This document shows, piece by piece, positions 1-64,000 of a stretch of DNA of 64,000 bases (positions are counted from its first letter, which is position 1; each line of letters starts with the position of its first letter). The notes beneath the pieces were generated by a model. The model did no database searches. It saw nothing but the letters and a program-made list of their open reading frames with translations, and had not been told where the DNA came from. Origin of the DNA: Pseudomonadota bacterium (lineage in GTDB: Bacteria; Pseudomonadota; Alphaproteobacteria; Acetobacterales; Acetobacteraceae); NCBI GenBank assembly GCA_021798915.1, contig JAJZBM010000004.1, forward strand, positions 62,001-126,000. The letters run 5' to 3'. Made by a program: the position numbers and the translations under genes.

Positions 1-42
1 CCGGCGGGTGCGAAGGCGGATCGGGCCCGCCCATAACCGCGA

Positions 43-1044
43 TCAGATCACCTGAAACCCGGCCCAGAACGGATCACGCGGATCGACGAAGAGCGTATTG
101 AGCCCGTGCAGACGGGCCCAGCCGGCGACGCTCGGGTGGATCGCCGCGTGGCCGGCGAGCGTCGTTTGCCCCTCGACGCGGCCCTCGAACAATGAGCCGA
201 TGATGCTCTCGTGGATGAAATCCTCGCCGACGCGAAGCCGCCCGCGCGCCACCAATTGCGCCATCCGCGCCGAGGTGCCGGTGCCACAGGGCGAGCGGTC
301 GATGCCCCGCGCGCCATAGAACACCGCGTTCCGCGCCGCCGCGCGCGGATCGCGCGGCGCGCCCGCCCAGAGGATGTGGGAGACACCGCGGATCGTCGGA
401 TCGTCGGGGTGGATGACGGTCGCGGCGCGGTTGACGGCATCGCGCAACGCCGGGCTCAGGCGGAGGATATCATCGGCCGAGAGTGCCTCAAGCCCTTCAT
501 AGCCCGGCTGCTTTTCGACGATCGCATAGAAATTGCCGCCATAGGCGATATCGACGGTGATTTCGCCCAAGCCCGGACATTCGACCCGGAGATCGGCTAC
601 GGCGAGATAGGAGGGGACGTTGTGGAGGCGCACCGCCTCGATGAACCGCCCCTCGCGCCGATATTGCGCAACCACCCGCCCGGCCGGCGCATCCAGCGCC
701 ACCTCACCCGCCCGCGCCGGGGTGATGAGGCCGTGTTCGAGCGCCATGGTCACCGTCCCGATGGTGCCGTGGCCGCACATCGGCAGCGCCCCGGAGACCT
801 CGATGAACAGGATCGCGGCGTCGCAATCGGCGCGGAGCGGCGGGTAGAGGATGGCGCCGGACATCACGTCATGCCCGCGCGGCTCGAACATCAGGGCGCG
901 GCGGATCCAGTCGAAACGGGCGATGAAATCGGCGCGTCTGTCGCTCATCGTCGCCCCGACGAGCGGCGGCGCACCGCCTGCGACGAGCCGGACCGGGTTG
1001 CCGCAGGTATGGCCGTCGAGGCAGAAGAAGCTATGCGGCTCCAT
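43..1044 (-). CDS. 4-hydroxyproline 2-epimerase (proline racemase family)
   Basis: A 333-residue member of the proline racemase family, cofactor-independent enzymes that invert the alpha carbon of (hydroxy)proline with two facing cysteines. Both are visible: Cys90 in MCGHGTIG and Cys253 in SPCGTGTSA. Retention of both separates it from the trans-3-hydroxy-L-proline dehydratases, which replace one Cys with Thr. Length is normal. The ATG lies 9 nt downstream of the murA stop, so the two are probably co-transcribed. The usual partners of trans-4-hydroxyproline breakdown (D-hydroxyproline oxidase, deaminase, dehydrogenase) are not in the window. Proline racemase itself is a possible alternative activity. 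Confidence 0.85.
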   Translation of the reverse strand: MEPHSFFCLDGHTCGNPVRLVAGGAPPLVGATMSDRRADFIARFDWIRRALMFEPRGHDVMSGAILYPPLRADCDAAILFIEVSGALPMCGHGTIGTVTMALEHGLITPARAGEVALDAPAGRVVAQYRREGRFIEAVRLHNVPSYLAVADLRVECPGLGEITVDIAYGGNFYAIVEKQPGYEGLEALSADDILRLSPALRDAVNRAATVIHPDDPTIRGVSHILWAGAPRDPRAAARNAVFYGARGIDRSPCGTGTSARMAQLVARGRLRVGEDFIHESIIGSLFEGRVEGQTTLAGHAAIHPSVAGWARLHGLNTLFVDPRDPFWAGFQVI

Positions 1045-1053
1045 CGCCCGGGT

Positions 1054-2307
1054 TCACCCGGCGATCCGCTCGATCGCGGCGCCGCAGCCGGCGAGCTTCT
1101 CGACCAGCGCCTCATAGCCGCGATCGAGGTGATAGACGCGGTTGACGAGGGTCTCGCCGCGCGCAGCGAGGCCAGCCAGCACCAGCGAGACCGAGGCGCG
1201 GAGATCGGTCGCCATCACCGGCGCGCCGGAAAGCGCGCCAACCCCGCGCACGATCGCCGAGGCGCCATGGACATTGATCCGCGCCCCCATCCGGTTGAGT
1301 TCGGGGACATGCATGAAGCGGTTCTCGAAAATCGTCTCGGTGATCATCGCCGCCCCCTCGGCGACCGCCATCAGCGCCATGAATTGCGCCTGCATGTCGG
1401 TCGGAAAGCCGGGATAAGGCTCGGTCATCACATCGACGCCGGCAAGCCTTCCGGCGCGCCGGGCGCGGAGGCCGGACTCCGTCTCCTCGATCACCATGCC
1501 GGCCTCGACGAGCCGGCGGATGAGCGCCGCGAGATGCGTCGCCTCGCCGCCCGTGAGCAGGAGTTCGCCGCCGGTGACGCCGACCGCGCAGAGATAGGTG
1601 CCGGTCTCGATGCGGTCGGGCAGGATCTTATGGGTCGCGCCATGAAGCGCGGGGACGCCGGTGATCACCAGCCGGTCGCCGCCGATCCCGCTGATCTCCG
1701 CCCCCATGGCCTTGAGGCAGGCGGCGAGATCGCCGATTTCGGGCTCGCGCGCGGCATTGGCGATGATCGTCTCGCCCTCGGCCAGCGTCGCCGCCATCAG
1801 CAGATTTTCGGTGGCCCCCACGGATGGGAACGCCAGCACGATCTCCGCGCCGCGCAGCCGGCCACGCACCCGGGCATCGATATAGCCGCTCTCGAGCCGG
1901 ATCTCGGCCCCCATCTGCTCGAGCCCCTTGAGATGGAGATCGACCGGGCGCGTTCCGATGGCGCAGCCGCCGGGGAGCGAGACCCGCGCCTCGCCACAGC
2001 GCGCGAGGAGCGGCCCGAGCACCAGCACCGAGGCGCGCATCCGCCGCACGATGTCATAAGGCGCCTCGGTGCTGGTGATCCGCCCGCCGATCGCAAACCG
2101 CCGCCCCTCGCGTTCCGGCGTGAGGCCGGCCTCGGCAAGGAGGCTCGCCATGGTGTCGATATCGGCGAGCTGCGGGACGTTCTCCAGCACCAGACGCGCC
2201 TCGGTCAGCAGCCCCGCCGCCATCAGCGGCAGCGCCGCGTTCTTGGCGCCGCCGATCGCCAGCCGGCCTTCGAGTGGCCGGCCACCACGGATCAGGATGC
2301 GATCCAT
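1054..2307 (-). CDS. murA: UDP-N-acetylglucosamine 1-carboxyvinyltransferase
   Basis: Catalyses the first committed step of peptidoglycan synthesis in the cytosol, transfer of enolpyruvate from PEP to UDP-GlcNAc. The 417-residue protein is full length. It carries the N-terminal GAKNAALP motif with the conserved Lys22-Asn23 pair, and the flexible catalytic loop with Cys115 in [11 protein letters not shown], the same numbering as in E. coli and the residue targeted by fosfomycin. The ATG at 2307 is the natural start, since the protein begins MDRILIRGG as in homologues. No strong ribosome binding site is seen, and a T/A-rich inverted repeat sits 25 bases upstream. The hydroxyproline epimerase follows after 9 nt. 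Confidence 0.97.
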
Positions 2308-2331
2308 GCCGGCCGCGTCCGATCAGAAGAC

Positions 2332-2355
2332 GGTTCTTTTTTGAAAAAAAGAACC
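2332..2355. repeat. T/A-rich palindrome, repeat family copy 1
   Basis: An inverted repeat of GGTTCTTTTTT, a short spacer and AAAAAAGAACC. It lies between the reductase ending at 2501 and the murA start at 2307, both on the minus strand. The same palindrome core recurs near 13.26, 25.67, 42.72 and 61.51 kb. This copy lacks the G/C-rich companion hairpin found beside three of the others. It could terminate reductase transcription or lie in the murA leader. Apart from it, the 193-base gap 2308-2500 shows nothing recognisable. Confidence 0.7.
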
Positions 2356-2500
2356 GAAAAACTCTCCATTTGGTCTCCGCGCGGCGGACACAGCCATATG
2401 ATGTCTGGCAAGATTTCAGCCTCGGCCTGATCGCTCTCTGCCGCATCCTCTATCACCGCAACGCCATCGCTGAAAAGGCCGCACCCTCACCCCGTCCTGC

Positions 2501-3595
2501 TCACGCCGCAGCCGGAGGCAGGTATTTTCGCGCCTGCATCTCGCCGAGCCAGAAGACCAGTGATTGTTCGGTATCGATGCAATCGCCAAACCCGGCCTCC
2601 CGGATCTTGATGGTGCTGAGCAGCGAGGCGGTGGAATGGGGCCGCGAGAACGCGAAATCGGCGAATTGCCAGGAGGAACCGACCAGGTGCTCCAGCGATA
2701 CCGGCGCAAGGTCATACCGTGCCGCCAGTCTCTGCCAGGTCGCCGCGTGGCCGGGCATGACGCGCGCGAGCGGCATCGCCTGCGGCAGGCCAACCGGAAT
2801 TGCGAAGAGACGCGCAATCGCCGGCCATAGACTCTCCCAAGTGAAGACATCGCCATTGGTGATATTGAAGGTCTGATTGAACGCCGCCGGCGTGCCCGCC
2901 GCCCAGAAAATCGCGGCGGCGAGGAGGCGCGCATCGGTCGCTTCCGTCACCCGGGTTCCGGTTCCGGGATAGACCAGCGGCAGGCCGAGTTCACGGCTGA
3001 TCGCCGCATAAGCACCAATCGCGGCGATCATGTTCATCATGCTGCCCAAAGCGAAACCAAAAATCACCTGCGGGCGGAAAATCGTCCATCCCCAGGCTTT
3101 GCCGACTTGCCGCGCGGCGAGAAAATCCTCCTGCTCCCAATAGAAATTGGGGTGGATATGCCGCGGCGCGCGCTCACGCCCCGGCACGCTGATCTGTCCG
3201 AGATGCACACCATAGGCCTTGGCCCCTTGCAGAAGCGTCACATGGCGGAGCCCCGGATTGTTCGGCTCGATCGCCGTCATCAGGTTGACGAGCATACCGA
3301 GGTTGGTCGCGATCTGATCACCTTCGAGCCAGCCTTGCGTGAGATCGGGTTTTTCAAACAGCGCCGCATAGACGATACGGGTGACGTTGCCGAGAGCGCC
3401 GAGCCGCCCTTCACAGGACGCGGCGTCGGCGAGATCGACGGCGATGTGCGCGGCCCCGGTCTCCGGCACCGGCGCCTTGCGCGAAAGCCCGATGACATCC
3501 CATCCGCCGCGCGTGAGGTAATGCCGGATCACCGCGCGCCCGATCAGCCCGCCCGCACCGGCAACGAGAACGGTTCCATTCGCCGCCATGGCCAT
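2501..3595 (-). CDS. PRISE-type NAD(P)-dependent enone reductase (atypical SDR)
   Basis: A 364-residue short-chain dehydrogenase of the progesterone 5-beta-reductase/iridoid synthase-like (PRISE) group, which reduces 1,4-enones. The N-terminal Rossmann motif is GAGGLIG (residues 13-19). The group's distinctive active-site sequence appears as NFYWEQEDF, with candidate catalytic Tyr152, and GAKAYG with Lys126. There is no classical YxxxK. Two in-frame ATGs exist (3595 and 3589); the AAGGGAGAG ribosome site sits better for 3589. It is transcribed divergently from a Liv-type transporter operon starting at 3732, so the pair may share regulation. Substrate unknown. Confidence 0.8.
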   Translation of the reverse strand: MAMAANGTVLVAGAGGLIGRAVIRHYLTRGGWDVIGLSRKAPVPETGAAHIAVDLADAASCEGRLGALGNVTRIVYAALFEKPDLTQGWLEGDQIATNLGMLVNLMTAIEPNNPGLRHVTLLQGAKAYGVHLGQISVPGRERAPRHIHPNFYWEQEDFLAARQVGKAWGWTIFRPQVIFGFALGSMMNMIAAIGAYAAISRELGLPLVYPGTGTRVTEATDARLLAAAIFWAAGTPAAFNQTFNITNGDVFTWESLWPAIARLFAIPVGLPQAMPLARVMPGHAATWQRLAARYDLAPVSLEHLVGSSWQFADFAFSRPHSTASLLSTIKIREAGFGDCIDTEQSLVFWLGEMQARKYLPPAAA

Positions 3596-3731
3596 CTCTC
3601 CCTTTCTCCGGGCATATTTCCCAGTATACTACGCGGGCATTGCGGTCGAACAAGCCGCCACGTGGCCGGTGCGGACACCTGAAACCATCTCGCGAGCCCT
3701 TGTGGCATCGCGCAAACAAAGGGGGGATTGC

Positions 3732-4871
3732 ATGGTTACCAGAAGACATTTCATTGCAGGATCGACACTATCTGTGGCGGCACCGAGACTCGCGCACGCC
3801 GCCACGCCGATCGGAATCGGGGTCATCATTCCGCTCAGCGGTGGCGCCGGCCGGCAGGGGCAGGACGTCGCCAACGCCGTGCAATGCATGGCAACGCTGA
3901 TCAACGATGCAGGCGGGGTCTTGGGCCGGCGGCTCGAATTGCTGATACGGGATGATGAGAGCACACCCGCGATCGGTGTCGCCAAGGCGAACGAGCTTGC
4001 CTCCGCCGGCGTCGCCGTCGTGCTGGAGGGGTGGAACAGCCCGGTGACTTTGGCGATGCAGCCGATCCTCGCCCGTGCCGACGTTCTCGACATCACGATG
4101 ATCTCCAAGGCCGATCCGATTCTGGCGAGCGCCGCAAACCCGCTCGCCATCCGCCTGAACAGCGCGAACGCGCAGGACGCCAAGGTCATCGCCGATTATC
4201 TGAAATCGCGCATGAACGCCGGCCGTCTCGTCTTCGTCACCGAAAACGACGCCTACGGCAACGGTGCGCAGCACGGCATCGAGGAGGAGACCAAGCGCCT
4301 CGGGCTCTCCTATGACATCGTCAAAACCTTGAAATTTCCCTTCCCGCAAACCGATTTCCGGGTCGAGGTGACCAGCATTCATGATGCGAAACCCGATGCC
4401 GTCATCGTCATCGATGCCAATGAGGGCGCCGGACTTCCAGCCTTCCTGCAGCAATACGTGCAAGCAAGAATAGATGCGCCGCTCATCTGCACGGTCGGCA
4501 CGGTGAGCCCGAGTGTCATCGAAACCGCCGGCGCGGCGGCCAATGGCCTGATCAGCGCCGATATCTATTTCCCCGAGACCGAGCCTTTCGCGAGCAATCG
4601 GGAGAATCAGCGTTTCGTCGCGCAGATGCAAAAACAGTTCAAGACCATGCCGGATAAATACATGGCCCTCGGCGCCGCCGCGCTGCAGGTCTGGGCGAAG
4701 GCCGCGGCGAAGGTCGGCAGCCTCGATCGCAAAGCGGTTGCGGAGGCGATCCGCGGCCAGGACATTCCCGGCACCATTTTCGGTGATGTGCGGTTCAGTG
4801 CTGATGGCCAGATGGCCCATCATTACGCGATCTTCACGGTCAGGGCCGGAAAAATTGTCGTCGCGGGATGA
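3732..4871 (+). CDS. Liv-type ABC transporter substrate-binding protein
   Basis: Periplasmic binding protein of the branched-chain amino acid/amide (HAAT, type I) family, 379 residues. It opens with a twin-arginine-like signal, MVTRRHFIAGST..., with likely cleavage after LAHA, then GIGVIIPLSGGAG, the typical first strand of the family. The ATG at 3732 follows an excellent AAAGGGGGG ribosome site; the frame is open further upstream but without a comparable start. It is the first gene of a five-gene operon with both ATPases and both permeases. The ligand is not deducible; family ligands include branched amino acids, urea, amides and aromatic acids. Confidence 0.9.
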   Translation: MVTRRHFIAGSTLSVAAPRLAHAATPIGIGVIIPLSGGAGRQGQDVANAVQCMATLINDAGGVLGRRLELLIRDDESTPAIGVAKANELASAGVAVVLEGWNSPVTLAMQPILARADVLDITMISKADPILASAANPLAIRLNSANAQDAKVIADYLKSRMNAGRLVFVTENDAYGNGAQHGIEEETKRLGLSYDIVKTLKFPFPQTDFRVEVTSIHDAKPDAVIVIDANEGAGLPAFLQQYVQARIDAPLICTVGTVSPSVIETAGAAANGLISADIYFPETEPFASNRENQRFVAQMQKQFKTMPDKYMALGAAALQVWAKAAAKVGSLDRKAVAEAIRGQDIPGTIFGDVRFSADGQMAHHYAIFTVRAGKIVVAG

Positions 4872-5634
4872 GCCGCCGGCCTTCGCCGCCGACCGGCTTT
4901 CGGTCCGCTTCGGCGGATTCCACGCCCTGCGCGAGGTTTCATGGTCGGTCCGCCGCGGCCAGATCCTCGGCATCATCGGCCCGAATGGTGCCGGCAAGAG
5001 CACCTGCTTTCTGGCCGCGACCAATATGGTGACGCATAACGGCCGGCTCATGCTGGACGGAATCGATGTCACAGCACTACCCGCGCATCACCTGCCGCGG
5101 CGTGGCCTTCGCCGGACGTTTCAACAAAACGCGTTCTTCGATGGCATGAGTGTTTTGGAAAACATGATGGGCGCCCTCGTCGAGCATAGGCCGAGTTCGC
5201 TGGCAGGATCCGTGTTTCTGCCCTGGCGCGAACGCCGCGTGCGGCGCACGATCGAAGCGGAGGCGGACGCGCATCTGCAGCGCTATCACGTTCCGCGGGC
5301 TTTGCATCGGCATCTGCCGGGCGAACTTTCGTACGGGACGCAGCGGATGCTCTCGATCGCCCTCGCCGCCGCGCCCGGCGCGCGCGTCGTGCTGCTCGAC
5401 GAACCGGCGGCGGGGCTCGGCGGGCCGGACATGCTCGCGCTTCGCGACGTTCTGATGCGCATGCGCGCGGAGGGTCTCGCCATCGCCCTCATCGAACACC
5501 ACATGGATCTCGTCATGCGCCTTGCCGACGAAATCGTGGTCTTCGATCTCGGACAGGTGATTGCGCATGGGACGCCGGCGCAAATCCAGAGCGACAGGCG
5601 GGTCATCGCGGCCTATCTCGGGCAGGCGGCATGA
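4855..5634 (+). CDS. Liv-type ABC transporter ATP-binding protein (LivG-like)
   Basis: Cytoplasmic ATPase of a Liv-type importer. It carries Walker A GPNGAGKST, a slightly divergent signature LSYGTQRML in place of LSGGQ, and Walker B VVLLDEPAAGL followed by the H-loop LIEHHMD. The start is uncertain. The reading frame overlaps the end of the binding-protein gene, and the best candidate is a TTG at 4855 giving about 259 residues; the nearest upstream alternatives (GTG 4783, ATG 4738) would add residues unlike any LivG. The 3' end overlaps the next gene by ATGA, which implies translational coupling. Confidence 0.9.
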   Translation: MSSRDEPPAFAADRLSVRFGGFHALREVSWSVRRGQILGIIGPNGAGKSTCFLAATNMVTHNGRLMLDGIDVTALPAHHLPRRGLRRTFQQNAFFDGMSVLENMMGALVEHRPSSLAGSVFLPWRERRVRRTIEAEADAHLQRYHVPRALHRHLPGELSYGTQRMLSIALAAAPGARVVLLDEPAAGLGGPDMLALRDVLMRMRAEGLAIALIEHHMDLVMRLADEIVVFDLGQVIAHGTPAQIQSDRRVIAAYLGQAA

Positions 5635-6359
5635 GCGCGCGATTAGAGATACGTGATCTCCGCGTCGCCTATGATCGTAACCTCGCCGTCTCCATCGCGC
5701 ATCTCACGGTCGAGCCCGGCACACTCGCCGCCGTGATCGGCGCCAATGGCGCGGGCAAATCGACGCTGATCAACGCCATCGCCAATTGGTCGCGCGCCGC
5801 GCCCCGCCTGAGCGGCGAGATTCTGATCGATGGCCACGCGATCGCCGACAAGCCCGCCGATCTTCTTGCACGAAAGGGCGTGGTTCTGGTCCCGGAAGGA
5901 CGCGGCGTGTTCATGGGTCTCACGGTCGAGGAAAATCTGCGCGCCGGAACCCCGGCCGTGACCGCCGGCGGCAGAGCCTATTCCCTTGCCGATATCTACA
6001 CGCTCTTTCCCAGGCTTCGCGAGCGTGGCACCACCCCCGGCGGCGCGCTGAGCGGCGGGGAGCGCCAGATGCTGGCGATTGGCCGCGCACTCCGAATGGC
6101 GCCGCGGTTGCTGCTGCTCGATGAGCCTTCGATCGGTCTCGCGCCGCGCCTCGTATCGCTGCTCCTCGAGACCATCCGTGCGCTCGTCGATCGCGGGCTC
6201 ACGGTATTTCTGGTCGAGCAGAACGTGCCTGCGGCGATGGCGGTGGCTGATCGTCTTTATCTCCTCGAACGGGGGCGCCTCGTTGCGAGCGGCAGCGTCG
6301 CCACGATGAAAGATGATCCTCGTATCATCGAAGCCTATCTCGGAGCACGAGACGGATGA
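5631..6359 (+). CDS. Liv-type ABC transporter ATP-binding protein (LivF-like)
   Basis: The second ATPase of the importer, 242 residues. Walker A is GANGAGKST, the signature LSGGERQML, and Walker B LLLLDEPSIGLAP, followed by FLVEQN (H-loop region), the classic LivF pattern. Its ATG overlaps the preceding TGA, and its own stop overlaps the livH start in the same way. It is expected to heterodimerise with the product of 4855-5634. Confidence 0.92.
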   Translation: MSARLEIRDLRVAYDRNLAVSIAHLTVEPGTLAAVIGANGAGKSTLINAIANWSRAAPRLSGEILIDGHAIADKPADLLARKGVVLVPEGRGVFMGLTVEENLRAGTPAVTAGGRAYSLADIYTLFPRLRERGTTPGGALSGGERQMLAIGRALRMAPRLLLLDEPSIGLAPRLVSLLLETIRALVDRGLTVFLVEQNVPAAMAVADRLYLLERGRLVASGSVATMKDDPRIIEAYLGARDG

Positions 6360-7225
6360 ATGTTGCGCAGCAATTGGTGAACGGGATCATCATCGGCCAC
6401 GCCTACGCGCTGGTCGCGGTCGGCTGGACCTTGCTGCTCGGCGCGGCACGGCTGGTGAATTTCGGCCACGGCCAGATTTACATGGTGAGCGCCTTCATCG
6501 CCTGGTGGGTCATGAGCACGACCGGCATGACTTACGCGCTCGCCGTTCCGCTCGCGATACTGGCGAGCGCAGCACTCGGGGCCATCATGCAGCGTTTGTT
6601 CCTGCGCCTGACTTTGTCCCAGGATCTCGTCAATCTCATGATCGCAACGCTCGGTTTCGGGCAGATCCTCGAGGGTGCCGCCGGGCTGGCCTTCGGCCCC
6701 AAGCCCGAGACTCTCATGAGCCCCTTGCAGGCAATGGTTTTTACGCTCGGACCGGTCTGGTTCACCGCGCAGGATGCGCTCACGGTGGCGGCGACCATTC
6801 TCGTTTTTCTTGGTCTTTACCTCGCCCTCAATCGCACCCGCCTCGGCGCCGCGGTACGCATGGCCGCCGAGGATCCGCCGCTCGTCGCCCTCTACGGCAT
6901 TCGGATTGCGCGCGTCTATATGAGTATTTTCGCGTTCGAGGGCGCCGCCGTCGCGTTTGCCGCCGTCCTCATCGCGCCGCGCACGCCGATCCTGACCTCG
7001 ATGGGGTTCGAGCAGGTGGTGATGACCTTCGTGGTCGTGGTGCTCGGCGGGATCGGCAGCGTCGGCGGAAGCTATCTCGCTGGATTGCTGCTCGGCCTAT
7101 TCACGACGTTTTTCAGCGCCCTGGTCTCGCCGGCCTATACCACCGCCTCGGTCTTCGCGCTGCTGATCGCGTTCATGGTTCTGCGGCCAGGCAAACTCGC
7201 CGCGTCGCGGAATTTTGCCCGATGA
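6356..7225 (+). CDS. Liv-type ABC transporter permease (LivH-like)
   Basis: Inner-membrane permease of 289 residues. It has the family opening QQLVNGIIIGHAYALVAVGW and the VNFGHGQIYMV segment that corresponds to the conserved NFAHG motif of LivH. Several hydrophobic helices follow, with VVVVLGGIGSVGGSYLAGLL in the cytoplasmic coupling-helix region. It is translationally coupled to both neighbours through 4-nt overlaps. Confidence 0.92.
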   Translation: MNVAQQLVNGIIIGHAYALVAVGWTLLLGAARLVNFGHGQIYMVSAFIAWWVMSTTGMTYALAVPLAILASAALGAIMQRLFLRLTLSQDLVNLMIATLGFGQILEGAAGLAFGPKPETLMSPLQAMVFTLGPVWFTAQDALTVAATILVFLGLYLALNRTRLGAAVRMAAEDPPLVALYGIRIARVYMSIFAFEGAAVAFAAVLIAPRTPILTSMGFEQVVMTFVVVVLGGIGSVGGSYLAGLLLGLFTTFFSALVSPAYTTASVFALLIAFMVLRPGKLAASRNFAR

Positions 7226-8187
7226 AAACCCTTCCCGCTCCCTTGCGCTTTTTCAGCATCGCTGCCCTCGCGCTTCTCGGCTTTTTTCTGCCGCGCCTTC
7301 TCGGCGGCTCGTCCCATGCGTACGACACATTCGGGATGATCGCGACGTTCAGCGCGATGTCTTACGGGCTCGATATCATTCTTTCCGATCTCGGTGAAAT
7401 CAGCCTCGCCCACAGCGCGTTTTTTGCAACCGGCGCCTATGCGGCGGCGATTCTTTCGGTTCATTACGGGCAAGGGGCCTGGGTTGCGCTGGCGGGCGCG
7501 GTTCTGGCCGCGCTCGCGCTCGCGCTGGTGCTCGGGATGATCACCCTCCGCACCCGCGAATTCGCGTTCTCTCTGGTGACCTACGCCGCCGCCGTGGTTT
7601 GCATGAACATTGCCGCCAACTGGGATTTTCTCGGCGGGTCGGATGGGATCGTCGGCATCCCTCCACTTACGCTCTCGCTAGGCTCGGCGTCCTTCACCGC
7701 AAGTCAGCCGCGGCAATTTTGGCCCTTCGCCTATGTGCTGCTGTTACTCACGCTTTATGTCGTGCATCGCTTCCGCCGCTCGCGCCTCGGGCAGGCGGCG
7801 CTGATGGTGCATATGAACCCACGGCTGGCAAGTATGTGCGGTCTGGCCGGAAACCGAGTGCGGCTCCTGGTTTTCCTCGTCTCGGCACCAATCAGCGCGC
7901 TGGCCGGATGGCTCTATGCGTTTCAGCGTGCCTATGTCGGCACCGATCTGTTCGATACCTATTTCCTGGTCCTGATGCTGACCGGCGTCATTCTCGCCGG
8001 ACGGCGGCTTCTGCTCGGGCCGCTGCTCGGCACCGCCTTGCTGGTGGGGCAGAAAAGCTTCTTCTCGCTCGGCGCCTATGGCGACAAATTGATCCTCGGC
8101 ACGGTTCTGGTCGGCATTCTCTGTTTCTGCCCCAAGGGCCTCGCGAACCTTTGGCGCCGGCGGTCGCACGCGGCAGTGGAGAAATAG
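7222..8187 (+). CDS. Liv-type ABC transporter permease (LivM-like)
   Basis: Inner-membrane permease, 321 residues from the ATG at 7222; the frame is open upstream but that part overlaps livH. Motifs expected of LivM are present: GEISLAHSAFFATGAYAAA and GGSDGIVGIP. It closes the five-gene operon 3732-8187. The 198-base gap to the next gene shows no clear terminator hairpin and ends in the A/T-rich arsR promoter. Confidence 0.9.
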   Translation: MKTLPAPLRFFSIAALALLGFFLPRLLGGSSHAYDTFGMIATFSAMSYGLDIILSDLGEISLAHSAFFATGAYAAAILSVHYGQGAWVALAGAVLAALALALVLGMITLRTREFAFSLVTYAAAVVCMNIAANWDFLGGSDGIVGIPPLTLSLGSASFTASQPRQFWPFAYVLLLLTLYVVHRFRRSRLGQAALMVHMNPRLASMCGLAGNRVRLLVFLVSAPISALAGWLYAFQRAYVGTDLFDTYFLVLMLTGVILAGRRLLLGPLLGTALLVGQKSFFSLGAYGDKLILGTVLVGILCFCPKGLANLWRRRSHAAVEK

Positions 8188-8349
8188 GGTATCGTCAAAG
8201 CAAACTGACCCCAGGATCCAGCGGGCGGTAACTTGCCGGTATGAGCCAGTCGGTGAACCCGACATCGGCCAATCCGGCGCGGTTCACTAGGACTCATCGT
8301 TGGCTTTTTTCGGGGCGACGATTATTAATCTATGTAACTAATTTTATGG

Positions 8350-8378
8350 TTGTGTTCCACCCGCCGCGCTGCTATAGT
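8350..8378 (+). promoter_or_regulatory. Candidate sigma-70-type promoter of the arsR-like gene
   Basis: TTGTGT (8350-8355) and TATAGT (8373-8378) are separated by exactly 17 bases, in an A/T-rich patch that stands out from the surroundings. The predicted transcription start falls at about 8385, essentially on the ATG at 8386, so the mRNA would be leaderless. No ribosome binding site precedes the ATG, which agrees. Confidence 0.5.
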
Positions 8379-8385
8379 CGGCCGC

Positions 8386-8706
8386 ATGGAAACCGACACC
8401 GCCGCCACCGTCTTTGCCGAGCTTGGCAATCGCACGCGCCTCGGCATCCTGCGCTTGCTGATCAAGGCGGGGCATGACGGTTTACCGATCGGCGATATCC
8501 AGGCCCGGCTCGACATTCCGGCATCGACGCTAGCGTTCCACCTTCGCGGTCTCGTCGGCGCCGGGTTGGTGAATCAGGAGAAGCAGGGTCGGATGGTGCT
8601 CTGTCGGCCCCGCCTCGATCGGATCAACGACGCGATTTCCTTCCTCAAGGAGGAATGTTGCCTCGGAATCAGAAAGCCGACGCCCCGGCGCCGAAATGCC
8701 GCATGA
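8386..8706 (+). CDS. ArsR/SmtB-family transcriptional regulator
   Basis: A 106-residue winged-helix repressor. The recognition helix region reads DIPASTLAFHLRGLVGAGLV, the typical ArsR HTH with STLAFHL, followed by the beta-wing. Cys91-Cys92 form a vicinal pair (EECCLG) near the C-terminus, and Cys73 lies in the wing. A C-terminal vicinal Cys pair is known as an As(III)-sensing site in some ArsR proteins, so a thiol-reactive metalloid is the likely inducer; this is inference. The ATG at 8386 appears leaderless. A DMT-family transporter follows in the same direction after 175 bases; no arsenate reductase or ArsB/Acr3 is nearby. Confidence 0.88.
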   Translation: METDTAATVFAELGNRTRLGILRLLIKAGHDGLPIGDIQARLDIPASTLAFHLRGLVGAGLVNQEKQGRMVLCRPRLDRINDAISFLKEECCLGIRKPTPRRRNAA

Positions 8707-8711
8707 GCGTT

Positions 8712-8735
8712 TTTTTGATCAAAAATAACTATAAT
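8712..8735. promoter_or_regulatory. A/T-rich palindrome and TATAAT box upstream of the DMT transporter
   Basis: Just after the arsR-like stop is a perfect 14-base palindrome, TTTTTGATCAAAAA (8712-8725), followed by TATAAT at 8730-8735. No well-spaced -35 box is seen. It could be a repressor operator with a promoter for the transporter, or a short transcriptional pause/terminator. Downstream in the leader is a 7-bp hairpin (CCTGCCG, 5-nt loop, CGGCAGG, 8831-8849). Confidence 0.3.
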
Positions 8736-8881
8736 GCTAGTGATATAGCTTTTCTGGAGAGGGCTATGATGACCCATGGCCTTATCGGAGCGTATAGCGA
8801 CAACGCTGGCAACCGCTCTCGACAAATCGGCCTGCCGTGCCCCGGCAGGCGCGCTGCGACGCCGGCGAAGGGAGACTCGCA

Positions 8882-9808
8882 ATGACGACACGCGCAACCG
8901 TTCCTGGCCAAAATTCGATGAAGCCACTTCACATCGCTCTCGCCGTGCTCGTCGCGACGATTTGGGGTGTCGCCTTCGTCGTCAGCAAGATCGGACTCGA
9001 AAGCTTTACGCCCCCACAGTTGACGGCACTGAGGTTCCTTGTCGCGGCGGTCGCCGCGATATGGCTGCCGCGTCCGCGAATTCCCTGGCAGTCGCTGATC
9101 GGCATTGGACTGACGGTTTTTACCGGACAATTTCTCTTGCAATTCTTCGGCATCGCGAACGGCATGCCGGCCGGTCTCACCGCGATCGTCGTTCAAATGC
9201 AGGCGCTCTTCACGGTCGTCTTCGCCGCTATTGCGATCGGCGACAGACCAAGCGCCCAGCAGACCATTGGAATGCTCACGGCCCTCATTGGCCTAACGCT
9301 GATCGGTCTCACCCTGGGCGGCGGCGTCACGGTATTCGGATTCGCGCTCACCCTGGCCTCGGCCGTCAGTTGGGCCATCGGCAACGTGCTGGTGAAGCGG
9401 TTGCCCAAGACCGACATGCTCCGTCTCATGGTGTGGGCGAGCCTTGTTCCGCCGCTTCCGGCGCTAGCCATCTCCGCGTTTCTCGACGGACCGGCATCGC
9501 TGATGCACGTGATGGCAGGCGCTTCGTGGTTGGCGTTCGGCGCCCCGATCTATCTCGGCCTCCTGGCCAGTGTTCTGGCTTACGCGGTATGGGGTAGCTT
9601 GCTGCACCAATATCCGACCGGCGCCGTCGCGCCGTTTGCCTTGCTGTCGCCATGCGTTGGCGCGATCGCATCGGCGCTGGTATTCGGCGAGCGTTTCGGT
9701 TTCCTGCGGCTTGCCGGCATGGCGTGCATCCTGCTCGGCGTGGCGATCGTCGCATTCCCGCTCCATCGATTGATCGACTTTTGTGCGGCGCGAGCTAATA
9801 CGCATTGA
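8882..9808 (+). CDS. DMT-superfamily EamA transporter
   Basis: A 308-residue inner-membrane protein with about ten hydrophobic helices in two EamA repeats. The first begins LHIALAVLVATIWGVAFVVSK and the second FALTLASAVSWAIGNVLVKR, both with the WG/WA..N..K pattern of EamA repeats. E. coli EamA exports O-acetylserine and cysteine metabolites; substrates of relatives are mostly unknown. The start at ATG 8882 is supported by GAAGGGAG about 7 bases upstream. It lies downstream of the thiol-sensing ArsR-like gene. The 210-base gap after it (9809-10018) shows nothing recognisable. Confidence 0.88.
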   Translation: MTTRATVPGQNSMKPLHIALAVLVATIWGVAFVVSKIGLESFTPPQLTALRFLVAAVAAIWLPRPRIPWQSLIGIGLTVFTGQFLLQFFGIANGMPAGLTAIVVQMQALFTVVFAAIAIGDRPSAQQTIGMLTALIGLTLIGLTLGGGVTVFGFALTLASAVSWAIGNVLVKRLPKTDMLRLMVWASLVPPLPALAISAFLDGPASLMHVMAGASWLAFGAPIYLGLLASVLAYAVWGSLLHQYPTGAVAPFALLSPCVGAIASALVFGERFGFLRLAGMACILLGVAIVAFPLHRLIDFCAARANTH

Positions 9809-10018
9809 CGATGCCGACCGCCTCCCGTCGCATTCAATCCGACCGGAGCCAGGCACTCGACAGACGCGGTTCATCGCGAGATGTTTGATCCCAGGCTTTG
9901 ATGGTACGATATTCTTCCGCGCGTGGAAGGAAGCACTATGGGCCAGGTTCTCCACGGCAGCGCCTCGATGAAGCGTATCCCTGTTTTCCCGCAGCCGCTT
10001 TCGTTGACAATTCCGCCC

Positions 10019-11983
10019 CTACCGGCCGGTAGCCACCGCGACCTTCTCGGCCAGGGCGCCCGGCGCCTCGGCGAGGTGGTCGAAACGCCGACGATAGCTG
10101 CCGAGCCCCTGGGTCTGCGAGCGCAGATCGATGATCAGCCCGTGCAGCTCGGCCGCCGGCACCAATGCCTCGACCTCGTCCCAGCCCGGCCAGCCGGGCT
10201 TTTCGGCATAACCCAGAATTCGCCCCCGCCGCGCCGACAGCAGACGCTGTGCGCTCGACGTGAATTCGTTGGGCAGAATGAGCGTGACCTGATCGACGGG
10301 CTCCAGCAGCACCGGATCGGCCTCGGCGAGCGCCTCCTGGATCGCCATCCTGGTCGCGGTCTTGAACGCCATGTCGGAACTGTCGACACTGTGGAATCCG
10401 CCATCGACCAGCGTCACCGCGACATCGACCACCGGATAGCCGAACACGCCCTTCTGCAACGTCGTCTCGGCGGATTCGGCGACGGCGGGGATGAATTGCC
10501 GTGGCACCGCGCCGCCGACGATCTTGTCGATGAACGCAAACCCCTCGCCACGCCCGCGCGGCGCGATCTCCAGCGTCACATCGGCAAACTGGCCGTGGCC
10601 GCCGGTCTGGCGCTTGAAGCGGGCATGGCGGCGGGCTGGGCGGCGGATGGTCTCCTTGAACGCAACCAGCGGCCGATGCGCGGCAAGCCGCAGGTGATAC
10701 GCCTTGGCCAGACGCTCCAGCACCGTATTGAGATGGATTTCACCTTGCCCCTGCAGCACCGTCTCCCCGGTTTCGGGGTTTTGCACGACGGTCAGGGCCG
10801 GATCCTCCTCGGCGATTTTCTGCAAGGCGCCAGAGAGCTTCACGTCATCCTTGCGGTCCTCGGTCGCGATCGCGAGCGTATGCACCGGGGGCGGCGGCGA
10901 AGGCCAGGGAAGGGGCGCGGCGCTGCCATCGGGGCTGAGCACGCTTCCCGTCATCGCCGCCTCCAGCCGGCCGAGTGCCACCAACGCCCCTGGGCCGGCC
11001 TCGGTGATTTTCTGCATCTCATCACCGATGAAGCGCTGAATGCCGCCGACGCGCGCGCCGGCCAGCGTCATGCCGTCGCGGATCCGGCCCCGCCAGACCC
11101 GCGCCAGCGAAAGCTTACCGGCATGGCCGGCATGGATGGTCTTGAACACTTGCGCCAAGGCATCTCCCTCCGGGGCAACGCCGCGCCTTTGCGCGGTGTC
11201 GAGGGCCGAGGGGGCGTCGTGGCGAAGCGCTTTCCACAGCCGCCGCACCCCCTGCCGGCGCTCGGCGGCACCGAACAGCACTTCGGCGATGGCGCCGGCG
11301 CGCTGGTCGCGGCGCAATTGCTCGAACACCTCCTCCGGCGTCGGCACGATGTCTTCGAGCAATTTTTCGAGCAGCGCGTCATCGTGATCGGCGAGCGTCT
11401 CAAGGAGCCCCACCCGCGCCTCCTGCTCGCGCGGGACGATCTCGGAGGGCATCGCGATCAACTCCGAGGCCGCGCCCACGCGATAGCGCCAGGCACGCTC
11501 GCTCGCGACATCGACATAACCGGTGATCTGCTCGCCGACCCGGATCGGCACCTCGCGCAGCACCAAGGGCCGCCGGCTCAGCCCCTGCAACGCCGCCAGC
11601 GTGTCACGCACCCGGCCGGCAAAACCGTCGATCCGGTTGATGAACACCAGATACGGCATCCCGGCCTCGGCGAGGGCGCGGAAATAAGGCGCACACGCGA
11701 GCGCCCGCGCGGGATCGGGATCGGCGACCAGCACCGCGAAATCGGCCACCGCCAGCGCCGCCTCGGTTTCGTGGAAAAATTCGATGGAGCCGGGGCAATC
11801 GAGCAGCGACCAGGTTTCGCCGAGATAGGTCGCGCCGCCCACCTGCAACCCCGCCCCGCGCGCCCCCCGCGTCCGTCGCGGCGGCGCTTCGGCGAGGTCG
11901 AGGAGCGCCTCGAACAGCGCCGTCTTGCCCACCCCGAACGGGCCGATCAGCGCGCATGAGCGGGAAACAGCCTCGTCGGACAT
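10019..11983 (-). CDS. Elongation factor G-like protein (degenerate GTPase domain)
   Basis: A 654-residue protein with the domain order of EF-G: GTPase (about 1-260), domain II (270-365), III (375-450), IV (455-570) and V (575-650). P-loop GPFGVGKT (14-21), DCPG (62-65) and NRID for the base are present. The switch region is reduced: the effector Thr segment is not evident, and the catalytic His after DxPG is replaced by Ser. Domain IV contains GGHGQFADV, close to the EF-G motif. Such EF-G-like paralogues are common beside true fusA in alphaproteobacteria, and their role is unclear. It is probably not the main translocase. It stands alone, head to head with the dehydrogenase at 12145. Confidence 0.9.
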   Translation of the reverse strand: MSDEAVSRSCALIGPFGVGKTALFEALLDLAEAPPRRTRGARGAGLQVGGATYLGETWSLLDCPGSIEFFHETEAALAVADFAVLVADPDPARALACAPYFRALAEAGMPYLVFINRIDGFAGRVRDTLAALQGLSRRPLVLREVPIRVGEQITGYVDVASERAWRYRVGAASELIAMPSEIVPREQEARVGLLETLADHDDALLEKLLEDIVPTPEEVFEQLRRDQRAGAIAEVLFGAAERRQGVRRLWKALRHDAPSALDTAQRRGVAPEGDALAQVFKTIHAGHAGKLSLARVWRGRIRDGMTLAGARVGGIQRFIGDEMQKITEAGPGALVALGRLEAAMTGSVLSPDGSAAPLPWPSPPPPVHTLAIATEDRKDDVKLSGALQKIAEEDPALTVVQNPETGETVLQGQGEIHLNTVLERLAKAYHLRLAAHRPLVAFKETIRRPARRHARFKRQTGGHGQFADVTLEIAPRGRGEGFAFIDKIVGGAVPRQFIPAVAESAETTLQKGVFGYPVVDVAVTLVDGGFHSVDSSDMAFKTATRMAIQEALAEADPVLLEPVDQVTLILPNEFTSSAQRLLSARRGRILGYAEKPGWPGWDEVEALVPAAELHGLIIDLRSQTQGLGSYRRRFDHLAEAPGALAEKVAVATGR

Positions 11984-12144
11984 CTCTCACCCCCTCGAAA
12001 AATCGTTCTTACAAAATCCTTTCGGCGATCCTCCGCCTTTTTCCGTCCCCTCTGCAAGCCTTTCTCGCGCCCTTGCCTCCACGGCCACCCGCCGCCATTC
12101 TCGCCGCCCGGTCCGCGCCCCGGACAGGCATTCGAGGAGATATC

Positions 12145-13224
12145 ATGCGCCGCTACAAAATCGCCGCCATCCCCGCCGATGGCATCGGCCCGGAAGTGAT
12201 CCATGCCGGGCTCGAGGTTCTGGCCACCCTCGCCGCGCGCCACGGCGACTTCGCCCTCGACGTCGAGACGCTCGATTGGGGCTCGGCGCGCTATCGCAAG
12301 CTTGGCGCCTTGATGCCGGAGGACGGGCTCGCGCATCTCCGCGGCATGGATGCGATCTATTTCGGCGCCGTCGGCGCGCCGGACGTGCCCGACCACATCA
12401 CCCTCTGGGGCCTCAGGCTGCCGATCTGCCAGGGCTTCGACCAATACGCCAATGTCCGCCCGACGCGCATCCTGCCCGGCGTGACGAGCCCGCTCGCCGG
12501 GATCGGCCCGGGCGATCTCGACTGGGTGATCGTGCGCGAGAATTCCGAGGGCGAATACGCCGGCAATGGCGGGCGGACGCATCGCGGCCTCCCTGAGGAG
12601 GTCGGGACCGAGGTCGCGATCTTCACCCGCACCGGCGTCACGCGGATCATGCGCTTTGCCTTCCGCCTCGCCGCCGCACGCCCGCGCAAGCATCTGACAG
12701 TGGTGACGAAATCCAACGCCCAGCGCTTCGGCATGGTGCTGTGGGACGAAATCGCCGCCGAGATCGCCGCCGAGTTCCCGACCGTCACCTGGGACAAGGA
12801 ACTGGTCGATGCGATGACCACGCGCATGGTCCGCCGGCCGGCCTCGATCGACACCGTGGTTGCCACCAACCTTCACGCCGATATCCTCTCCGATCTCGCT
12901 GCCGCCCTCGCCGGCTCGCTCGGCATCGCGCCGACCGGCAATATCGACCCCGAGCGGCGCTTCCCCTCGATGTTCGAGCCGATCCACGGCTCCGCCTTCG
13001 ACATCACCGGAAAGGGCATCGCCAATCCGGTCGCGAGCTTCTGGAGCGCGGCGATGATGCTCGAGCATCTCGGCGAAGGCGGCGCCGCGCGGACTCTGAT
13101 GACGGCGGTGGAACAGGTTTGCGCCGCCGGCATCGTCACCCCCGATCTCGGCGGCAAGGCGACGACGAAGGAAGTCACGCAAGCAATGTGCGCGGCGATC
13201 GCCGGGGCGAACAGGGCAGAGTGA
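12145..13224 (+). CDS. Tartrate dehydrogenase/D-malate dehydrogenase family
   Basis: A 359-residue beta-decarboxylating dehydrogenase of the isocitrate/isopropylmalate family. Early residues IPADGIGPEV match the family, and RENSEGEYAGNGG is characteristic of the tartrate/D-malate subgroup rather than LeuB. The metal and cofactor region is DILSDLAAALAGSLG, followed by EPIHGSAFDITGKGIANP. It should oxidise D-malate or tartrate with NAD+ and Mn2+/Mg2+. The ATG at 12145 has GAGGAGA just upstream; the frame is open to 11956 but the extra residues are not family-like. It converges on the ABC operon ending at 13338. Confidence 0.9.
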   Translation: MRRYKIAAIPADGIGPEVIHAGLEVLATLAARHGDFALDVETLDWGSARYRKLGALMPEDGLAHLRGMDAIYFGAVGAPDVPDHITLWGLRLPICQGFDQYANVRPTRILPGVTSPLAGIGPGDLDWVIVRENSEGEYAGNGGRTHRGLPEEVGTEVAIFTRTGVTRIMRFAFRLAAARPRKHLTVVTKSNAQRFGMVLWDEIAAEIAAEFPTVTWDKELVDAMTTRMVRRPASIDTVVATNLHADILSDLAAALAGSLGIAPTGNIDPERRFPSMFEPIHGSAFDITGKGIANPVASFWSAAMMLEHLGEGGAARTLMTAVEQVCAAGIVTPDLGGKATTKEVTQAMCAAIAGANRAE

Positions 13225-13253
13225 AAGGGGTGGGGTAAAGGTAAAAAAACTTC

Positions 13254-13319
13254 GTTCTTTTTTGGAAAAAAGAACCAAAAAACTTTTATCCGTCGGGGCG
13301 GTGCCTGCGGCACCGCCCC
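13254..13319. terminator. Composite bidirectional terminator, repeat family copy 2
   Basis: Two hairpins sit between convergent genes ending at 13224 (+) and 13338 (-). The first (13254-13275) has perfect 10-base arms GTTCTTTTTT and AAAAAAGAAC with a 2-base loop. The second (13295-13319) has an 11-bp G/C stem GGGGCGGTGCC with a TGC loop. They are joined by CAAAAAACTTTTATCCGTC, which recurs in the copies at 25.6 and 61.5 kb. The T and A runs would serve as U tracts on either strand. Confidence 0.75.
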
Positions 13320-13337
13320 CCGTAGATGCGAAAAGCG

Positions 13338-14342
13338 TTATTTCTCGGCGAAAGCCTTGTCCCAGACAGCATGCGTCGTCGCGCCCTCGGGGCGCTTCGA
13401 GATCACCGGATCGGACTTCCCGGCCAGCAATTCATCCACCGTGCGCTCATAAGCCGCCATCTCCAGATAGCCGAGGCCGTGGCTGCCGCCGGGAATGAGC
13501 TTCGCGACCTCGCTCATCATCGTCGTCTGATGCCGCTCGGTCTGGGCGCCCGTCGTATCATTGTCGAGCACGATCTGCACCGCCTCCTTCTGGTGGTCGA
13601 TCGCATACTGCCAGCCCTTCATCGAGCCGCGCAGAAACCGCGCCAGACGATCGACCATGTTGGGATCGGCGAGCTTGGGTTGCAGCGCATAAAGCCCGTC
13701 TTCCAAGGTCGCAACGCCCTCGGTCTCGTATTTGAACACGATGAGCTGATCAGGCTTCATGCCGGCCTCGATCAACTGCCAGTATTCGTTATAGGTCATG
13801 GTAGAAATGCACGCCGCCTGCTTCTGCAGCAAAGGATCGACGTTGAACCCCTGCTTCAGCACCTTGACATCGGCATTGGGGCCGGAGGTGCTATAGTTCA
13901 GCTTCGCCATCCAGGCGAGAAACGGATATTCGTTGCCCGCGAACCACACCCCGAGCGTCCTGCCCTTGAAATCCTTCGGCGTACGCACGCCGCTATCCTT
14001 GCGGCAGGTGAGTTCGAGGCCGGATTTCTGGAACACCTGCGCGATATTGACGAGGGGAACCCCTTTTTCCCGAGTTGCGAGCGCCGACGGCATCCAATCG
14101 ACCACGACATCGGCGCCACCACCGGCGATCACCTGCGAGGGATTGATGTCTGGGCCGCCCGGCTTGATGGTAACGTCGAGATTTTCGTCCTTGTAAAATC
14201 CCTTGGCCTTGGCGACGTAATACCCGGCGAATTGCGCCTGCGTCACCCATTTGAGTTGCAAGGTGAGCGGATCGGCGGCAAGCGCCGGGCGGATCAGGCT
14301 CCCGGCGAGAAAGATGGCGGAAAGCAACAGCGATCTCTTCAT
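13338..14342 (-). CDS. NMT1/THI5-type ABC transporter substrate-binding protein
   Basis: Periplasmic binding protein of 334 residues with a Sec signal (MKRSLLLSAIFLAGSL..., cleavage near ALAAD). The mature part begins LTLQLKWVTQAQFAGYYVAKAKG, the hallmark of the NMT1/THI5-like family that binds pyrimidine-type ligands such as thiamine precursors. The ATG at 14342 was chosen because it starts the signal peptide; the frame is open far upstream but overlaps the permease gene. It is the last gene of the seven-gene preT-preA unit, so the likely ligand is a pyrimidine base or its dihydro/ureido derivative. The ligand is inferred from context only. Confidence 0.9.
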   Translation of the reverse strand: MKRSLLLSAIFLAGSLIRPALAADPLTLQLKWVTQAQFAGYYVAKAKGFYKDENLDVTIKPGGPDINPSQVIAGGGADVVVDWMPSALATREKGVPLVNIAQVFQKSGLELTCRKDSGVRTPKDFKGRTLGVWFAGNEYPFLAWMAKLNYSTSGPNADVKVLKQGFNVDPLLQKQAACISTMTYNEYWQLIEAGMKPDQLIVFKYETEGVATLEDGLYALQPKLADPNMVDRLARFLRGSMKGWQYAIDHQKEAVQIVLDNDTTGAQTERHQTTMMSEVAKLIPGGSHGLGYLEMAAYERTVDELLAGKSDPVISKRPEGATTHAVWDKAFAEK

Positions 14343-14362
14343 TTTGTCCCCCTTCGATGTGT

Positions 14363-15301
14363 TTACGACGAGCCGCGAAACGACGGATGCCAGAACGTCA
14401 CGGCACGTTCGAGCACGGCGAGCGCGCCAAAACTCAGCGACCCGGCCAGGGCCGCGACGGTGATGGTCGCCCATACCAGATCGAGATTCATCTTGGCTGC
14501 CTCTGTCGAAATGCGAAATCCCATGCCGAGGATGGGAGTTCCGAAAAACTCCGCCACCACCGCGCCGATCAGGGCCAGCGTCGAATTGAGCTTGAGCGCC
14601 GTGAAGATATGCGGAAGCGCCGCCGGAAGACGGAGCTTCACCAATGTCGCGCCATAGCGCGCGGCGTAGCTTTGCATCAAATCGCGCTCGATCGCGCCGA
14701 CTTCGGCAAGACCGGCGGTGGTGTTCACCAGCATCGGGAAAAACGTCATCACCACCACGACAGCAGCCTTGGACGGCCATTCGAAGCCGAACCACATCAC
14801 CATGATCGGCGCAATGCCAACGATCGGCATGGCGCTGATCAAATTGCCCATCGGCAATAACCCGCGCTTCAGGAATGGCGAGCGGTCGATGGCGAGCGCG
14901 ACCAGAAACCCGGTGCCGCAGCCAAGCGCATAGCCCGCGATGACGGCGTGGAGATAGGTCTGCGCGAAATCCTGCGCGAGCAACCCGAGATGGGTGCCGA
15001 AAGCGCGCGCGATCGCCGAGGGTGGCGGGAGAAGAACGAAAGGCACGGCAAAGCCAATGACCAGCATCTCCCAGAGCCAGAGCAAAAGAAGGCCGAATAG
15101 AGTCGGGGTTGCCAGCCGCGCGAACCATCCCTCGCCGCGGGCGAACCCGACCATCGCCAGAAACAACGCGACGATGGCGAACGCCGCCACGGCCAGCGCC
15201 GTGCCGATCATCATCCTCGAAGCGGCGTCGGCGATCGCGAAACGCGCGAGCGTCGCGGCGATCAAACCAAGCGCGGCCCAAACCAATGCCGCCGCCCTCA
15301 C
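14363..15301 (-). CDS. ABC transporter permease (SsuC/TauC type)
   Basis: Inner-membrane permease of 312 residues. The C-terminal two thirds is a canonical BPD_transp_1 domain with the EAA-type coupling loop around YAARYGATLVKLRLPAALPHIF. The N-terminus has two to three extra hydrophobic segments. It overlaps the other permease gene by 4 bases (15298-15301) and pairs with it as a heterodimeric channel. Confidence 0.9.
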   Translation of the reverse strand: MRAAALVWAALGLIAATLARFAIADAASRMMIGTALAVAAFAIVALFLAMVGFARGEGWFARLATPTLFGLLLLWLWEMLVIGFAVPFVLLPPPSAIARAFGTHLGLLAQDFAQTYLHAVIAGYALGCGTGFLVALAIDRSPFLKRGLLPMGNLISAMPIVGIAPIMVMWFGFEWPSKAAVVVVMTFFPMLVNTTAGLAEVGAIERDLMQSYAARYGATLVKLRLPAALPHIFTALKLNSTLALIGAVVAEFFGTPILGMGFRISTEAAKMNLDLVWATITVAALAGSLSFGALAVLERAVTFWHPSFRGSS

Positions 15302-16182
15302 AGCCGCCCGCCCCGGCGCCGCGCCGCCAATGTCTCGATCAGCGACACCGCGGCAAGACCCAGCATCGACATCGCCGCCGCCATGAAAAGGGCAGCCCAG
15401 ATCTGCACCGTCTGCCCATAATAGGAGCCGGCGAGCAGCCGCGCCCCGAGTCCGGCCTGCGCCCCGGTCGGCAATTCGGCGACGATCGCGCCGACCAGCG
15501 CGAGGGTCACCGCGATCCGCAGGCTCGGGAACAAAAACCCGAGCGAGGCCGGAAAGCGCAGCAGCGAAAACACCTGCAGCGGCCGCGCGTCATAGGTGCG
15601 CATGAGATCGCGTTGCAGCGGATCCGGCGCGCGGAGGCCCTTGACCATGCCGACGGTGATCGGAAAAAACGCGAGATAGCCGGCGATCGCCGCTTTCGGC
15701 AACAGCCCGGTGATGCCGAGATTGCCGAGCACGACAACCACCATCGGCGCGATCGCCAGCACCGGCACGGTCTGGCTCGCGATCACCCAGGGCATCAGCG
15801 AGCGGTCGAGCAGACGGACATGGACGATGCCGATCGCGAGAAGAAGACCGAGCACAAACGCGAAGCCGAGCCCGGCCAACGATGCCGAGACGGTGACCCA
15901 GGCATGATAGACGAGGCTGCGCGGCGAGGTTACCGGATGGGTGAACAGACTTTGCGCCAGCTCGACCGCGATTTGATGCGGCGCCGGCAGCACCGGTCGC
16001 GTCATCGACCAGGTGGCGGCGGCAAGATCGCGCAACCCCGCCCCCTCCGCCAATTGCTCGCGCGCTTGTGGCGCATTGAGCGCCACCGCGCCGACATACC
16101 AGACCGCGATCAGCGCAAGGATGACGGCGATCAGCGGCAGTATCGCGCCTTCCCGCGTCGATGACAGGCGCCCGCCGCGCAT
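15298..16182 (-). CDS. ABC transporter permease (SsuC/TauC type)
   Basis: The second permease, 294 residues, of the same fold. It has several helices and a coupling loop, MRTYDARPLQVFSLLRFPASL, corresponding to the EAA motif. ATG start at 16182; 7 bases separate it from the ATPase gene and a 4-base overlap links it to the next permease. Two distinct permeases in NMT1-type systems are usual for pyrimidine and thiamine-precursor importers. Confidence 0.9.
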   Translation of the reverse strand: MRGGRLSSTREGAILPLIAVILALIAVWYVGAVALNAPQAREQLAEGAGLRDLAAATWSMTRPVLPAPHQIAVELAQSLFTHPVTSPRSLVYHAWVTVSASLAGLGFAFVLGLLLAIGIVHVRLLDRSLMPWVIASQTVPVLAIAPMVVVVLGNLGITGLLPKAAIAGYLAFFPITVGMVKGLRAPDPLQRDLMRTYDARPLQVFSLLRFPASLGFLFPSLRIAVTLALVGAIVAELPTGAQAGLGARLLAGSYYGQTVQIWAALFMAAAMSMLGLAAVSLIETLAARRRGGRL

Positions 16183-16189
16183 TTAGGGC

Positions 16190-17017
16190 TCAATCATAGG
16201 AATGCCCGGCGCGCAGCGCCTCGCGCACGCGATGGGCGACCGCGAGGAAGGCCGGGGTTTCGCGGAGATCGAGATCGCGCGTCGCCGGCAGGTCATTCTC
16301 GATGATCTCGACGACGCGCCCCGGCCGCGCCGACATGACCATGATGCGGGTCGAGAGAAACACCGCCTCGGGGATGGAGTGCGTCACGAACACCGCGGTC
16401 ATGCCGGTGCGCCGCCAGAGTTCGTGGAGATGGAGATTGAGCCCGTCGCGGGTAATCTCGTCGAGCGCGCCGAACGGCTCGTCCATCAACAGGAGTTTCG
16501 GCTCGAAGGCCAGCGCCCGGGCGATCGAAACCCGCTGTTGCATGCCACCCGAAAGCTGCCAGGGGAATTTGCGCGCGAAATCGCCGAGCCCGACGAGACC
16601 GAGATAACGCGCCGCCCGCGCCTGCCGTTCGGCACGCGGAAGACCCATGATTTCGAGCGGCAGCATGACGTTGCGGGCGACATTGCGCCACGGATAAAGC
16701 GCCGGTGCCTGAAACACATAGCCATAGGCGCGCCGCTTGCGCGCCTCCGCCGGCGTCATGCCGTTGACGAGAAGCACGCCGGAGGTCGGGTGTTCGAGAT
16801 CGGCGATGGCGCGCAAAAGCGTCGTCTTGCCACAGCCGGAGGGGCCGATCAGCGAGACGAAATCTCCTGCCGCGATGCTGAGATCAACGCCGGCGAGCGC
16901 GGTGACGCGCTGGCCACCGGCATCGAACACCAAGGAGACGTCGCGCGCCGAAACCACCGCCTCGGGGATCACGAGATCGTCGCGCATCACCGGCTGGAGC
17001 AGCGCCACCTCCGTCAT
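16190..17017 (-). CDS. ABC transporter ATP-binding protein (SsuB/TauB/ThiZ type)
   Basis: The ATPase of the NMT1-type importer, 275 residues. Walker A is GPSGCGKTT, the signature LSGGMQQRV, Walker B LLLMDEPFGALDE, and the H-loop VTHSIPEAV, the standard SsuB/TauB sequence. Its ATG at 17017 abuts the amidase stop at 17018 with no gap, tying the transporter to the pyrimidine enzymes in one transcript. Confidence 0.93.
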   Translation of the reverse strand: MTEVALLQPVMRDDLVIPEAVVSARDVSLVFDAGGQRVTALAGVDLSIAAGDFVSLIGPSGCGKTTLLRAIADLEHPTSGVLLVNGMTPAEARKRRAYGYVFQAPALYPWRNVARNVMLPLEIMGLPRAERQARAARYLGLVGLGDFARKFPWQLSGGMQQRVSIARALAFEPKLLLMDEPFGALDEITRDGLNLHLHELWRRTGMTAVFVTHSIPEAVFLSTRIMVMSARPGRVVEIIENDLPATRDLDLRETPAFLAVAHRVREALRAGHSYD

Positions 17018-18298
17018 TCAAGCCCGCGCCCCCTCGGCCCGCGCCTTCTCGGCCAGCCGGGCATCGGTTGCCAGCACGGCGCGCAGCAACACATTGGCCC
17101 CCGCCGCGACGTGTTCGGGCTCGGCCTTTTCCAGCTCATTATGGCTGACCCCGCGCTCACAGGGAATAAAGATCATCGCCGTCGGCGCCACCGCCGCGAC
17201 ATAGGCGGCGTCATGCCCGGCACCGGAGATGATCTCTCGCCAGGCAAGCCCGAGATCGCGCGCCGCATCGCGCACCGCATCGACGCAGTCCTTGGCGAAC
17301 GGCACCGGCGGCGAGTTCCACACCCGTTCAAGCGCCAACGAGACGCTGCTGGCTTCCGCAATGGCGTTGAGTTCGCTGGTGATCTCTTCTTCCATCTTTG
17401 TCAGAACCGCGTTCTCGGGGTGGCGGATGTCGATGGTGAAAAACGTCTTGCCGGGGATCACGTTGCGGCTGTTCGGTTGCGCCTCGATCAGCCCGACGGT
17501 CGCGACCGCATGCGGCGCGTGGCGGCGGCCGACGGCATTGATCGCGGCGATCATCCGTGCGCTGGCCAGCAGCGCGTCTTTACGCATCGGCATCGGCGTC
17601 GAGCCCGCGTGGCAATCCTCGCCCTCGACCGTGACCTCGTACCAGCGCATGCCCTGGACATCGGTCACGACGCCGATGGTTTTGCCTTCCGCTTCCAGGA
17701 TCGGCCCCTGCTCGATATGGATTTCGAAAAACGCCGCGAGCGGATGCTCGCCGCACGGCACCTCGCCGCGATAGCCGATCCGCGCCAATTCCTCGCCGAA
17801 GCTGTTGCCTTCGCGATCGGCGCGGGCATAAGCGTATTCGCGCGAGAATTTTTTCGCGAACACTCCGGAGGCGAGCATCGCCGGGGCGAACCGCGATCCT
17901 TCCTCATTGGTCCAGTTGATGACCTCGATCGGCGCCTCGGTTTCGATCCCGGCCTCGTTCAGCGTGCGCAACATTTCGAGTCCCGAAAGCACACCGATGA
18001 TGCCGTCGAACTTGCCGCCCGTCGGTTGCGTGTCGAGATGACTGCCGACCGCGATCGGCGCGAGGGCGGGGTTTTTGCCGGCGCGGCGGGCGAAGATATT
18101 GCCCATGTCATCGACGGTGATGGTGCAGCCTGCCGCCTCGCAGGCGGCAACGAACCAGTCCCGCACCCGGCGGTCGAGATCGGAAAGCGTCAGCCGCCGC
18201 ACGCCCCCCTTGGCGGTCGCGCCGATTTGCGCGGTCTCCATGATGGTGTCCCAGAGACGTTCGGCATTGATCCGAAGATTGGTGGCGGCTTGGCTCAT
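17018..18298 (-). CDS. Beta-ureidopropionase/N-carbamoyl amino acid amidase (M20 family)
   Basis: A 426-residue zinc-dependent hydantoinase/carbamoylase-family amidase. Metal ligands are visible in GSHLDTQPTGGKFDG (His87, Asp98), NEEGSRF (residues 131-137) and HIEQGP, and a late GAGHDAA. In context it should hydrolyse N-carbamoyl-beta-alanine or its 2-methyl form to the beta-amino acid, CO2 and ammonia, the third step of reductive pyrimidine degradation. Family members may also act on N-carbamoyl-L-amino acids. The start at 18298 overlaps the preA stop by 4 bases; an upstream open stretch lies entirely inside preA and is not used. Confidence 0.9.
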   Translation of the reverse strand: MSQAATNLRINAERLWDTIMETAQIGATAKGGVRRLTLSDLDRRVRDWFVAACEAAGCTITVDDMGNIFARRAGKNPALAPIAVGSHLDTQPTGGKFDGIIGVLSGLEMLRTLNEAGIETEAPIEVINWTNEEGSRFAPAMLASGVFAKKFSREYAYARADREGNSFGEELARIGYRGEVPCGEHPLAAFFEIHIEQGPILEAEGKTIGVVTDVQGMRWYEVTVEGEDCHAGSTPMPMRKDALLASARMIAAINAVGRRHAPHAVATVGLIEAQPNSRNVIPGKTFFTIDIRHPENAVLTKMEEEITSELNAIAEASSVSLALERVWNSPPVPFAKDCVDAVRDAARDLGLAWREIISGAGHDAAYVAAVAPTAMIFIPCERGVSHNELEKAEPEHVAAGANVLLRAVLATDARLAEKARAEGARA

Positions 18299-19569
18299 TC
18301 CGCGGCCTCCCGCAAAGGGTTGTTGGGGTGGTGTTTCCAGGTCAGTTTCGGCTTGCCGCTCGCAACCGGTTCCATGGTGATGCAGTTCTCCACCGGACAG
18401 ACGTGATAACAGAGATTGCACCCGACGCATTCGGCATCGATGACCGAAAAACGCCGCCCCACCGCCTCGCGCGCAACCGCGATCGCCTGGTGCGAGGTAT
18501 CCTCGCAGGCGATGTGACAGAGCCCGCATTGGATGCAGAGCGCCTGGTCGATCCGCGCGATGGTCTTGTAATTGAGGTCGAGCGCCTCCCAATTGACGAA
18601 ATTCTTCACCGCGCGGCCGGAAAACGCCTCGATCCGGGCATAGCTTTTCTCATCCATCCAGTTGGCGAGACCGGCGATCATGTCATCGACGATGCGAAAC
18701 CCGTGATGCATCGCCGCCGTGCAGACCTGCACCGCGCCAGCGCCGAGGGCGATGAATTCGGCGGCGTCGCGCCAGGTGGAGATGCCGCCGATCCCGGAAA
18801 TCGGCAGACCGGCGGTTTCCGGATCGCGGGCGATCTCGGCAACCATGCGGAGCGCGATCGGCTTCACCGCCGGGCCGCAATAGCCGCCATGCGAGCCCTG
18901 CCCGCCGACCACCGGCTCCGGCGCCATGGCGTCGAGATCGACGGATACGATGGATTGGACGGTGTTGATCAGCGAGACGGCATCGGCGCCGCCACGCCGC
19001 GCTGCCCGCGCCGGGGCGCGGATATCGGTGATGTTGGGGGTGAGCTTGACGATCACCGGCATGCGTGAATGCTGCTTGCACCAGCGCGTCACCATCTCGA
19101 CATAGTCGGGAACCTGCCCCACCGCCGAACCCATGCCGCGCTCGGACATGCCGTGCGGGCAGCCGAAATTGAGTTCGATCCCGTCGGCGCCGGTCTCCTC
19201 GACCAGAGGCAGGATGCGGCGCCAGCTTTCCTCCTCGCACGGCACCATCAGGCTGACGACGACGGCGCGATCCGGCCAGTCGCGCTTGACCTCCTTGATC
19301 TCACGCAGATTGACCGCGAGGGGGCGATCGGTGATCAGCTCGATATTGGAAAATCCCGCCATGCGCGCGCCATTGAAGGAAGTCGCGCCGTAGCGGCTGG
19401 AAACATTGACGATCGGCGGATCCTCGCCGAGCGTCTTCCACACCACGCCCCCCCAGCCGGCGCGAAAGGCGCGGACGACATTGTATGCCTTATCGGTCGG
19501 CGGGGCGGAGGCGAGCCAAAACGGGTTCGGAGCCTTAATCCCGACGAAATCGACGCGAAGATCAGCCAT
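18295..19569 (-). CDS. preA: NAD-dependent dihydropyrimidine dehydrogenase subunit PreA
   Basis: The FMN-binding catalytic subunit, 424 residues, that reduces uracil and thymine to the 5,6-dihydro forms. The dihydroorotate-dehydrogenase-like barrel starts LRVDFVGIKAPNPFWLASAPPTDK and includes ELNFGCPHGMSERGMGSAVGQ. At the C-terminus two [4Fe-4S] motifs are seen, CIQCGLCHIAC and CVGCNLCYHVCPVENC. It overlaps preT by 8 bases and the amidase by 4, so the three are translationally coupled. Confidence 0.95.
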   Translation of the reverse strand: MADLRVDFVGIKAPNPFWLASAPPTDKAYNVVRAFRAGWGGVVWKTLGEDPPIVNVSSRYGATSFNGARMAGFSNIELITDRPLAVNLREIKEVKRDWPDRAVVVSLMVPCEEESWRRILPLVEETGADGIELNFGCPHGMSERGMGSAVGQVPDYVEMVTRWCKQHSRMPVIVKLTPNITDIRAPARAARRGGADAVSLINTVQSIVSVDLDAMAPEPVVGGQGSHGGYCGPAVKPIALRMVAEIARDPETAGLPISGIGGISTWRDAAEFIALGAGAVQVCTAAMHHGFRIVDDMIAGLANWMDEKSYARIEAFSGRAVKNFVNWEALDLNYKTIARIDQALCIQCGLCHIACEDTSHQAIAVAREAVGRRFSVIDAECVGCNLCYHVCPVENCITMEPVASGKPKLTWKHHPNNPLREAAE

Positions 19570-20935
19570 GCACGTGCTCCTTCATCCGAGTCAGATCGGC
19601 ATCGATCGCCTCCGCCGCGATCTTGCCATCCTGGACGGCGCGCACCGTGAGATCGAGCCCGGCGACACAATCGCCGCCAGCGTAAACCCCGGGGAGGCTG
19701 GTGCGGCGCGCCGCATCGACGGCGATGCGGCCGTCACGCAGCACCGGAAAACCGTCTTGCTCGGGAATGACGAAGCGCTGGCCGACGGCTTTGAACACCT
19801 GATCGGCGCCGAGGGTGACTTCACCATCGGCGAAAACCACCGCACCCTGCGCATCGAGGCGGGTACGCGCGAAAACGACGCCACGCACCGCGCCGCCCTC
19901 GGCGAGGAAGCGGACGGGGGCAGCGAAATGGCGAATACTGACGCCGTGGGTCTCCGCCCATTCCTGTTCGTCTCTGGTCGCCGACATCTGCGCCGCGCCG
20001 CGGCGATAGACGATCGTGACCTCTTCCGCGCCCAGAAGCCGGGCCTGGGTCGCGGCGTCGATCGCTGTATTGCCGCCGCCGATGACGACGACGCGGCGCC
20101 CGATCGGGATCTCCGTCTTGTCGGGCATCTGACGCAGCCGGGCGATGAACGAAACCGCATCCTCGACGCCGAACAGCGGCGTCTCCTCGATCCCGAGCGC
20201 GTTCACCCCGGTGAGGCCGAGAGCGAGAAACACCGCGTCATGGTCGCGCCGCAAATCCGCGAGCGTGAGATCAACGCCGAGGGCGCGGCCGGTGGTGATG
20301 GTGATATTGCCGATCGCCAGCAGAAAATCGATCTCCCGGCGGGCGAAATCATCGGGAAGTTTATAGGCGGCGATGCCGTATTCATTGAGCCCGCCGGGTT
20401 TGGCGCGCGCCTCGAACACCGTGACGCGATGGCCGGCGCGGGCGAGGCGATGGGCGCAGGCGAGGCCGGCGGGGCCGGCGCCGACGACGGCGATGCGCCG
20501 CCCGCTCGCCGGCGTCGCGACGAACGGATGGTGATTCCGCGCCATCAGCCAATCGGTCGCCCGGCGCTGCAAGGCGCCGATGGCAACCGGGCGTTCTTCC
20601 TGCGCCGTCCGCACGCAGGCGCGCTCACAGAGGATTTCCGTCGGGCAGACGCGCGCGCAGCTCCCGCCAAAAATGTTTTCCTCGAAAATCTTGACCGCGG
20701 CACCACGAAGATTGCCGGTCGCGATGCCACGGATGAAGCCCGGCACATCGATCCCGGTCGGACAGGCCGCCGTGCAGGGGGCATCGAAGCAGAAATAGCA
20801 GCGATGCGCCTCGACGATCGCGGCATCCGGCGAGAGCGGCGGATGGGTGTTGGCGAAATCGCGCGCGACCTCCGCTCCTTCGCGGCGATGGGAAAAAATA
20901 TCGGGAACGGCTGAGCTGTCGGTGGGGCCGGTCAT
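19562..20935 (-). CDS. preT: NAD-dependent dihydropyrimidine dehydrogenase subunit PreT
   Basis: The FAD/NAD(P)H-binding electron-input subunit, about 457 residues. The N-terminal Fe-S part has CYFCFDAPCTAACPTGID and GGSCARVCPTEILCERAC. The FAD site is VVGAGPAGLACA and the nucleotide site VVIGGGNTAIDAA; the C-terminus has GVYAGGDC. The frame is open to a TTG at 21001, but that would begin inside the RutR operator, so the ATG at 20935 is preferred; homologues begin near here. First gene of the minus-strand unit that ends at 13338. Confidence 0.93.
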   Translation of the reverse strand: MTGPTDSSAVPDIFSHRREGAEVARDFANTHPPLSPDAAIVEAHRCYFCFDAPCTAACPTGIDVPGFIRGIATGNLRGAAVKIFEENIFGGSCARVCPTEILCERACVRTAQEERPVAIGALQRRATDWLMARNHHPFVATPASGRRIAVVGAGPAGLACAHRLARAGHRVTVFEARAKPGGLNEYGIAAYKLPDDFARREIDFLLAIGNITITTGRALGVDLTLADLRRDHDAVFLALGLTGVNALGIEETPLFGVEDAVSFIARLRQMPDKTEIPIGRRVVVIGGGNTAIDAATQARLLGAEEVTIVYRRGAAQMSATRDEQEWAETHGVSIRHFAAPVRFLAEGGAVRGVVFARTRLDAQGAVVFADGEVTLGADQVFKAVGQRFVIPEQDGFPVLRDGRIAVDAARRTSLPGVYAGGDCVAGLDLTVRAVQDGKIAAEAIDADLTRMKEHVHG

Positions 20936-20985
20936 GGGCGTGATGGGCTCCGTTCGCTGCGTTTCTGAAGCGAGCGTGATAGAAA

Positions 20986-21001
20986 TTGACTGCCCGGTCA
21001 A
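20986..21001. promoter_or_regulatory. RutR operator between preT and rutR
   Basis: The palindrome TTGACTGCCCGGTCAA matches the E. coli RutR consensus TTGACCAnnTGGTCAA at 11 of 14 defined positions, including both outer TTGAC/GTCAA arms. It lies in the intergenic region between the divergent preT and rutR genes. Its first six bases form a -35-like TTGACT, with CACAAT 17 bases later (21009-21014), so RutR should repress its own promoter. It is about 50 bases upstream of preT and probably controls that side too. Uracil or thymine would release RutR. Confidence 0.8.
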
Positions 21002-21012
21002 CTTATTTCACA

Positions 21013-23683
<2,671 letters not shown>

Positions 23684-23693
23684 CGCCCCCGAC

Positions 23694-23722
23694 TTGCGGC
23701 CGCAGGCCGGCTTCGCTATAGG
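23694..23722 (+). promoter_or_regulatory. Candidate tRNA-Pro promoter
   Basis: TTGCGG (23694-23699) and TATAGG (23717-23722) with a 17-base spacer, placing the transcript start a few bases upstream of the mature tRNA 5' end at 23736. It lies just after the dut stop. Confidence 0.5.
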
Positions 23723-23735
23723 CTGCCGGCACGGT

Positions 23736-23812
23736 CGGAGTGTAGCTCAGCCTGGTAGAGCACTGTGTTCGGGACGCAGGGGCCGGAGGTTCGAATCCTC
23801 TCACTCCGACCA
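23736..23812 (+). tRNA. tRNA-Pro (anticodon CGG)
   Basis: Cloverleaf of 77 nt including an encoded CCA. The acceptor stem CGGAGTG pairs with CACTCCG. The anticodon stem CTGTG/CGCAG encloses the loop TTCGGGA, giving anticodon CGG (codon CCG). The T arm has GGAGG-TTCGAAT-CCTCT. The 150 bases after it (23813-23962) show nothing recognisable. Confidence 0.95.
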
Positions 23813-23962
23813 GTTTCTCCCTTGAAACATCAGAGATATATTTCTAGAAACCTCGATCTGCACAGGGCTCTCTTGTGCGGATGAACAGCGCCCGGCTTCC
23901 CGCCGAGACAAGCAGGGTTCTCGCGGTCACCCCCGATCCTGGCCCCCATTATGGGAACCAGT

Positions 23963-25546
23963 TCAATGCTCGGCGCGGGCCCGGCCGCTCGCGCGGCTCG
24001 ATGAGAACAGGAGGGTGATCGGCACGACGCAGAAGGCGGCGATCGAGGTGATCGCGAAGATATCGGTATAGGCCAGCACCGCCGCCTGTTTCTGCAAGGT
24101 CATGTTGAGCAGGCCGTCGGCGATCCCCGGGGCTTGCGATGCTGCCGTTCCGTGCGCGATGAGGGTGTTGGCGATCGTCGCCTTGGCCGTGACATAGGGC
24201 TGTTCGAGCGGCGTCAGATGCTGGGAGAGATAGGCGCGGCGGACCTGGGTGCGCTCGGTCTCCAGCGCGGTCGCGAGTGAAATCCCGATCGAACCTGAGA
24301 TGTTGCGGAACATCACATAGAGCGAACTCGCATCGGCGTTGGCCGAGCGCGGCAGGGTGGAATAGGCGATCGTGCTGTTGGGAACGAAGAGAAAGGCGAG
24401 CCCGAAGGTCTGCGCCGCGCGCATCAGGGCGAGCGTGTTGTAGTCGACATCGGGCGTCAGGCCGTGGGCATAGGCGAGCGCGCAGCCGAGCGAGAAGAAG
24501 CCGAATCCGATGAAATATTTGGTCGGGATATAGGGAAGCAGCCTCGTGATGATCGGGATGAGCGCGAGGATGAGCAGCGCCCCCGGCGAGAGGATGAGGC
24601 CGGCGAGCGTCGCGGTATAGCCGAGCTGTTCCTGCGCGAGCTGCGGGATCAGGACGGCGCTCGAATAGAGAATGGCACCGATCATGAAAATCATCACCGA
24701 GCCGAGCGCGAAATTGCGATCGCGCAGCACCCGGAGATTGACCACCGGGTTCTTCGCGACCGAAAGCCACACCGCCGCCCCGATCAGCCCGATCGCGGCG
24801 AGAATGGCGAAGGTGCGGATCGTCGGGTCGGCGAACCAGTCATCGTCCTCGCCGCGGTCGAGCATGATCTGGAGGCAGCCGATGCCGAGCGCGATCAGCG
24901 CGACGCCGATGTAATCGATGCCGCGGCGGTTGGCGCGATCGGCCTTCACCCAGGGCGGATCCTCGACCAGCGCGCCGACCGCGAAAAACGCGATGACGCC
25001 GATCGGCACGTTGATCAGGAATACCCAGCGCCAAGTATAATTATCGGTGATCCAGCCGCCCAGCGTCGGCCCGATGACGGGCGCGAAAATGGTCGCGATG
25101 GCCACCACCGAGAAGGCGCGCCCGCGCTGCGAGGGCTCGAAGGTATCGAGAATGATCGATTGCTGATTGGGTTGCAGGCCACCGCCGAAAAACCCCTGCA
25201 TCAGCCGGAAGATGATGATCTGCGGGAGCGAGGTCGCAACCCCGCAGAGGAAGGAGCTGATGGTGAAGGCGGCGATGCAGATCATGAAATAACGCTTGCG
25301 CCCGATCACCCGCCCGAACCATCCCGAGATCGGCAGGACGATGCCGTTGGCGACGAGATAGGAGGTGAGCGTCCATGTCGCGTCGTCGTAGCTTGCCGAC
25401 ATCGAGCCGGCGATGTGCGGCAGGCTGACATTGACGATGGTGGTGTCGATGATCTCCATGAACGCCGCCATGGTGACGACGATCGCGATCGCCCACGGAT
25501 TGGCGCGCGGACGCCAGGCGGCGTGATCGAGGGTGGTCGTGCTCAT
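23963..25546 (-). CDS. DHA2-family MFS multidrug exporter (EmrB/QacA type)
   Basis: A 527-residue, 14-helix proton-driven exporter. Helix 1 carries MEIIDTTIVNVSLPHIAGSM, the DHA2 signature containing the membrane Asp. Loop 2-3 has GWFGRVIGRKRYF, motif A. GRAFSVVAIATIFAPVIGPTLGGWI is motif C, characteristic of exporters. The ATG at 25546 fits the usual short polar start MSTTTLDHAAW; the frame opens 13 codons earlier. No membrane-fusion (EmrA) partner is adjacent, so it may act alone or with a distant one. Substrate unknown. Confidence 0.92.
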   Translation of the reverse strand: MSTTTLDHAAWRPRANPWAIAIVVTMAAFMEIIDTTIVNVSLPHIAGSMSASYDDATWTLTSYLVANGIVLPISGWFGRVIGRKRYFMICIAAFTISSFLCGVATSLPQIIIFRLMQGFFGGGLQPNQQSIILDTFEPSQRGRAFSVVAIATIFAPVIGPTLGGWITDNYTWRWVFLINVPIGVIAFFAVGALVEDPPWVKADRANRRGIDYIGVALIALGIGCLQIMLDRGEDDDWFADPTIRTFAILAAIGLIGAAVWLSVAKNPVVNLRVLRDRNFALGSVMIFMIGAILYSSAVLIPQLAQEQLGYTATLAGLILSPGALLILALIPIITRLLPYIPTKYFIGFGFFSLGCALAYAHGLTPDVDYNTLALMRAAQTFGLAFLFVPNSTIAYSTLPRSANADASSLYVMFRNISGSIGISLATALETERTQVRRAYLSQHLTPLEQPYVTAKATIANTLIAHGTAASQAPGIADGLLNMTLQKQAAVLAYTDIFAITSIAAFCVVPITLLFSSSRASGRARAEH

Positions 25547-25616
25547 TCGTCGTTCTTCCCCGTCAAACGGACACAAAAGAAGCAAAAAAACCCTTTACCC
25601 GGCGTTCCCCGCACCG

Positions 25617-25679
25617 GGCAGTGCCGCAGGCACGCCCCAACAGACAAAAGTTTTTTGGTTCTTTTTTTCAAAAAAGAAC
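25617..25679 (-). terminator. Composite hairpin terminator after accA, repeat family copy 3
   Basis: Downstream of accA on the minus strand. It has an A/T palindrome at 25658-25679 with GTTCTTTTTT-type arms, joined through CAGACAAAAGTTTTTTGG to an imperfect G/C hairpin at 25617-25639 (GGGCAGTGCC facing GGCACGCCCC). The order is inverted relative to the 13.3 kb copy, as expected for the opposite orientation. Confidence 0.7.
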
Positions 25680-25699
25680 AATCTTTCTTCTTTTCCTGA

Positions 25700-26656
25700 T
25701 CAAACGACCCCGTCGCGCCCCATGGCGAGGAATTTCTCCGCCCGTTGGCCGCGCAGCATCTCGGGATCGAGGGCGAGGAGCGGCGTGAGAGCGCCAGCGA
25801 TGGCCTCGGCCACGGCGGCGATCGCGACCGCGGGCGCACGATGGGCGCCGCCGAGCGGCTCGGCGATCACCTGGTCGATCAGGGCGAGACGTTTGAGGTC
25901 ATCGGCGGTGAGTTTGAGCGCCTCCGCCGCCGCTTCCGCCGCGCTCGCCTCACGCCACAGGATGGAGGCGCAGCCCTCGGGGGAGATCACCGAATAGATC
26001 GCGTGCTCGAGCATCAGGACGGCATCGCCGCTGGCGAGCGCGATGGCGCCGCCGGAGCCGCCCTCGCCGATGATCGTCGCGATGATCGGCACCGGGGCGG
26101 CGAGACAGGCCTCGATCGCCCGTGCGATCGCCTCGGCCTGGCCGCGCGCTTCCGCCTCGATCCCTGGATAGGCGCCGGAGGTATCGACGAAGGTGAGAAC
26201 CGGCAGGCCAAACCGCCCGGCGAGTTCGATCAGCCGCCGCGCCTTGCGATAGCCTTCCGGCCGGCTCATGCCGAAATTATGCTTGACGCGGCTTTCGGTA
26301 TCATTGCCCTTTTCGGTGCCGAGCACCATCACCGCGCGCCCCTGGAAGCGCCCGAGCCCGCCGATCACCGCTGCGTCATCGGCGAAGGCACGATCGCCGG
26401 CGAGCGGCGTGAACTCGCTGATCAGGGCGGCGACGTAGTCACTCGCCTTGGGCCGTTCAGGGTGGCGCGCAACCTGGGCTTTCTGCCAGGGTGAGAGCCT
26501 GGCGTAGGTGGTGCGGAGCTGACGGTCCACTTTTTCGGTCAGGCGCGCGATTTCCTCGGCGATATTGATCCCGCCCGGCTCGGCCATCCGGCGCAGCTCG
26601 TCGATCTTGCTTTCCAGCTCGGCGATCGGTTTTTCGAAATCAAGGAAGTGGCGCAT
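25700..26656 (-). CDS. accA: Acetyl-CoA carboxylase carboxyltransferase subunit alpha
   Basis: The alpha subunit that, with AccD, transfers CO2 from carboxybiotin to acetyl-CoA in fatty acid synthesis; 318 residues, normal length. It starts MRHFLDFEKPIAELESKI, as typical for AccA. It contains HNFGMSRPEGYRKARRL, TFVDTSGAYPG and GEGGSGGAIALA, the oxyanion-hole glycines of the crotonase-like fold. An open stretch upstream of 26656 overlaps xerD and is not coding. It lies 47 bases after xerD on the same strand. Confidence 0.97.
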   Translation of the reverse strand: MRHFLDFEKPIAELESKIDELRRMAEPGGINIAEEIARLTEKVDRQLRTTYARLSPWQKAQVARHPERPKASDYVAALISEFTPLAGDRAFADDAAVIGGLGRFQGRAVMVLGTEKGNDTESRVKHNFGMSRPEGYRKARRLIELAGRFGLPVLTFVDTSGAYPGIEAEARGQAEAIARAIEACLAAPVPIIATIIGEGGSGGAIALASGDAVLMLEHAIYSVISPEGCASILWREASAAEAAAEALKLTADDLKRLALIDQVIAEPLGGAHRAPAVAIAAVAEAIAGALTPLLALDPEMLRGQRAEKFLAMGRDGVV

Positions 26657-26703
26657 GGCGAGGGGCTTTAGCACAAATTTCCCAGGGACCAATCCCGCGC
26701 CGC

Positions 26704-27606
26704 TCATGTCCGCCGACGCGCCAGCGGGTGATGCCGTGCAACCGCCGCTTGCAGCCGCTCGGTGGTGAGATGGGTATAGATCTCCGTCGTCGCGATGGCG
26801 CTGTGGCCGAGCAGGGTCTGCAAGCTGCGGAGATCGGCGCCGTTGGCGAGCAGATGGGTCGCAAACGAGTGGCGCAGCACGTGCGGCGAGACCGCAACCG
26901 GGTCGAGACCGGCGGAAAGCGCGGCCTGTTTGAGGAGCAGGGCGAGGCCCTGGCGGGTCATCGGGCGGCGCGGATCGCGGCCTGGAAACAGCCATCGCCC
27001 CGGCTTCCGCCCGGCTGGCGTTTCCTGCCCGGCGAGCAGGCGCTCGGCCGCCGCAACGGCCGCCGGCGACAGCGGCACCAGACGCTCCTTGCCGCCCTTG
27101 CCGCGCACCAGAATAGCCGCTTCGCCAGCGGTGATGGCGGAGGGCGACAGCGCGAGCAGTTCGGAAACCCGGAGCCCGGTCGCGTATAGCAGTTCCAGCG
27201 CCGCGACCGCGGTCGCCCCGCTCCTTCCGGGAAGCCGCCCCGCCGCATCGAGGAGGGCGATGATCTCCGCGGGCGTGAGAAATTTCGGCAAAGGCTTGCC
27301 GGGGCGCGGCGAATCGAGCCCGGCGCTCGGGTCGTCCTCACGCACCCCCTCGCGTAGCAGAAAACGATAGAACTGGCGGAGCGCGGAGAGATGCCGCGCC
27401 TGGCTCCGCGCCGCCAGACCCCGGGCGCGGAGGCTGCCGAGATAGGCGCGGAGCAGCGCCGGTTCGGCCGCGCTGAGCGAAATGCCGTATCCCGCGGCAA
27501 ACGCCGCGAAATCCTCGAGATCGGCGCGATAGGCATCCCTGGTGTTGGCGGCGGCATCGCGTTCGGCGGCGAGCATTTCCAGAAACGCCTCGATATGGCG
27601 GTCCAT
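26704..27606 (-). CDS. xerD: Tyrosine recombinase XerD
   Basis: Site-specific recombinase of 300 residues that resolves chromosome dimers at dif with XerC. An N-terminal SAM-like core-binding domain (1-90) is followed by the catalytic domain with the full set Arg146, Lys170, His242-x-x-Arg245, His268 and Tyr277 (HVLRHSFATHLL, LGHSAIATTEIYTH). The length, single-domain build and housekeeping neighbours argue for XerD rather than a phage integrase. Confidence 0.93.
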   Translation of the reverse strand: MDRHIEAFLEMLAAERDAAANTRDAYRADLEDFAAFAAGYGISLSAAEPALLRAYLGSLRARGLAARSQARHLSALRQFYRFLLREGVREDDPSAGLDSPRPGKPLPKFLTPAEIIALLDAAGRLPGRSGATAVAALELLYATGLRVSELLALSPSAITAGEAAILVRGKGGKERLVPLSPAAVAAAERLLAGQETPAGRKPGRWLFPGRDPRRPMTRQGLALLLKQAALSAGLDPVAVSPHVLRHSFATHLLANGADLRSLQTLLGHSAIATTEIYTHLTTERLQAAVARHHPLARRRT

Positions 27607-27621
27607 GGCGGCTCGCCGGGA

Positions 27622-27768
27622 TCAGCGCGGCGCTGCCGGACGCGCGAGCGGCAGGGTCTTTTCGACCATCGCGGTGTGCGGCGCCGGCGGGAAGACGCCG
27701 AGCACCAGCACGCCGATGCCGGCGGCGATGATCCCGAGCAGAACCACGATCAGCAGGGTTATGCGCAT
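27622..27768 (-). CDS. Small single-pass membrane protein, function unknown
   Basis: A 48-residue product that begins MRITLLIVVLLGIIAAGIG, one hydrophobic segment, with a proline-rich tail. AGAGAG precedes the ATG. It sits 15 bases upstream of xerD on the same strand and back to back with aroKB; only 49 bases remain for the two divergent promoters. Coding is supported by the start, ribosome site and hydrophobic profile, not by a recognised family. Confidence 0.6.
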   Translation of the reverse strand: MRITLLIVVLLGIIAAGIGVLVLGVFPPAPHTAMVEKTLPLARPAAPR

Positions 27769-27817
27769 GCGCTCTCTCTTGGCGTTGGGCTTCGCCCCTG
27801 TGCTAGCTTCCGCCATC

Positions 27818-29503
27818 ATGATACGCAACACTGAGCCATCCGCCGACACCCCGCCAGGGGACGACATCGCCGCCCTCGCCGGGCGCTCCCTGGTCCTGAT
27901 CGGCCTCATGGGGGCAGGGAAAACCTCGATCGGCCGGCGACTCGCCGCCCGTCTCGATCTCCCCTTCTTCGATGCCGACGCCGAAATCGAGGCCGCCGCC
28001 GGGCTCAGCATCGCCGAACTCTTCGCCCGCTACGGCGAGCGCGAATTCCGCGACGGCGAGCGGCGGGTGATCCAGCGCCTGCTCGCCGGGCCGCCGATGG
28101 TGCTCGCGACCGGCGGCGGCGCCTTTCTCGACCCGGCGACGCGGGCCGAAATCAGCGCCCGCGCGGTCTCGCTGTGGCTGCGCTGCCCGATCGCCATTCT
28201 CGCCCGGCGGGTTGCCGGGCGAACCCATCGGCCCCTGCTCGCCGACGGCGATCCGGCCGAGATCCTGACCCGCCTGCAAGCGGAACGGGCGCCGCTCTAT
28301 GCCGAGGCGGAGATCATCGTCGATTGTGCGGACGAGACGCTGGAGGCGACGACGCGGCGGGTGCTCACGGCGATCGCCGGTTATCGCTCGCCGCGCCGGC
28401 TGCGGGTGCCGCTCGCGACCCAGCCCTATGACATCGTCGTCGGGGAGGGACTGATCGACCGCGCCGGCGCGCTGCTCGCCCCGATTCTGCCGCAAAAGCG
28501 CGCCGTCATCATCAGCGACGCGACGGTCGCACCGCTGTACCTCGCGCGTCTCGAGGCCAGCCTCGCCGCAACTGCGATCGCCTGCGAAAGCCTGATCGTC
28601 GCGGCCGGCGAGGACAGCAAATCGATCGACAGCTACGCGCGGCTGGTCGATGGCCTGCTCGGCTTCGGGATCGAGCGCAAAACCGCGGTGATCGCACTCG
28701 GCGGCGGCGTGGTCGGCGATCTCGCCGGTTTCGCCGCCGCAACCACGCTACGCGGCCTGCCTTTCGTGCAGATTCCGACGACGCTGCTCGCCCAGGTCGA
28801 TTCGAGCGTCGGCGGCAAGACCGGCGTCAACACGGCGCGCGGCAAGAATCTGGTCGGCGCCTTCCACCAGCCGCATGTGGTGCTCGCCGACACCGCGACG
28901 CTGGCGAGCCTCCCGCCTCGTGAATTGCGCGCCGGCTACGCCGAAATCGTCAAGGCCGGGCTGATCGGCGATGCCGATTTCTTCGCCTGGTGCGAAACGC
29001 ATGGCGCGCGCGTCATCGCCGGCGATCGTGCCCTGCAGGCGGAGGCGATTCTCCGCGCCGCTTCCTTCAAGGCGGCGGTGGTCGGCGATGACGAGCGCGA
29101 GGAGAAGCCGGCCGATGGCCGGGCGCTCCTCAATCTCGGGCATAGTTTCGGCCATGCTCTGGAGGCGGAATGCGGCTATGGCCGGATTCTGCATGGCGAG
29201 GCGGTGGCGATCGGCCTTGGTCTCGCGTTTCTGCTCTCCGCCCGGCTAGGCCATTGCGCGGCCGCCGACGCCGAACGGGTGATCGCCCATATCAGCGCCG
29301 TTGGCCTTCCGGCGCGCCTCGCCGATCTCGGCCGGCCGCTCTCGGCGCGGGCGTTGATCGCCCATATGCGTCATGACAAGAAAATGCGCGATGGCCGCCT
29401 CGCCTTCGTGCTGGCGCGCGGGATCGGCGCCGCCTTCACCTCGCGCGAGGTCGCCGAAGACGCGGTGCGCGACCTCCTCCGTGACCAAGGCTGCGCGGAA
29501 TGA
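27818..29503 (+). CDS. aroKB: Bifunctional shikimate kinase/3-dehydroquinate synthase fusion
   Basis: One uninterrupted frame of 561 codons encodes two shikimate-pathway enzymes. Residues about 20-190 are shikimate kinase: Walker A GLMGAGKTS (29-37), DADAEIE, FRDGERRVI and VLATGGGAF. Residues about 195-561 are 3-dehydroquinate synthase: GGGVVGDLAGFAAAT, PTTLLAQVDSSVGGKTGVN, and metal ligands in LNLGHSFGHALE and LHGEAVAIGL. The linker is only a few residues (GYRSPRRLRV). In most proteobacteria aroK and aroB are adjacent separate genes. ATG 27818 precedes no strong ribosome site; slightly later starts are possible. Confidence 0.93.
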   Translation: MIRNTEPSADTPPGDDIAALAGRSLVLIGLMGAGKTSIGRRLAARLDLPFFDADAEIEAAAGLSIAELFARYGEREFRDGERRVIQRLLAGPPMVLATGGGAFLDPATRAEISARAVSLWLRCPIAILARRVAGRTHRPLLADGDPAEILTRLQAERAPLYAEAEIIVDCADETLEATTRRVLTAIAGYRSPRRLRVPLATQPYDIVVGEGLIDRAGALLAPILPQKRAVIISDATVAPLYLARLEASLAATAIACESLIVAAGEDSKSIDSYARLVDGLLGFGIERKTAVIALGGGVVGDLAGFAAATTLRGLPFVQIPTTLLAQVDSSVGGKTGVNTARGKNLVGAFHQPHVVLADTATLASLPPRELRAGYAEIVKAGLIGDADFFAWCETHGARVIAGDRALQAEAILRAASFKAAVVGDDEREEKPADGRALLNLGHSFGHALEAECGYGRILHGEAVAIGLGLAFLLSARLGHCAAADAERVIAHISAVGLPARLADLGRPLSARALIAHMRHDKKMRDGRLAFVLARGIGAAFTSREVAEDAVRDLLRDQGCAE

Positions 29504-29536
29504 TGGAGACACCGGAGAAAATGGCGGAAGATATAT

Positions 29537-29611
29537 TGGTGGGCGGTACTGGGATTGAACCAGTGACCTCCCGCGTGTCAAGCGGACGCTCTCCCGCTGA
29601 GCTAACCGCCC
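29537..29611 (-). tRNA. tRNA-Val (anticodon GAC)
   Basis: Minus-strand cloverleaf of 75 nt with encoded CCA. Acceptor GGGCGGT pairs with ACCGCCC. The anticodon loop TTGACAC gives GAC (codon GUC), and the T loop is TTCAATC. It lies between aroKB and the N-formylglutamate amidohydrolase gene, transcribed opposite to both. Confidence 0.95.
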
Positions 29612-29717
29612 ACCGTCCGGAGCCAACCGCCCCGGAAGCAGCGCTTCTAGCGCAAGCCGCCGCCCGGCCGCAACCCCGCCCCGGGTCTTTCTCTCTGGCC
29701 CCACGGCGAGGGGTGTG

Positions 29718-30581
29718 ATGGACCTGCCCGACCTCGCCGCCCCGAATAACCTGATCGAACGCCATCCGCGCGGCAACCCGGTTCCGGTCATTTTCACCTC
29801 CCCCCATTCCGGGCGCGACTATTCCGCCGCTTTCATCGCCCAGGCCCGGCTCGACCCGAAAACTCTCCGCCGCAGCGAGGACAGTTTCGTCGACGAGCTT
29901 TTCGCCGCCGCTCCGGAATGCGGCGCGGTTCTGCTCGCGGCACGGTTTCCGCGCGCCTTCTGCGACGTCAATCGCGAGCGCTGGGAACTCGATCCCGCGA
30001 TGTTCGAGGAGTCGCTGCCTGATTTCGTCAACCGCGCGAGCCCAAGGGTCGAGGCCGGGCTCGGCACCATTCCGCGTGTCGTCGCCTCGAACACGCCGAT
30101 CTATCGTCAGCGCCTTCCCTTCGCCGAGGCGGAGGCGCGGCTCGCAACCTGCTGGGCGCCGTTTCATGACCGGCTGGCGGCGCTGATCGCGCAAACCAGG
30201 GCGGAGTTCGGCGCCTGCCTCCTGGTCGATTGCCATTCGATGCCGCATGCCAGCCTGCTTGGCCTCGGCCGTGTCGATATCGTCCTCGGCGATGCCCATG
30301 GCACCACCTGCGCCGGCGCGGTCACCGCCCGGATCGAGGCCGCGCTCCAGGCCCTCGGCTTCGTCGTGCGCCGCAACCACCCTTATGCCGGCGGCTTCAT
30401 CACCCGCCATTACGGCTGCCCGCAGGACGGCGTCCACGCCATTCAGATCGAACTCGCCCGCCGGCTCTATATGGACGAGGCCAGCATCACCCAAACCGCC
30501 GGTTTCCCGCGCCTCCAACAGGCGATCACCCGCTTGATCGCGCTGCTCGCCACCGAGGCGCAGGGGTTGATGGCGGTTTGA
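29718..30581 (+). CDS. N-formylglutamate amidohydrolase family protein
   Basis: A 287-residue zinc amidohydrolase that releases formate from N-formyl-L-glutamate or related N-acyl amino acids. Family features are VIFTSPHSGRDY near the N-terminus (His ligand), AFCDVNRERWELD, and LLVDCHSMPHA. ATG 29718 is preferred over the GTG one codon earlier because of the GCGAGGGG ribosome site spacing. No other hut genes are near. Its end faces the isochorismatase fusion, 27 bases away on the other strand, so a role in the adjoining amide locus is possible but unproven. Confidence 0.88.
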   Translation: MDLPDLAAPNNLIERHPRGNPVPVIFTSPHSGRDYSAAFIAQARLDPKTLRRSEDSFVDELFAAAPECGAVLLAARFPRAFCDVNRERWELDPAMFEESLPDFVNRASPRVEAGLGTIPRVVASNTPIYRQRLPFAEAEARLATCWAPFHDRLAALIAQTRAEFGACLLVDCHSMPHASLLGLGRVDIVLGDAHGTTCAGAVTARIEAALQALGFVVRRNHPYAGGFITRHYGCPQDGVHAIQIELARRLYMDEASITQTAGFPRLQQAITRLIALLATEAQGLMAV

Positions 30582-30608
30582 CGGGCCACGGCGCCGGCCC
30601 GTGCCTTC

Positions 30609-31694
30609 TCACGCCGGATACTCGAAATCGAGAAACGAAACATGGGCCGCAACGATCCGCCAGCGGCCCGCCATGCGGATCCAGGTCTGCATCTGTCGCC
30701 CGGTGCGGCCGCTGTCGTTGCGGCGAAAGAGCGTGCTCGCGGTGCCGGCATCGCGGCCGAAGGTGGTGACGACGGTGCCGGCGAGATCGCGCGCCATCCA
30801 CACGCCATCGGTCTTTTCCCTGATCTCGCGCTGGGCCTCGAGATAGAGGGCGATCTCATCGCCGCCATACTGGTGCTCCGCCAAGCCGTAGCGGACGACA
30901 TGCGGGCTCGCCCAGAAAAACGCCGCGAGCGCCGCGAAATCGCCGGCCACCAGCGCCGCTTCGTAACGATAAAAAACCGCCCGCAATTCGTCCCATGCCG
31001 GGGGGAGGTTGACCGCCGGGCCGCCCTCGTTTTTGGCAAGCGCCGCGAGCACCGCCGCCTCGTCGGCGACCCAGCCGAAAATACCGCCCTGGGCGGTAAT
31101 CATGGCGAGGGCAGCCTGATGAAAATGCGGAAAATAGGAGCCGGTGCCGTCTGACACGACGACACATTCATAGCCACGATCATTGGCTTCGCGAAGCGTC
31201 GTCTGGACGCACACCTCGGTGGTGACGCCGCAGATCACCAGCTGACGAATGCCGCGATGATGCAGGATCGCTTCGAGATCGGTTGCATGGAAGGCGCCTT
31301 TGCCGGGCTTGTCGATCACCGGCTCATCGTGCGCCGGGGCGAGTTCGGGGACGATCGCGTGACCGGCCTCGCCGCGCACCAAAAGCCTTCCCATCGGGCC
31401 GGGATCGCCGATCGCGCGCGTCGGCCGGCCACGCACGCGCTTGGCCGGCGGCAAATCCGAGAGATCCGGCCGATGCCCCTCGCGGGTATGGATCACCATC
31501 ATCCCCGCCGCCCGCGCCGCGGCGCGGAGCCGGCTGATCGGCGCGATCAAGCGCCGGAGCACGCAAGGATCATTGCCGAGGGCAGCGCCGAATCCGCCCG
31601 GCTCCAGAAAATCGCGCTGCATGTCGATGATCAGCAGCGCCGCGTGCGCCGGATCGAAATCGAACGGATAGGGTTGGGCAGCGATACTGACCAA
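30609..31694 (-). CDS. Isochorismatase-like (biuret hydrolase-type) amidase fused to an AtzH/HpxZ-like domain
   Basis: A two-domain, 361-residue protein. Residues 1-220 are a cysteine hydrolase of the isochorismatase superfamily with the triad Asp24 (LLIIDMQRDFL), Lys129 (DKPGKGAF) and Cys162 (GVTTEVCVQTT); the stretch after the Cys (REANDRGYE) resembles biuret hydrolases. Residues about 232-361 form a SnoaL-like domain of the AtzH/HpxZ type (YEAALVAGDF, VRYGLAEHQYGG, TWIRMAGRWRIVAAHVS). AtzH and HpxZ are known from 1-carboxybiuret and oxalurate breakdown. The start is a TTG at 31694 with AGGAG upstream; no ATG is available. Probable substrate: a small ureide or amide. Confidence 0.85.
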   Translation of the reverse strand: MVSIAAQPYPFDFDPAHAALLIIDMQRDFLEPGGFGAALGNDPCVLRRLIAPISRLRAAARAAGMMVIHTREGHRPDLSDLPPAKRVRGRPTRAIGDPGPMGRLLVRGEAGHAIVPELAPAHDEPVIDKPGKGAFHATDLEAILHHRGIRQLVICGVTTEVCVQTTLREANDRGYECVVVSDGTGSYFPHFHQAALAMITAQGGIFGWVADEAAVLAALAKNEGGPAVNLPPAWDELRAVFYRYEAALVAGDFAALAAFFWASPHVVRYGLAEHQYGGDEIALYLEAQREIREKTDGVWMARDLAGTVVTTFGRDAGTASTLFRRNDSGRTGRQMQTWIRMAGRWRIVAAHVSFLDFEYPA

Positions 31695-31819
31695 GGTCGT
31701 TGCTCCTCATTCTCACGCTCTCGCGACGTCAGAGCGCGCTCATGAACAGCAAGCGGCGTGCCAAACCGGGAAAACCCTAACGGAAAAAACGACCACGCCC
31801 GGCGACGACGCGCGCGCCG

Positions 31820-32719
31820 TCAGGCCGGCTCGGGTTTTTCGCGCCCAAAGACGCGGCTCAACACCGGCCAGTAACGCTCGCCATCGCCCGTCGCGATGGC
31901 GTTTTCCAGAAGCCGCGCCGCGTTTTCCGCGCCGGTGACGGCGAGACGATGCGCATCCGCGAGGTCGAGCGCGTAGCCAAGATCCTTGCGCGCATAGGCG
32001 GCGGAAAAGGCGCGTTCTGGAAATACCCCCGGCAACAGCGCTTTCATCCCATGATTGCGAAGCGCGAAACTATCCGCGGACCCGCGCGCCAGGGCCTCGA
32101 ACAACACCCCGCCGTCAACGCCCTCGCCGCGCGCGAGGGCGAGCGCCTCGGACAAGGCGACCACGGTTTCCACCAACACCATATTGTTGAGAATTTTGAC
32201 CACCTGGCCCGCGCCCGGCGGGCCGCAATGGGTGATGTCGGTTGCAAAATTTTCGAGCACGGGCCGTAATGCCGCGAAAATTTCCGGCGCCGCGCCGACC
32301 ATCACGCTGAGCCTGCCCTGCTCGGCCGCCTCGCGGGTGCGCGCAACCGGGGCATCGGCGAACCCCGCGCCGCGCTCAGCGAACGCGCCGGCGAGATCGC
32401 GCGCCAGCGCCGGCGGCGAGGTGCCGAGATCGACCACGATCTGCCCGCGCCGGACATGGGCCAGCACGCCCTCGGCGCCCTCGCAAAGGGCCGCAACCTC
32501 GCGCCCGCTGGGCAGCGAGAGAAACACGATCGCCGCCGCGCGCATCACCTCGGCGACCGTCGTCGCCGCGCGCACGCCCAGCGTGGCCAGACGTTCGAGC
32601 GGCGCGCCGCGAAGGTCAAAGCCAATCACCGGCCGCCCGGATTTCCGCACAAGATTACGGCAAATCGGCTCACCCATGACGCCGAGGCCGATGCAGCCGA
32701 TCACGCCGGCGGCGCTCAT
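31820..32719 (-). CDS. NAD(P)-dependent beta-hydroxyacid dehydrogenase
   Basis: A 299-residue member of the 3-hydroxyisobutyrate/tartronate semialdehyde reductase family. The N-terminal dinucleotide fold is GCIGLGVMGEPICRNLV. The substrate loop reads DAPVARTREAAEQGRLSVMVG, closer to the VGRT variant of sulfolactaldehyde and hydroxybutyrate dehydrogenases than to the usual DAPVSGG. The catalytic Lys is in GAGQVVKILNN. It overlaps the upstream binding-protein gene by 4 bases. A small 3- or 4-carbon hydroxyacid or semialdehyde is the expected substrate. The 125 bases downstream (31695-31819) show nothing clear. Confidence 0.85.
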   Translation of the reverse strand: MSAAGVIGCIGLGVMGEPICRNLVRKSGRPVIGFDLRGAPLERLATLGVRAATTVAEVMRAAAIVFLSLPSGREVAALCEGAEGVLAHVRRGQIVVDLGTSPPALARDLAGAFAERGAGFADAPVARTREAAEQGRLSVMVGAAPEIFAALRPVLENFATDITHCGPPGAGQVVKILNNMVLVETVVALSEALALARGEGVDGGVLFEALARGSADSFALRNHGMKALLPGVFPERAFSAAYARKDLGYALDLADAHRLAVTGAENAARLLENAIATGDGERYWPVLSRVFGREKPEPA

Positions 32720-33927
32720 GGCGCGATCAGGGCGCAGCCGCCCTCACCCGGCGGCCGGAACGCCGCGCCATCCGCCATCGCCGCGATCTCACGATAGACA
32801 TCGAACGGCGCCTTCGACTCGGTGGGAGATTTCACCTGCATCAGATACATCGCGCACATCACCCGGCCGTCACCGCGGATCATGACATTGGTATTGTTCA
32901 TATCATTGATCGGGCTCTGGTGCATGCGCGCGGCGACCGCAGCGGGATCGGTGGTTCCGCCGTCCCTGACCGCCTGCAGATAGTGACGCACGCCGCTATA
33001 GACCCCTGCCTGCAACATGCTCGGTGGCTTGGGTTTATGCGCCATGAAGCGCTGTGACCAGGCCCGCGTCGCGGGCGTGCGATCCCAGTAGAACGCTGTG
33101 GTCAGCACCAGGCCTTGCGCCGTCGGCAGGCCGATCGCGAGCACGTCGGTGATGAACATCACCAGCGCCGCGAGACGCTGGCCACCGCGGGTGATGCCAA
33201 ACTCCGCCGCCTGTTTCACGGTATTTTGTGTATCGACCCCGGCATTGCAGAGTCCGATGATTTTGGCGCCCGAACTTTGGGCCGCCAGCAGATAGGAGGA
33301 AAAATCGGTGGCGCCGAGCGGATGGCGAATACTGCCGAGCACCTTGCCGCCGCTTTGTTCGACAAAGCGCCGTGAATCGCGTTCCATCGCCGCGCCGAAC
33401 GCGTAATCGGCGGTGATGAAGAACCAGGTTTCGCCGCCATTCTTCGTCAATGCGGTCGCGGTGCCTTTGGCCTGGGCGTAGGTGTCGTAGCTGAAATGAA
33501 AGCCGAACGGCGAGCAGGCCTTGCCGGTGAGATCGGACGTCGCCGGGCCGGTGATGATGAAGATGCGTTGCTTCTCACGCGTGACTTGCTGGATCGCGAG
33601 CCCGGCGGCCGAGGATGCGCCGTCGGCGATGACATCGACGCCTTGGCGGTCGATCCATTCGCGGGCGATGCCGGCGGCGAGATCGGGCTTGTTCTGATGG
33701 TCGCCGGAAACCACCTCGATCCGCCGCCCGAGCACGGCGCCGTTGAAATCCTCCGCCGCCAACTGCGCCGCGATCACCGAGCCGAGGCCGCCATTATCGG
33801 CATAAACGCCGTTCGGATCATTGAGAACACCGATGCGAAGCGGGCGCTCCTCCGCCGCGCGGGCAGTGAACGGCGCAGCAGAGGCGACGGCGCCGGCAAG
33901 CCATGCACGCCGGCCGAGAGCACTCAT
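32716..33927 (-). CDS. Liv-type ABC transporter substrate-binding protein
   Basis: A 403-residue periplasmic binding protein of the branched-chain amino acid/amide family, with a twin-arginine-like leader (GRRAWLAGAVASAAPFTARAAEE) and first strand PLRIGVLNDPNGVYADNGG. Features such as GPATSDLTGKACSPFGFHFSYD place it in the subgroup often found beside catabolic genes rather than true leucine binders. It lies between the alpha/beta hydrolase and the dehydrogenase with 4-base overlaps on both sides. The matching permeases and ATPases are probably those at 35337-38672, which also have their own binding protein. Confidence 0.9.
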   Translation of the reverse strand: MSALGRRAWLAGAVASAAPFTARAAEERPLRIGVLNDPNGVYADNGGLGSVIAAQLAAEDFNGAVLGRRIEVVSGDHQNKPDLAAGIAREWIDRQGVDVIADGASSAAGLAIQQVTREKQRIFIITGPATSDLTGKACSPFGFHFSYDTYAQAKGTATALTKNGGETWFFITADYAFGAAMERDSRRFVEQSGGKVLGSIRHPLGATDFSSYLLAAQSSGAKIIGLCNAGVDTQNTVKQAAEFGITRGGQRLAALVMFITDVLAIGLPTAQGLVLTTAFYWDRTPATRAWSQRFMAHKPKPPSMLQAGVYSGVRHYLQAVRDGGTTDPAAVAARMHQSPINDMNNTNVMIRGDGRVMCAMYLMQVKSPTESKAPFDVYREIAAMADGAAFRPPGEGGCALIAP

Positions 33928-34790
33928 CGTCCGCTCCCCGGCAAGGTCCGGATACGTTCGAGCACGGGCAGGATATAGCGGCGAAACCAGGCCGGATTTT
34001 CGCTCATCGGAAAATGGCCGAGGTCGCTCATGATGGTCACCTCGACGCCCGGAATTTGCGCTGCGGTGCGCGCAGTGTCCTCCGGGGTGCAGGAGAAATC
34101 ATACTCGCCGGTGAAAAGAAACAGCGGGCATTTTTTGGTGTCGATGCCGGAAAGACGGCCGCGGAGATCCCCGTCGACGCGGTAGAAATAGAGATCTCCC
34201 TGAAAAACACCTGGCCCACTCTGGAGATAATGCCAGAGCGTTTCATGGCGGGAGGCCGGCGGGCTGGTCGGCGCGATCAACCCTGAGACCAGTGCCGCGC
34301 ACACCGCGCCGCCATGCACATCGGCGCGGTTGAGCCAGGACGTGTCGTACCACGGCGTCTGAAAATCCGCTGCTTCGAGGCCGATGAGCGCGCGAAATTC
34401 GGCGGCATGGGCGATCGCCAGTTCGAGGACGATGCGCCCGCCGATCGAGCATCCCATCGCGACCGGGCGATCGAGGGCGAGGCCGGCGCAAAACGCGCGG
34501 ATGGTCGCGACGTAATCGGCCGTGGTCAATTGATAGGTTTCGTGCTCATAGCCTTCCGGTGGATTGGATTTGCCGTGCCAGGGAAGATCGAAGGCGATGA
34601 CCCGGAAATACCGGGTTATCGCCTCATCGGTCATGAGATGGCGCCATTGCCGGCCATCGGCGCCGGCGGTGTGCAGGCATACCAGCGGAATGCCGCTCCC
34701 CGCCTCCTCGAAATAGAGGCGTTGCTTTCGCCCAGCGATGCTCAGATGGAGATAGCGGCCGGTGATCGGCTCGATCATCGCGCCCGCCAT
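33924..34790 (-). CDS. Alpha/beta-fold hydrolase
   Basis: A 288-residue hydrolase. It has IPLVCLHTAGADGRQWRHL (oxyanion region), DLPWHGKSNPP, the nucleophile elbow GCSIGG, an acid in FTGEYDFSC and the catalytic His in LGHFPMSENP. Ester, lactone, C-C or amide hydrolysis is possible. ATG 34790 starts 1 base after the SCP2-like stop; an upstream TTG at 34805 is less likely. It overlaps the following binding-protein gene by ATGA, so it belongs to the catabolic unit. Confidence 0.88.
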   Translation of the reverse strand: MAGAMIEPITGRYLHLSIAGRKQRLYFEEAGSGIPLVCLHTAGADGRQWRHLMTDEAITRYFRVIAFDLPWHGKSNPPEGYEHETYQLTTADYVATIRAFCAGLALDRPVAMGCSIGGRIVLELAIAHAAEFRALIGLEAADFQTPWYDTSWLNRADVHGGAVCAALVSGLIAPTSPPASRHETLWHYLQSGPGVFQGDLYFYRVDGDLRGRLSGIDTKKCPLFLFTGEYDFSCTPEDTARTAAQIPGVEVTIMSDLGHFPMSENPAWFRRYILPVLERIRTLPGSGR

Positions 34791-34791
34791 G

Positions 34792-35193
34792 TCAGCCCCC
34801 CGCAACCTGGCGCGGCAAGGCGAGAAGATCCTTCATCACCTGCAAATGTGCCATGAACGGATGGAGATCGCCCTCGATGGTCATCTCCCCGCGCTTGGTC
34901 AAGGCAAAAAGATCGTGCCAGCCGGGCGGCGGTGGCGCCTGCCAGAAACGCTCCCAACCGAGCACCGAGCCACGCACCGCGAAACGCCAAGCACGCATCA
35001 GATGCGGCCCGCGCGCCAGATGCAACCGCATGCCGCGTTCCAGCGTGACGAGAAACGGAATCGCGCCGATGCCGATCAGGCAGGTCACGCCCAATGCGGC
35101 ACCACGCCGGCAGAGATCGTCATCTTTGGCGAGCAGCGACGCCAACGCCTCGAAACGCCGCGCCAACCCCTCCGCCGCTTCCGCGTCACTCAT
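34792..35193 (-). CDS. Small SCP2-like protein, function unknown
   Basis: A 133-residue soluble protein beginning MSDAEAAEGLARRFEALA. The central part (AIPFLVTLERGMRLHL) and the end (EMTIEGDLHPFMAHLQVMKDLLALPR) resemble sterol-carrier-type (SCP2) modules, but the match is by eye and weak. It is the first gene of a four-gene coupled group running to 31820. It could be a ligand carrier or a subunit for one of the enzymes. Confidence 0.65.
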   Translation of the reverse strand: MSDAEAAEGLARRFEALASLLAKDDDLCRRGAALGVTCLIGIGAIPFLVTLERGMRLHLARGPHLMRAWRFAVRGSVLGWERFWQAPPPPGWHDLFALTKRGEMTIEGDLHPFMAHLQVMKDLLALPRQVAGG

Positions 35194-35205
35194 CCGCCCA
35201 ATTCT

Positions 35206-35253
35206 CCCAACGATGTGGCCTCCCAACGATGTGGCCTCCCAGCCATGTGGCAC
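35206..35253. repeat. Three tandem 16-bp repeats
   Basis: Two identical copies of CCCAACGATGTGGCCT (35206-35221, 35222-35237) are followed by a third, diverged copy CCCAGCCATGTGGCAC (35238-35253). It is located 13 bases upstream of the SCP2-like start in the 143-base gap after livF. The position fits iterated regulator sites for the downstream group or a slipped-strand duplication. GTGGC followed by GCCAC at the right end makes a small hairpin. Confidence 0.8.
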
Positions 35254-35336
35254 GTGAGCCACAGCGGGGCCGCTCCAGTAAATTCGGCCCGTTTTGCTTG
35301 CTTTGCAGCGAGCCTAGGTTTTTCGTCCCATCCCCG

Positions 35337-36065
35337 TCAAGCTGGCGCCAGCCGCCCAGCGCCGACATAAGCCGAGACCACCAGCGGATCATCGCGCAAT
35401 TCCGCCGCCGGCGCCGCGGCGACGATGGCGCCGTCGGCGAGCACGATGGCGCGATCGGCAAACCGCAAGGCGGCGCGGGCGTTCTGTTCGACGACCAGGA
35501 TCGCGACCGCGGAAAGCCTGGCCAGTGCTGCGTAGAGTTCATGCACGATCCGTGGCGCAAGCCCGGTCGAAGGCTCATCGAGCAGCAAAATCCGTGGCTC
35601 TCCCATCAGCGCGCGGCCGATCGCGACCATCTGCTGCTCACCGCCGGAAAGCAGTCCGGCGGCGCGGCCGAGCAGGGGTTGAAGACGCGGAAAAATCTCC
35701 AGCACCGCCTCGCGCCGCCGCATCCGCGCCGCTGCCCCCGCGCCCGCCGCCCCGAGTTCGAGGTTTTCCGCGACACTCATCATCGGAAAGAGCTGCCGCC
35801 CCTCCGGGCAATAACCGAGACCAGCGCGCGCCCGCGCGGCGATCGAAGCGCTATCGAGCCCCTCCCCGGCCAGACGGATTTGCCCGGCGCTCAGCGGAAT
35901 CTGGCCCATGATGGCCCGCAGCAGCGTGGTCTTGCCGGCACCATTGGCGCCGATCACGGCGAGGCGTTCGCCGGGCGCGAGAGTGAAATTGATCCCGCGC
36001 AGGATCACCACCCGGCGATATCCGGCGGAAATCGACGCGACTTCGAGAAGCGCGTCCGCGCTCAT
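35337..36065 (-). CDS. Liv-type ABC transporter ATP-binding protein (LivF-like)
   Basis: A 242-residue ATPase. Walker A is GANGAGKTT, the signature LSGGEQQMV, Walker B ILLLDEPSTGLAP, and the H-loop region LVVEQN, typical LivF. Its ATG overlaps the stop of the fused permease-ATPase gene by 4 bases. It provides the second nucleotide-binding subunit of this importer. Confidence 0.93.
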   Translation of the reverse strand: MSADALLEVASISAGYRRVVILRGINFTLAPGERLAVIGANGAGKTTLLRAIMGQIPLSAGQIRLAGEGLDSASIAARARAGLGYCPEGRQLFPMMSVAENLELGAAGAGAAARMRRREAVLEIFPRLQPLLGRAAGLLSGGEQQMVAIGRALMGEPRILLLDEPSTGLAPRIVHELYAALARLSAVAILVVEQNARAALRFADRAIVLADGAIVAAAPAAELRDDPLVVSAYVGAGRLAPA

Positions 36066-37792
36066 GACGCAAGCGCCATCGCGTCTACGCCGAGATAGGC
36101 TTCGATCACCACCGGATCGGCGAGCACCGCGTCCGGCGCGCCCTCGGCGATGGTCTGGCCGTTGTCCAGCACCAGCGCGCGCATGGCCAGTGGCGCGATC
36201 GCCGGCAGCACGTGCTCGATCGCGATGATCGCAGTGCCGCGCCCCGCCGCCGCGCGGAGCACCGCCTGCACGCGCGCGATCTCGGCCACCGTCATCCCCG
36301 CCATCGCCTCGTCGAGCAGCAGCACCGCCGGGGCGAGCGCCAGCGCACGGGCGATTTCGAGCAGACGCTGGCGCCCCGGCGGCAGCGCGTCCGGAAAGCG
36401 TTCGGCATCGCCGACAAGGTCGGTCGCGACGAGCAGGGCGCTCGTCGCCTGCTCGGCATCGCGCCAGCGAGGATGGTGGGATGTGGCGGCGAGGAGTACG
36501 GTCTCGAATACCGTAAGGCGGGGAAAAAGGCGGCTGGTCTGGAACGTCCGCGCAAGGCCGGCGCGGGCGAGGAGATGCGGCGGCATCGTGCCGCGGGGCG
36601 CGCCGCGAAAGCGGATCTCGCCGCTGCTGGGCGCGGAAAACGCCGAGAGCATATCAAACAACGTGCTTTTACCGGCACCGTTGGGGCCGATCACGGCGAG
36701 GATTTCCCCCGGCGCCACCGCGAGATCGACCCCGGCGACGGCAACGACGCCGCCGAAGCGCTTGCCCAGACCGCGGCAGGCCAAAACCGCGCTCTCGCCA
36801 TTGACTGCCACAGCCGCTGGCGCTTTTTCCATGGCCGTGGGCGTAAATGCCGTGGGCTTGAATACGCCAAGTGGCGGGCGGCGGAGCCATAAGCTGAGCG
36901 GCGGGATCGAGGCAAGGCCGCCCGGCATCGCGATCGCGAGCACCAGGGTGAGTGCTCCGAGGATGATCTGCTGTTCGGTCGGAAAACGCGCCCAGAGCAC
37001 GGTGCTGAGCAGCGAAATCAGGACGCCGCCGAGGACCGGGCCCCAAACCGTGCCGATGCCGCCGGCGAGCACCATCAAGACGGTCTGCAATTCGATGGTG
37101 CCGGCAAAGCCGCTGGCGGGGTCGATATAGCCGACATTGCGCGCGTACAGCGCGCCAGCAGCAGCGGCGAGACCGGCGCTCGCGCAAAACGCCATGACCT
37201 TGACGCGGCTGGTATCGACACCGGCGGCGGCGGCGGCGATCGCGTCGTCGCGGAGGGCGGCGAGGCGCAGCCCGAAACGCGCCCGGCTGATCGCCATGGT
37301 CAGCGCGACCGCCCCGGTCGCCAGCGCCACCATCGCCATCGCCGTCGCCGCCGGCCCTTCGGCGGTCGGGATCGAGGTGCCCATCGGCCCGCCGGTGATC
37401 GCGAGCGCATTGACGATGATTTGCGCGACACGGGCGAGACCGAACATGCCGAGCGCGAAGAAAATACCCGAGAGGCGCAGCATGATGCGCCCGAGCGGCC
37501 AGGCGAGGAGGGCGGCGAGAGAGGCGGCGAGGACGATGGCGAGCGGCCAGGGCAGCGCCCAGGTCAGCATCGCCAGCGCGCCGGCATAGGCGCCGAGCCC
37601 GAAGAATGCGACCTGCCCGAACGAGACATAGCCCGCCATGCCGCCGATCAGGTTCCAGCCCACCGCCAGCGTCACCGCGAGCGCGGTCGAAAACAGCAAT
37701 TGCACGACATAGGCGTTGGCGCCGAGGGCGATCATCACGCCGGCGAGGGCGAGCCCGGCGAGAACCACGATTTCGATGATCAGCCGCGTCAT
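36062..37792 (-). CDS. Fused LivM permease-LivG ATPase of a Liv-type ABC transporter
   Basis: A single 576-codon frame. Residues 1 to about 310 are a LivM-type permease (GWNLIGGMAGYVSFGQVAFFGLGAYAGALA; VLAGGIGTVWGPVLGGVLI). Residues about 335-576 are a LivG-type ATPase with Walker A GPNGAGKST, a divergent signature region LPPGRQRLLEIARAL and Walker B VLLLDEAMAGM. A roughly 25-residue Ala-rich linker joins them. Fused LivM-LivG subunits are known in this family. It is flanked by livH (7 bases) and livF (4-base overlap). Confidence 0.92.
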   Translation of the reverse strand: MTRLIIEIVVLAGLALAGVMIALGANAYVVQLLFSTALAVTLAVGWNLIGGMAGYVSFGQVAFFGLGAYAGALAMLTWALPWPLAIVLAASLAALLAWPLGRIMLRLSGIFFALGMFGLARVAQIIVNALAITGGPMGTSIPTAEGPAATAMAMVALATGAVALTMAISRARFGLRLAALRDDAIAAAAAGVDTSRVKVMAFCASAGLAAAAGALYARNVGYIDPASGFAGTIELQTVLMVLAGGIGTVWGPVLGGVLISLLSTVLWARFPTEQQIILGALTLVLAIAMPGGLASIPPLSLWLRRPPLGVFKPTAFTPTAMEKAPAAVAVNGESAVLACRGLGKRFGGVVAVAGVDLAVAPGEILAVIGPNGAGKSTLFDMLSAFSAPSSGEIRFRGAPRGTMPPHLLARAGLARTFQTSRLFPRLTVFETVLLAATSHHPRWRDAEQATSALLVATDLVGDAERFPDALPPGRQRLLEIARALALAPAVLLLDEAMAGMTVAEIARVQAVLRAAAGRGTAIIAIEHVLPAIAPLAMRALVLDNGQTIAEGAPDAVLADPVVIEAYLGVDAMALAS

Positions 37793-37799
37793 GGCGCGC

Positions 37800-38672
37800 T
37801 CATACCCGCCCCAGGCGGCCGAGCAGGCCTTGCGGGCGAAACAGCAGAACGGCGATGAAAAGAAGATAGATGATCGCGCTCGCGATATCGGGGCCGAGAT
37901 AATATTGCGACAAAACCTCGGCGAGACCGAGGATCTCGGCGGCGATCCAGGCCCCGAGATAATTGCCGAGGCCGCCGAGCGCGATCAGGGTGAAGGATTG
38001 CACGGTGAGATCGCCGCCGCTCGAGATCTGAAACGGCACCAGCGCGATCACCAGCGCCCCGGCACCGCCGGCCATCGCCGTCCCGAGCGCAAAGGCGATG
38101 ATGCGGATGCGGCGGATCTCGAGGCCGCAACTCGCCGCGCCGAGCGGTGATTGCGCGGTCGCGCGGAGCGCCTTGCCGGCCAGCGTCCGGTGCAGCCAGA
38201 AATCGACCAGCAAGGCGGCGATGAAAGCGGCGAGCGAGCAGGCGAGCAGCCCCTCCGGGATCGCGATCGGGCCGAGCCGGAGCGCGCCTTGAAGAAACGG
38301 AATCGATTGGAACTGCCCGCCCCAGAGCAGAAAACTGGTGTTGGAGACGACATAGGACAGGCCGAAGGTGGCAAGCAGGGTGCGTAACTCGCCATCGGCG
38401 CCAACGAGTGGAATGCGCTCGAGAATGCCCCATTGGACCACCGCGCCGAGCGCACCCAATACCAGCGCGACCGGCAGCAGGGCGGCGATCGGCGTGAACC
38501 CGGCATGGGCGAACAAACTATAGCCGAGCAAGCCGCCGAACACGATCAGATCGCCATGGGCGAGGTTGACCACCTTCATCACGCCATAGATCAGGTTCAG
38601 CCCCTCCGCCATCAGCAGATAAACACCACCCCAGAGCAGGCCGAGAATGACGAGTGCTATGATGCTGGCCAC
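37800..38672 (-). CDS. Liv-type ABC transporter permease (LivH-like)
   Basis: A 290-residue permease with a GTG start (38672). It shows GLLWGGVYLLMAEGLNLIYGVMKVVNLAHGD, the LivH opening with the NLAHG motif, and ALGGLGNYLGAWIAAEILG near the coupling region. It lies 9 bases downstream of the binding-protein gene and 7 bases upstream of the fused LivM-LivG. Confidence 0.92.
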   Translation of the reverse strand: MASIIALVILGLLWGGVYLLMAEGLNLIYGVMKVVNLAHGDLIVFGGLLGYSLFAHAGFTPIAALLPVALVLGALGAVVQWGILERIPLVGADGELRTLLATFGLSYVVSNTSFLLWGGQFQSIPFLQGALRLGPIAIPEGLLACSLAAFIAALLVDFWLHRTLAGKALRATAQSPLGAASCGLEIRRIRIIAFALGTAMAGGAGALVIALVPFQISSGGDLTVQSFTLIALGGLGNYLGAWIAAEILGLAEVLSQYYLGPDIASAIIYLLFIAVLLFRPQGLLGRLGRV

Positions 38673-38681
38673 GGCGCGCCG

Positions 38682-39869
38682 CTACCAGGCGCCATGAGGC
38701 AATTCCGGCGCCGCGGTCGCCTGATCGGCGGGCCAGACCAGCGCCTGCGCGCCGTGCTGCCATTGCAGGACATAGCTGGTATAGCCGATCTGGAGGCCGG
38801 TCGGGCTCAACTGAAAATGCCCGGCGACCGTATCCACCGACGCGGCGAGCAGGGCATCGCGGATTTTGTCCTGATCGAGACTGCCGACCTTGCGCACCGC
38901 CTCGGCCAGAACCTTGAGGCTGGCATAGGCGACGGCGGCGTGATAATCCGGCATACGCTCGAATTTTTCCTTGAAGGCGGCAACGAATTCCGCATTTCCC
39001 GCGGTGTGCAGAGTCGGGAAATAGAGCGTCGTGCCGAACACGCCATCCGCCGCCGCGCCGAGACCGCGGCCGAATTCCGGCTCGACCGGGCCGATGCTGA
39101 AGGCGAACATCTTGGCGTTGATGTTCTGCGCCTTGGCCGCGCGCACGATCCCCTCGGAATCGGCGAGATAGGTCGCGCCGACGATCACGTCGGGATGCGC
39201 CTCGGCGGCCTTGAGGACGAGGGCGCTGAAATCGGTGGTGGTCGGCGGGAAGCTTTCCTTGAAAACGACGCGCATGCCCTTCGCCGTCGCCTCCTGCTCG
39301 ATGCCGCGGGCGAGCTGTTGCGGGAACTGGGTGTTCTGGATGAGGAGGGCGATGGTTTTGTAGCCACGACTCGCGGCGAGATCGATCGCCGGCCCCATAT
39401 AGCGCGGTGTCTCGGTGATCGCCTGCACGAGATAGGGGAATTGCCCCTGGAACGCATCGACATTGGCGCCGAGCGAGGGCATCACCTTCTTCGCGCGGGT
39501 GACCAGGGGCGCCACCGCCGACATCAGATCAGTCTCATAAGGGCTGAGCAGCAGATCGACGCGGTCGGAATAGATCAGTTTCTGATAGAGCTGCACCGCG
39601 GTCGAAGGATTGCCCTGATCGTCGTAATTGACGATCTCGACCTTGCGCCCGAGCAGGCCACCGGCCTTGTTGATTTCCTCGGCGGCGAGCCGGTAGCCCT
39701 GCAATTCGAAAACCGCGGGCGGTGAATAGGGGCCGGTCTCGGTGATCGAACAGCCGACCCGGATCGGCCCTTCCTCGGCCGCCCGCGCCGCCGGCGCCGC
39801 GCACAAAGCGCACCAAGCGGCGGCGAGAATGATCCTCCCCGCACTCCGAACCTGTCGCTGCCTCGCCAT
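38682..39869 (-). CDS. Liv-type ABC transporter substrate-binding protein
   Basis: A 395-residue periplasmic binding protein with a signal peptide (RIILAAAWCALCAAPAARAAEE) and first strand PIRVGCSITETGPYSPPAVF. Two ATGs lie 6 bases apart; the GGGGAGGG ribosome site touches the first (39875), so 39869 is better spaced. It is followed by livH, livMG and livF. It lies 58 bases after the ThDP-enzyme gene on the same strand, so the transported compound probably feeds that locus. Confidence 0.9.
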   Translation of the reverse strand: MARQRQVRSAGRIILAAAWCALCAAPAARAAEEGPIRVGCSITETGPYSPPAVFELQGYRLAAEEINKAGGLLGRKVEIVNYDDQGNPSTAVQLYQKLIYSDRVDLLLSPYETDLMSAVAPLVTRAKKVMPSLGANVDAFQGQFPYLVQAITETPRYMGPAIDLAASRGYKTIALLIQNTQFPQQLARGIEQEATAKGMRVVFKESFPPTTTDFSALVLKAAEAHPDVIVGATYLADSEGIVRAAKAQNINAKMFAFSIGPVEPEFGRGLGAAADGVFGTTLYFPTLHTAGNAEFVAAFKEKFERMPDYHAAVAYASLKVLAEAVRKVGSLDQDKIRDALLAASVDTVAGHFQLSPTGLQIGYTSYVLQWQHGAQALVWPADQATAAPELPHGAW

Positions 39870-39927
39870 TGTCATCCCTCCCCTGGGTTGCGCTCCGGTT
39901 TCGGCCCGGGCGATTATGATTGCGCGG

Positions 39928-41739
39928 TCATGGCTGTTTTTCGCCGCCCATGCCTGGAAAAATCTCGGCGGCGCGCCGGCGCTGGCCGAACACCGGCTCC
40001 TTGTGCGCAACCGGCGGCAGCGCCCAGGCGCCGGTCGCCGGCGGGCGCACCTCGGCATCGACATGAACGTCGAGCACATAGGGTTTTCCGGTCGCGATGG
40101 CATGCGCGAGCGCCGGCGCGAGATCCTGGATGCGGGTGATGGTCACCCCCTCGACACCATGGGCGCGGGCGAGGGCGGCGAAATCGGGATTATAGGGGGC
40201 GCGGTTTTCGCCGGCATAAAACGCCGTGCCGATCTCGCGCCCCTCGAACAGGCCATATTGGATATCGCGGATGGCGCCCCAGGCGAAATTATTCCAGATC
40301 ACCCAGATGCAGGGGATATCGTATTCGACCGCGGTGCAGAGCACATGCGGGGTCATGGTGAAGCCGCCATCGCCGCAGACCGAAACGCAAACCCGCTCGG
40401 GGGCGGCGAGTTTCGCGCCGAGAATACCGGAAACCCCAAACCCCATCCCGGAAAATCCCCAGGCATTGAGCATGGTCTGCGGCCGGCGGGCTTCCCAGAA
40501 CTGCATGAACCAATTGTGATGGACGCCGGAATCGAGCGACAAAATCGCGTCATCGGGCAGCACCGCGCGGATCGCCGCAACCACCGGCTCGGGGCGGAGC
40601 GGTGTCGTATCGAGGGCGAAATTGGGACGGGTGAAGGCGTCCCACTCCTTGCGCCAATGCTCGATGTGCCCGAGCCATTCGCGCCGCTCGGGCCGCGCCT
40701 CGGCACGCCGCTCGACCTCGGCCAGCATCTGGCGGAGAAACCCCCGCGCATCGGCGATGATGCCGAGATCGGCGGGGTAGTTGCGACCGATTTCGGTGAC
40801 ATCGACATCGACATGGATCAGCTTGGTCGCCGGGAAATTCCAGGAATATCCCTCCATCCAGGAGGACGCCGAACGGTCATCGAAGCGGGCGCCGATCGCG
40901 ATCACGAGATCGGCGTGGCGGCCGGCCTGATTGGCGGGATATGCGCCGTTGCGGCCGATGAAGCCGAGCGAGAGTGGATGACCCATCGGGAGACATCCCA
41001 TCCCGTTGGGAGACGCGATCACCGGAATGGCGAGACGCTCGGCAAACGCCGCGAGTTCGCCGGAGGCCTCGGCCAGGGTCACCCCATGGCCGATGAAGAG
41101 AACCGGCGCGCTCGCCGCCGCCAGCATCGCCACCGCACGCGCGACATCCTCGGGATCGGCGCCGCCGCGGCGGGCCCGCGGCGCGGGATTCGGCTCGGGG
41201 GTGATTTCGGCCTCTTCCTGGAAAACGTTGAACGGCACATCGACCTGCACCGGCCCCGGCCGGCCGCCGAGCATGGTGTCCATGGCGAGGCGCAGCGTGT
41301 GCGCCAGCATATCGACCCGCGTCGGCTGGAAGCTGCGCTTGACCACCGGCCGGCAGACCGAGGGAAAATCGGCTTCCTTGTGGCGATAGAGTTCCTGAAA
41401 CGGGCCGCGATTGAATTGCTGGGTCGGGACATCGCCGGTGATCGCGAGGAAGGCCGAGGAATCGGCGAAGGCGTTGGCGAGCGCCATGACCAGATTGGCC
41501 GAACCCGGGCCGCAGGAGGTGAGCGTCGCCGCCGGGTGGTGTTTGACGCGGAAATAGGCATCCGCCATGTGGCCGGCGGTCTGCTCATGGCGCGGCGAGA
41601 TCAGCGTCACCTTGTCGCGCACGCCGTGCAGCGCATCGAGCATGCCGACATTGCCATGACCGCAAATGCCGAAAACATGTTCGATCTTTTCGCGGACGAG
41701 GAATTCGGCGATCAGATCACCGCCCTTCATACGTGGCAC
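39928..41739 (-). CDS. ThDP-dependent enzyme of the acetolactate synthase-like family
   Basis: About 603 residues with the three-domain acetohydroxyacid synthase build. The activating glutamate is Glu52 in SPRHEQTAGHMADAY. The ThDP/Mg motif begins GDGGFTMTPH and ends about 28 residues later with Asn-Asn. Candidate activities are 2-oxoacid decarboxylation or carboligation; the Glu argues against canonical glyoxylate carboligase, which has Val there. The GTG at 41739 is preferred because GGGGAGGGG lies 7 bases upstream; an ATG at 41784 has no ribosome site. It is transcribed away from the IclR regulator at 41853 and heads the long minus-strand locus. Confidence 0.85.
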   Translation of the reverse strand: MPRMKGGDLIAEFLVREKIEHVFGICGHGNVGMLDALHGVRDKVTLISPRHEQTAGHMADAYFRVKHHPAATLTSCGPGSANLVMALANAFADSSAFLAITGDVPTQQFNRGPFQELYRHKEADFPSVCRPVVKRSFQPTRVDMLAHTLRLAMDTMLGGRPGPVQVDVPFNVFQEEAEITPEPNPAPRARRGGADPEDVARAVAMLAAASAPVLFIGHGVTLAEASGELAAFAERLAIPVIASPNGMGCLPMGHPLSLGFIGRNGAYPANQAGRHADLVIAIGARFDDRSASSWMEGYSWNFPATKLIHVDVDVTEIGRNYPADLGIIADARGFLRQMLAEVERRAEARPERREWLGHIEHWRKEWDAFTRPNFALDTTPLRPEPVVAAIRAVLPDDAILSLDSGVHHNWFMQFWEARRPQTMLNAWGFSGMGFGVSGILGAKLAAPERVCVSVCGDGGFTMTPHVLCTAVEYDIPCIWVIWNNFAWGAIRDIQYGLFEGREIGTAFYAGENRAPYNPDFAALARAHGVEGVTITRIQDLAPALAHAIATGKPYVLDVHVDAEVRPPATGAWALPPVAHKEPVFGQRRRAAEIFPGMGGEKQP

Positions 41740-41793
41740 GGCTGGCCCCTCCCCTTGGGTTCGGCTATTGGTGCCGGTGATCATCCGGCATTA

Positions 41794-41808
41794 TTGGAAT
41801 GTTTGCAA
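41794..41808. promoter_or_regulatory. Candidate IclR operator/promoter between the ThDP gene and iclR
   Basis: The imperfect palindrome TTGGAATGTTTGCAA lies in the only A/T-rich part of the 113-base divergent intergenic region. Read toward iclR, TTGGAA is followed 17 bases later by GATAAG (41817-41822), a weak -35/-10 pair, so a bound regulator would autorepress. The palindrome is short and could be chance. Confidence 0.35.
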
Positions 41809-41852
41809 GATAGTGAGATAAGATTAAACTCCATCGGCCGAGCGAGGACGAA

Positions 41853-42695
41853 ATGGCCCAGAACCACCCCCTTTCCACCCGTCATGCCGCCACCGACCCC
41901 GACGCCGCCACGCCCGCCGAGGAAAAGGCCGAGCGCGGCGGCATCCAGTCGATCGAGCGCGCCTTCGCGATCCTCGAGGAAATCGCCCGCAACCGTTCCG
42001 GCATCAGCCTCGCCGAACTGAGCAAACGGCTCGGCCTCCACAGCTCCACCGCGTTTCACCTCGTGCAGACCATGGTCGGGCTCGGCTATGTGCGCCAGAT
42101 GCCGGACAGCCGGCGCTATCGCATCGGCCGGCCGGTTTTCGCCCTCGCCAGCGCCTGTCTCGATGATATCGAACTGACTTCGCTCGCGACCCCGGTGCTC
42201 GAAGCCCTCTCGGCGGCCACCGGCGAGACCGCGCATTTCGGCGTCCGCTCCGGCGGGGACGAGGTCGTCGTCGTCGCCAAAACGCCGGGCGCCGGCGCCT
42301 TCCAACTCACCGACCGGGTCGGCGTGGTGCGCCCGGCGCATGCGACGGCGCTCGGCAAGGCGCTGCTCGCGGCGCTGCCGCCGGACCGGTTCGAGCGCTA
42401 TCTTGCCCAAGCCAGTCTCATCGCGCTGTCGCCCAAAACGATCACCGACCCGGAATGGCTGCGGCGCGAAATCGAACGTATCCGTGAGGACGGAATTGCA
42501 TTCGACGATGGCGAATTAGACGCCGAAATCCGCTGCCTCGCCGCCGCCGTCCATGATTTCACCGGCGCCGTGATCGGCGCCATCGGCGTCTCCGGCCCGC
42601 TCTGGCGGCTCTCGCTCCCGGTCCTCCAGCGCCACAGCCAGGCGGTCAAAGACGCCGCCGCCAGCCTCGCCGACGCGATCGGCGCGCCAAAGTGA
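41853..42695 (+). CDS. IclR-family transcriptional regulator
   Basis: A 280-residue regulator with an N-terminal winged helix (SIERAFAILEEIARNRSGISLAELSKRLGLHSSTAFHLVQTM) and a C-terminal GAF-like effector domain. The effector part includes RPAHATALGKALLAAL and AIGVSGP, both typical of IclR. The first 30 residues are a polar tail. It is divergent from the ThDP-enzyme gene and probably controls the locus down to 30.6 kb. The effector is likely a pathway intermediate, not known here. Confidence 0.92.
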   Translation: MAQNHPLSTRHAATDPDAATPAEEKAERGGIQSIERAFAILEEIARNRSGISLAELSKRLGLHSSTAFHLVQTMVGLGYVRQMPDSRRYRIGRPVFALASACLDDIELTSLATPVLEALSAATGETAHFGVRSGGDEVVVVAKTPGAGAFQLTDRVGVVRPAHATALGKALLAALPPDRFERYLAQASLIALSPKTITDPEWLRREIERIREDGIAFDDGELDAEIRCLAAAVHDFTGAVIGAIGVSGPLWRLSLPVLQRHSQAVKDAAASLADAIGAPK

Positions 42696-42706
42696 GCAAG
42701 AAAACC

Positions 42707-42728
42707 GTTCTTTTTTATAAAAAAGAAC
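42707..42728 (+). terminator. A/T palindrome terminator after iclR, repeat family copy 4
   Basis: Twelve bases past the iclR stop is a perfect inverted repeat with arms GTTCTTTTTT and AAAAAAGAAC and a 2-base centre, followed by CAAAAAATTTTC. A degraded G/C companion (GGGCAATCC...GGCACTGTCC) follows at about 42747-42768. The rest of the gap up to the tRNA at 42861 shows nothing recognisable. Confidence 0.65.
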
Positions 42729-42860
42729 CAAAAAATTTTCTTCCGCTGGGCAATCCTGCGGCACTGTCCGCTCCGAGGGCCAATTCGGAAATTTGGTTGC
42801 TATGTGGTCGGCGGGCATTTTTGGCGCCTCGGCGTTCCACCATCAATTCATTGAAATCAT

Positions 42861-42935
42861 TGGTGGGTGCGGCAGGGATTGAACCTGCGACCCCCGCCGT
42901 GTGAAGGCGATGCTCTCCCGCTGAGCTACGCACCC
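42861..42935 (-). tRNA. tRNA-Val (anticodon CAC)
   Basis: Minus-strand cloverleaf of 75 nt with encoded CCA. Acceptor GGGTGCG pairs with CGCACCC. The anticodon loop TTCACAC gives CAC (codon GUG), and the T loop is TTCAATC. Upstream on the minus strand, TTGCAT (42993-42998) and TAGGAA (42970-42975) spaced by 17 bases may be its promoter. Confidence 0.95.
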
Positions 42936-43152
42936 GCTGTCGTGAAGGGAGAAGACGAGGCCTCTGCGGTTCCTAAAGCCAAGCCCTTCCCGATGCAAGA
43001 GGCGCCGGGCGATGCGCGCGATCTTCCGGCTCCCGCCCGGTCTCGCTTGCATGGCTGGCATGCAGCATGCTTTGGTTGAGTCGGGTTTAGACCAAGACTT
43101 GGGCCTGGGTTGGCGCCGGGTGGCGTCATGGCGGATCACGCGGGGGGTGGGT

Positions 43153-44063
43153 TTGGCGTATGCATTGCAGCAACTGATCAACGGGGTCACGCTCGGCATG
43201 ATCTACGGGCTGATCGCGGTCGGCTACACCATGGTTTATGGCATCATCGGCATGATCAATTTCGCCCATGGCGATGTGTTCATGATCGGCGCCTTTCTCT
43301 CGCTGATCGCGCTTTCGGGCCTTGCCTCGCTCGGCATCACCGCCGTCCCGCTGGCGCTCGCCATCACCCTGGTTTTCGCCGCCGCCCTCGCCGCACTCTA
43401 TGGTTGGACCATCGAGCGCGTCGCCTATCGGCCATTGCGCGGCTCGTTTCGCCTCGCCCCGCTGATCAGCGCCATTGGCATGTCGATTACCTTGCAGAAT
43501 TTCGCCCAGGTGACGCAGGGGGCGCGGGTCAAGCCGCTGGCGCCGCTGGTCCCCGGCGGGCTGGTGCTCACCCGCGCCGGCGGTTTCGCGGTGCAGCTCT
43601 CCTGGATGCAGATCACGATCGCCGTCACCACCGTGCTCTGTCTCGCCGTGTTCACCTGGCTGGTGACGAAGACGCCGCTCGGCCGGGCGATGCGGGCCTG
43701 CGAGCAGGATCTCAAAATGGCCGGCCTGCTCGGCATCGATACCGACCGCACGATCGGCCTCACCTTCGTCATCGGCACCGCGCTGGCCGCCGTCGCTGGG
43801 CTGTTGTTCCTCCTCTATTACGGAGCGATCGATTTTTATATCGGCTTCATCGCCGGGGTGAAGGCGTTCACCGCCGCCGTGCTCGGCGGCATCGGCTCGC
43901 TGCCGGGGGCGGTGCTGGGCGGGCTTCTGATCGGCCTGATCGAGACTTTCTGGTCGGCCTATTTCAGCGTCCAGTACAAGGACGTCGCGGCGTTTTCGCT
44001 GCTCGCCGTCACCCTGGTGTTTTTGCCGACCGGGCTGCTCGGCCGCACCGACGTGGAAAAAGT

Positions 44064-44067
<4 letters not shown>
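43153..44067 (+). CDS. Liv-type ABC transporter permease (LivH)
   Basis: A 304-residue permease. From the TTG at 43153 the product begins (M)AYALQQLINGVTLGM, matching the usual LivH start, and a GGGGGG ribosome site lies 5 bases upstream; GTG 43147 is the alternative. The family motif MINFAHGDVFMIGAF and the segment AVLGGIGSLPGAVLGGLLIG are present. The upstream 217 bases contain CCAAGACTTGG (43092-43102), a small palindrome that may be regulatory. First gene of a coupled operon reaching at least 48040. Confidence 0.9.
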
Positions 44068-45343
<1,276 letters not shown>

Positions 45344-45344
<1 letters not shown>

Positions 45345-46176
45345 TGGCGGCGGCAGAGGCGCTGCTCGAGGTTCGCGGGCTCGGCATGCGGTTCGGCGGC
45401 ATCGTCGCCCTCGACGATGTTTCCTTCACCGCCCGGCGCGGCGAGATCACCGCCGTCATCGGGCCCAACGGCGCCGGCAAGACCACGGCCTTCAACTGCA
45501 TCACCGGATTTTACCGCCCGAGCGCCGGCAGCCTGCAGCTCACCCACGCCGATGGGCGCGGTTTCGCGCTCGCCGCCATGCCGGGCCATCTCATCGCCCG
45601 CCGCGCCCGGGTTGCGCGCACGTTTCAGAATATCCGCCTGTTCGCCGGCATGACGGTGCTCGAAAATCTGCTCGTCGCGCAGCATGTGCCGCTGATGGCG
45701 GCAACCGGCCTCGGCGTGCTCGCGATCCTCGGTCTCGGCCGCTACCGCGCCGCCGAGCGCCACGCCATCGCCAAGGCCCGGCTGTGGCTGGAGCGGACCG
45801 ATCTCCTGGCGCGCGCCGATGATCCCGCTGGTGCTCTTCCCTACGGCGCTCAGCGTCGGCTCGAAATCGCGCGGGCGATGTGTACCGACCCGGTGCTGCT
45901 CTGCCTCGACGAGCCGGCGGCCGGGCTCAACCCGCGCGAAACCGCCGCCCTCGATGCCCTGCTGCGCGGCATTCGCGACGAAGGCTGCTCGCTCCTGCTC
46001 ATCGAGCACGACATGGGCATGGTCATGCGCGTCTCCGATCACATCATCGTGCTCGATCACGGCCGCAAGCTCGGGGACGGCACGCCGGCCGAAATCCGCG
46101 CCGATCCGCGTGTGATCGCCGCCTATCTCGGCGAGGATGAGGAAGACGCCGACCACCTTGCGCCGGCGGATGCGCC

Positions 46177-46180
<4 letters not shown>
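45344..46180 (+). CDS. Liv-type ABC transporter ATP-binding protein (LivG)
   Basis: A 278-residue ATPase. Walker A is GPNGAGKTT, the signature region LPYGAQRRLEIARAM and Walker B LLCLDEPAAGLNP, then LIEHDMGMVM, the standard LivG sequence including the RTFQNIRLF stretch. Coupled to livM and livF by overlapping start/stop codons. Confidence 0.94.
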
Positions 46181-46896
<716 letters not shown>

Positions 46897-46939
46897 CGGG
46901 ACGAGACGCCACCACACACATCAGAGGGAGATTGATCTC

Positions 46940-48040
46940 ATGACGAAGCCATTTTTGCTGGCCAGCACCGTTTTGCTGCCGCTCGCCATCGCCGCCCCGG
47001 CCAGGGCCCAGATCCAGATCGCCTCCGCCGGCCCGCTCACCGGCTCCAACGCCACTTTCGGCGCGCAGATGAAGGAAGGCGCCGAGCAGGCGGTGGCCGA
47101 TATCAACGCGCATGGCGGCGTGCTCGGCAAAAAACTGGTCCTGACCGAGGGTGATGACGCCTGCGACCCGAAACAGGCGGTCTCGGTCGCGAACCAGCTC
47201 GCCGACAAGGGCGTCGTCTTCGTCGATGGGCATTTCTGCTCCTCGAGTTCGATCCCGGCGAGCAAGGTCTATCTCGAACAGGGCGTGTTGCAGATTTCGC
47301 CCGCGTCCACCAACCCGGCGCTCACCGATAATGGCGGGTGGAACGTGTTCCGCGTCTGCGGCCGTGACGATCAGCAGGGTCAGGTCGCCGGCGCCTACAT
47401 CGCGGCCCATTTCAAGGGCCAGAACGTCGCCATCCTCCACGACAACACCGCCTATGGCAAAGGTCTCGCCGATGAGACCAAGAAATTCATGAACCAGGCC
47501 GGGCTCGCGGAGACCCTCTATACCGCCTATGTGCCCGGCGAGCGTGACTATTCCGCTCTGGTCAGCCGGCTCAAGGCCGCGAACATCACGGTGATCTATC
47601 TCGGCGGCTACCAGACCGAGGCCGGGCTGATCATCCGCCAGGCCAAGGAACAGGGGATGAAAGTCACGCTGATCAGCGGCGATGCCCTCGTCACCTCGGA
47701 ATTCTGGCAGATCACCGGCGCGACCGGCGAGGGGACGATGATGACCTTCGCCTCCGATCCGCGCAAACGCCCGGCGGCGGCGGCGGTTGTCAAGGAATTC
47801 CAGGCCAGGAGCATCGATCCCGAGGGCTATGTGCTCTATTCCTACGCCGCCGTGCAGATCTGGGCGGAAGCGGCGCAAAAAGCCGGCACCGTCGATCCAA
47901 AGAAGGTCGCCACCGAGTTGAAAACCGGCGGCCCGTGGGACAGCGTGCTCGGCCCGATCGGCTTCGATACCAAGGGCGACGTGACCAAGCCGGATTACGT
48001 CTTCTATGTCTGGCACGACGGCAGCTATCACGAAATGTGA
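46940..48040 (+). CDS. Branched-chain amino acid-type ABC substrate-binding protein (LivJ/BraC-like)
   Basis: A 366-residue periplasmic binding protein with a Sec signal (MTKPFLLASTVLLPLAIAAPARAQ) and IQIASAGPLTGSNATFGAQMKEGAEQA, very close to the classical LivJ/BraC start. GHFCSSSSIPAS and STNPALTDNG are family ligand-site segments. Of the binding proteins here it looks most like a true branched-chain amino acid binder. ATG 46940 follows GAGGGAG by 9 bases. Confidence 0.93.
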   Translation: MTKPFLLASTVLLPLAIAAPARAQIQIASAGPLTGSNATFGAQMKEGAEQAVADINAHGGVLGKKLVLTEGDDACDPKQAVSVANQLADKGVVFVDGHFCSSSSIPASKVYLEQGVLQISPASTNPALTDNGGWNVFRVCGRDDQQGQVAGAYIAAHFKGQNVAILHDNTAYGKGLADETKKFMNQAGLAETLYTAYVPGERDYSALVSRLKAANITVIYLGGYQTEAGLIIRQAKEQGMKVTLISGDALVTSEFWQITGATGEGTMMTFASDPRKRPAAAAVVKEFQARSIDPEGYVLYSYAAVQIWAEAAQKAGTVDPKKVATELKTGGPWDSVLGPIGFDTKGDVTKPDYVFYVWHDGSYHEM

Positions 48041-48120
48041 AACCGGCGGGCGCGCCGTGATTGACCGCCGAAGCGGGGCTTGCGACGCTCGGGCGGAAAA
48101 AAATCGGAGGAGAGGTCGCC

Positions 48121-49302
<1,182 letters not shown>

Positions 49303-49310
49303 GGGCGGGG

Positions 49311-50456
49311 ATGGACAGGAACACCGGCGAACAGGCGGCGGAACTGGCGCTGTTTCGTGAGACCGCGCGACGGTTTTTTGCCGCCGAAGTGGTGCCGCAT
49401 ATCGCCGCCTGGCGGAGCGCCGGCATGGTCGCGCGCGAGGCCTGGCGGCGGGCGGGCGCGGCCGGGCTGCTCTGCGCCAGCATGCCGGTGGAATTCGGCG
49501 GCGGCGGTGGCGATTTTCGCCACGAAGCGATCCTGATCGAAGAACTGGCGGCGATCGGTTTCGGCGATTTCGCGATCTCCCTCCACAACGCCATCATCGC
49601 CCCCTATTTTCTGTACTACGGCACGGAGGCGCAAAAGCGCCGCTGGCTGCCGCGCATGGCGTCGGGCGAGATGATCGCGGCGATCGCCATGACCGAGCCG
49701 GATGCCGGCTCCGATTTGCAGGCGATCCGCACGACGGCGCGGCGGGTTGGCGAAACCTATGTCATCAACGGCCAGAAAACCTTCATCAGCAATGGCCAGC
49801 TCGCCGACATCGTCATCGTTGCCGCCAAGACACGGGCTGACGCCGGGGCGAAGGGGATTTCGCTGATCGCCGTCGAAACCCGCGATGCGCCCGGCTTCCG
49901 GCGCGGCCGCAACCTCGAAAAAATCGGCAAACACGCTCAGGATACCTCGGAACTGTTTTTCGACGACGTCGTCGTTCCGGCGGAAAACCTGCTCGGGGGC
50001 GAGCCCGATCGCGGTTTCGCGCAATTGATGCAGCAATTGCCGCAAGAGCGCCTGGTGATCGCGGTCGGCGCGGTTGCTGCGATGGAGGCGGCGCTCGCCG
50101 AGACCATCGCCTATGCCCGCGGCCGCCGCGCTTTCGGCAAAACCTTGCTGGATTTTCAAAACTCCCGCTTCGTTCTCGCCGAAGCCAAAACCACGGCGCG
50201 GGTCGCGCGAGTGTTCGTCGATGATTGCATCGAACGGCTGCTCGCCGGGACGCTCGATGTCGGCACCGCCGCGATGGCGAAATATTGGACGAGCGAAATG
50301 CAGGGCAAGACGATAGACGCCTGCCTGCAACTTTTCGGCGGCTATGGCTATATGGCGGAATACCCCATCGCGCACCGCTACACCGATGCCAGGGTGCAAA
50401 GAATCTATGGTGGCAGCAACGAGATCATGAAGGAGCTGATCGCGCGCGATCTCTGA
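49311..50456 (+). CDS. Acyl-CoA dehydrogenase
   Basis: A 381-residue flavoprotein that introduces an alpha-beta double bond into acyl-CoA and passes electrons to ETF. It has AIAMTEPDAGSDLQAI (FAD/substrate signature 1), the middle beta domain with QKTFISNGQLADIVIV, and the C-terminal LQLFGGYGYMAEYPIAHRYTDARVQRIYGGSNEIMKEL, with the catalytic Glu expected in SNEI. ATG 49311 follows GAGGGCGGGG. Likely co-transcribed with the thiolase. Confidence 0.93.
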   Translation: MDRNTGEQAAELALFRETARRFFAAEVVPHIAAWRSAGMVAREAWRRAGAAGLLCASMPVEFGGGGGDFRHEAILIEELAAIGFGDFAISLHNAIIAPYFLYYGTEAQKRRWLPRMASGEMIAAIAMTEPDAGSDLQAIRTTARRVGETYVINGQKTFISNGQLADIVIVAAKTRADAGAKGISLIAVETRDAPGFRRGRNLEKIGKHAQDTSELFFDDVVVPAENLLGGEPDRGFAQLMQQLPQERLVIAVGAVAAMEAALAETIAYARGRRAFGKTLLDFQNSRFVLAEAKTTARVARVFVDDCIERLLAGTLDVGTAAMAKYWTSEMQGKTIDACLQLFGGYGYMAEYPIAHRYTDARVQRIYGGSNEIMKELIARDL

Positions 50457-50458
50457 CA

Positions 50459-51247
50459 TCAGCGCCCGATCGCGCTCGGCGGGATCGCGGCGGCGGGCAC
50501 CGCGATCCCGCCGGCATGATTGACGACCGAGCCGATCTGGACGCCGGCGACCCGCCATTCGCCGCTGCCGAGACGAAACAATAGCGGCGCCCCGCTGCTG
50601 CCCGAAGTCGCGTGGCAGGTGTGATGCAGCAGCGTCTCGCCGCGCGCATCGCGGATTTGCTCGGCGATCAGGCAATGGAGATCGGCTTCGATGATCTCGA
50701 TGTGATCCTTGCTGTACCCGCCGAGCAATGCCGGTGTGCGCGGCGGCGGCAGCGTGCGGTCGAGGCGAAGATACTCGCCTTCGCGGACCAGCGGGGCGGA
50801 CAGCGTCAATACCGCCCAATCCGAACCGGCGCTCTCCGATTCATGAAACGGATCATAGCCGGGCGCGATCGCGAAATCGGCGACGCGCGCCACCCCGGCG
50901 GCGTCGCCGCGATTGGTGGCCAACAAGAAATGGATCAGCCGGGGTTGAATGATCAGGCGGGTGTGCTGGCGGAAAAGGCAATGCGCCGCCGTGATCGCGA
51001 TGCGCGGCGCGACCATGAAACCAGTGCAGTGGCCGCCGAGCGCGGTCTGCACGCGACCAAGCGCCCGCCAGGGAAAATCGGCGGGATTGACCGGCTGGCG
51101 ATCGTCATTGCGCCCGATGCCAGGTAGGATGGTAGACGATGGTGATGGCTCGGCGAACTGGACGTCGGCCGCGAACACCGGGCCGGCCGGCGGCAGGCTC
51201 GCGAAGACGGTCGCGCACGCGAAAGCCGCCGCGCGCCATGCGCTCAC
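50459..51247 (-). CDS. Secreted trypsin-like serine protease (S1 family)
   Basis: A 262-residue protein with a signal peptide (WRAAAFACATVFASLPPAGPVFAAD) and the S1 triad: His89 in ITAAHC, Asp143 in SDWAVL and Ser218 in SGSSGAPL. A short pro-segment is possible before FPWRALGRV. Acts in the periplasm or outside the cell. The start is probably the GTG at 51247, preceded by GGCGGGG; a longer open frame to 51313 lacks a signal-like start. It lies 10 bases after the carbonic anhydrase gene, same strand. Confidence 0.88.
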   Translation of the reverse strand: MSAWRAAAFACATVFASLPPAGPVFAADVQFAEPSPSSTILPGIGRNDDRQPVNPADFPWRALGRVQTALGGHCTGFMVAPRIAITAAHCLFRQHTRLIIQPRLIHFLLATNRGDAAGVARVADFAIAPGYDPFHESESAGSDWAVLTLSAPLVREGEYLRLDRTLPPPRTPALLGGYSKDHIEIIEADLHCLIAEQIRDARGETLLHHTCHATSGSSGAPLLFRLGSGEWRVAGVQIGSVVNHAGGIAVPAAAIPPSAIGR

Positions 51248-51257
51248 ACCACCCCGC

Positions 51258-51872
51258 CTAATTCGGCAGCGGGCGGAACTGACCATCATTGCCGAGCAGC
51301 GAGAGAACGCCACTGCGGATGTCGAAGGAAGCGCCGTGGAGGCGCAAACCGCCTTCCGCCTCGGCCTTGGCGATCCAGGGAAAGCTGCGGAGATTTTCCA
51401 GGGAAAGTTTTATGGTCTCGAACTCGCACATGGTTTGCGCGTCCTCTGGCGCCGCCGCGGCAAGCACGCGGTGACGCGCTGCCTCGGCGATCGAAACCCA
51501 GGCATTGATGAATTCGCCATCGGCGAGCGGCGAGCCATGCAGCAGCGCATTGACGCCGCCGCACATCGCATGGCCAAGCACGATAAGTTCGGAAACCCGC
51601 AACACGCGCACGCCGAATTCGAGCGCAGCACTGGTGCCGTGATGCATCGCATCGGGGGCATAAGGCGGCACCAGGGCGGCGATGTTGCGGACGGTAAAGA
51701 TTTCCCCCGGCGCCGCATCGAAAATCAGTGACGGATCGACCCGACTATCGGCGCAAGCGATCACCATCGCGCGCGGGGATTGCCCTTCCGTCGCCAGCGT
51801 CGAAAAGCGCCGGCGATGTTCCGGCCAGCCGGTTTGGCGGAAGCGATGATAGCCAGCGATCAAGGCGTCCAT
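51258..51872 (-). CDS. Beta-class carbonic anhydrase
   Basis: A 204-residue zinc enzyme that hydrates CO2 to bicarbonate. The zinc ligands and dyad are in CADSRVDP (Cys40, Asp42, Arg44) and LGHAMCGG (His101, Cys104). ATG 51872 gives the usual short start MDALIAGYHRF. It sits 14 bases after secA on the same strand and before the serine protease; a functional link with accA or bicarbonate supply is possible. Confidence 0.94.
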   Translation of the reverse strand: MDALIAGYHRFRQTGWPEHRRRFSTLATEGQSPRAMVIACADSRVDPSLIFDAAPGEIFTVRNIAALVPPYAPDAMHHGTSAALEFGVRVLRVSELIVLGHAMCGGVNALLHGSPLADGEFINAWVSIAEAARHRVLAAAAPEDAQTMCEFETIKLSLENLRSFPWIAKAEAEGGLRLHGASFDIRSGVLSLLGNDGQFRPLPN

Positions 51873-51886
51873 GTGCGATGCTCCGT

Positions 51887-54619
51887 TCAGCTGCGGCCGT
51901 GACAATGCTTGTATTTTTTCCCGGAACCACAGGGGCAGGGCGCGTTGCGGGGTGTGTTGGCCCAAGGATCCTGATCGCGTTGATCTTCCGCCGCCACCGC
52001 GACCATCGTGCCGCCGCCATCCTCGGCGCCGATCGGCTCGAAGGCCTGCATGATCGAAGCCGGCGCCGGGTGCATTTCCGCCATCACCTGCGGACGCGGC
52101 TGAAAATCCGGCGCCGGCGGTGCATCGGGCGACAGCTCGACCCGCGAAAGCAGCATCGTCACCCGCTCTTTCAATTCATCGAGCATGGCGTTGAACAGAG
52201 CGAAAGCCTCACTTTTGTATTCGTTCAGCGGATCACGTTGGCCATAGGCGCGCAAACCAATGCCCTGGCGCAAATGATCGAGCGCTAGAAGATGTTCCTT
52301 CCACGCCTGATCGAGCACTTGCAGGAGCAGGGATTTCTCGATGAAACGCATCAGATCGGGGCCGACATTCGAGGCCTTGGCCGCGAGATGGGTTTCGGCC
52401 GCGCGCTGGATGCGGCGCTCGACTTCCTCGCCGGTAATCTCTTCTTCCTTCGCCCATTCGCCGATCGGGAGATCGAGATTGAGAACCCGGCGAACATCCT
52501 CGGCGAGTTCTGCACTCTGCCATTGTTCGGCGAAGCTGCGTTCGGAAATGCGGCGTGCGATCAAGGTCGAGATCACTTCTTCCCGCATGTCGTTGATGAT
52601 GGCATTGACATCTTCGCTCAACATGAATTCGCGGCGCTGGGCATAGACCTCCTTGCGCTGCGCGTTCACGACGTCATCATAGCGGAGGACGTTCTTGCGC
52701 ATATCGAAGTTGCGAGCTTCGACTTTCTTCTGCGCTTTTTCCAGCGCCTTGTTGATCCAGGGATGAATGATGGCTTCGCCGTCCTTGAGGCCGAGTTTTT
52801 GCAAAAGTCCCCCCATGCGATCGGAGCCGAAAATCCGCATGAGATCGTCTTCGAGGGAGAGAAAAAACCGTGAGGCGCCGGGGTCGCCCTGGCGGCCGGA
52901 GCGGCCGCGAAGCTGATTGTCGATGCGGCGGCTTTCGTGCCGCTCGGTGCCGATCACGAACAGGCCACCGGCTTTCTTGACGATCGCCTCGGCCTCGGCA
53001 ATCTCGCCGCGGATCGCCTCGGCGCGGGCGGCGCGGGCGGCGTCATCGTCGATCTCGGCGAGTTCGCGTTTGAGGCGCATCTCCAGATTGCCGCCGAGCT
53101 TGATATCGGTGCCGCGCCCGGCCATGTTGGTCGCGATGGTGACCGCGCCGGGCGCGCCCGCCTGGGCGATGATTTCGGCTTCCTGCTCGTGAAAGCGGGC
53201 ATTGAGGACGGCGTGCGGCACTTTCTTTTTCTTCAGAATAGCGCTCAGGATTTCGCTTTTCTCGATGCTGACGGTGCCGACCAGGATGGGCTGGCGGCGC
53301 TCACGGCATTCGCCGATGAGTGTCGCCACCGCCTCGTATTTCTCTCCTGCCGTGCGATAAACCTCGTCATCCTGATCGTCGCGCGTCACCGCGACATTGG
53401 TCGGGATCTCAACGACGTCGAGCTTGTAGATCTCGGCGAATTCGTCGGCCTCGGTCATCGCCGTGCCGGTCATCCCGGCGAGCTTGGGATAGAGGCGAAA
53501 ATAATTCTGAAAGGTGATCGAGGCCAGGGTCTGGTTCTCGGGCTGGATCTCGACATGTTCTTTCGCTTCGAGCGCCTGATGCAGCCCTTCCGAATAGCGT
53601 CTTCCCTCCATCATCCGGCCGGTGAACTCATCGATGATGATGACCTTGCCCTGATTCCCGGTGGGGCGCACGATGTAATCGACGTCACGGGTAAAAAGCG
53701 TGTGCGCGCGCAAGGATTGCTGCACGTGATGGACGAGGGTGACGTTGAAAATATCGTAAAGATCGCCCTCGGTCAGGATGTCGGCCGCGCGCAGCGCGTC
53801 TTCCACCGCGCTGGCGCCGGATTCGGTCAGCGTCGCTGTGCGGAGTTTTTCGTCCTTGTCGAAATTGGCCGGATCCTTGACGATCTCGGCAACGACTTCA
53901 TCGACGCGGCGATAGAGATCGGAGGAATCCTCGGCCGGGCCGGAGATGATCAGCGGGGTTCGCGCCTCGTCGATCAGGATGCTGTCCACTTCGTCGACGA
54001 TGGCATAGCCGAAATCGCGCTGCACCATGTCTTCGAGCCGGTATTTCATGTTGTCGCGCAGATAGTCGAAACCGAATTCGTTGTTGGTGCCGTAGGTGAT
54101 ATCGGCGGCGTAAGCGGCGCGGCGCTCGGAATCATCGAGGCCGTGGACGATGATACCGGTGGTCATGCCGAGAAAGGCGTAGATCCGCCCCATCCATTCG
54201 GCGTCACGGCGGGCGAGATAGTCGTTCACCGTCACCACATGCACCCCTTTGCCGGCCAGTGCATTGAGATAGACCGGCAACGTCGCGACCAGGGTTTTGC
54301 CCTCGCCGGTTTTCATCTCGGCGATCTTGCCGTCATGCAGAACCATGCCGCCGATCAATTGCACGTCGAAATGGCGGAGCCCGAGCACCCGCTTCGCGGC
54401 CTCGCGCACGGTCGCGAAGGCTTCCGGCAGAATCTCATCGAGGCTCGCCCCCTCGGCGAGGCGGGCACGGAAAGATGCCGTCTGGCCGCGCAGCGCGTCA
54501 TCCGAAAGCGCCGCCATCGCCGGCTCATGGGCGTTGATTTCCGGCACCCGGCGCTGATACGCCTTGAGTGAGCGGTCATTGGCGGTGCCGAATATCGAAC
54601 GGGCGATGCGGGCGAACAT
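51887..54619 (-). CDS. secA: Preprotein translocase ATPase SecA
   Basis: The motor ATPase of the Sec pathway, 910 residues, full length. It includes [20 protein letters not shown] (Walker A), [20 protein letters not shown] (Walker B/DEAD-like), the IGRAGRQGDPG-type [25 protein letters not shown], and a C-terminal zinc-binding [13 protein letters not shown] that contacts SecB. ATG 54619 starts [16 protein letters not shown], as in relatives; GGAAGG precedes it within a small palindrome. The 154 bases upstream show no other element. Confidence 0.98.
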
Positions 54620-54773
54620 GCGGGAAGCCTTCCGGGTCAGGCGCTGGCGACAAGGCACACCCCCACCCCCGCGCCTTGGCCGGGACAGGGCTCTGCTGTC
54701 AGATAAGGCGACCCCTGGCGCCGGTCAACGCGCCCGCAGCCTCGATGGGGCGAGACCGCGGGCGGGCGCCGCG

Positions 54774-55859
54774 TCAGACTCCGCGGCTGGCGCGACGGCG
54801 CGCGAGAACGAGGCCGGCGAACGCGCCACCGAGCAGGGCGAGGCTGGCCGGCTCCGGCACCGTGTCATAGCCGATCGCCTGCAAGGCGAGCGCTTCCGGT
54901 GAATCCAGATTCAAGGCGAGGTTTGCGCCGCTCTGAAACGCGTCCTGCACCTCCGGCGGCGAAGTCGGCTGCCCAGGGTTCTGGGTCGTGCCCCAATCCG
55001 CGAAATCGCCAGAGGAGTCTTGATTGAAGGTTTCGATACTGGTCTGCCCACCATCGAGCGAAAAATAGGAACTGGCCGAACTGGATGTGGTATAGCTCGG
55101 TGTCCCCGGCGCGGAATAGCGGAACAGGTCGAGCGGGCCGATGGTGGCGAGCCCGCCGATCAACGGCGCGCCCGCGGCGCTGGTCGCGCTTTTGCCATTG
55201 TTGGTGAGTTCATTGAGGGTCGAACCGGCGCCGCCGATGCCGAGCACCTCGTCGATCTCGTGCTGGATGACCGGGTTCGGAGCGTAGCTACCCGAGCCAC
55301 CGAAGCCGGCGAGATAACTGGTATTGAAGGTGATGATCCCGTCGAAATTGCCGCCTGTCGCACCGGGGCTGGTGAGAGCGCCCGGGGCAGTAAAGCCGAG
55401 CGCGCGCAAATCGGCGGTGGTCGCCATGATCTGCGGCGCCTGGTTGCCGGTGGCGAGATGATGATAGCCGCCGAGTTCCACCGCGTTCTGGTTTTGGATG
55501 GCATTGGTGTCGAGCGCCGAGGCATAGCTCGCATAGGGCATCAAACCGGTCGAAGACAGACTCTGGCCAAGAAAACTCGCGCTGCTGGTGATCTGGAAAT
55601 CGATATTGACGGTGATCGGATTGGTGAAGGTATTGTCGTAAAATGTAATCGCCTGGGTGATATCGTTCTCGATCGTCGTGGCATCGGCGCTGGTGGTGAT
55701 CGAAGACGAAAACGTGGGATCGATCACCAGCGCCTGGGCGGGTCGGCCGGCGCCCGCGAGCAACGCCAGGCCGAGCAGCGGCACGGCCAGCCGGTAACGC
55801 GAGGCGGCTTGCGTGGTTTGCAACTTATGAGTGGCGCCCGAGGTGAGAAAAATAGCCAT
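54774..55859 (-). CDS. PEP-CTERM-anchored metalloprotease-like protein (NF038122-type)
   Basis: A 361-residue exported protein. The N-terminal signal (LAVPLLGLALLAGAGRPAQALV) is followed by a Ser/Thr/Ala-rich body. A candidate zinc site is HEIDEVLG, the HEIxEVLG-like motif of a family of PEP-CTERM putative metalloproteases. The C-terminus is a PEP-CTERM sorting signal: VPEPASLALLGG, a hydrophobic helix and the basic tail RRRASRG, recognised by an exosortase. No exosortase gene is in the window. An A/T-rich stretch, 55935-56005, upstream probably holds its promoter. Base composition is lower in G+C at the 5' side than in neighbours. Confidence 0.82.
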   Translation of the reverse strand: MAIFLTSGATHKLQTTQAASRYRLAVPLLGLALLAGAGRPAQALVIDPTFSSSITTSADATTIENDITQAITFYDNTFTNPITVNIDFQITSSASFLGQSLSSTGLMPYASYASALDTNAIQNQNAVELGGYHHLATGNQAPQIMATTADLRALGFTAPGALTSPGATGGNFDGIITFNTSYLAGFGGSGSYAPNPVIQHEIDEVLGIGGAGSTLNELTNNGKSATSAAGAPLIGGLATIGPLDLFRYSAPGTPSYTTSSSASSYFSLDGGQTSIETFNQDSSGDFADWGTTQNPGQPTSPPEVQDAFQSGANLALNLDSPEALALQAIGYDTVPEPASLALLGGAFAGLVLARRRASRGV

Positions 55860-56005
55860 CGTTACAGCTCCAAAACCGCGGGCAACATGAATGATCTCTT
55901 GCCGATCAGGGGGTTGCCGCCAGATATCAAGAAAAAACCGGCGTGGTCAATACGTTTTAACGGGCGCTCAAAAAATAGTTCATTATTGGATTTCAAGTAT
56001 AATTT

Positions 56006-56653
56006 TTAACGTTTCAGCGTGTATTGAGATGAACCCGCGCGAGCCGCCCAGCCGAGGCGTTGCAATTCCGGAACCGTCCCCTCCTCCTCCGGCCAGCCAA
56101 GACAAAAATAGCCGACCAATTGCCACGCTTGCGGCACGTCGAGAATGGTGGGGAGGGTCGCCGGGTCGAGAATGGACACCCAGCCGAGGCCGATCCCCTC
56201 GGCGCGCGCAGCGAGCCAGAGCGTGTGGATCGCCGCGACCACCGAATACTCCGCCATCTCCGGCATGGTCCGGCGGCCGAGCCCGGCGCCCTGTGCGGTC
56301 GCGCGGTCGGAGAACGCGGCGAACTGCACCGGCGCGACATCGAGTCCGGCGAGTTTGAGCCGGGCATAGAGCGCCGCCCGCTCGCCATCATAGCCGGCCA
56401 GCGCCGCCTGGTTGCAGGCCTCGAAATTGGCGCGGACGGCGGCGCGGCGGGCGGGATCGGCGACGATCACGAAGCGCCACGGCTCGCTGAGCCCGACCGA
56501 GGGGGCGAGATGCGCGAGGGCGAGCAGCCGCTCCAGCGTGCCCTCGGGGAGGGGGTCGGGGCGAAAATGCCGCACGTCGCGGCGCAGAACGAAAAGCTGT
56601 TCGAGATCGGCGCGAAACCGCGCGTCAAACAGCGGGGCAACCGTCTCCCTCAA
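56006..56653 (-). CDS. bluB: 5,6-dimethylbenzimidazole synthase
   Basis: A flavin-destructase that converts FMNH2 with oxygen to the lower ligand of cobalamin, 215 residues. The diagnostic sequence RRDVRHFRPDPLP is followed by LAPSVGLSEPWRFV, and YFCLGWPEEEGTVPELQRLGW near the end. It starts with a TTG at 56653 that overlaps the csaA stop (TTGA). No other cobalamin genes and no cobalamin riboswitch are visible nearby. Confidence 0.92.
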   Translation of the reverse strand: MRETVAPLFDARFRADLEQLFVLRRDVRHFRPDPLPEGTLERLLALAHLAPSVGLSEPWRFVIVADPARRAAVRANFEACNQAALAGYDGERAALYARLKLAGLDVAPVQFAAFSDRATAQGAGLGRRTMPEMAEYSVVAAIHTLWLAARAEGIGLGWVSILDPATLPTILDVPQAWQLVGYFCLGWPEEEGTVPELQRLGWAARAGSSQYTLKR

Positions 56654-56994
56654 AACAACCGTCCGCCATCGGGCAGCTTGAAATCAGGGCGCACCAGCAC
56701 CACTGCGCCGTCCTCATCGGGGAGACCGAGGGTCAGCACCTCGCTCTCGAAGGTGCCGATGCGCCGGGGCGGAAAATTCACGACGGCCAGCACCTGCCGC
56801 CCGATCAATTGATCGAGATGATAGTGAACGGTGATCTGCGCCGAGGAGCGCTTGACGCCGATCTCACCGCCGAAATCGATCCAGATCTGAAAAGCGGGTT
56901 TTTTCGCCTCAGGAAACGGCTTGGCGTCGATCACCGTTCCGAGACGAATGTCGATGCGTTCGAAATCCTCGCTGGTCGCGCTCATGGCCGCCAT
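56650..56994 (-). CDS. csaA: CsaA-like tRNA-binding/chaperone protein
   Basis: A 114-residue OB-fold protein resembling CsaA, a secretion-linked chaperone, and the C-terminal tRNA-binding domain of MetRS. The family pattern is IDIRLGTVIDAKPFPEAKKPAFQIWIDFG and RQVLAVVNFPPRRIGTFESEVLTLG. Two ATGs (56994, 56985) are 9 bases apart. It precedes bluB with a 4-base overlap, and is divergent from the gamma-glutamyltransferase operon. Confidence 0.88.
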   Translation of the reverse strand: MAAMSATSEDFERIDIRLGTVIDAKPFPEAKKPAFQIWIDFGGEIGVKRSSAQITVHYHLDQLIGRQVLAVVNFPPRRIGTFESEVLTLGLPDEDGAVVLVRPDFKLPDGGRLF

Positions 56995-57099
56995 CCTCTG
57001 TGCCGGTCTCCGGTCCGGCTTGCGCCATCCCCGGTATCCTTCGCCGCCGATCTCGCTTTATATAGCGCCATTGCCGACCATGTGCGCGAGGGAGAAAAC

Positions 57100-58698
57100 A
57101 TGCGTGATTTTCATCTGCCGGGACGAAGCCCGGTCTATGCCGCCTCGGGCATGGCGGCGACCTCGATGCCGGCCGCGACGCTGACGGCCATCGACGTCTT
57201 GCGTTCGGGCGGCAATGCGCTCGATGCCGCGATCGCCGCGGTCGCCGTATTGGGCGTGATCGAGCCGCAATCGACCGGCATCGGCGGCGATTGTTTCTGC
57301 CTCTACGCCCCGGCCGGACGCGGCCAGGTGATGGCGCTGAACGGCTCCGGCCGCGCCCCGGCGGCCGCCGATATCGATTTTTTCGAGCGCCAGGCCCTCA
57401 CCACGCTCCCCGATCACTCGCCGCACGCGGTCACCATTCCGGGTGCCGTCGCCGCCTGGGAAAAACTGCTCGCCGCCCACGGCACCAAGGGGCTAGACGA
57501 GTTGCTCCGCCCGGCGATCCGCTTCGCCGAGGAGGGCCATCCCGTCGCACCCCGCGTTGCCGCCGATTGGGCGGATGCGGCGGAGAAGCTCCGCACCACC
57601 GGTGCCAGCACCTTCCTCCCCGATGGCGCGCCCCCCAAGCCGGGAACCCTCTTCCGCCAGCCGGCGCTGGCGGCAACCTTGCGGGCCATCGCCCGCCATG
57701 GCGCCCGCGCCTTCTATGAGGGCGATATCGCGGCAGATCTGGTAGCAACGCTCCGCGCCCATGGCGGGCGGCATGAGATGAGCGATTTCGCCGCCGGGCT
57801 CACCGGGCCGGAATTCGTGACCCCGATCCACGCCGCCTGGCGCGGCTTCGAGATCTGGCAATGCCCGCCCAATGGCTCGGGCCTCCTGGTCCTGATGCTG
57901 ATGGGCCTGCTCGACGGCTTCCCCCCCGACCCCGAGGGGCCGCTCGGCCTTGCGCGCCTCCACCGCCATACCGAGGCGGCGCGGCTGGTCTATCGCGACC
58001 GCGACGCCTTCCTCGCCGACCCCGCGCGGGCCGATGTGCCGGTCGCGCATTTGACCAGCCCCGGCTATCTCGCCGCGCTTCGCGCGCTCATCGATCCGGC
58101 ACGGGCGATGGCGCATCTGCCGGCGGCGGGCGAGAGCGAACTCCCGCGCCATCCCGACACGGTTTATCTTTGCGTCGTCGATCGTGACGGCAATGCCTGC
58201 AGCCTGATCAACTCGCTCTATCAGAGCTTCGGTTCGGGGATATTTGCGGAAAAATCCGGGGTCATGCTGCATAATCGCGGCCTCGGCTTCCGGCTCCAGC
58301 GCGGCCATCCGAACTGCATCGCCCCCGGCAAGCGGCCGATGCACACCATCATCCCCGGCATGCTCACCAAAGACGGCGCGGCGGTGATGCCGTTTGGCGT
58401 CATGGGCGGGCATTTCCAGCCGATGGGGCAAAGCCTGCTGCTCAGCAATCTGTTCGATTATGGCCTCGATCTTCAGGAAGCCATCGATCTCGCGCGGTTT
58501 TTCCCGCAAGCGGGGAATCTCGAGCTGGAGCGCGGCATTCCGGACTCCCTCGCCACCCGTCTTGCGGCGCTGGACCATCGCCCAACCCGGATCGAGCGCC
58601 CGCTCGGCGGCGGCCAGGCGATCATGATCGACCGCGCCCGCGGTGTGCTGATCGGTGGCTCCGATCCGCGCAAGGACGGGCTGGCATTGGGGTATTGA
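57100..58698 (+). CDS. Gamma-glutamyltransferase-family Ntn hydrolase
   Basis: A 532-residue self-processing amidohydrolase. The predicted autocleavage/nucleophile Thr is in RHPDTVYLCVVDRDGNACSL, equivalent to the TTHxSVVD site of E. coli GGT. Other family features are GGNALDAAIAAVAVLGVIEP, STGIGGDCF and late GHFQPMGQS. No signal peptide is evident, unlike periplasmic GGT, so a cytoplasmic amide-cleaving role like HpxW (oxamate amidohydrolase) is plausible. ATG 57100 follows GGGAGAAAAC. It sits 4 bases upstream of an amidase gene. Confidence 0.88.
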   Translation: MRDFHLPGRSPVYAASGMAATSMPAATLTAIDVLRSGGNALDAAIAAVAVLGVIEPQSTGIGGDCFCLYAPAGRGQVMALNGSGRAPAAADIDFFERQALTTLPDHSPHAVTIPGAVAAWEKLLAAHGTKGLDELLRPAIRFAEEGHPVAPRVAADWADAAEKLRTTGASTFLPDGAPPKPGTLFRQPALAATLRAIARHGARAFYEGDIAADLVATLRAHGGRHEMSDFAAGLTGPEFVTPIHAAWRGFEIWQCPPNGSGLLVLMLMGLLDGFPPDPEGPLGLARLHRHTEAARLVYRDRDAFLADPARADVPVAHLTSPGYLAALRALIDPARAMAHLPAAGESELPRHPDTVYLCVVDRDGNACSLINSLYQSFGSGIFAEKSGVMLHNRGLGFRLQRGHPNCIAPGKRPMHTIIPGMLTKDGAAVMPFGVMGGHFQPMGQSLLLSNLFDYGLDLQEAIDLARFFPQAGNLELERGIPDSLATRLAALDHRPTRIERPLGGGQAIMIDRARGVLIGGSDPRKDGLALGY

Positions 58699-58702
58699 AC
58701 AC

Positions 58703-60196
58703 ATGAGCGAAGCCTGTGACCTCCCGGCAACCGAAGCCCGGGCCTTGATCGGCGCGAAAAAACTCTCGCCGGTCGAACTCACCGCAAGCTGTATCGCGCG
58801 CATCGAGGCGGTCGATCACGCCGTCAACGCCGTGGTCGCGCGCGATTTCGACCGCGCCCGCGCCCAGGCCCGCGACGCCGAAGCGGCGGTGATGCGTGGC
58901 GCGACGCTCGGGGCGTTGCACGGCCTTCCGGTCGCGATCAAGGATCTTGAGGAGACCGCCGGTCTCCGCACCACCTATGGCAGCCCGATCTATCGCGACC
59001 ACGTCCCGGCCGAGGATGCGCGCATGGTCGCGGCCCTGCGCGCCGCCGGGGCGATCGTGCTCGGCAAGACCAACACCCCGGAATGGGGCGCCGGCGCCAA
59101 TACCCGCAACGCCGTCTATGGCGCGACCGGCAACCCCTTCGATCCGCAAAAATCCGCTGCCGGCTCCTCCGGCGGCTCGGCGGTCGCTCTCGCCACCGGG
59201 ATGGTGCCGCTGGCTTCGGGCTCGGACATGGGCGGCAGTTTGCGCAATCCGGCGGGGTTTTGCGGCATCGTGGGCTTTCGCCCTTCGCCGGGGCTGGTCG
59301 CCAACGAAAAGCGCGGCCTCGGCTGGTCACCGCTCGGCGTTCTCGGCCCGATGGCGCGCAACGTCCCCGATCTCGCGCTGATGCTCTCGGCCATGGTCTC
59401 CGATGACGCGCGCGACCCGCTCGCCTACACCGTGCATGGACGAAAAACGCGCGTGGGCGCCGATTATTTCCCCCCCGCGACGATCGATCTCGCCGGGCTT
59501 CGCGTCGCCCTCACCCCCGATCTCGGCTTCGCGCCGACGGAGCGCCACATCGCGACGGTATTTGCCGAAAAGACCGCGCTTTTCCGTGGGATTTTCGCCC
59601 GCGCCGAGGACGCGACCCCGGATTGCGCCGGCGCCGATGAGGCGTTCGCGATCCTGCGCGCGGTCAATTTCGTCGCCGCCCATCGTGAGAAAACCGAGCA
59701 GCGGCCGGACGATGTCGGCCCCAATGTGCGCGCCAATGTCGCCGAGGGGCTGGCCTACAGCGCCGCCGACGTCGCCCGCGCCGAAGTGCTGCAAACCGAA
59801 CTCTATCGGCGCTGGCAGGGTTTTTTCGGCGAGTACGACATCATCCTCTCGCCGACGCTGACGATCTCCCCGCGCTCCTGGCGCGAGCTGTATCCGGCCG
59901 AGATCGACGGCAAACCGACCAAGAATTATTTCCACTGGCTGGCGCTCGCTTATGCCGTGACGCTCGCCGGCCACCCGGCGCTCTCGCTCCCGCTCGGGCG
60001 CGATCACGCCGGCATGCCGTTCGGCCTCCAGATCATCGGCCCGAGGGGCGGCGACGCACTGGTTCTCGCGGTCGCGCAAGCGCTCGAGCATCTCCTCGCC
60101 GGCGATGCCCGCACCGCGCGCCCGCTGCCCGATATCGCTGCCCTCAAAACCGCGCCGCCGCTTCGCGCAGCAGAGGGGTTTTTGGGCTTCGCTTGA
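58703..60196 (+). CDS. Amidase (amidase signature family)
   Basis: A 497-residue Ser-cisSer-Lys amidohydrolase. The Lys is in VAIKDLEE, the cis-Ser in GSSGGSAVAL and the nucleophile Ser in GSDMGGSLRNPAGFCG, all canonical. Substrates range from simple amides to ureides and Glu-tRNA-type amides; GatA is unlikely as no gatB/gatC are nearby. Its pairing with a GGT-family enzyme recalls HpxW-HpxY in oxalurate/oxamate breakdown, but the small AtzG/HpxX subunit is not seen. Confidence 0.92.
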   Translation: MSEACDLPATEARALIGAKKLSPVELTASCIARIEAVDHAVNAVVARDFDRARAQARDAEAAVMRGATLGALHGLPVAIKDLEETAGLRTTYGSPIYRDHVPAEDARMVAALRAAGAIVLGKTNTPEWGAGANTRNAVYGATGNPFDPQKSAAGSSGGSAVALATGMVPLASGSDMGGSLRNPAGFCGIVGFRPSPGLVANEKRGLGWSPLGVLGPMARNVPDLALMLSAMVSDDARDPLAYTVHGRKTRVGADYFPPATIDLAGLRVALTPDLGFAPTERHIATVFAEKTALFRGIFARAEDATPDCAGADEAFAILRAVNFVAAHREKTEQRPDDVGPNVRANVAEGLAYSAADVARAEVLQTELYRRWQGFFGEYDIILSPTLTISPRSWRELYPAEIDGKPTKNYFHWLALAYAVTLAGHPALSLPLGRDHAGMPFGLQIIGPRGGDALVLAVAQALEHLLAGDARTARPLPDIAALKTAPPLRAAEGFLGFA

Positions 60197-60264
60197 TCTG
60201 GATTAATGCCTATGCCGCCCCGTCCTGGTAGGTTGCGCGGATCGTCCCTGCACGGAGAGAAAAC

Positions 60265-60624
60265 ATGGTCGAGGACTGGCTCGCTCTGATCGCCAACATG
60301 AACGGCGCGGTGCGCGATCTGCGCAAGGCCGCGCCGGACACTTTGAAAGCGTTTTCCGACATGGCGCAGGCGGCGCATGGCGGGGAGGGGCTCGACCATA
60401 AAACCAAGGAACTGATCGCGCTCGCGATCGGCGTTGCGACCCGCTGCGCGCCGTGCATCGCCTATCACGCCGAGGGCGCGGTGAAATATGGCGCGACACG
60501 CGAGCAGGTGGCGGAGACTCTGGCAATGTCGATCTATATGGGCGCCGGCCCCTCGGTGATGTATGCCGCCGAGGCGCTGGAAGCGGTCGATCAGATGTTG
60601 GCGAAAACCGCCGCGAAGGCGTAA
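60265..60624 (+). CDS. Carboxymuconolactone decarboxylase/AhpD-like protein
   Basis: A 119-residue protein of the CMD/AhpD family. The redox-active-looking CAPC motif lies in GVATRCAPCIAYHAEGAVKYGAT, the AhpD-type signature with the downstream His. It is probably an alkylhydroperoxidase-type thiol redox protein rather than a decarboxylase. ATG 60265 follows GGAGAG. It shares one base with the next gene and likely belongs to the same transcript as the amidase (68 bases upstream). Confidence 0.88.
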   Translation: MVEDWLALIANMNGAVRDLRKAAPDTLKAFSDMAQAAHGGEGLDHKTKELIALAIGVATRCAPCIAYHAEGAVKYGATREQVAETLAMSIYMGAGPSVMYAAEALEAVDQMLAKTAAKA

Positions 60625-61397
60625 TGCGGGGCGGCTGGCTCGCGGCTGCCGCGCTGGCCCTCGGGCTCGCGCCAGCAGCCGGCGCCGCGGCGGGCGAGAC
60701 GCTGGACGCGGTGCGTGCCGCCGGCGTGCTCCGCGTCGGCCTGCCCGGCGATTACGCCCCCTTCGCGCTGGTGACGGCCGGGCAGTGGCGCGGGTTCGAT
60801 ATCGATGTTACGCGCGCGATGGCGGCGGCGCTCGTGGCGCGGGTGGTTTTCGTCAAGACCAGTTGGCCGACCCTGATGGATGATCTCGGCGCCGGCAAAT
60901 TCGACCTCGGCGCCGGCGGCATCACCATCACCGCGGCGCGCGCGGCGCGGGCCGCATTTTCCACCCCGCTTCTGGAAGACGGCAAAACCCCTCTCGTCCG
61001 CTGCCCCGACGCCGCGCGTTTCGTGACGCTGGCCGCGATCGATCGCCCCGGCATCCGCGTCATCACCAATCCCGGCGGCACCAATGAAAGTTTTGATCGC
61101 GCCCATCTGCACGCGGCGAGCATCGTGGTCTTTCCCGATAATCGGGGCATTTTCGCCGCCCTCGCCGCCGGGGCCGCCGACCTGATGATCACCGACGCAA
61201 CCGAGGCACGCTATCAACAGCGCGAGACGCCGGGGCTCTGCGCCGTCCATCCTGATCGCCCTTTCTCTGCCAGCGAAAAAGCCTATCTCCTGCCGCCAGG
61301 GGATCGCGCATGGCGGGAGTGGGTGGACGCGTTTCTGGCCCGGGCGCGGAAAAACGGGGCGTTGGCGCGATGGCGGCAGGCGTGGCTTGGGCAATGA
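60624..61397 (+). CDS. PheC-like periplasmic cyclohexadienyl dehydratase
   Basis: A 257-residue exported protein with the periplasmic binding-protein fold. The signal is WLAAAALALGLAPAAGAAAGE. Several stretches match the PheC arogenate/prephenate dehydratases: TSWPTLMDDL, DGKTPLVRC, VITNPGGTNESFDRA, LMITDATEARYQ and SEKAYLLP. PheC evolved from amino-acid binding proteins; the retained GGTNE and DATEAR sequence favours enzyme over transporter subunit, and no permease or ATPase is adjacent. It would make phenylpyruvate or phenylalanine in the periplasm. Confidence 0.75.
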   Translation: MRGGWLAAAALALGLAPAAGAAAGETLDAVRAAGVLRVGLPGDYAPFALVTAGQWRGFDIDVTRAMAAALVARVVFVKTSWPTLMDDLGAGKFDLGAGGITITAARAARAAFSTPLLEDGKTPLVRCPDAARFVTLAAIDRPGIRVITNPGGTNESFDRAHLHAASIVVFPDNRGIFAALAAGAADLMITDATEARYQQRETPGLCAVHPDRPFSASEKAYLLPPGDRAWREWVDAFLARARKNGALARWRQAWLGQ

Positions 61398-61407
61398 CAT
61401 AAAAGAC

Positions 61408-61523
61408 CTTCTTTTTCTGTAGAAAAAGAAGCAAAAAGACTTTTGTCTGTTGGGCAGTGCCTACGGCACTGCCCGGTGCTCAAACAGATAAAAGTTTTTT
61501 GGTTCTTTTTTTCAAAAAAGAAC
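61408..61523. repeat. Long composite palindrome, repeat family copy 5
   Basis: Three nested or adjacent inverted repeats fill the gap between the pheC-like gene and the SDR. 61408-61431 has 11-base arms CTTCTTTTTCT/AGAAAAAGAAG. 61452-61474 has a 10-bp G/C stem GGGCAGTGCC with a TAC loop. 61502-61523 has arms GTTCTTTTTT/AAAAAAGAAC. The sequence between them is itself inverted (AAAAGACTTTTGTCTGTT facing AACAGATAAAAGTTTTTT), so the whole unit can form one long cruciform. It probably terminates transcription of the amidase operon. Confidence 0.8.
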
Positions 61524-61548
61524 ATTTTTTTCTAGAGGGGGAAAGATC

Positions 61549-62292
61549 ATGACGAGACTTGCGGGAAAAATCGCGTTGATCACCGGCGCCGCGTCGGGAA
61601 TTGGCCGGGAGACGGCGGCGCTGTTTGCCGCCGAGGGCGCCACGGTGGTGGCAAGCGATGTGGACGAAGCGGGGCTGGCCGGAGTTCCGGGCCGCGCGGT
61701 CAGGCTCGACGTCACCAGCGAGGATGATTGGCAGGCGGCGTTCGCGCAAGCCAAGGCGGCGTTCGGGCGGGTCGATATCCTGGTCAATGCTGCCGGGATC
61801 GCGATCGGCGGCGCGATCGAAAATACCTCGCTCGCGGATTGGCGGCGGACCATGGCGGTCAATGCCGAGGGCACGTTTCTCGGCTGCCGCGAGGCGGTGC
61901 GCGCCATGCGCGAGAGCGGCGGCGGCGCGATCGTCAATATCTCCTCCGCCGCCGGTCTGGTCGGTGATCCGAAACTCGCCGCCTATTGCGCGAGCAAGGG
62001 GGCGGTGCGGCTGCTGACCAAGTCGGTCGCGCTTCATTGCGCGCGCGCCGGCTATAAAATCCGCTGCAACTCGGTGCATCCCTCCTTCGCTGAAACGCCG
62101 ATGCTGGAACGCATGTTCGCCCGCGCCGCCGACCCCGAAAAGCTCCGCGCCGGGCTGATCCGCGCAACGCCGCTCGGCCGCCTCGGCAGCGCCGGCGACG
62201 TTGCCGGGGCGATCCTCTATCTCGCCTCCGACGAAGCCGCCTTCATCACCGGCGCGGAATTGGCGGTGGATGGCGGGCTGACCGCGGCGTGA
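61549..62292 (+). CDS. Classical short-chain dehydrogenase/reductase
   Basis: A 247-residue SDR. Cofactor motif TGAASGIG (12-19), NAAG (80-83), catalytic Ser132/133 and Tyr146-x-x-x-Lys150 (YCASK) are all present. Asp37 after the second strand favours NAD(H). The ATG at 61549 has GAGGGGG upstream. Substrate unknown; the sequence resembles cyclopentanol/3-beta-hydroxysteroid-type dehydrogenases. It overlaps the VOC gene by one base. Confidence 0.9.
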   Translation: MTRLAGKIALITGAASGIGRETAALFAAEGATVVASDVDEAGLAGVPGRAVRLDVTSEDDWQAAFAQAKAAFGRVDILVNAAGIAIGGAIENTSLADWRRTMAVNAEGTFLGCREAVRAMRESGGGAIVNISSAAGLVGDPKLAAYCASKGAVRLLTKSVALHCARAGYKIRCNSVHPSFAETPMLERMFARAADPEKLRAGLIRATPLGRLGSAGDVAGAILYLASDEAAFITGAELAVDGGLTAA

Positions 62293-62666
62293 TGATCGAT
62301 CACATCTCGCTGGGCGTCGCCGATCTCGCCCGCGCGCGGCGCTTCTATGACACAGCGCTGGCGCCGCTCGGCTATCGCTATCTGCGCGGCAGCGAGACCA
62401 CGGCGGGCTATGGCGACGACGACGCGGCGTTCTGGATCGTCGCGGCATCCCGCCCGGTGGCGCCCGATCCGGCTTCGGGCCTCCATGTCTGCTTTCGTGC
62501 CCCAAACCGGACGGCGGTCGCGGCGTTTTATGCCGCGGCACTGGGCGCCGGCGGGCGCGACAATGGCGCCCCCGGCGAGCGGGAGTACGAGCCCGGCTAT
62601 TACGCCGCTTTCGTCATCGACCCGGACGGCTATCGCATCGAGGCCTATTGCGGAGAGACAGGGTGA
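62292..62666 (+). CDS. VOC-family (glyoxalase/dioxygenase-fold) protein
   Basis: A 124-residue protein with the paired beta-alpha-beta-beta-beta modules of the vicinal oxygen chelate family. It starts MIDHISLGVADLARARRFYD and ends YYAAFVIDPDGYRIEAYC, with His4 and the late Glu as expected metal ligands. ATG 62292 is taken rather than the GTG one codon before. It shares the TGA/GTG junction with the nucleoside hydrolase gene. Confidence 0.88.
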   Translation: MIDHISLGVADLARARRFYDTALAPLGYRYLRGSETTAGYGDDDAAFWIVAASRPVAPDPASGLHVCFRAPNRTAVAAFYAAALGAGGRDNGAPGEREYEPGYYAAFVIDPDGYRIEAYCGETG

Positions 62667-63577
62667 CGCCGCTCCCGGTCATCATCGATTGCGATCCCGG
62701 CACCGATGACGCGATCGCCCTTCTCCTCGCGCTCGCTTCGCCGGAGATCGCGCTCCAGGCGATCACCGTGGTCGGCGGCAATGTCGGGCTGGAGCATACC
62801 CTGGCCAATGCCCTGGCGCTGGTCGAACTCGCCGGGGCCAGGGTTCCGGTCCATGCCGGCGCGGCGCGGCCGATCCGTGGTGAATTCACCTCGGCGCCCC
62901 GGGCTCATGGCGAAAACGGTCTTGCCGGTGTGACCTTGCCTCCGGGCGGGGGGGCGGCGCCGGGGCTCGCCGCCGAAATCATCCGTGCCCATCTCCGCGC
63001 CGCGCCCGCCCCGCTTACCCTGGTCGGCATCGGCCCGGCGACCAATCTCGCCCTCGCCTTGCTGGCCGAGCCCGATCTCGCAGGCAATATCGCCCAAATC
63101 GTCCTGATGAGTGGTGCGCGCGCGGGCGGCAATGTCACCGCGGCCGCCGAGTTCAACGCCTGGAGCGACCCCGAGGCGTTGGCGGTGCTGCTCGCCGCCG
63201 GCTGCCCGCTCACGCTCGCGCCGCTCGACCTCACCCATCAGGCGCTGGTGACGCCTTCGCGTCTCGCGCGCCTCCGCGCCGCCGGGACGGGAGCGGCGCT
63301 TGCCACCGCCTGCGCCATTCTCGCAGCCCAACCGCCGCATCCGACCCTCCCAGGCCCTCCGCTGCATGACCCCTGCGCCCTCGCCTGGCTGATCCGCCCC
63401 GCCCTCTTCACCGCGCGCCCGGCCTTCGTCGCCGTCTCCTGCGCCGAAGGGGCGATGCGGGGACAGACGACGATCGCGCCCGCCCCGGAAGAGACCGCCA
63501 ATGCCCTGGTGCTTGAGACGCTTGACGCCGACGGCTTCTTCGCGCTGCTCGGCGAGCGGCTTTCGCGCCTGCCGTGA
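62663..63577 (+). CDS. Nucleoside hydrolase (inosine-uridine preferring family)
   Basis: A 304-residue enzyme that splits ribonucleosides into base and ribose. The N-terminal calcium site DCDPGTDD (residues 9-16) is diagnostic. Later VGIGPATNLALAL and the C-terminal HDPCALAWL (His-Asp ligand) fit. The start is a GTG at 62663 overlapping the VOC stop. It could release uracil or other bases for the pyrimidine pathway at 13-23 kb, but no RutR site is seen here. Confidence 0.92.
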   Translation: MTPLPVIIDCDPGTDDAIALLLALASPEIALQAITVVGGNVGLEHTLANALALVELAGARVPVHAGAARPIRGEFTSAPRAHGENGLAGVTLPPGGGAAPGLAAEIIRAHLRAAPAPLTLVGIGPATNLALALLAEPDLAGNIAQIVLMSGARAGGNVTAAAEFNAWSDPEALAVLLAAGCPLTLAPLDLTHQALVTPSRLARLRAAGTGAALATACAILAAQPPHPTLPGPPLHDPCALAWLIRPALFTARPAFVAVSCAEGAMRGQTTIAPAPEETANALVLETLDADGFFALLGERLSRLP

Positions 63578-63795
63578 CCTTCCGCCTACAGGGACAAGCC
63601 GCCCTCGCCCGAATTGGCTTGGCGGGTGCGCGTGGTTAGCCTGTCTGCCAGGGATTCGTGGCGCTCGCGGCGCTCAGCCGTATCATTCTCGGCTTTCGCC
63701 ACCCCGCCTGCCGGTATATGACCGCGCTTACGCCGGGGACGCGCTCGCCGATGATTTCGGCTGAACAACCGGTTCGCCTGGAAATTGGGCCGAGA

Positions 63796-64000
63796 TTACG
63801 CGGGCGCGATCGCGGTGGTGATATCATTCCCGCCATCGACCAACCGCTCCCAGAATAGCGCCGCGCCTTCCTCGCCCGCGGCCGTGCGCGGGATGAATCC
63901 GAGGCGCGGATAGAGATCGGCGACGACGCCGTTTTTCGCGGTCGGGCGATATTCGCCGACCAGACGCACAAAGCCGCGCGCCCCGGCCAGCGTCAGCAGA
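63796..64000 (-). CDS. C-terminus of a FkbH-like (HAD-IIIC family) protein, partial
   Basis: The 67 C-terminal codons of a minus-strand gene cut by the window edge; the TAA is at 63796-63798. The translated piece has GEYRPTAKNGVVADLYPRLGF, closely matching the GxYxPTxKNxxVxxxYxxLGF signature at the end of FkbH-like proteins (HAD-IIIC phosphatase plus GNAT-like domain) used in polyketide, peptide or surface-glycan acyl loading. The rest of the gene and its cluster lie beyond the window. The 218 bases between it and 63577 show nothing recognisable. Confidence 0.75.
   Translation of the reverse strand, partial: LLTLAGARGFVRLVGEYRPTAKNGVVADLYPRLGFIPRTAAGEEGAALFWERLVDGGNDITTAIAPA

Follow-up and report, generated by a model that had tools for sequence, protein, structure and literature searches.

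Triuret hydrolase (TrtA) of Herbaspirillum sp. BH-1 is described as a stand-alone, dimeric protein of ~24 kDa (PDB 6XIX, 6XJE and 6XJ4; PMC7948467). The carboxybiuret that it produces is reported to have a half-life of ~20 minutes, and a decarboxylase gene, trtB, is named in the company of TrtA, BiuH and AtzD (PMC7948467); trtB is also reported in triuret clusters of ammonia-oxidizing bacteria (PMC12625717). AtzH of Pseudomonas sp. ADP (PDB 6BJT; PMC6219798), likewise a dimer, has the DUF3225/NTF2 fold and is proposed to decarboxylate 1,3-dicarboxyurea, with Tyr22 as the key residue; a direct assay was not possible. Around its docked substrate lie Arg46, Arg63, Arg66, Arg73, Phe94, Arg96, Gln106 and Gln108 (PMC6219798).

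In the window (the whole stretch of DNA that was analysed, 64,000 nucleotides), a protein resembling TrtA and one resembling AtzH are joined in a single chain. The gene occupies positions 30609-31694 of the minus strand and encodes 361 residues from a TTG start, as delimited by the open reading frame, Pfam and an orthologue from the same genus (L207:9775-10860); a Shine-Dalgarno-like GAGGAG, read from the sequence, lies 8 bases upstream of the TTG (31703-31708, minus strand). Residues 1-222 (31029-31694, minus strand) form a TrtA-type isochorismatase-like hydrolase half, as judged from Pfam, the PDB match, residue positions and model superposition, and residues 227-361 (30609-31016, minus strand) form an AtzH-like half (DUF3225, NTF2 fold), assigned from the PDB match, alignments, a model and Foldseek. 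Between them, the Pfam domain limits leave a short linker at approximately residues 221-226 (31017-31034, minus strand), with few residues that are weakly constrained between the two fusion genes. In the 361-residue protein, Pfam places the Isochorismatase domain at residues 18-205 (156 bits, cut-off 27) and the AtzH-like domain (PF11533) at residues 228-356 (137 bits, gathering cut-off 27), confirming the single-chain architecture that a preliminary description had proposed for exactly this interval.

The orthologue, in genome G001, is an intact fusion of 361 residues, 80% identical to the window's protein over 360 residues, which makes a chance joining or an assembly artefact unlikely; its ATG start falls at the residue matching the TTG of the window's gene. 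The two halves of the window's gene are alike in third-position G+C (0.76 and 0.81), and dN/dS between the two fusion genes, from a simple Nei-Gojobori count with our own script, is 0.13 for the TrtA half and 0.20 for the AtzH half. We regard the fusion as real, conserved and rare, probably uniting two successive steps of a pathway already known, and we think it likely, from sequence comparison, that the protein is a bifunctional triuret hydrolase and carboxybiuret decarboxylase. Its chemistry would be ordinary and its packaging unusual, the new part being a fused variant of the known triuret pathway with predicted activities. The two-step ureide hydrolysis envisaged at the outset is probably right as to consecutive steps and probably wrong as to the second, for which decarboxylation is likelier than hydrolysis, AtzH being described as decarboxylating (PMC6219798).

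The N-terminal half has TrtA of Herbaspirillum as its best sequence match in the PDB (6XIX, 289 bits), followed by a second TrtA sequence and then by BiuH from Rhodococcus and Rhizobium; identity is ~59% to characterized TrtA and ~51% to BiuH (6AZO, 5BK6), a member of the same family with the same triad. In an alignment of 107 rows, it is identical to TrtA at all 14 positions compared, these being the substrate-binding residues and the residues differing between TrtA and BiuH that are named in PMC7948467. The Asp-Lys-Cys triad is complete, as had been claimed (Asp24-Lys129-Cys162), the contacts Glu72, Lys132 and Gln202 are present, and the six residues that discriminate TrtA from BiuH are all of the TrtA type (Phe35, Asn41, Ala134, Glu160, Tyr187 and Ile205). 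The alternative residue occupies every one of these six positions in 23 rows of the alignment, among them the reference BiuH and the BiuH encoded elsewhere in the window's genome, which has exactly the BiuH string at the 14 positions. The model of the N-terminal half (pLDDT mostly ~90) superposes on triuret-bound TrtA 6XJE with a TM score of 0.97 by target and an r.m.s.d. of 1.1 Å, so that the likeness to TrtA extends from the triad and the 14 residues to the fold. The NCBIfam BiuH model (NF050097) scores the fusion at 276 bits, short of its curated cut-off of 370. Residue pattern and missed cut-off together lead us to reject a BiuH identity for this half, and the surroundings of the triad, initially called biuret-hydrolase-like, are instead TrtA-type.

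The same TrtA-type site is found in all of the best 80 of 586 matching loci from a species collection, 74 of which carry the exact 14-residue string; the exceptions are four loci with Ser134, L012 with Leu205 and L048 with Tyr35. The G001 orthologue also has Tyr at position 35, as in BiuH, where TrtA has Phe, and so agrees with TrtA at 13 of 14 positions and at five of the six discriminating residues. In TrtA, the F35Y exchange is reported to leave <10% of the activity (PMC7948467). Tyr35 lowers our confidence in the bifunctional reading and raises it for an alternative in which the substrate of the N-terminal half is not triuret but another ureide, possibly one brought in by the ABC transporter encoded in the window. 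An identity of ~59% to characterized TrtA leaves room for such drift, and the local context in the window's genome lacks the nucleoside-type transporter of triuret clusters; the alternative is nonetheless unlikely, given that the window's protein keeps all 14 TrtA positions, that TrtA has been called ultraspecific (PMC7948467) and that the G001 orthologue lies inside a triuret-type cluster with BiuH and AtzF.

For the C-terminal half, a PDB sequence search returned no sequences at E ≤ 0.1 except AtzH (two entries), 2RCD and 2OWP. A separate model of this domain (pLDDT 93) has the AtzH fold, and the top 20 Foldseek matches to it all come from the AtzH, 2RCD and 2OWP proteins, with 41-44% identity to the AtzH chains in the Foldseek alignments; other NTF2-type proteins trail far behind. 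Sequence and structure searches alike thus rule out a closer kinship to other SnoaL domains, a possibility raised in the preliminary description as one that would overturn the assignment. The description of this half as AtzH/HpxZ-like also stands: besides the Pfam match, the HpxZ model (NF033625, oxalurate catabolism) matches it over its whole length at 130.6 bits, just under the curated cut-off of 135. A BiuH-HpxZ fusion for oxalurate was rejected because both NCBIfam cut-offs are missed.

Tyr244 and Arg268 of the fusion correspond to Tyr22 and Arg46 of AtzH and are kept in both fusions. Most of the remaining pocket is shared as well, Arg292, Arg302, Phe323, Arg325, Gln334 and Gln336 corresponding to AtzH positions 63, 73, 94, 96, 106 and 108. 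By contrast with AtzH, the equivalent of Arg66 is Thr295 in the window's protein, leaving the full arginine pocket incomplete, and a fusion-specific insert of seven residues precedes position 63, leaving the pairing of residues around 63-66 alignment-dependent. This dependence counts against the bifunctional reading, as does a Leu in the G001 orthologue at the position of Arg96, where the window's protein keeps Arg. The full-length model, poor in the C-terminal half (pLDDT <50 over most of residues 222-361), counts against it too. Finally, a C-terminal His tag on TrtA is reported to lower activity and to cause aggregation (PMC7948467), from which it follows that a domain added at this end is not obviously harmless.

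The window's genome (G000; 3.09 Mb in 61 contigs) contains one AtzH-like domain, that of the fusion. It encodes one BiuH (412 bits, cut-off 370) and one AtzF (709 bits, cut-off 511) above cut-off, 3.7 kb apart on another contig (C39), in a cluster in which NupA-BiuH-NupC-NupB-BmpA is divergent from AtzF-GntR; the position of the fusion gene outside this cluster is a further point against the bifunctional reading. In G001, however, the order is fusion-GntR-AtzF divergent from BmpA-NupB-NupC-formamidase-BiuH-NupA, the fusion thus keeping, like TrtA, the company of BiuH and AtzF, and the placement in the pathway has a second genome behind it. The gene has either moved out of the cluster in the lineage of the window's genome or moved into it in that of G001; six genomes of the genus were profile-searched for BiuH, of which four have it above cut-off (G000, G001, G003 and G004) and two have the fusion. 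No AtzE above the curated cut-off of 425.75 (TIGR02715) is found in either fusion genome (best scores 284 in G000 and 259 in G001; amidases exist in G000, all under this cut-off), and the known AtzH substrate should therefore not arise. The two domains, their catalytic residues, the downstream enzymes and the orthologue's pathway context are all read directly from these genomes.

In the window itself, the fusion gene lies at the end of a minus-strand run that includes a branched-chain/urea-type ABC transporter, an alpha/beta hydrolase and a 3-hydroxyisobutyrate-dehydrogenase-like enzyme. A single open reading frame (36062-37792, minus strand) combines a LivM-type permease (residues 29-284) with a LivG-type ATPase (residues 354-571) of such a transporter, and another within the transporter run (34792-35262, minus strand; 156 residues) matches nothing in Pfam or NCBIfam at E ≤ 0.001. 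On the plus strand, the translation of a long open reading frame at 27542-29503 reads, by eye, like shikimate kinase joined to 3-dehydroquinate synthase.

In the mechanism that we propose, Cys162 of the N-terminal half would attack the terminal carbonyl of triuret, converting triuret and water to carboxybiuret and NH3. The C-terminal half, with Tyr244 as proposed proton donor in an arginine-rich pocket, would then convert carboxybiuret, rather than the 1,3-dicarboxyurea of AtzH, to biuret and CO2, whereupon BiuH would yield allophanate and AtzF would break this down to ammonia and CO2, both of these enzymes being encoded elsewhere in the genome. The fusion would hold the unstable carboxybiuret beside the second active site, and a fused decarboxylase would help because of the short half-life of this intermediate. 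Both activities, the substrate of the C-terminal half and any channelling are predictions drawn from homology, residues and gene context.

A substrate with one carboxylate would bear on the fate of Arg66. We compared all 31 loci of the analysis in which an AtzH-like gene and a TrtA-type gene are separated by no more than ~11 kb, each gene being entered once; several are close relatives, and the loci are thus not independent. Arg66 is kept in all 19 loci with AtzE within ~4 kb of the AtzH gene (L002, L004, L012, L014, L036, L043, L048, L079, L081, L170, L202, L210, L211, L212 and L249-L253) and lost in all 12 without AtzE in the DNA examined, both fusions included (L045, L066, L074, L093, L094, L095, L207, L208, L209, L198/L248, L254 and the window), where it is replaced by Ala (five loci), Cys (three), Thr (two), Gln or Leu. 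Of these 12 loci, 11 (all but the window) have BiuH in the cluster, versus 3 of the 19 loci with AtzE, for some of which the DNA is short. Our reading is that the substrate is 1,3-dicarboxyurea, with two carboxylates, where AtzE is present, and carboxybiuret, with one, where it is absent; loss of Arg66 in the latter would be expected for this reason. The docking in PMC6219798 makes Arg66 a plausible substrate contact, but mutants of this residue are absent from the set whose rates fell significantly (PMC6219798), which counts against a strong role. One row counted as near TrtA (L116) was dropped from the set because the match there is to a distant family member (30%), and outside the 31, L124 lacks both Arg66 and Arg73, with no TrtA in its 3.4 kb.

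In six of the loci with AtzE (L012, L014, L043, L081, L079 and L002), TrtA lies near AtzE and an Arg66-type AtzH. AtzF is there as well, truncated at the edge of the locus in L043 and L081, and BiuH is absent from the DNA examined. The gene set has the look of a route from triuret that avoids biuret, running through TrtA, AtzEG, AtzH and AtzF; we know of no description of such a route.

Retention of the original AtzH activity was weighed against these patterns. In this alternative, the AtzH half would still decarboxylate 1,3-dicarboxyurea and the fusion would merely place an AtzH domain near TrtA. It accords with the 41-44% identity to AtzH chains, with the Arg96 equivalent kept in the window's genome and with the C-half tree built from all columns, which joins the fusion pair to four AtzH genes from the same family (100/95), three of these having AtzE as a neighbour. 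We nevertheless consider it very improbable, in that its substrate needs AtzEG while neither fusion genome has AtzE above cut-off, BiuH is present to serve a biuret route, and the Arg66 equivalent is lost. The AtzH-domain trees have few columns and are weakly resolved, and grouping with the four family genes is no longer resolved when the loop columns are left out. In neither of these trees do the fusion C-terminal halves group with the other Arg66-less AtzH genes of trtA clusters, which counts against the bifunctional reading and allows independent recruitment. Mapped onto the trees, the Arg66-less label needs four or seven changes, of which the starred branches force only two in either tree. 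The N-half tree (quick method) places the fusion pair, with a modest support of 84, with Acidiphilium, Acidocella and other Acetobacteraceae-like rows. One row from the window's family is identical to that of Acidiphilium rubrum, which makes the family probably Acetobacteraceae in a broad sense.

A history that we put forward tentatively and hold to be possible, somewhat below even chances, is that an AtzH-type domain from an AtzE-dependent lineage was recruited onto a triuret hydrolase as a channelling fusion and re-specialized from 1,3-dicarboxyurea to carboxybiuret through loss of Arg66, with other AtzE-less triuret clusters having lost this residue independently. If so, Arg66 would act as a switch from whose presence or absence the decarboxylation carried out by an AtzH-family protein could be read.

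The AtzH half might instead be a structural or regulatory module that contributes to oligomerization or stability without catalysis. Non-enzymatic roles are described for certain members of the NTF2 superfamily (PMC6219798), AtzH and TrtA both form dimers (PMC6219798, PMC7948467), and the Arg96 equivalent differs between the two fusions. Such a role is improbable all the same: both fusions, 80% identical overall, keep the equivalents of Tyr22 and Arg46 and most of the pocket, dN/dS for this half is 0.20, and stand-alone relatives in trtA clusters imply that attachment is unnecessary for their role there. The bifunctional reading, with carboxybiuret as the intermediate, remains the one that we favour.

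The fused form is rare in the samples searched. PF11533 finds an AtzH-like domain in 27 of 60 genomes (the window's own included), and among the loci scanned from these matches, the fused form occurs only in the window's genome and in G001; 5 of the 35 matches had no locus (G010, G020, G021, G029 and G033), and in these genomes a full-length family search found no match spanning both halves. A full-length fusion match was obtained in 1 of 385 genomes of the class (the window's own) and in 2 of 249 genomes of the family (the window's own and G001), in which search an alignment in G939 extends to residue 262 with two stops inside. No fusion is present among the best 80 of the 586 loci from the species collection. 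In Chelatococcus, the two halves are adjacent genes with a stop between them. Of 701 matching plasmid records, four cover at least 80% of the fusion query; three of these were inspected and are unfused, and the fourth (H2) was judged unfused from its listing, which names separate genes. Given these limited samples, the fusion may occur in other lineages. A literature search by title and the start of the abstract, with most subscription journals outside its scope, found no paper on a chain that combines triuret hydrolase with an AtzH-like domain; neither 'fused' nor 'fusion' occurs in PMC7948467.

As separate genes, the two halves are commoner neighbours than the preliminary description, which called these functions not usually encoded together, had supposed. 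An AtzH-like gene lies within the examined flanks of trtA in 12 of the best 80 loci, and the two also meet in clusters on plasmids of Pseudomonas, Cupriavidus and Allorhizobium; it is the fusion alone that is rare. Within the class, 28 genomes (the window's own included) contain an AtzH-like domain as well as a match of the TrtA/BiuH type; the distance between them is <10 kb in nine, counting the fusion itself, and 10.3 kb in one more. By our estimate, chance alone, with genomes of ~4.5 Mb, would produce far fewer than one such pair at <10 kb. A plasmid of Pseudomonas oryzihabitans carries the run atzF, bmpA, two permeases, formamidase, biuH, ATPase, trtA, 'hpxZ' and gntR, in which biuH and trtA are our assignments and trtA overlaps 'hpxZ' by four bases. 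Similar gene sets are found in Cupriavidus sp. KK10 and Allorhizobium pseudoryzae. The P. oryzihabitans gene annotated hpxZ (L093:12672-13079) scores 158.5 bits, above the HpxZ cut-off of 135; given its overlap with a TrtA-type gene and its place in a triuret-type cluster, the name, and the scope of the model, may mislead here.

Among described proteins, TrtB, named as a carboxybiuret decarboxylase in PMC7948467, resembles the C-terminal half in predicted reaction and in the gene company of TrtA and AtzD. Matches to PF09663 (AtzD) identified 13 AtzD genomes, for ten of which wider stretches were examined; TrtA is present in three of the ten (G588, G602 and G499). Within ~15 kb, both G588 and G602 combine TrtA, BiuH and the AtzD match with an AtzH-like gene that lacks Arg66; G499 has AtzE and Arg66. 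We suspect that TrtB is AtzH-like, a family membership that we infer, and if so the window's gene would be a TrtA-TrtB fusion. If the bifunctional reading is correct, the AtzH/DUF3225 family would gain a place in triuret and cyanuric acid breakdown, at the carboxybiuret step, its substrate would be predictable from a single residue (Arg66), and the fused protein would offer a ready means of asking whether linkage of hydrolase and decarboxylase speeds a nitrogen-scavenging pathway. A function would also be suggested for the uncharacterized structure 2OWP from Burkholderia xenovorans (Bxe_B1374), which has no Arg66 and branches with the AtzH-like gene from a Cupriavidus trtA cluster; we predict it to be a carboxybiuret decarboxylase.

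Escherichia accounts for 90 of the 701 matching plasmid records. In those listed there is a gene with 66.5% identity to the TrtA half (over query residues 6-208), and many come from poultry. Triuret is reported to be a product of uric acid oxidation (PMC7948467), and because of this origin, a link between these plasmid genes and bird hosts is conceivable.
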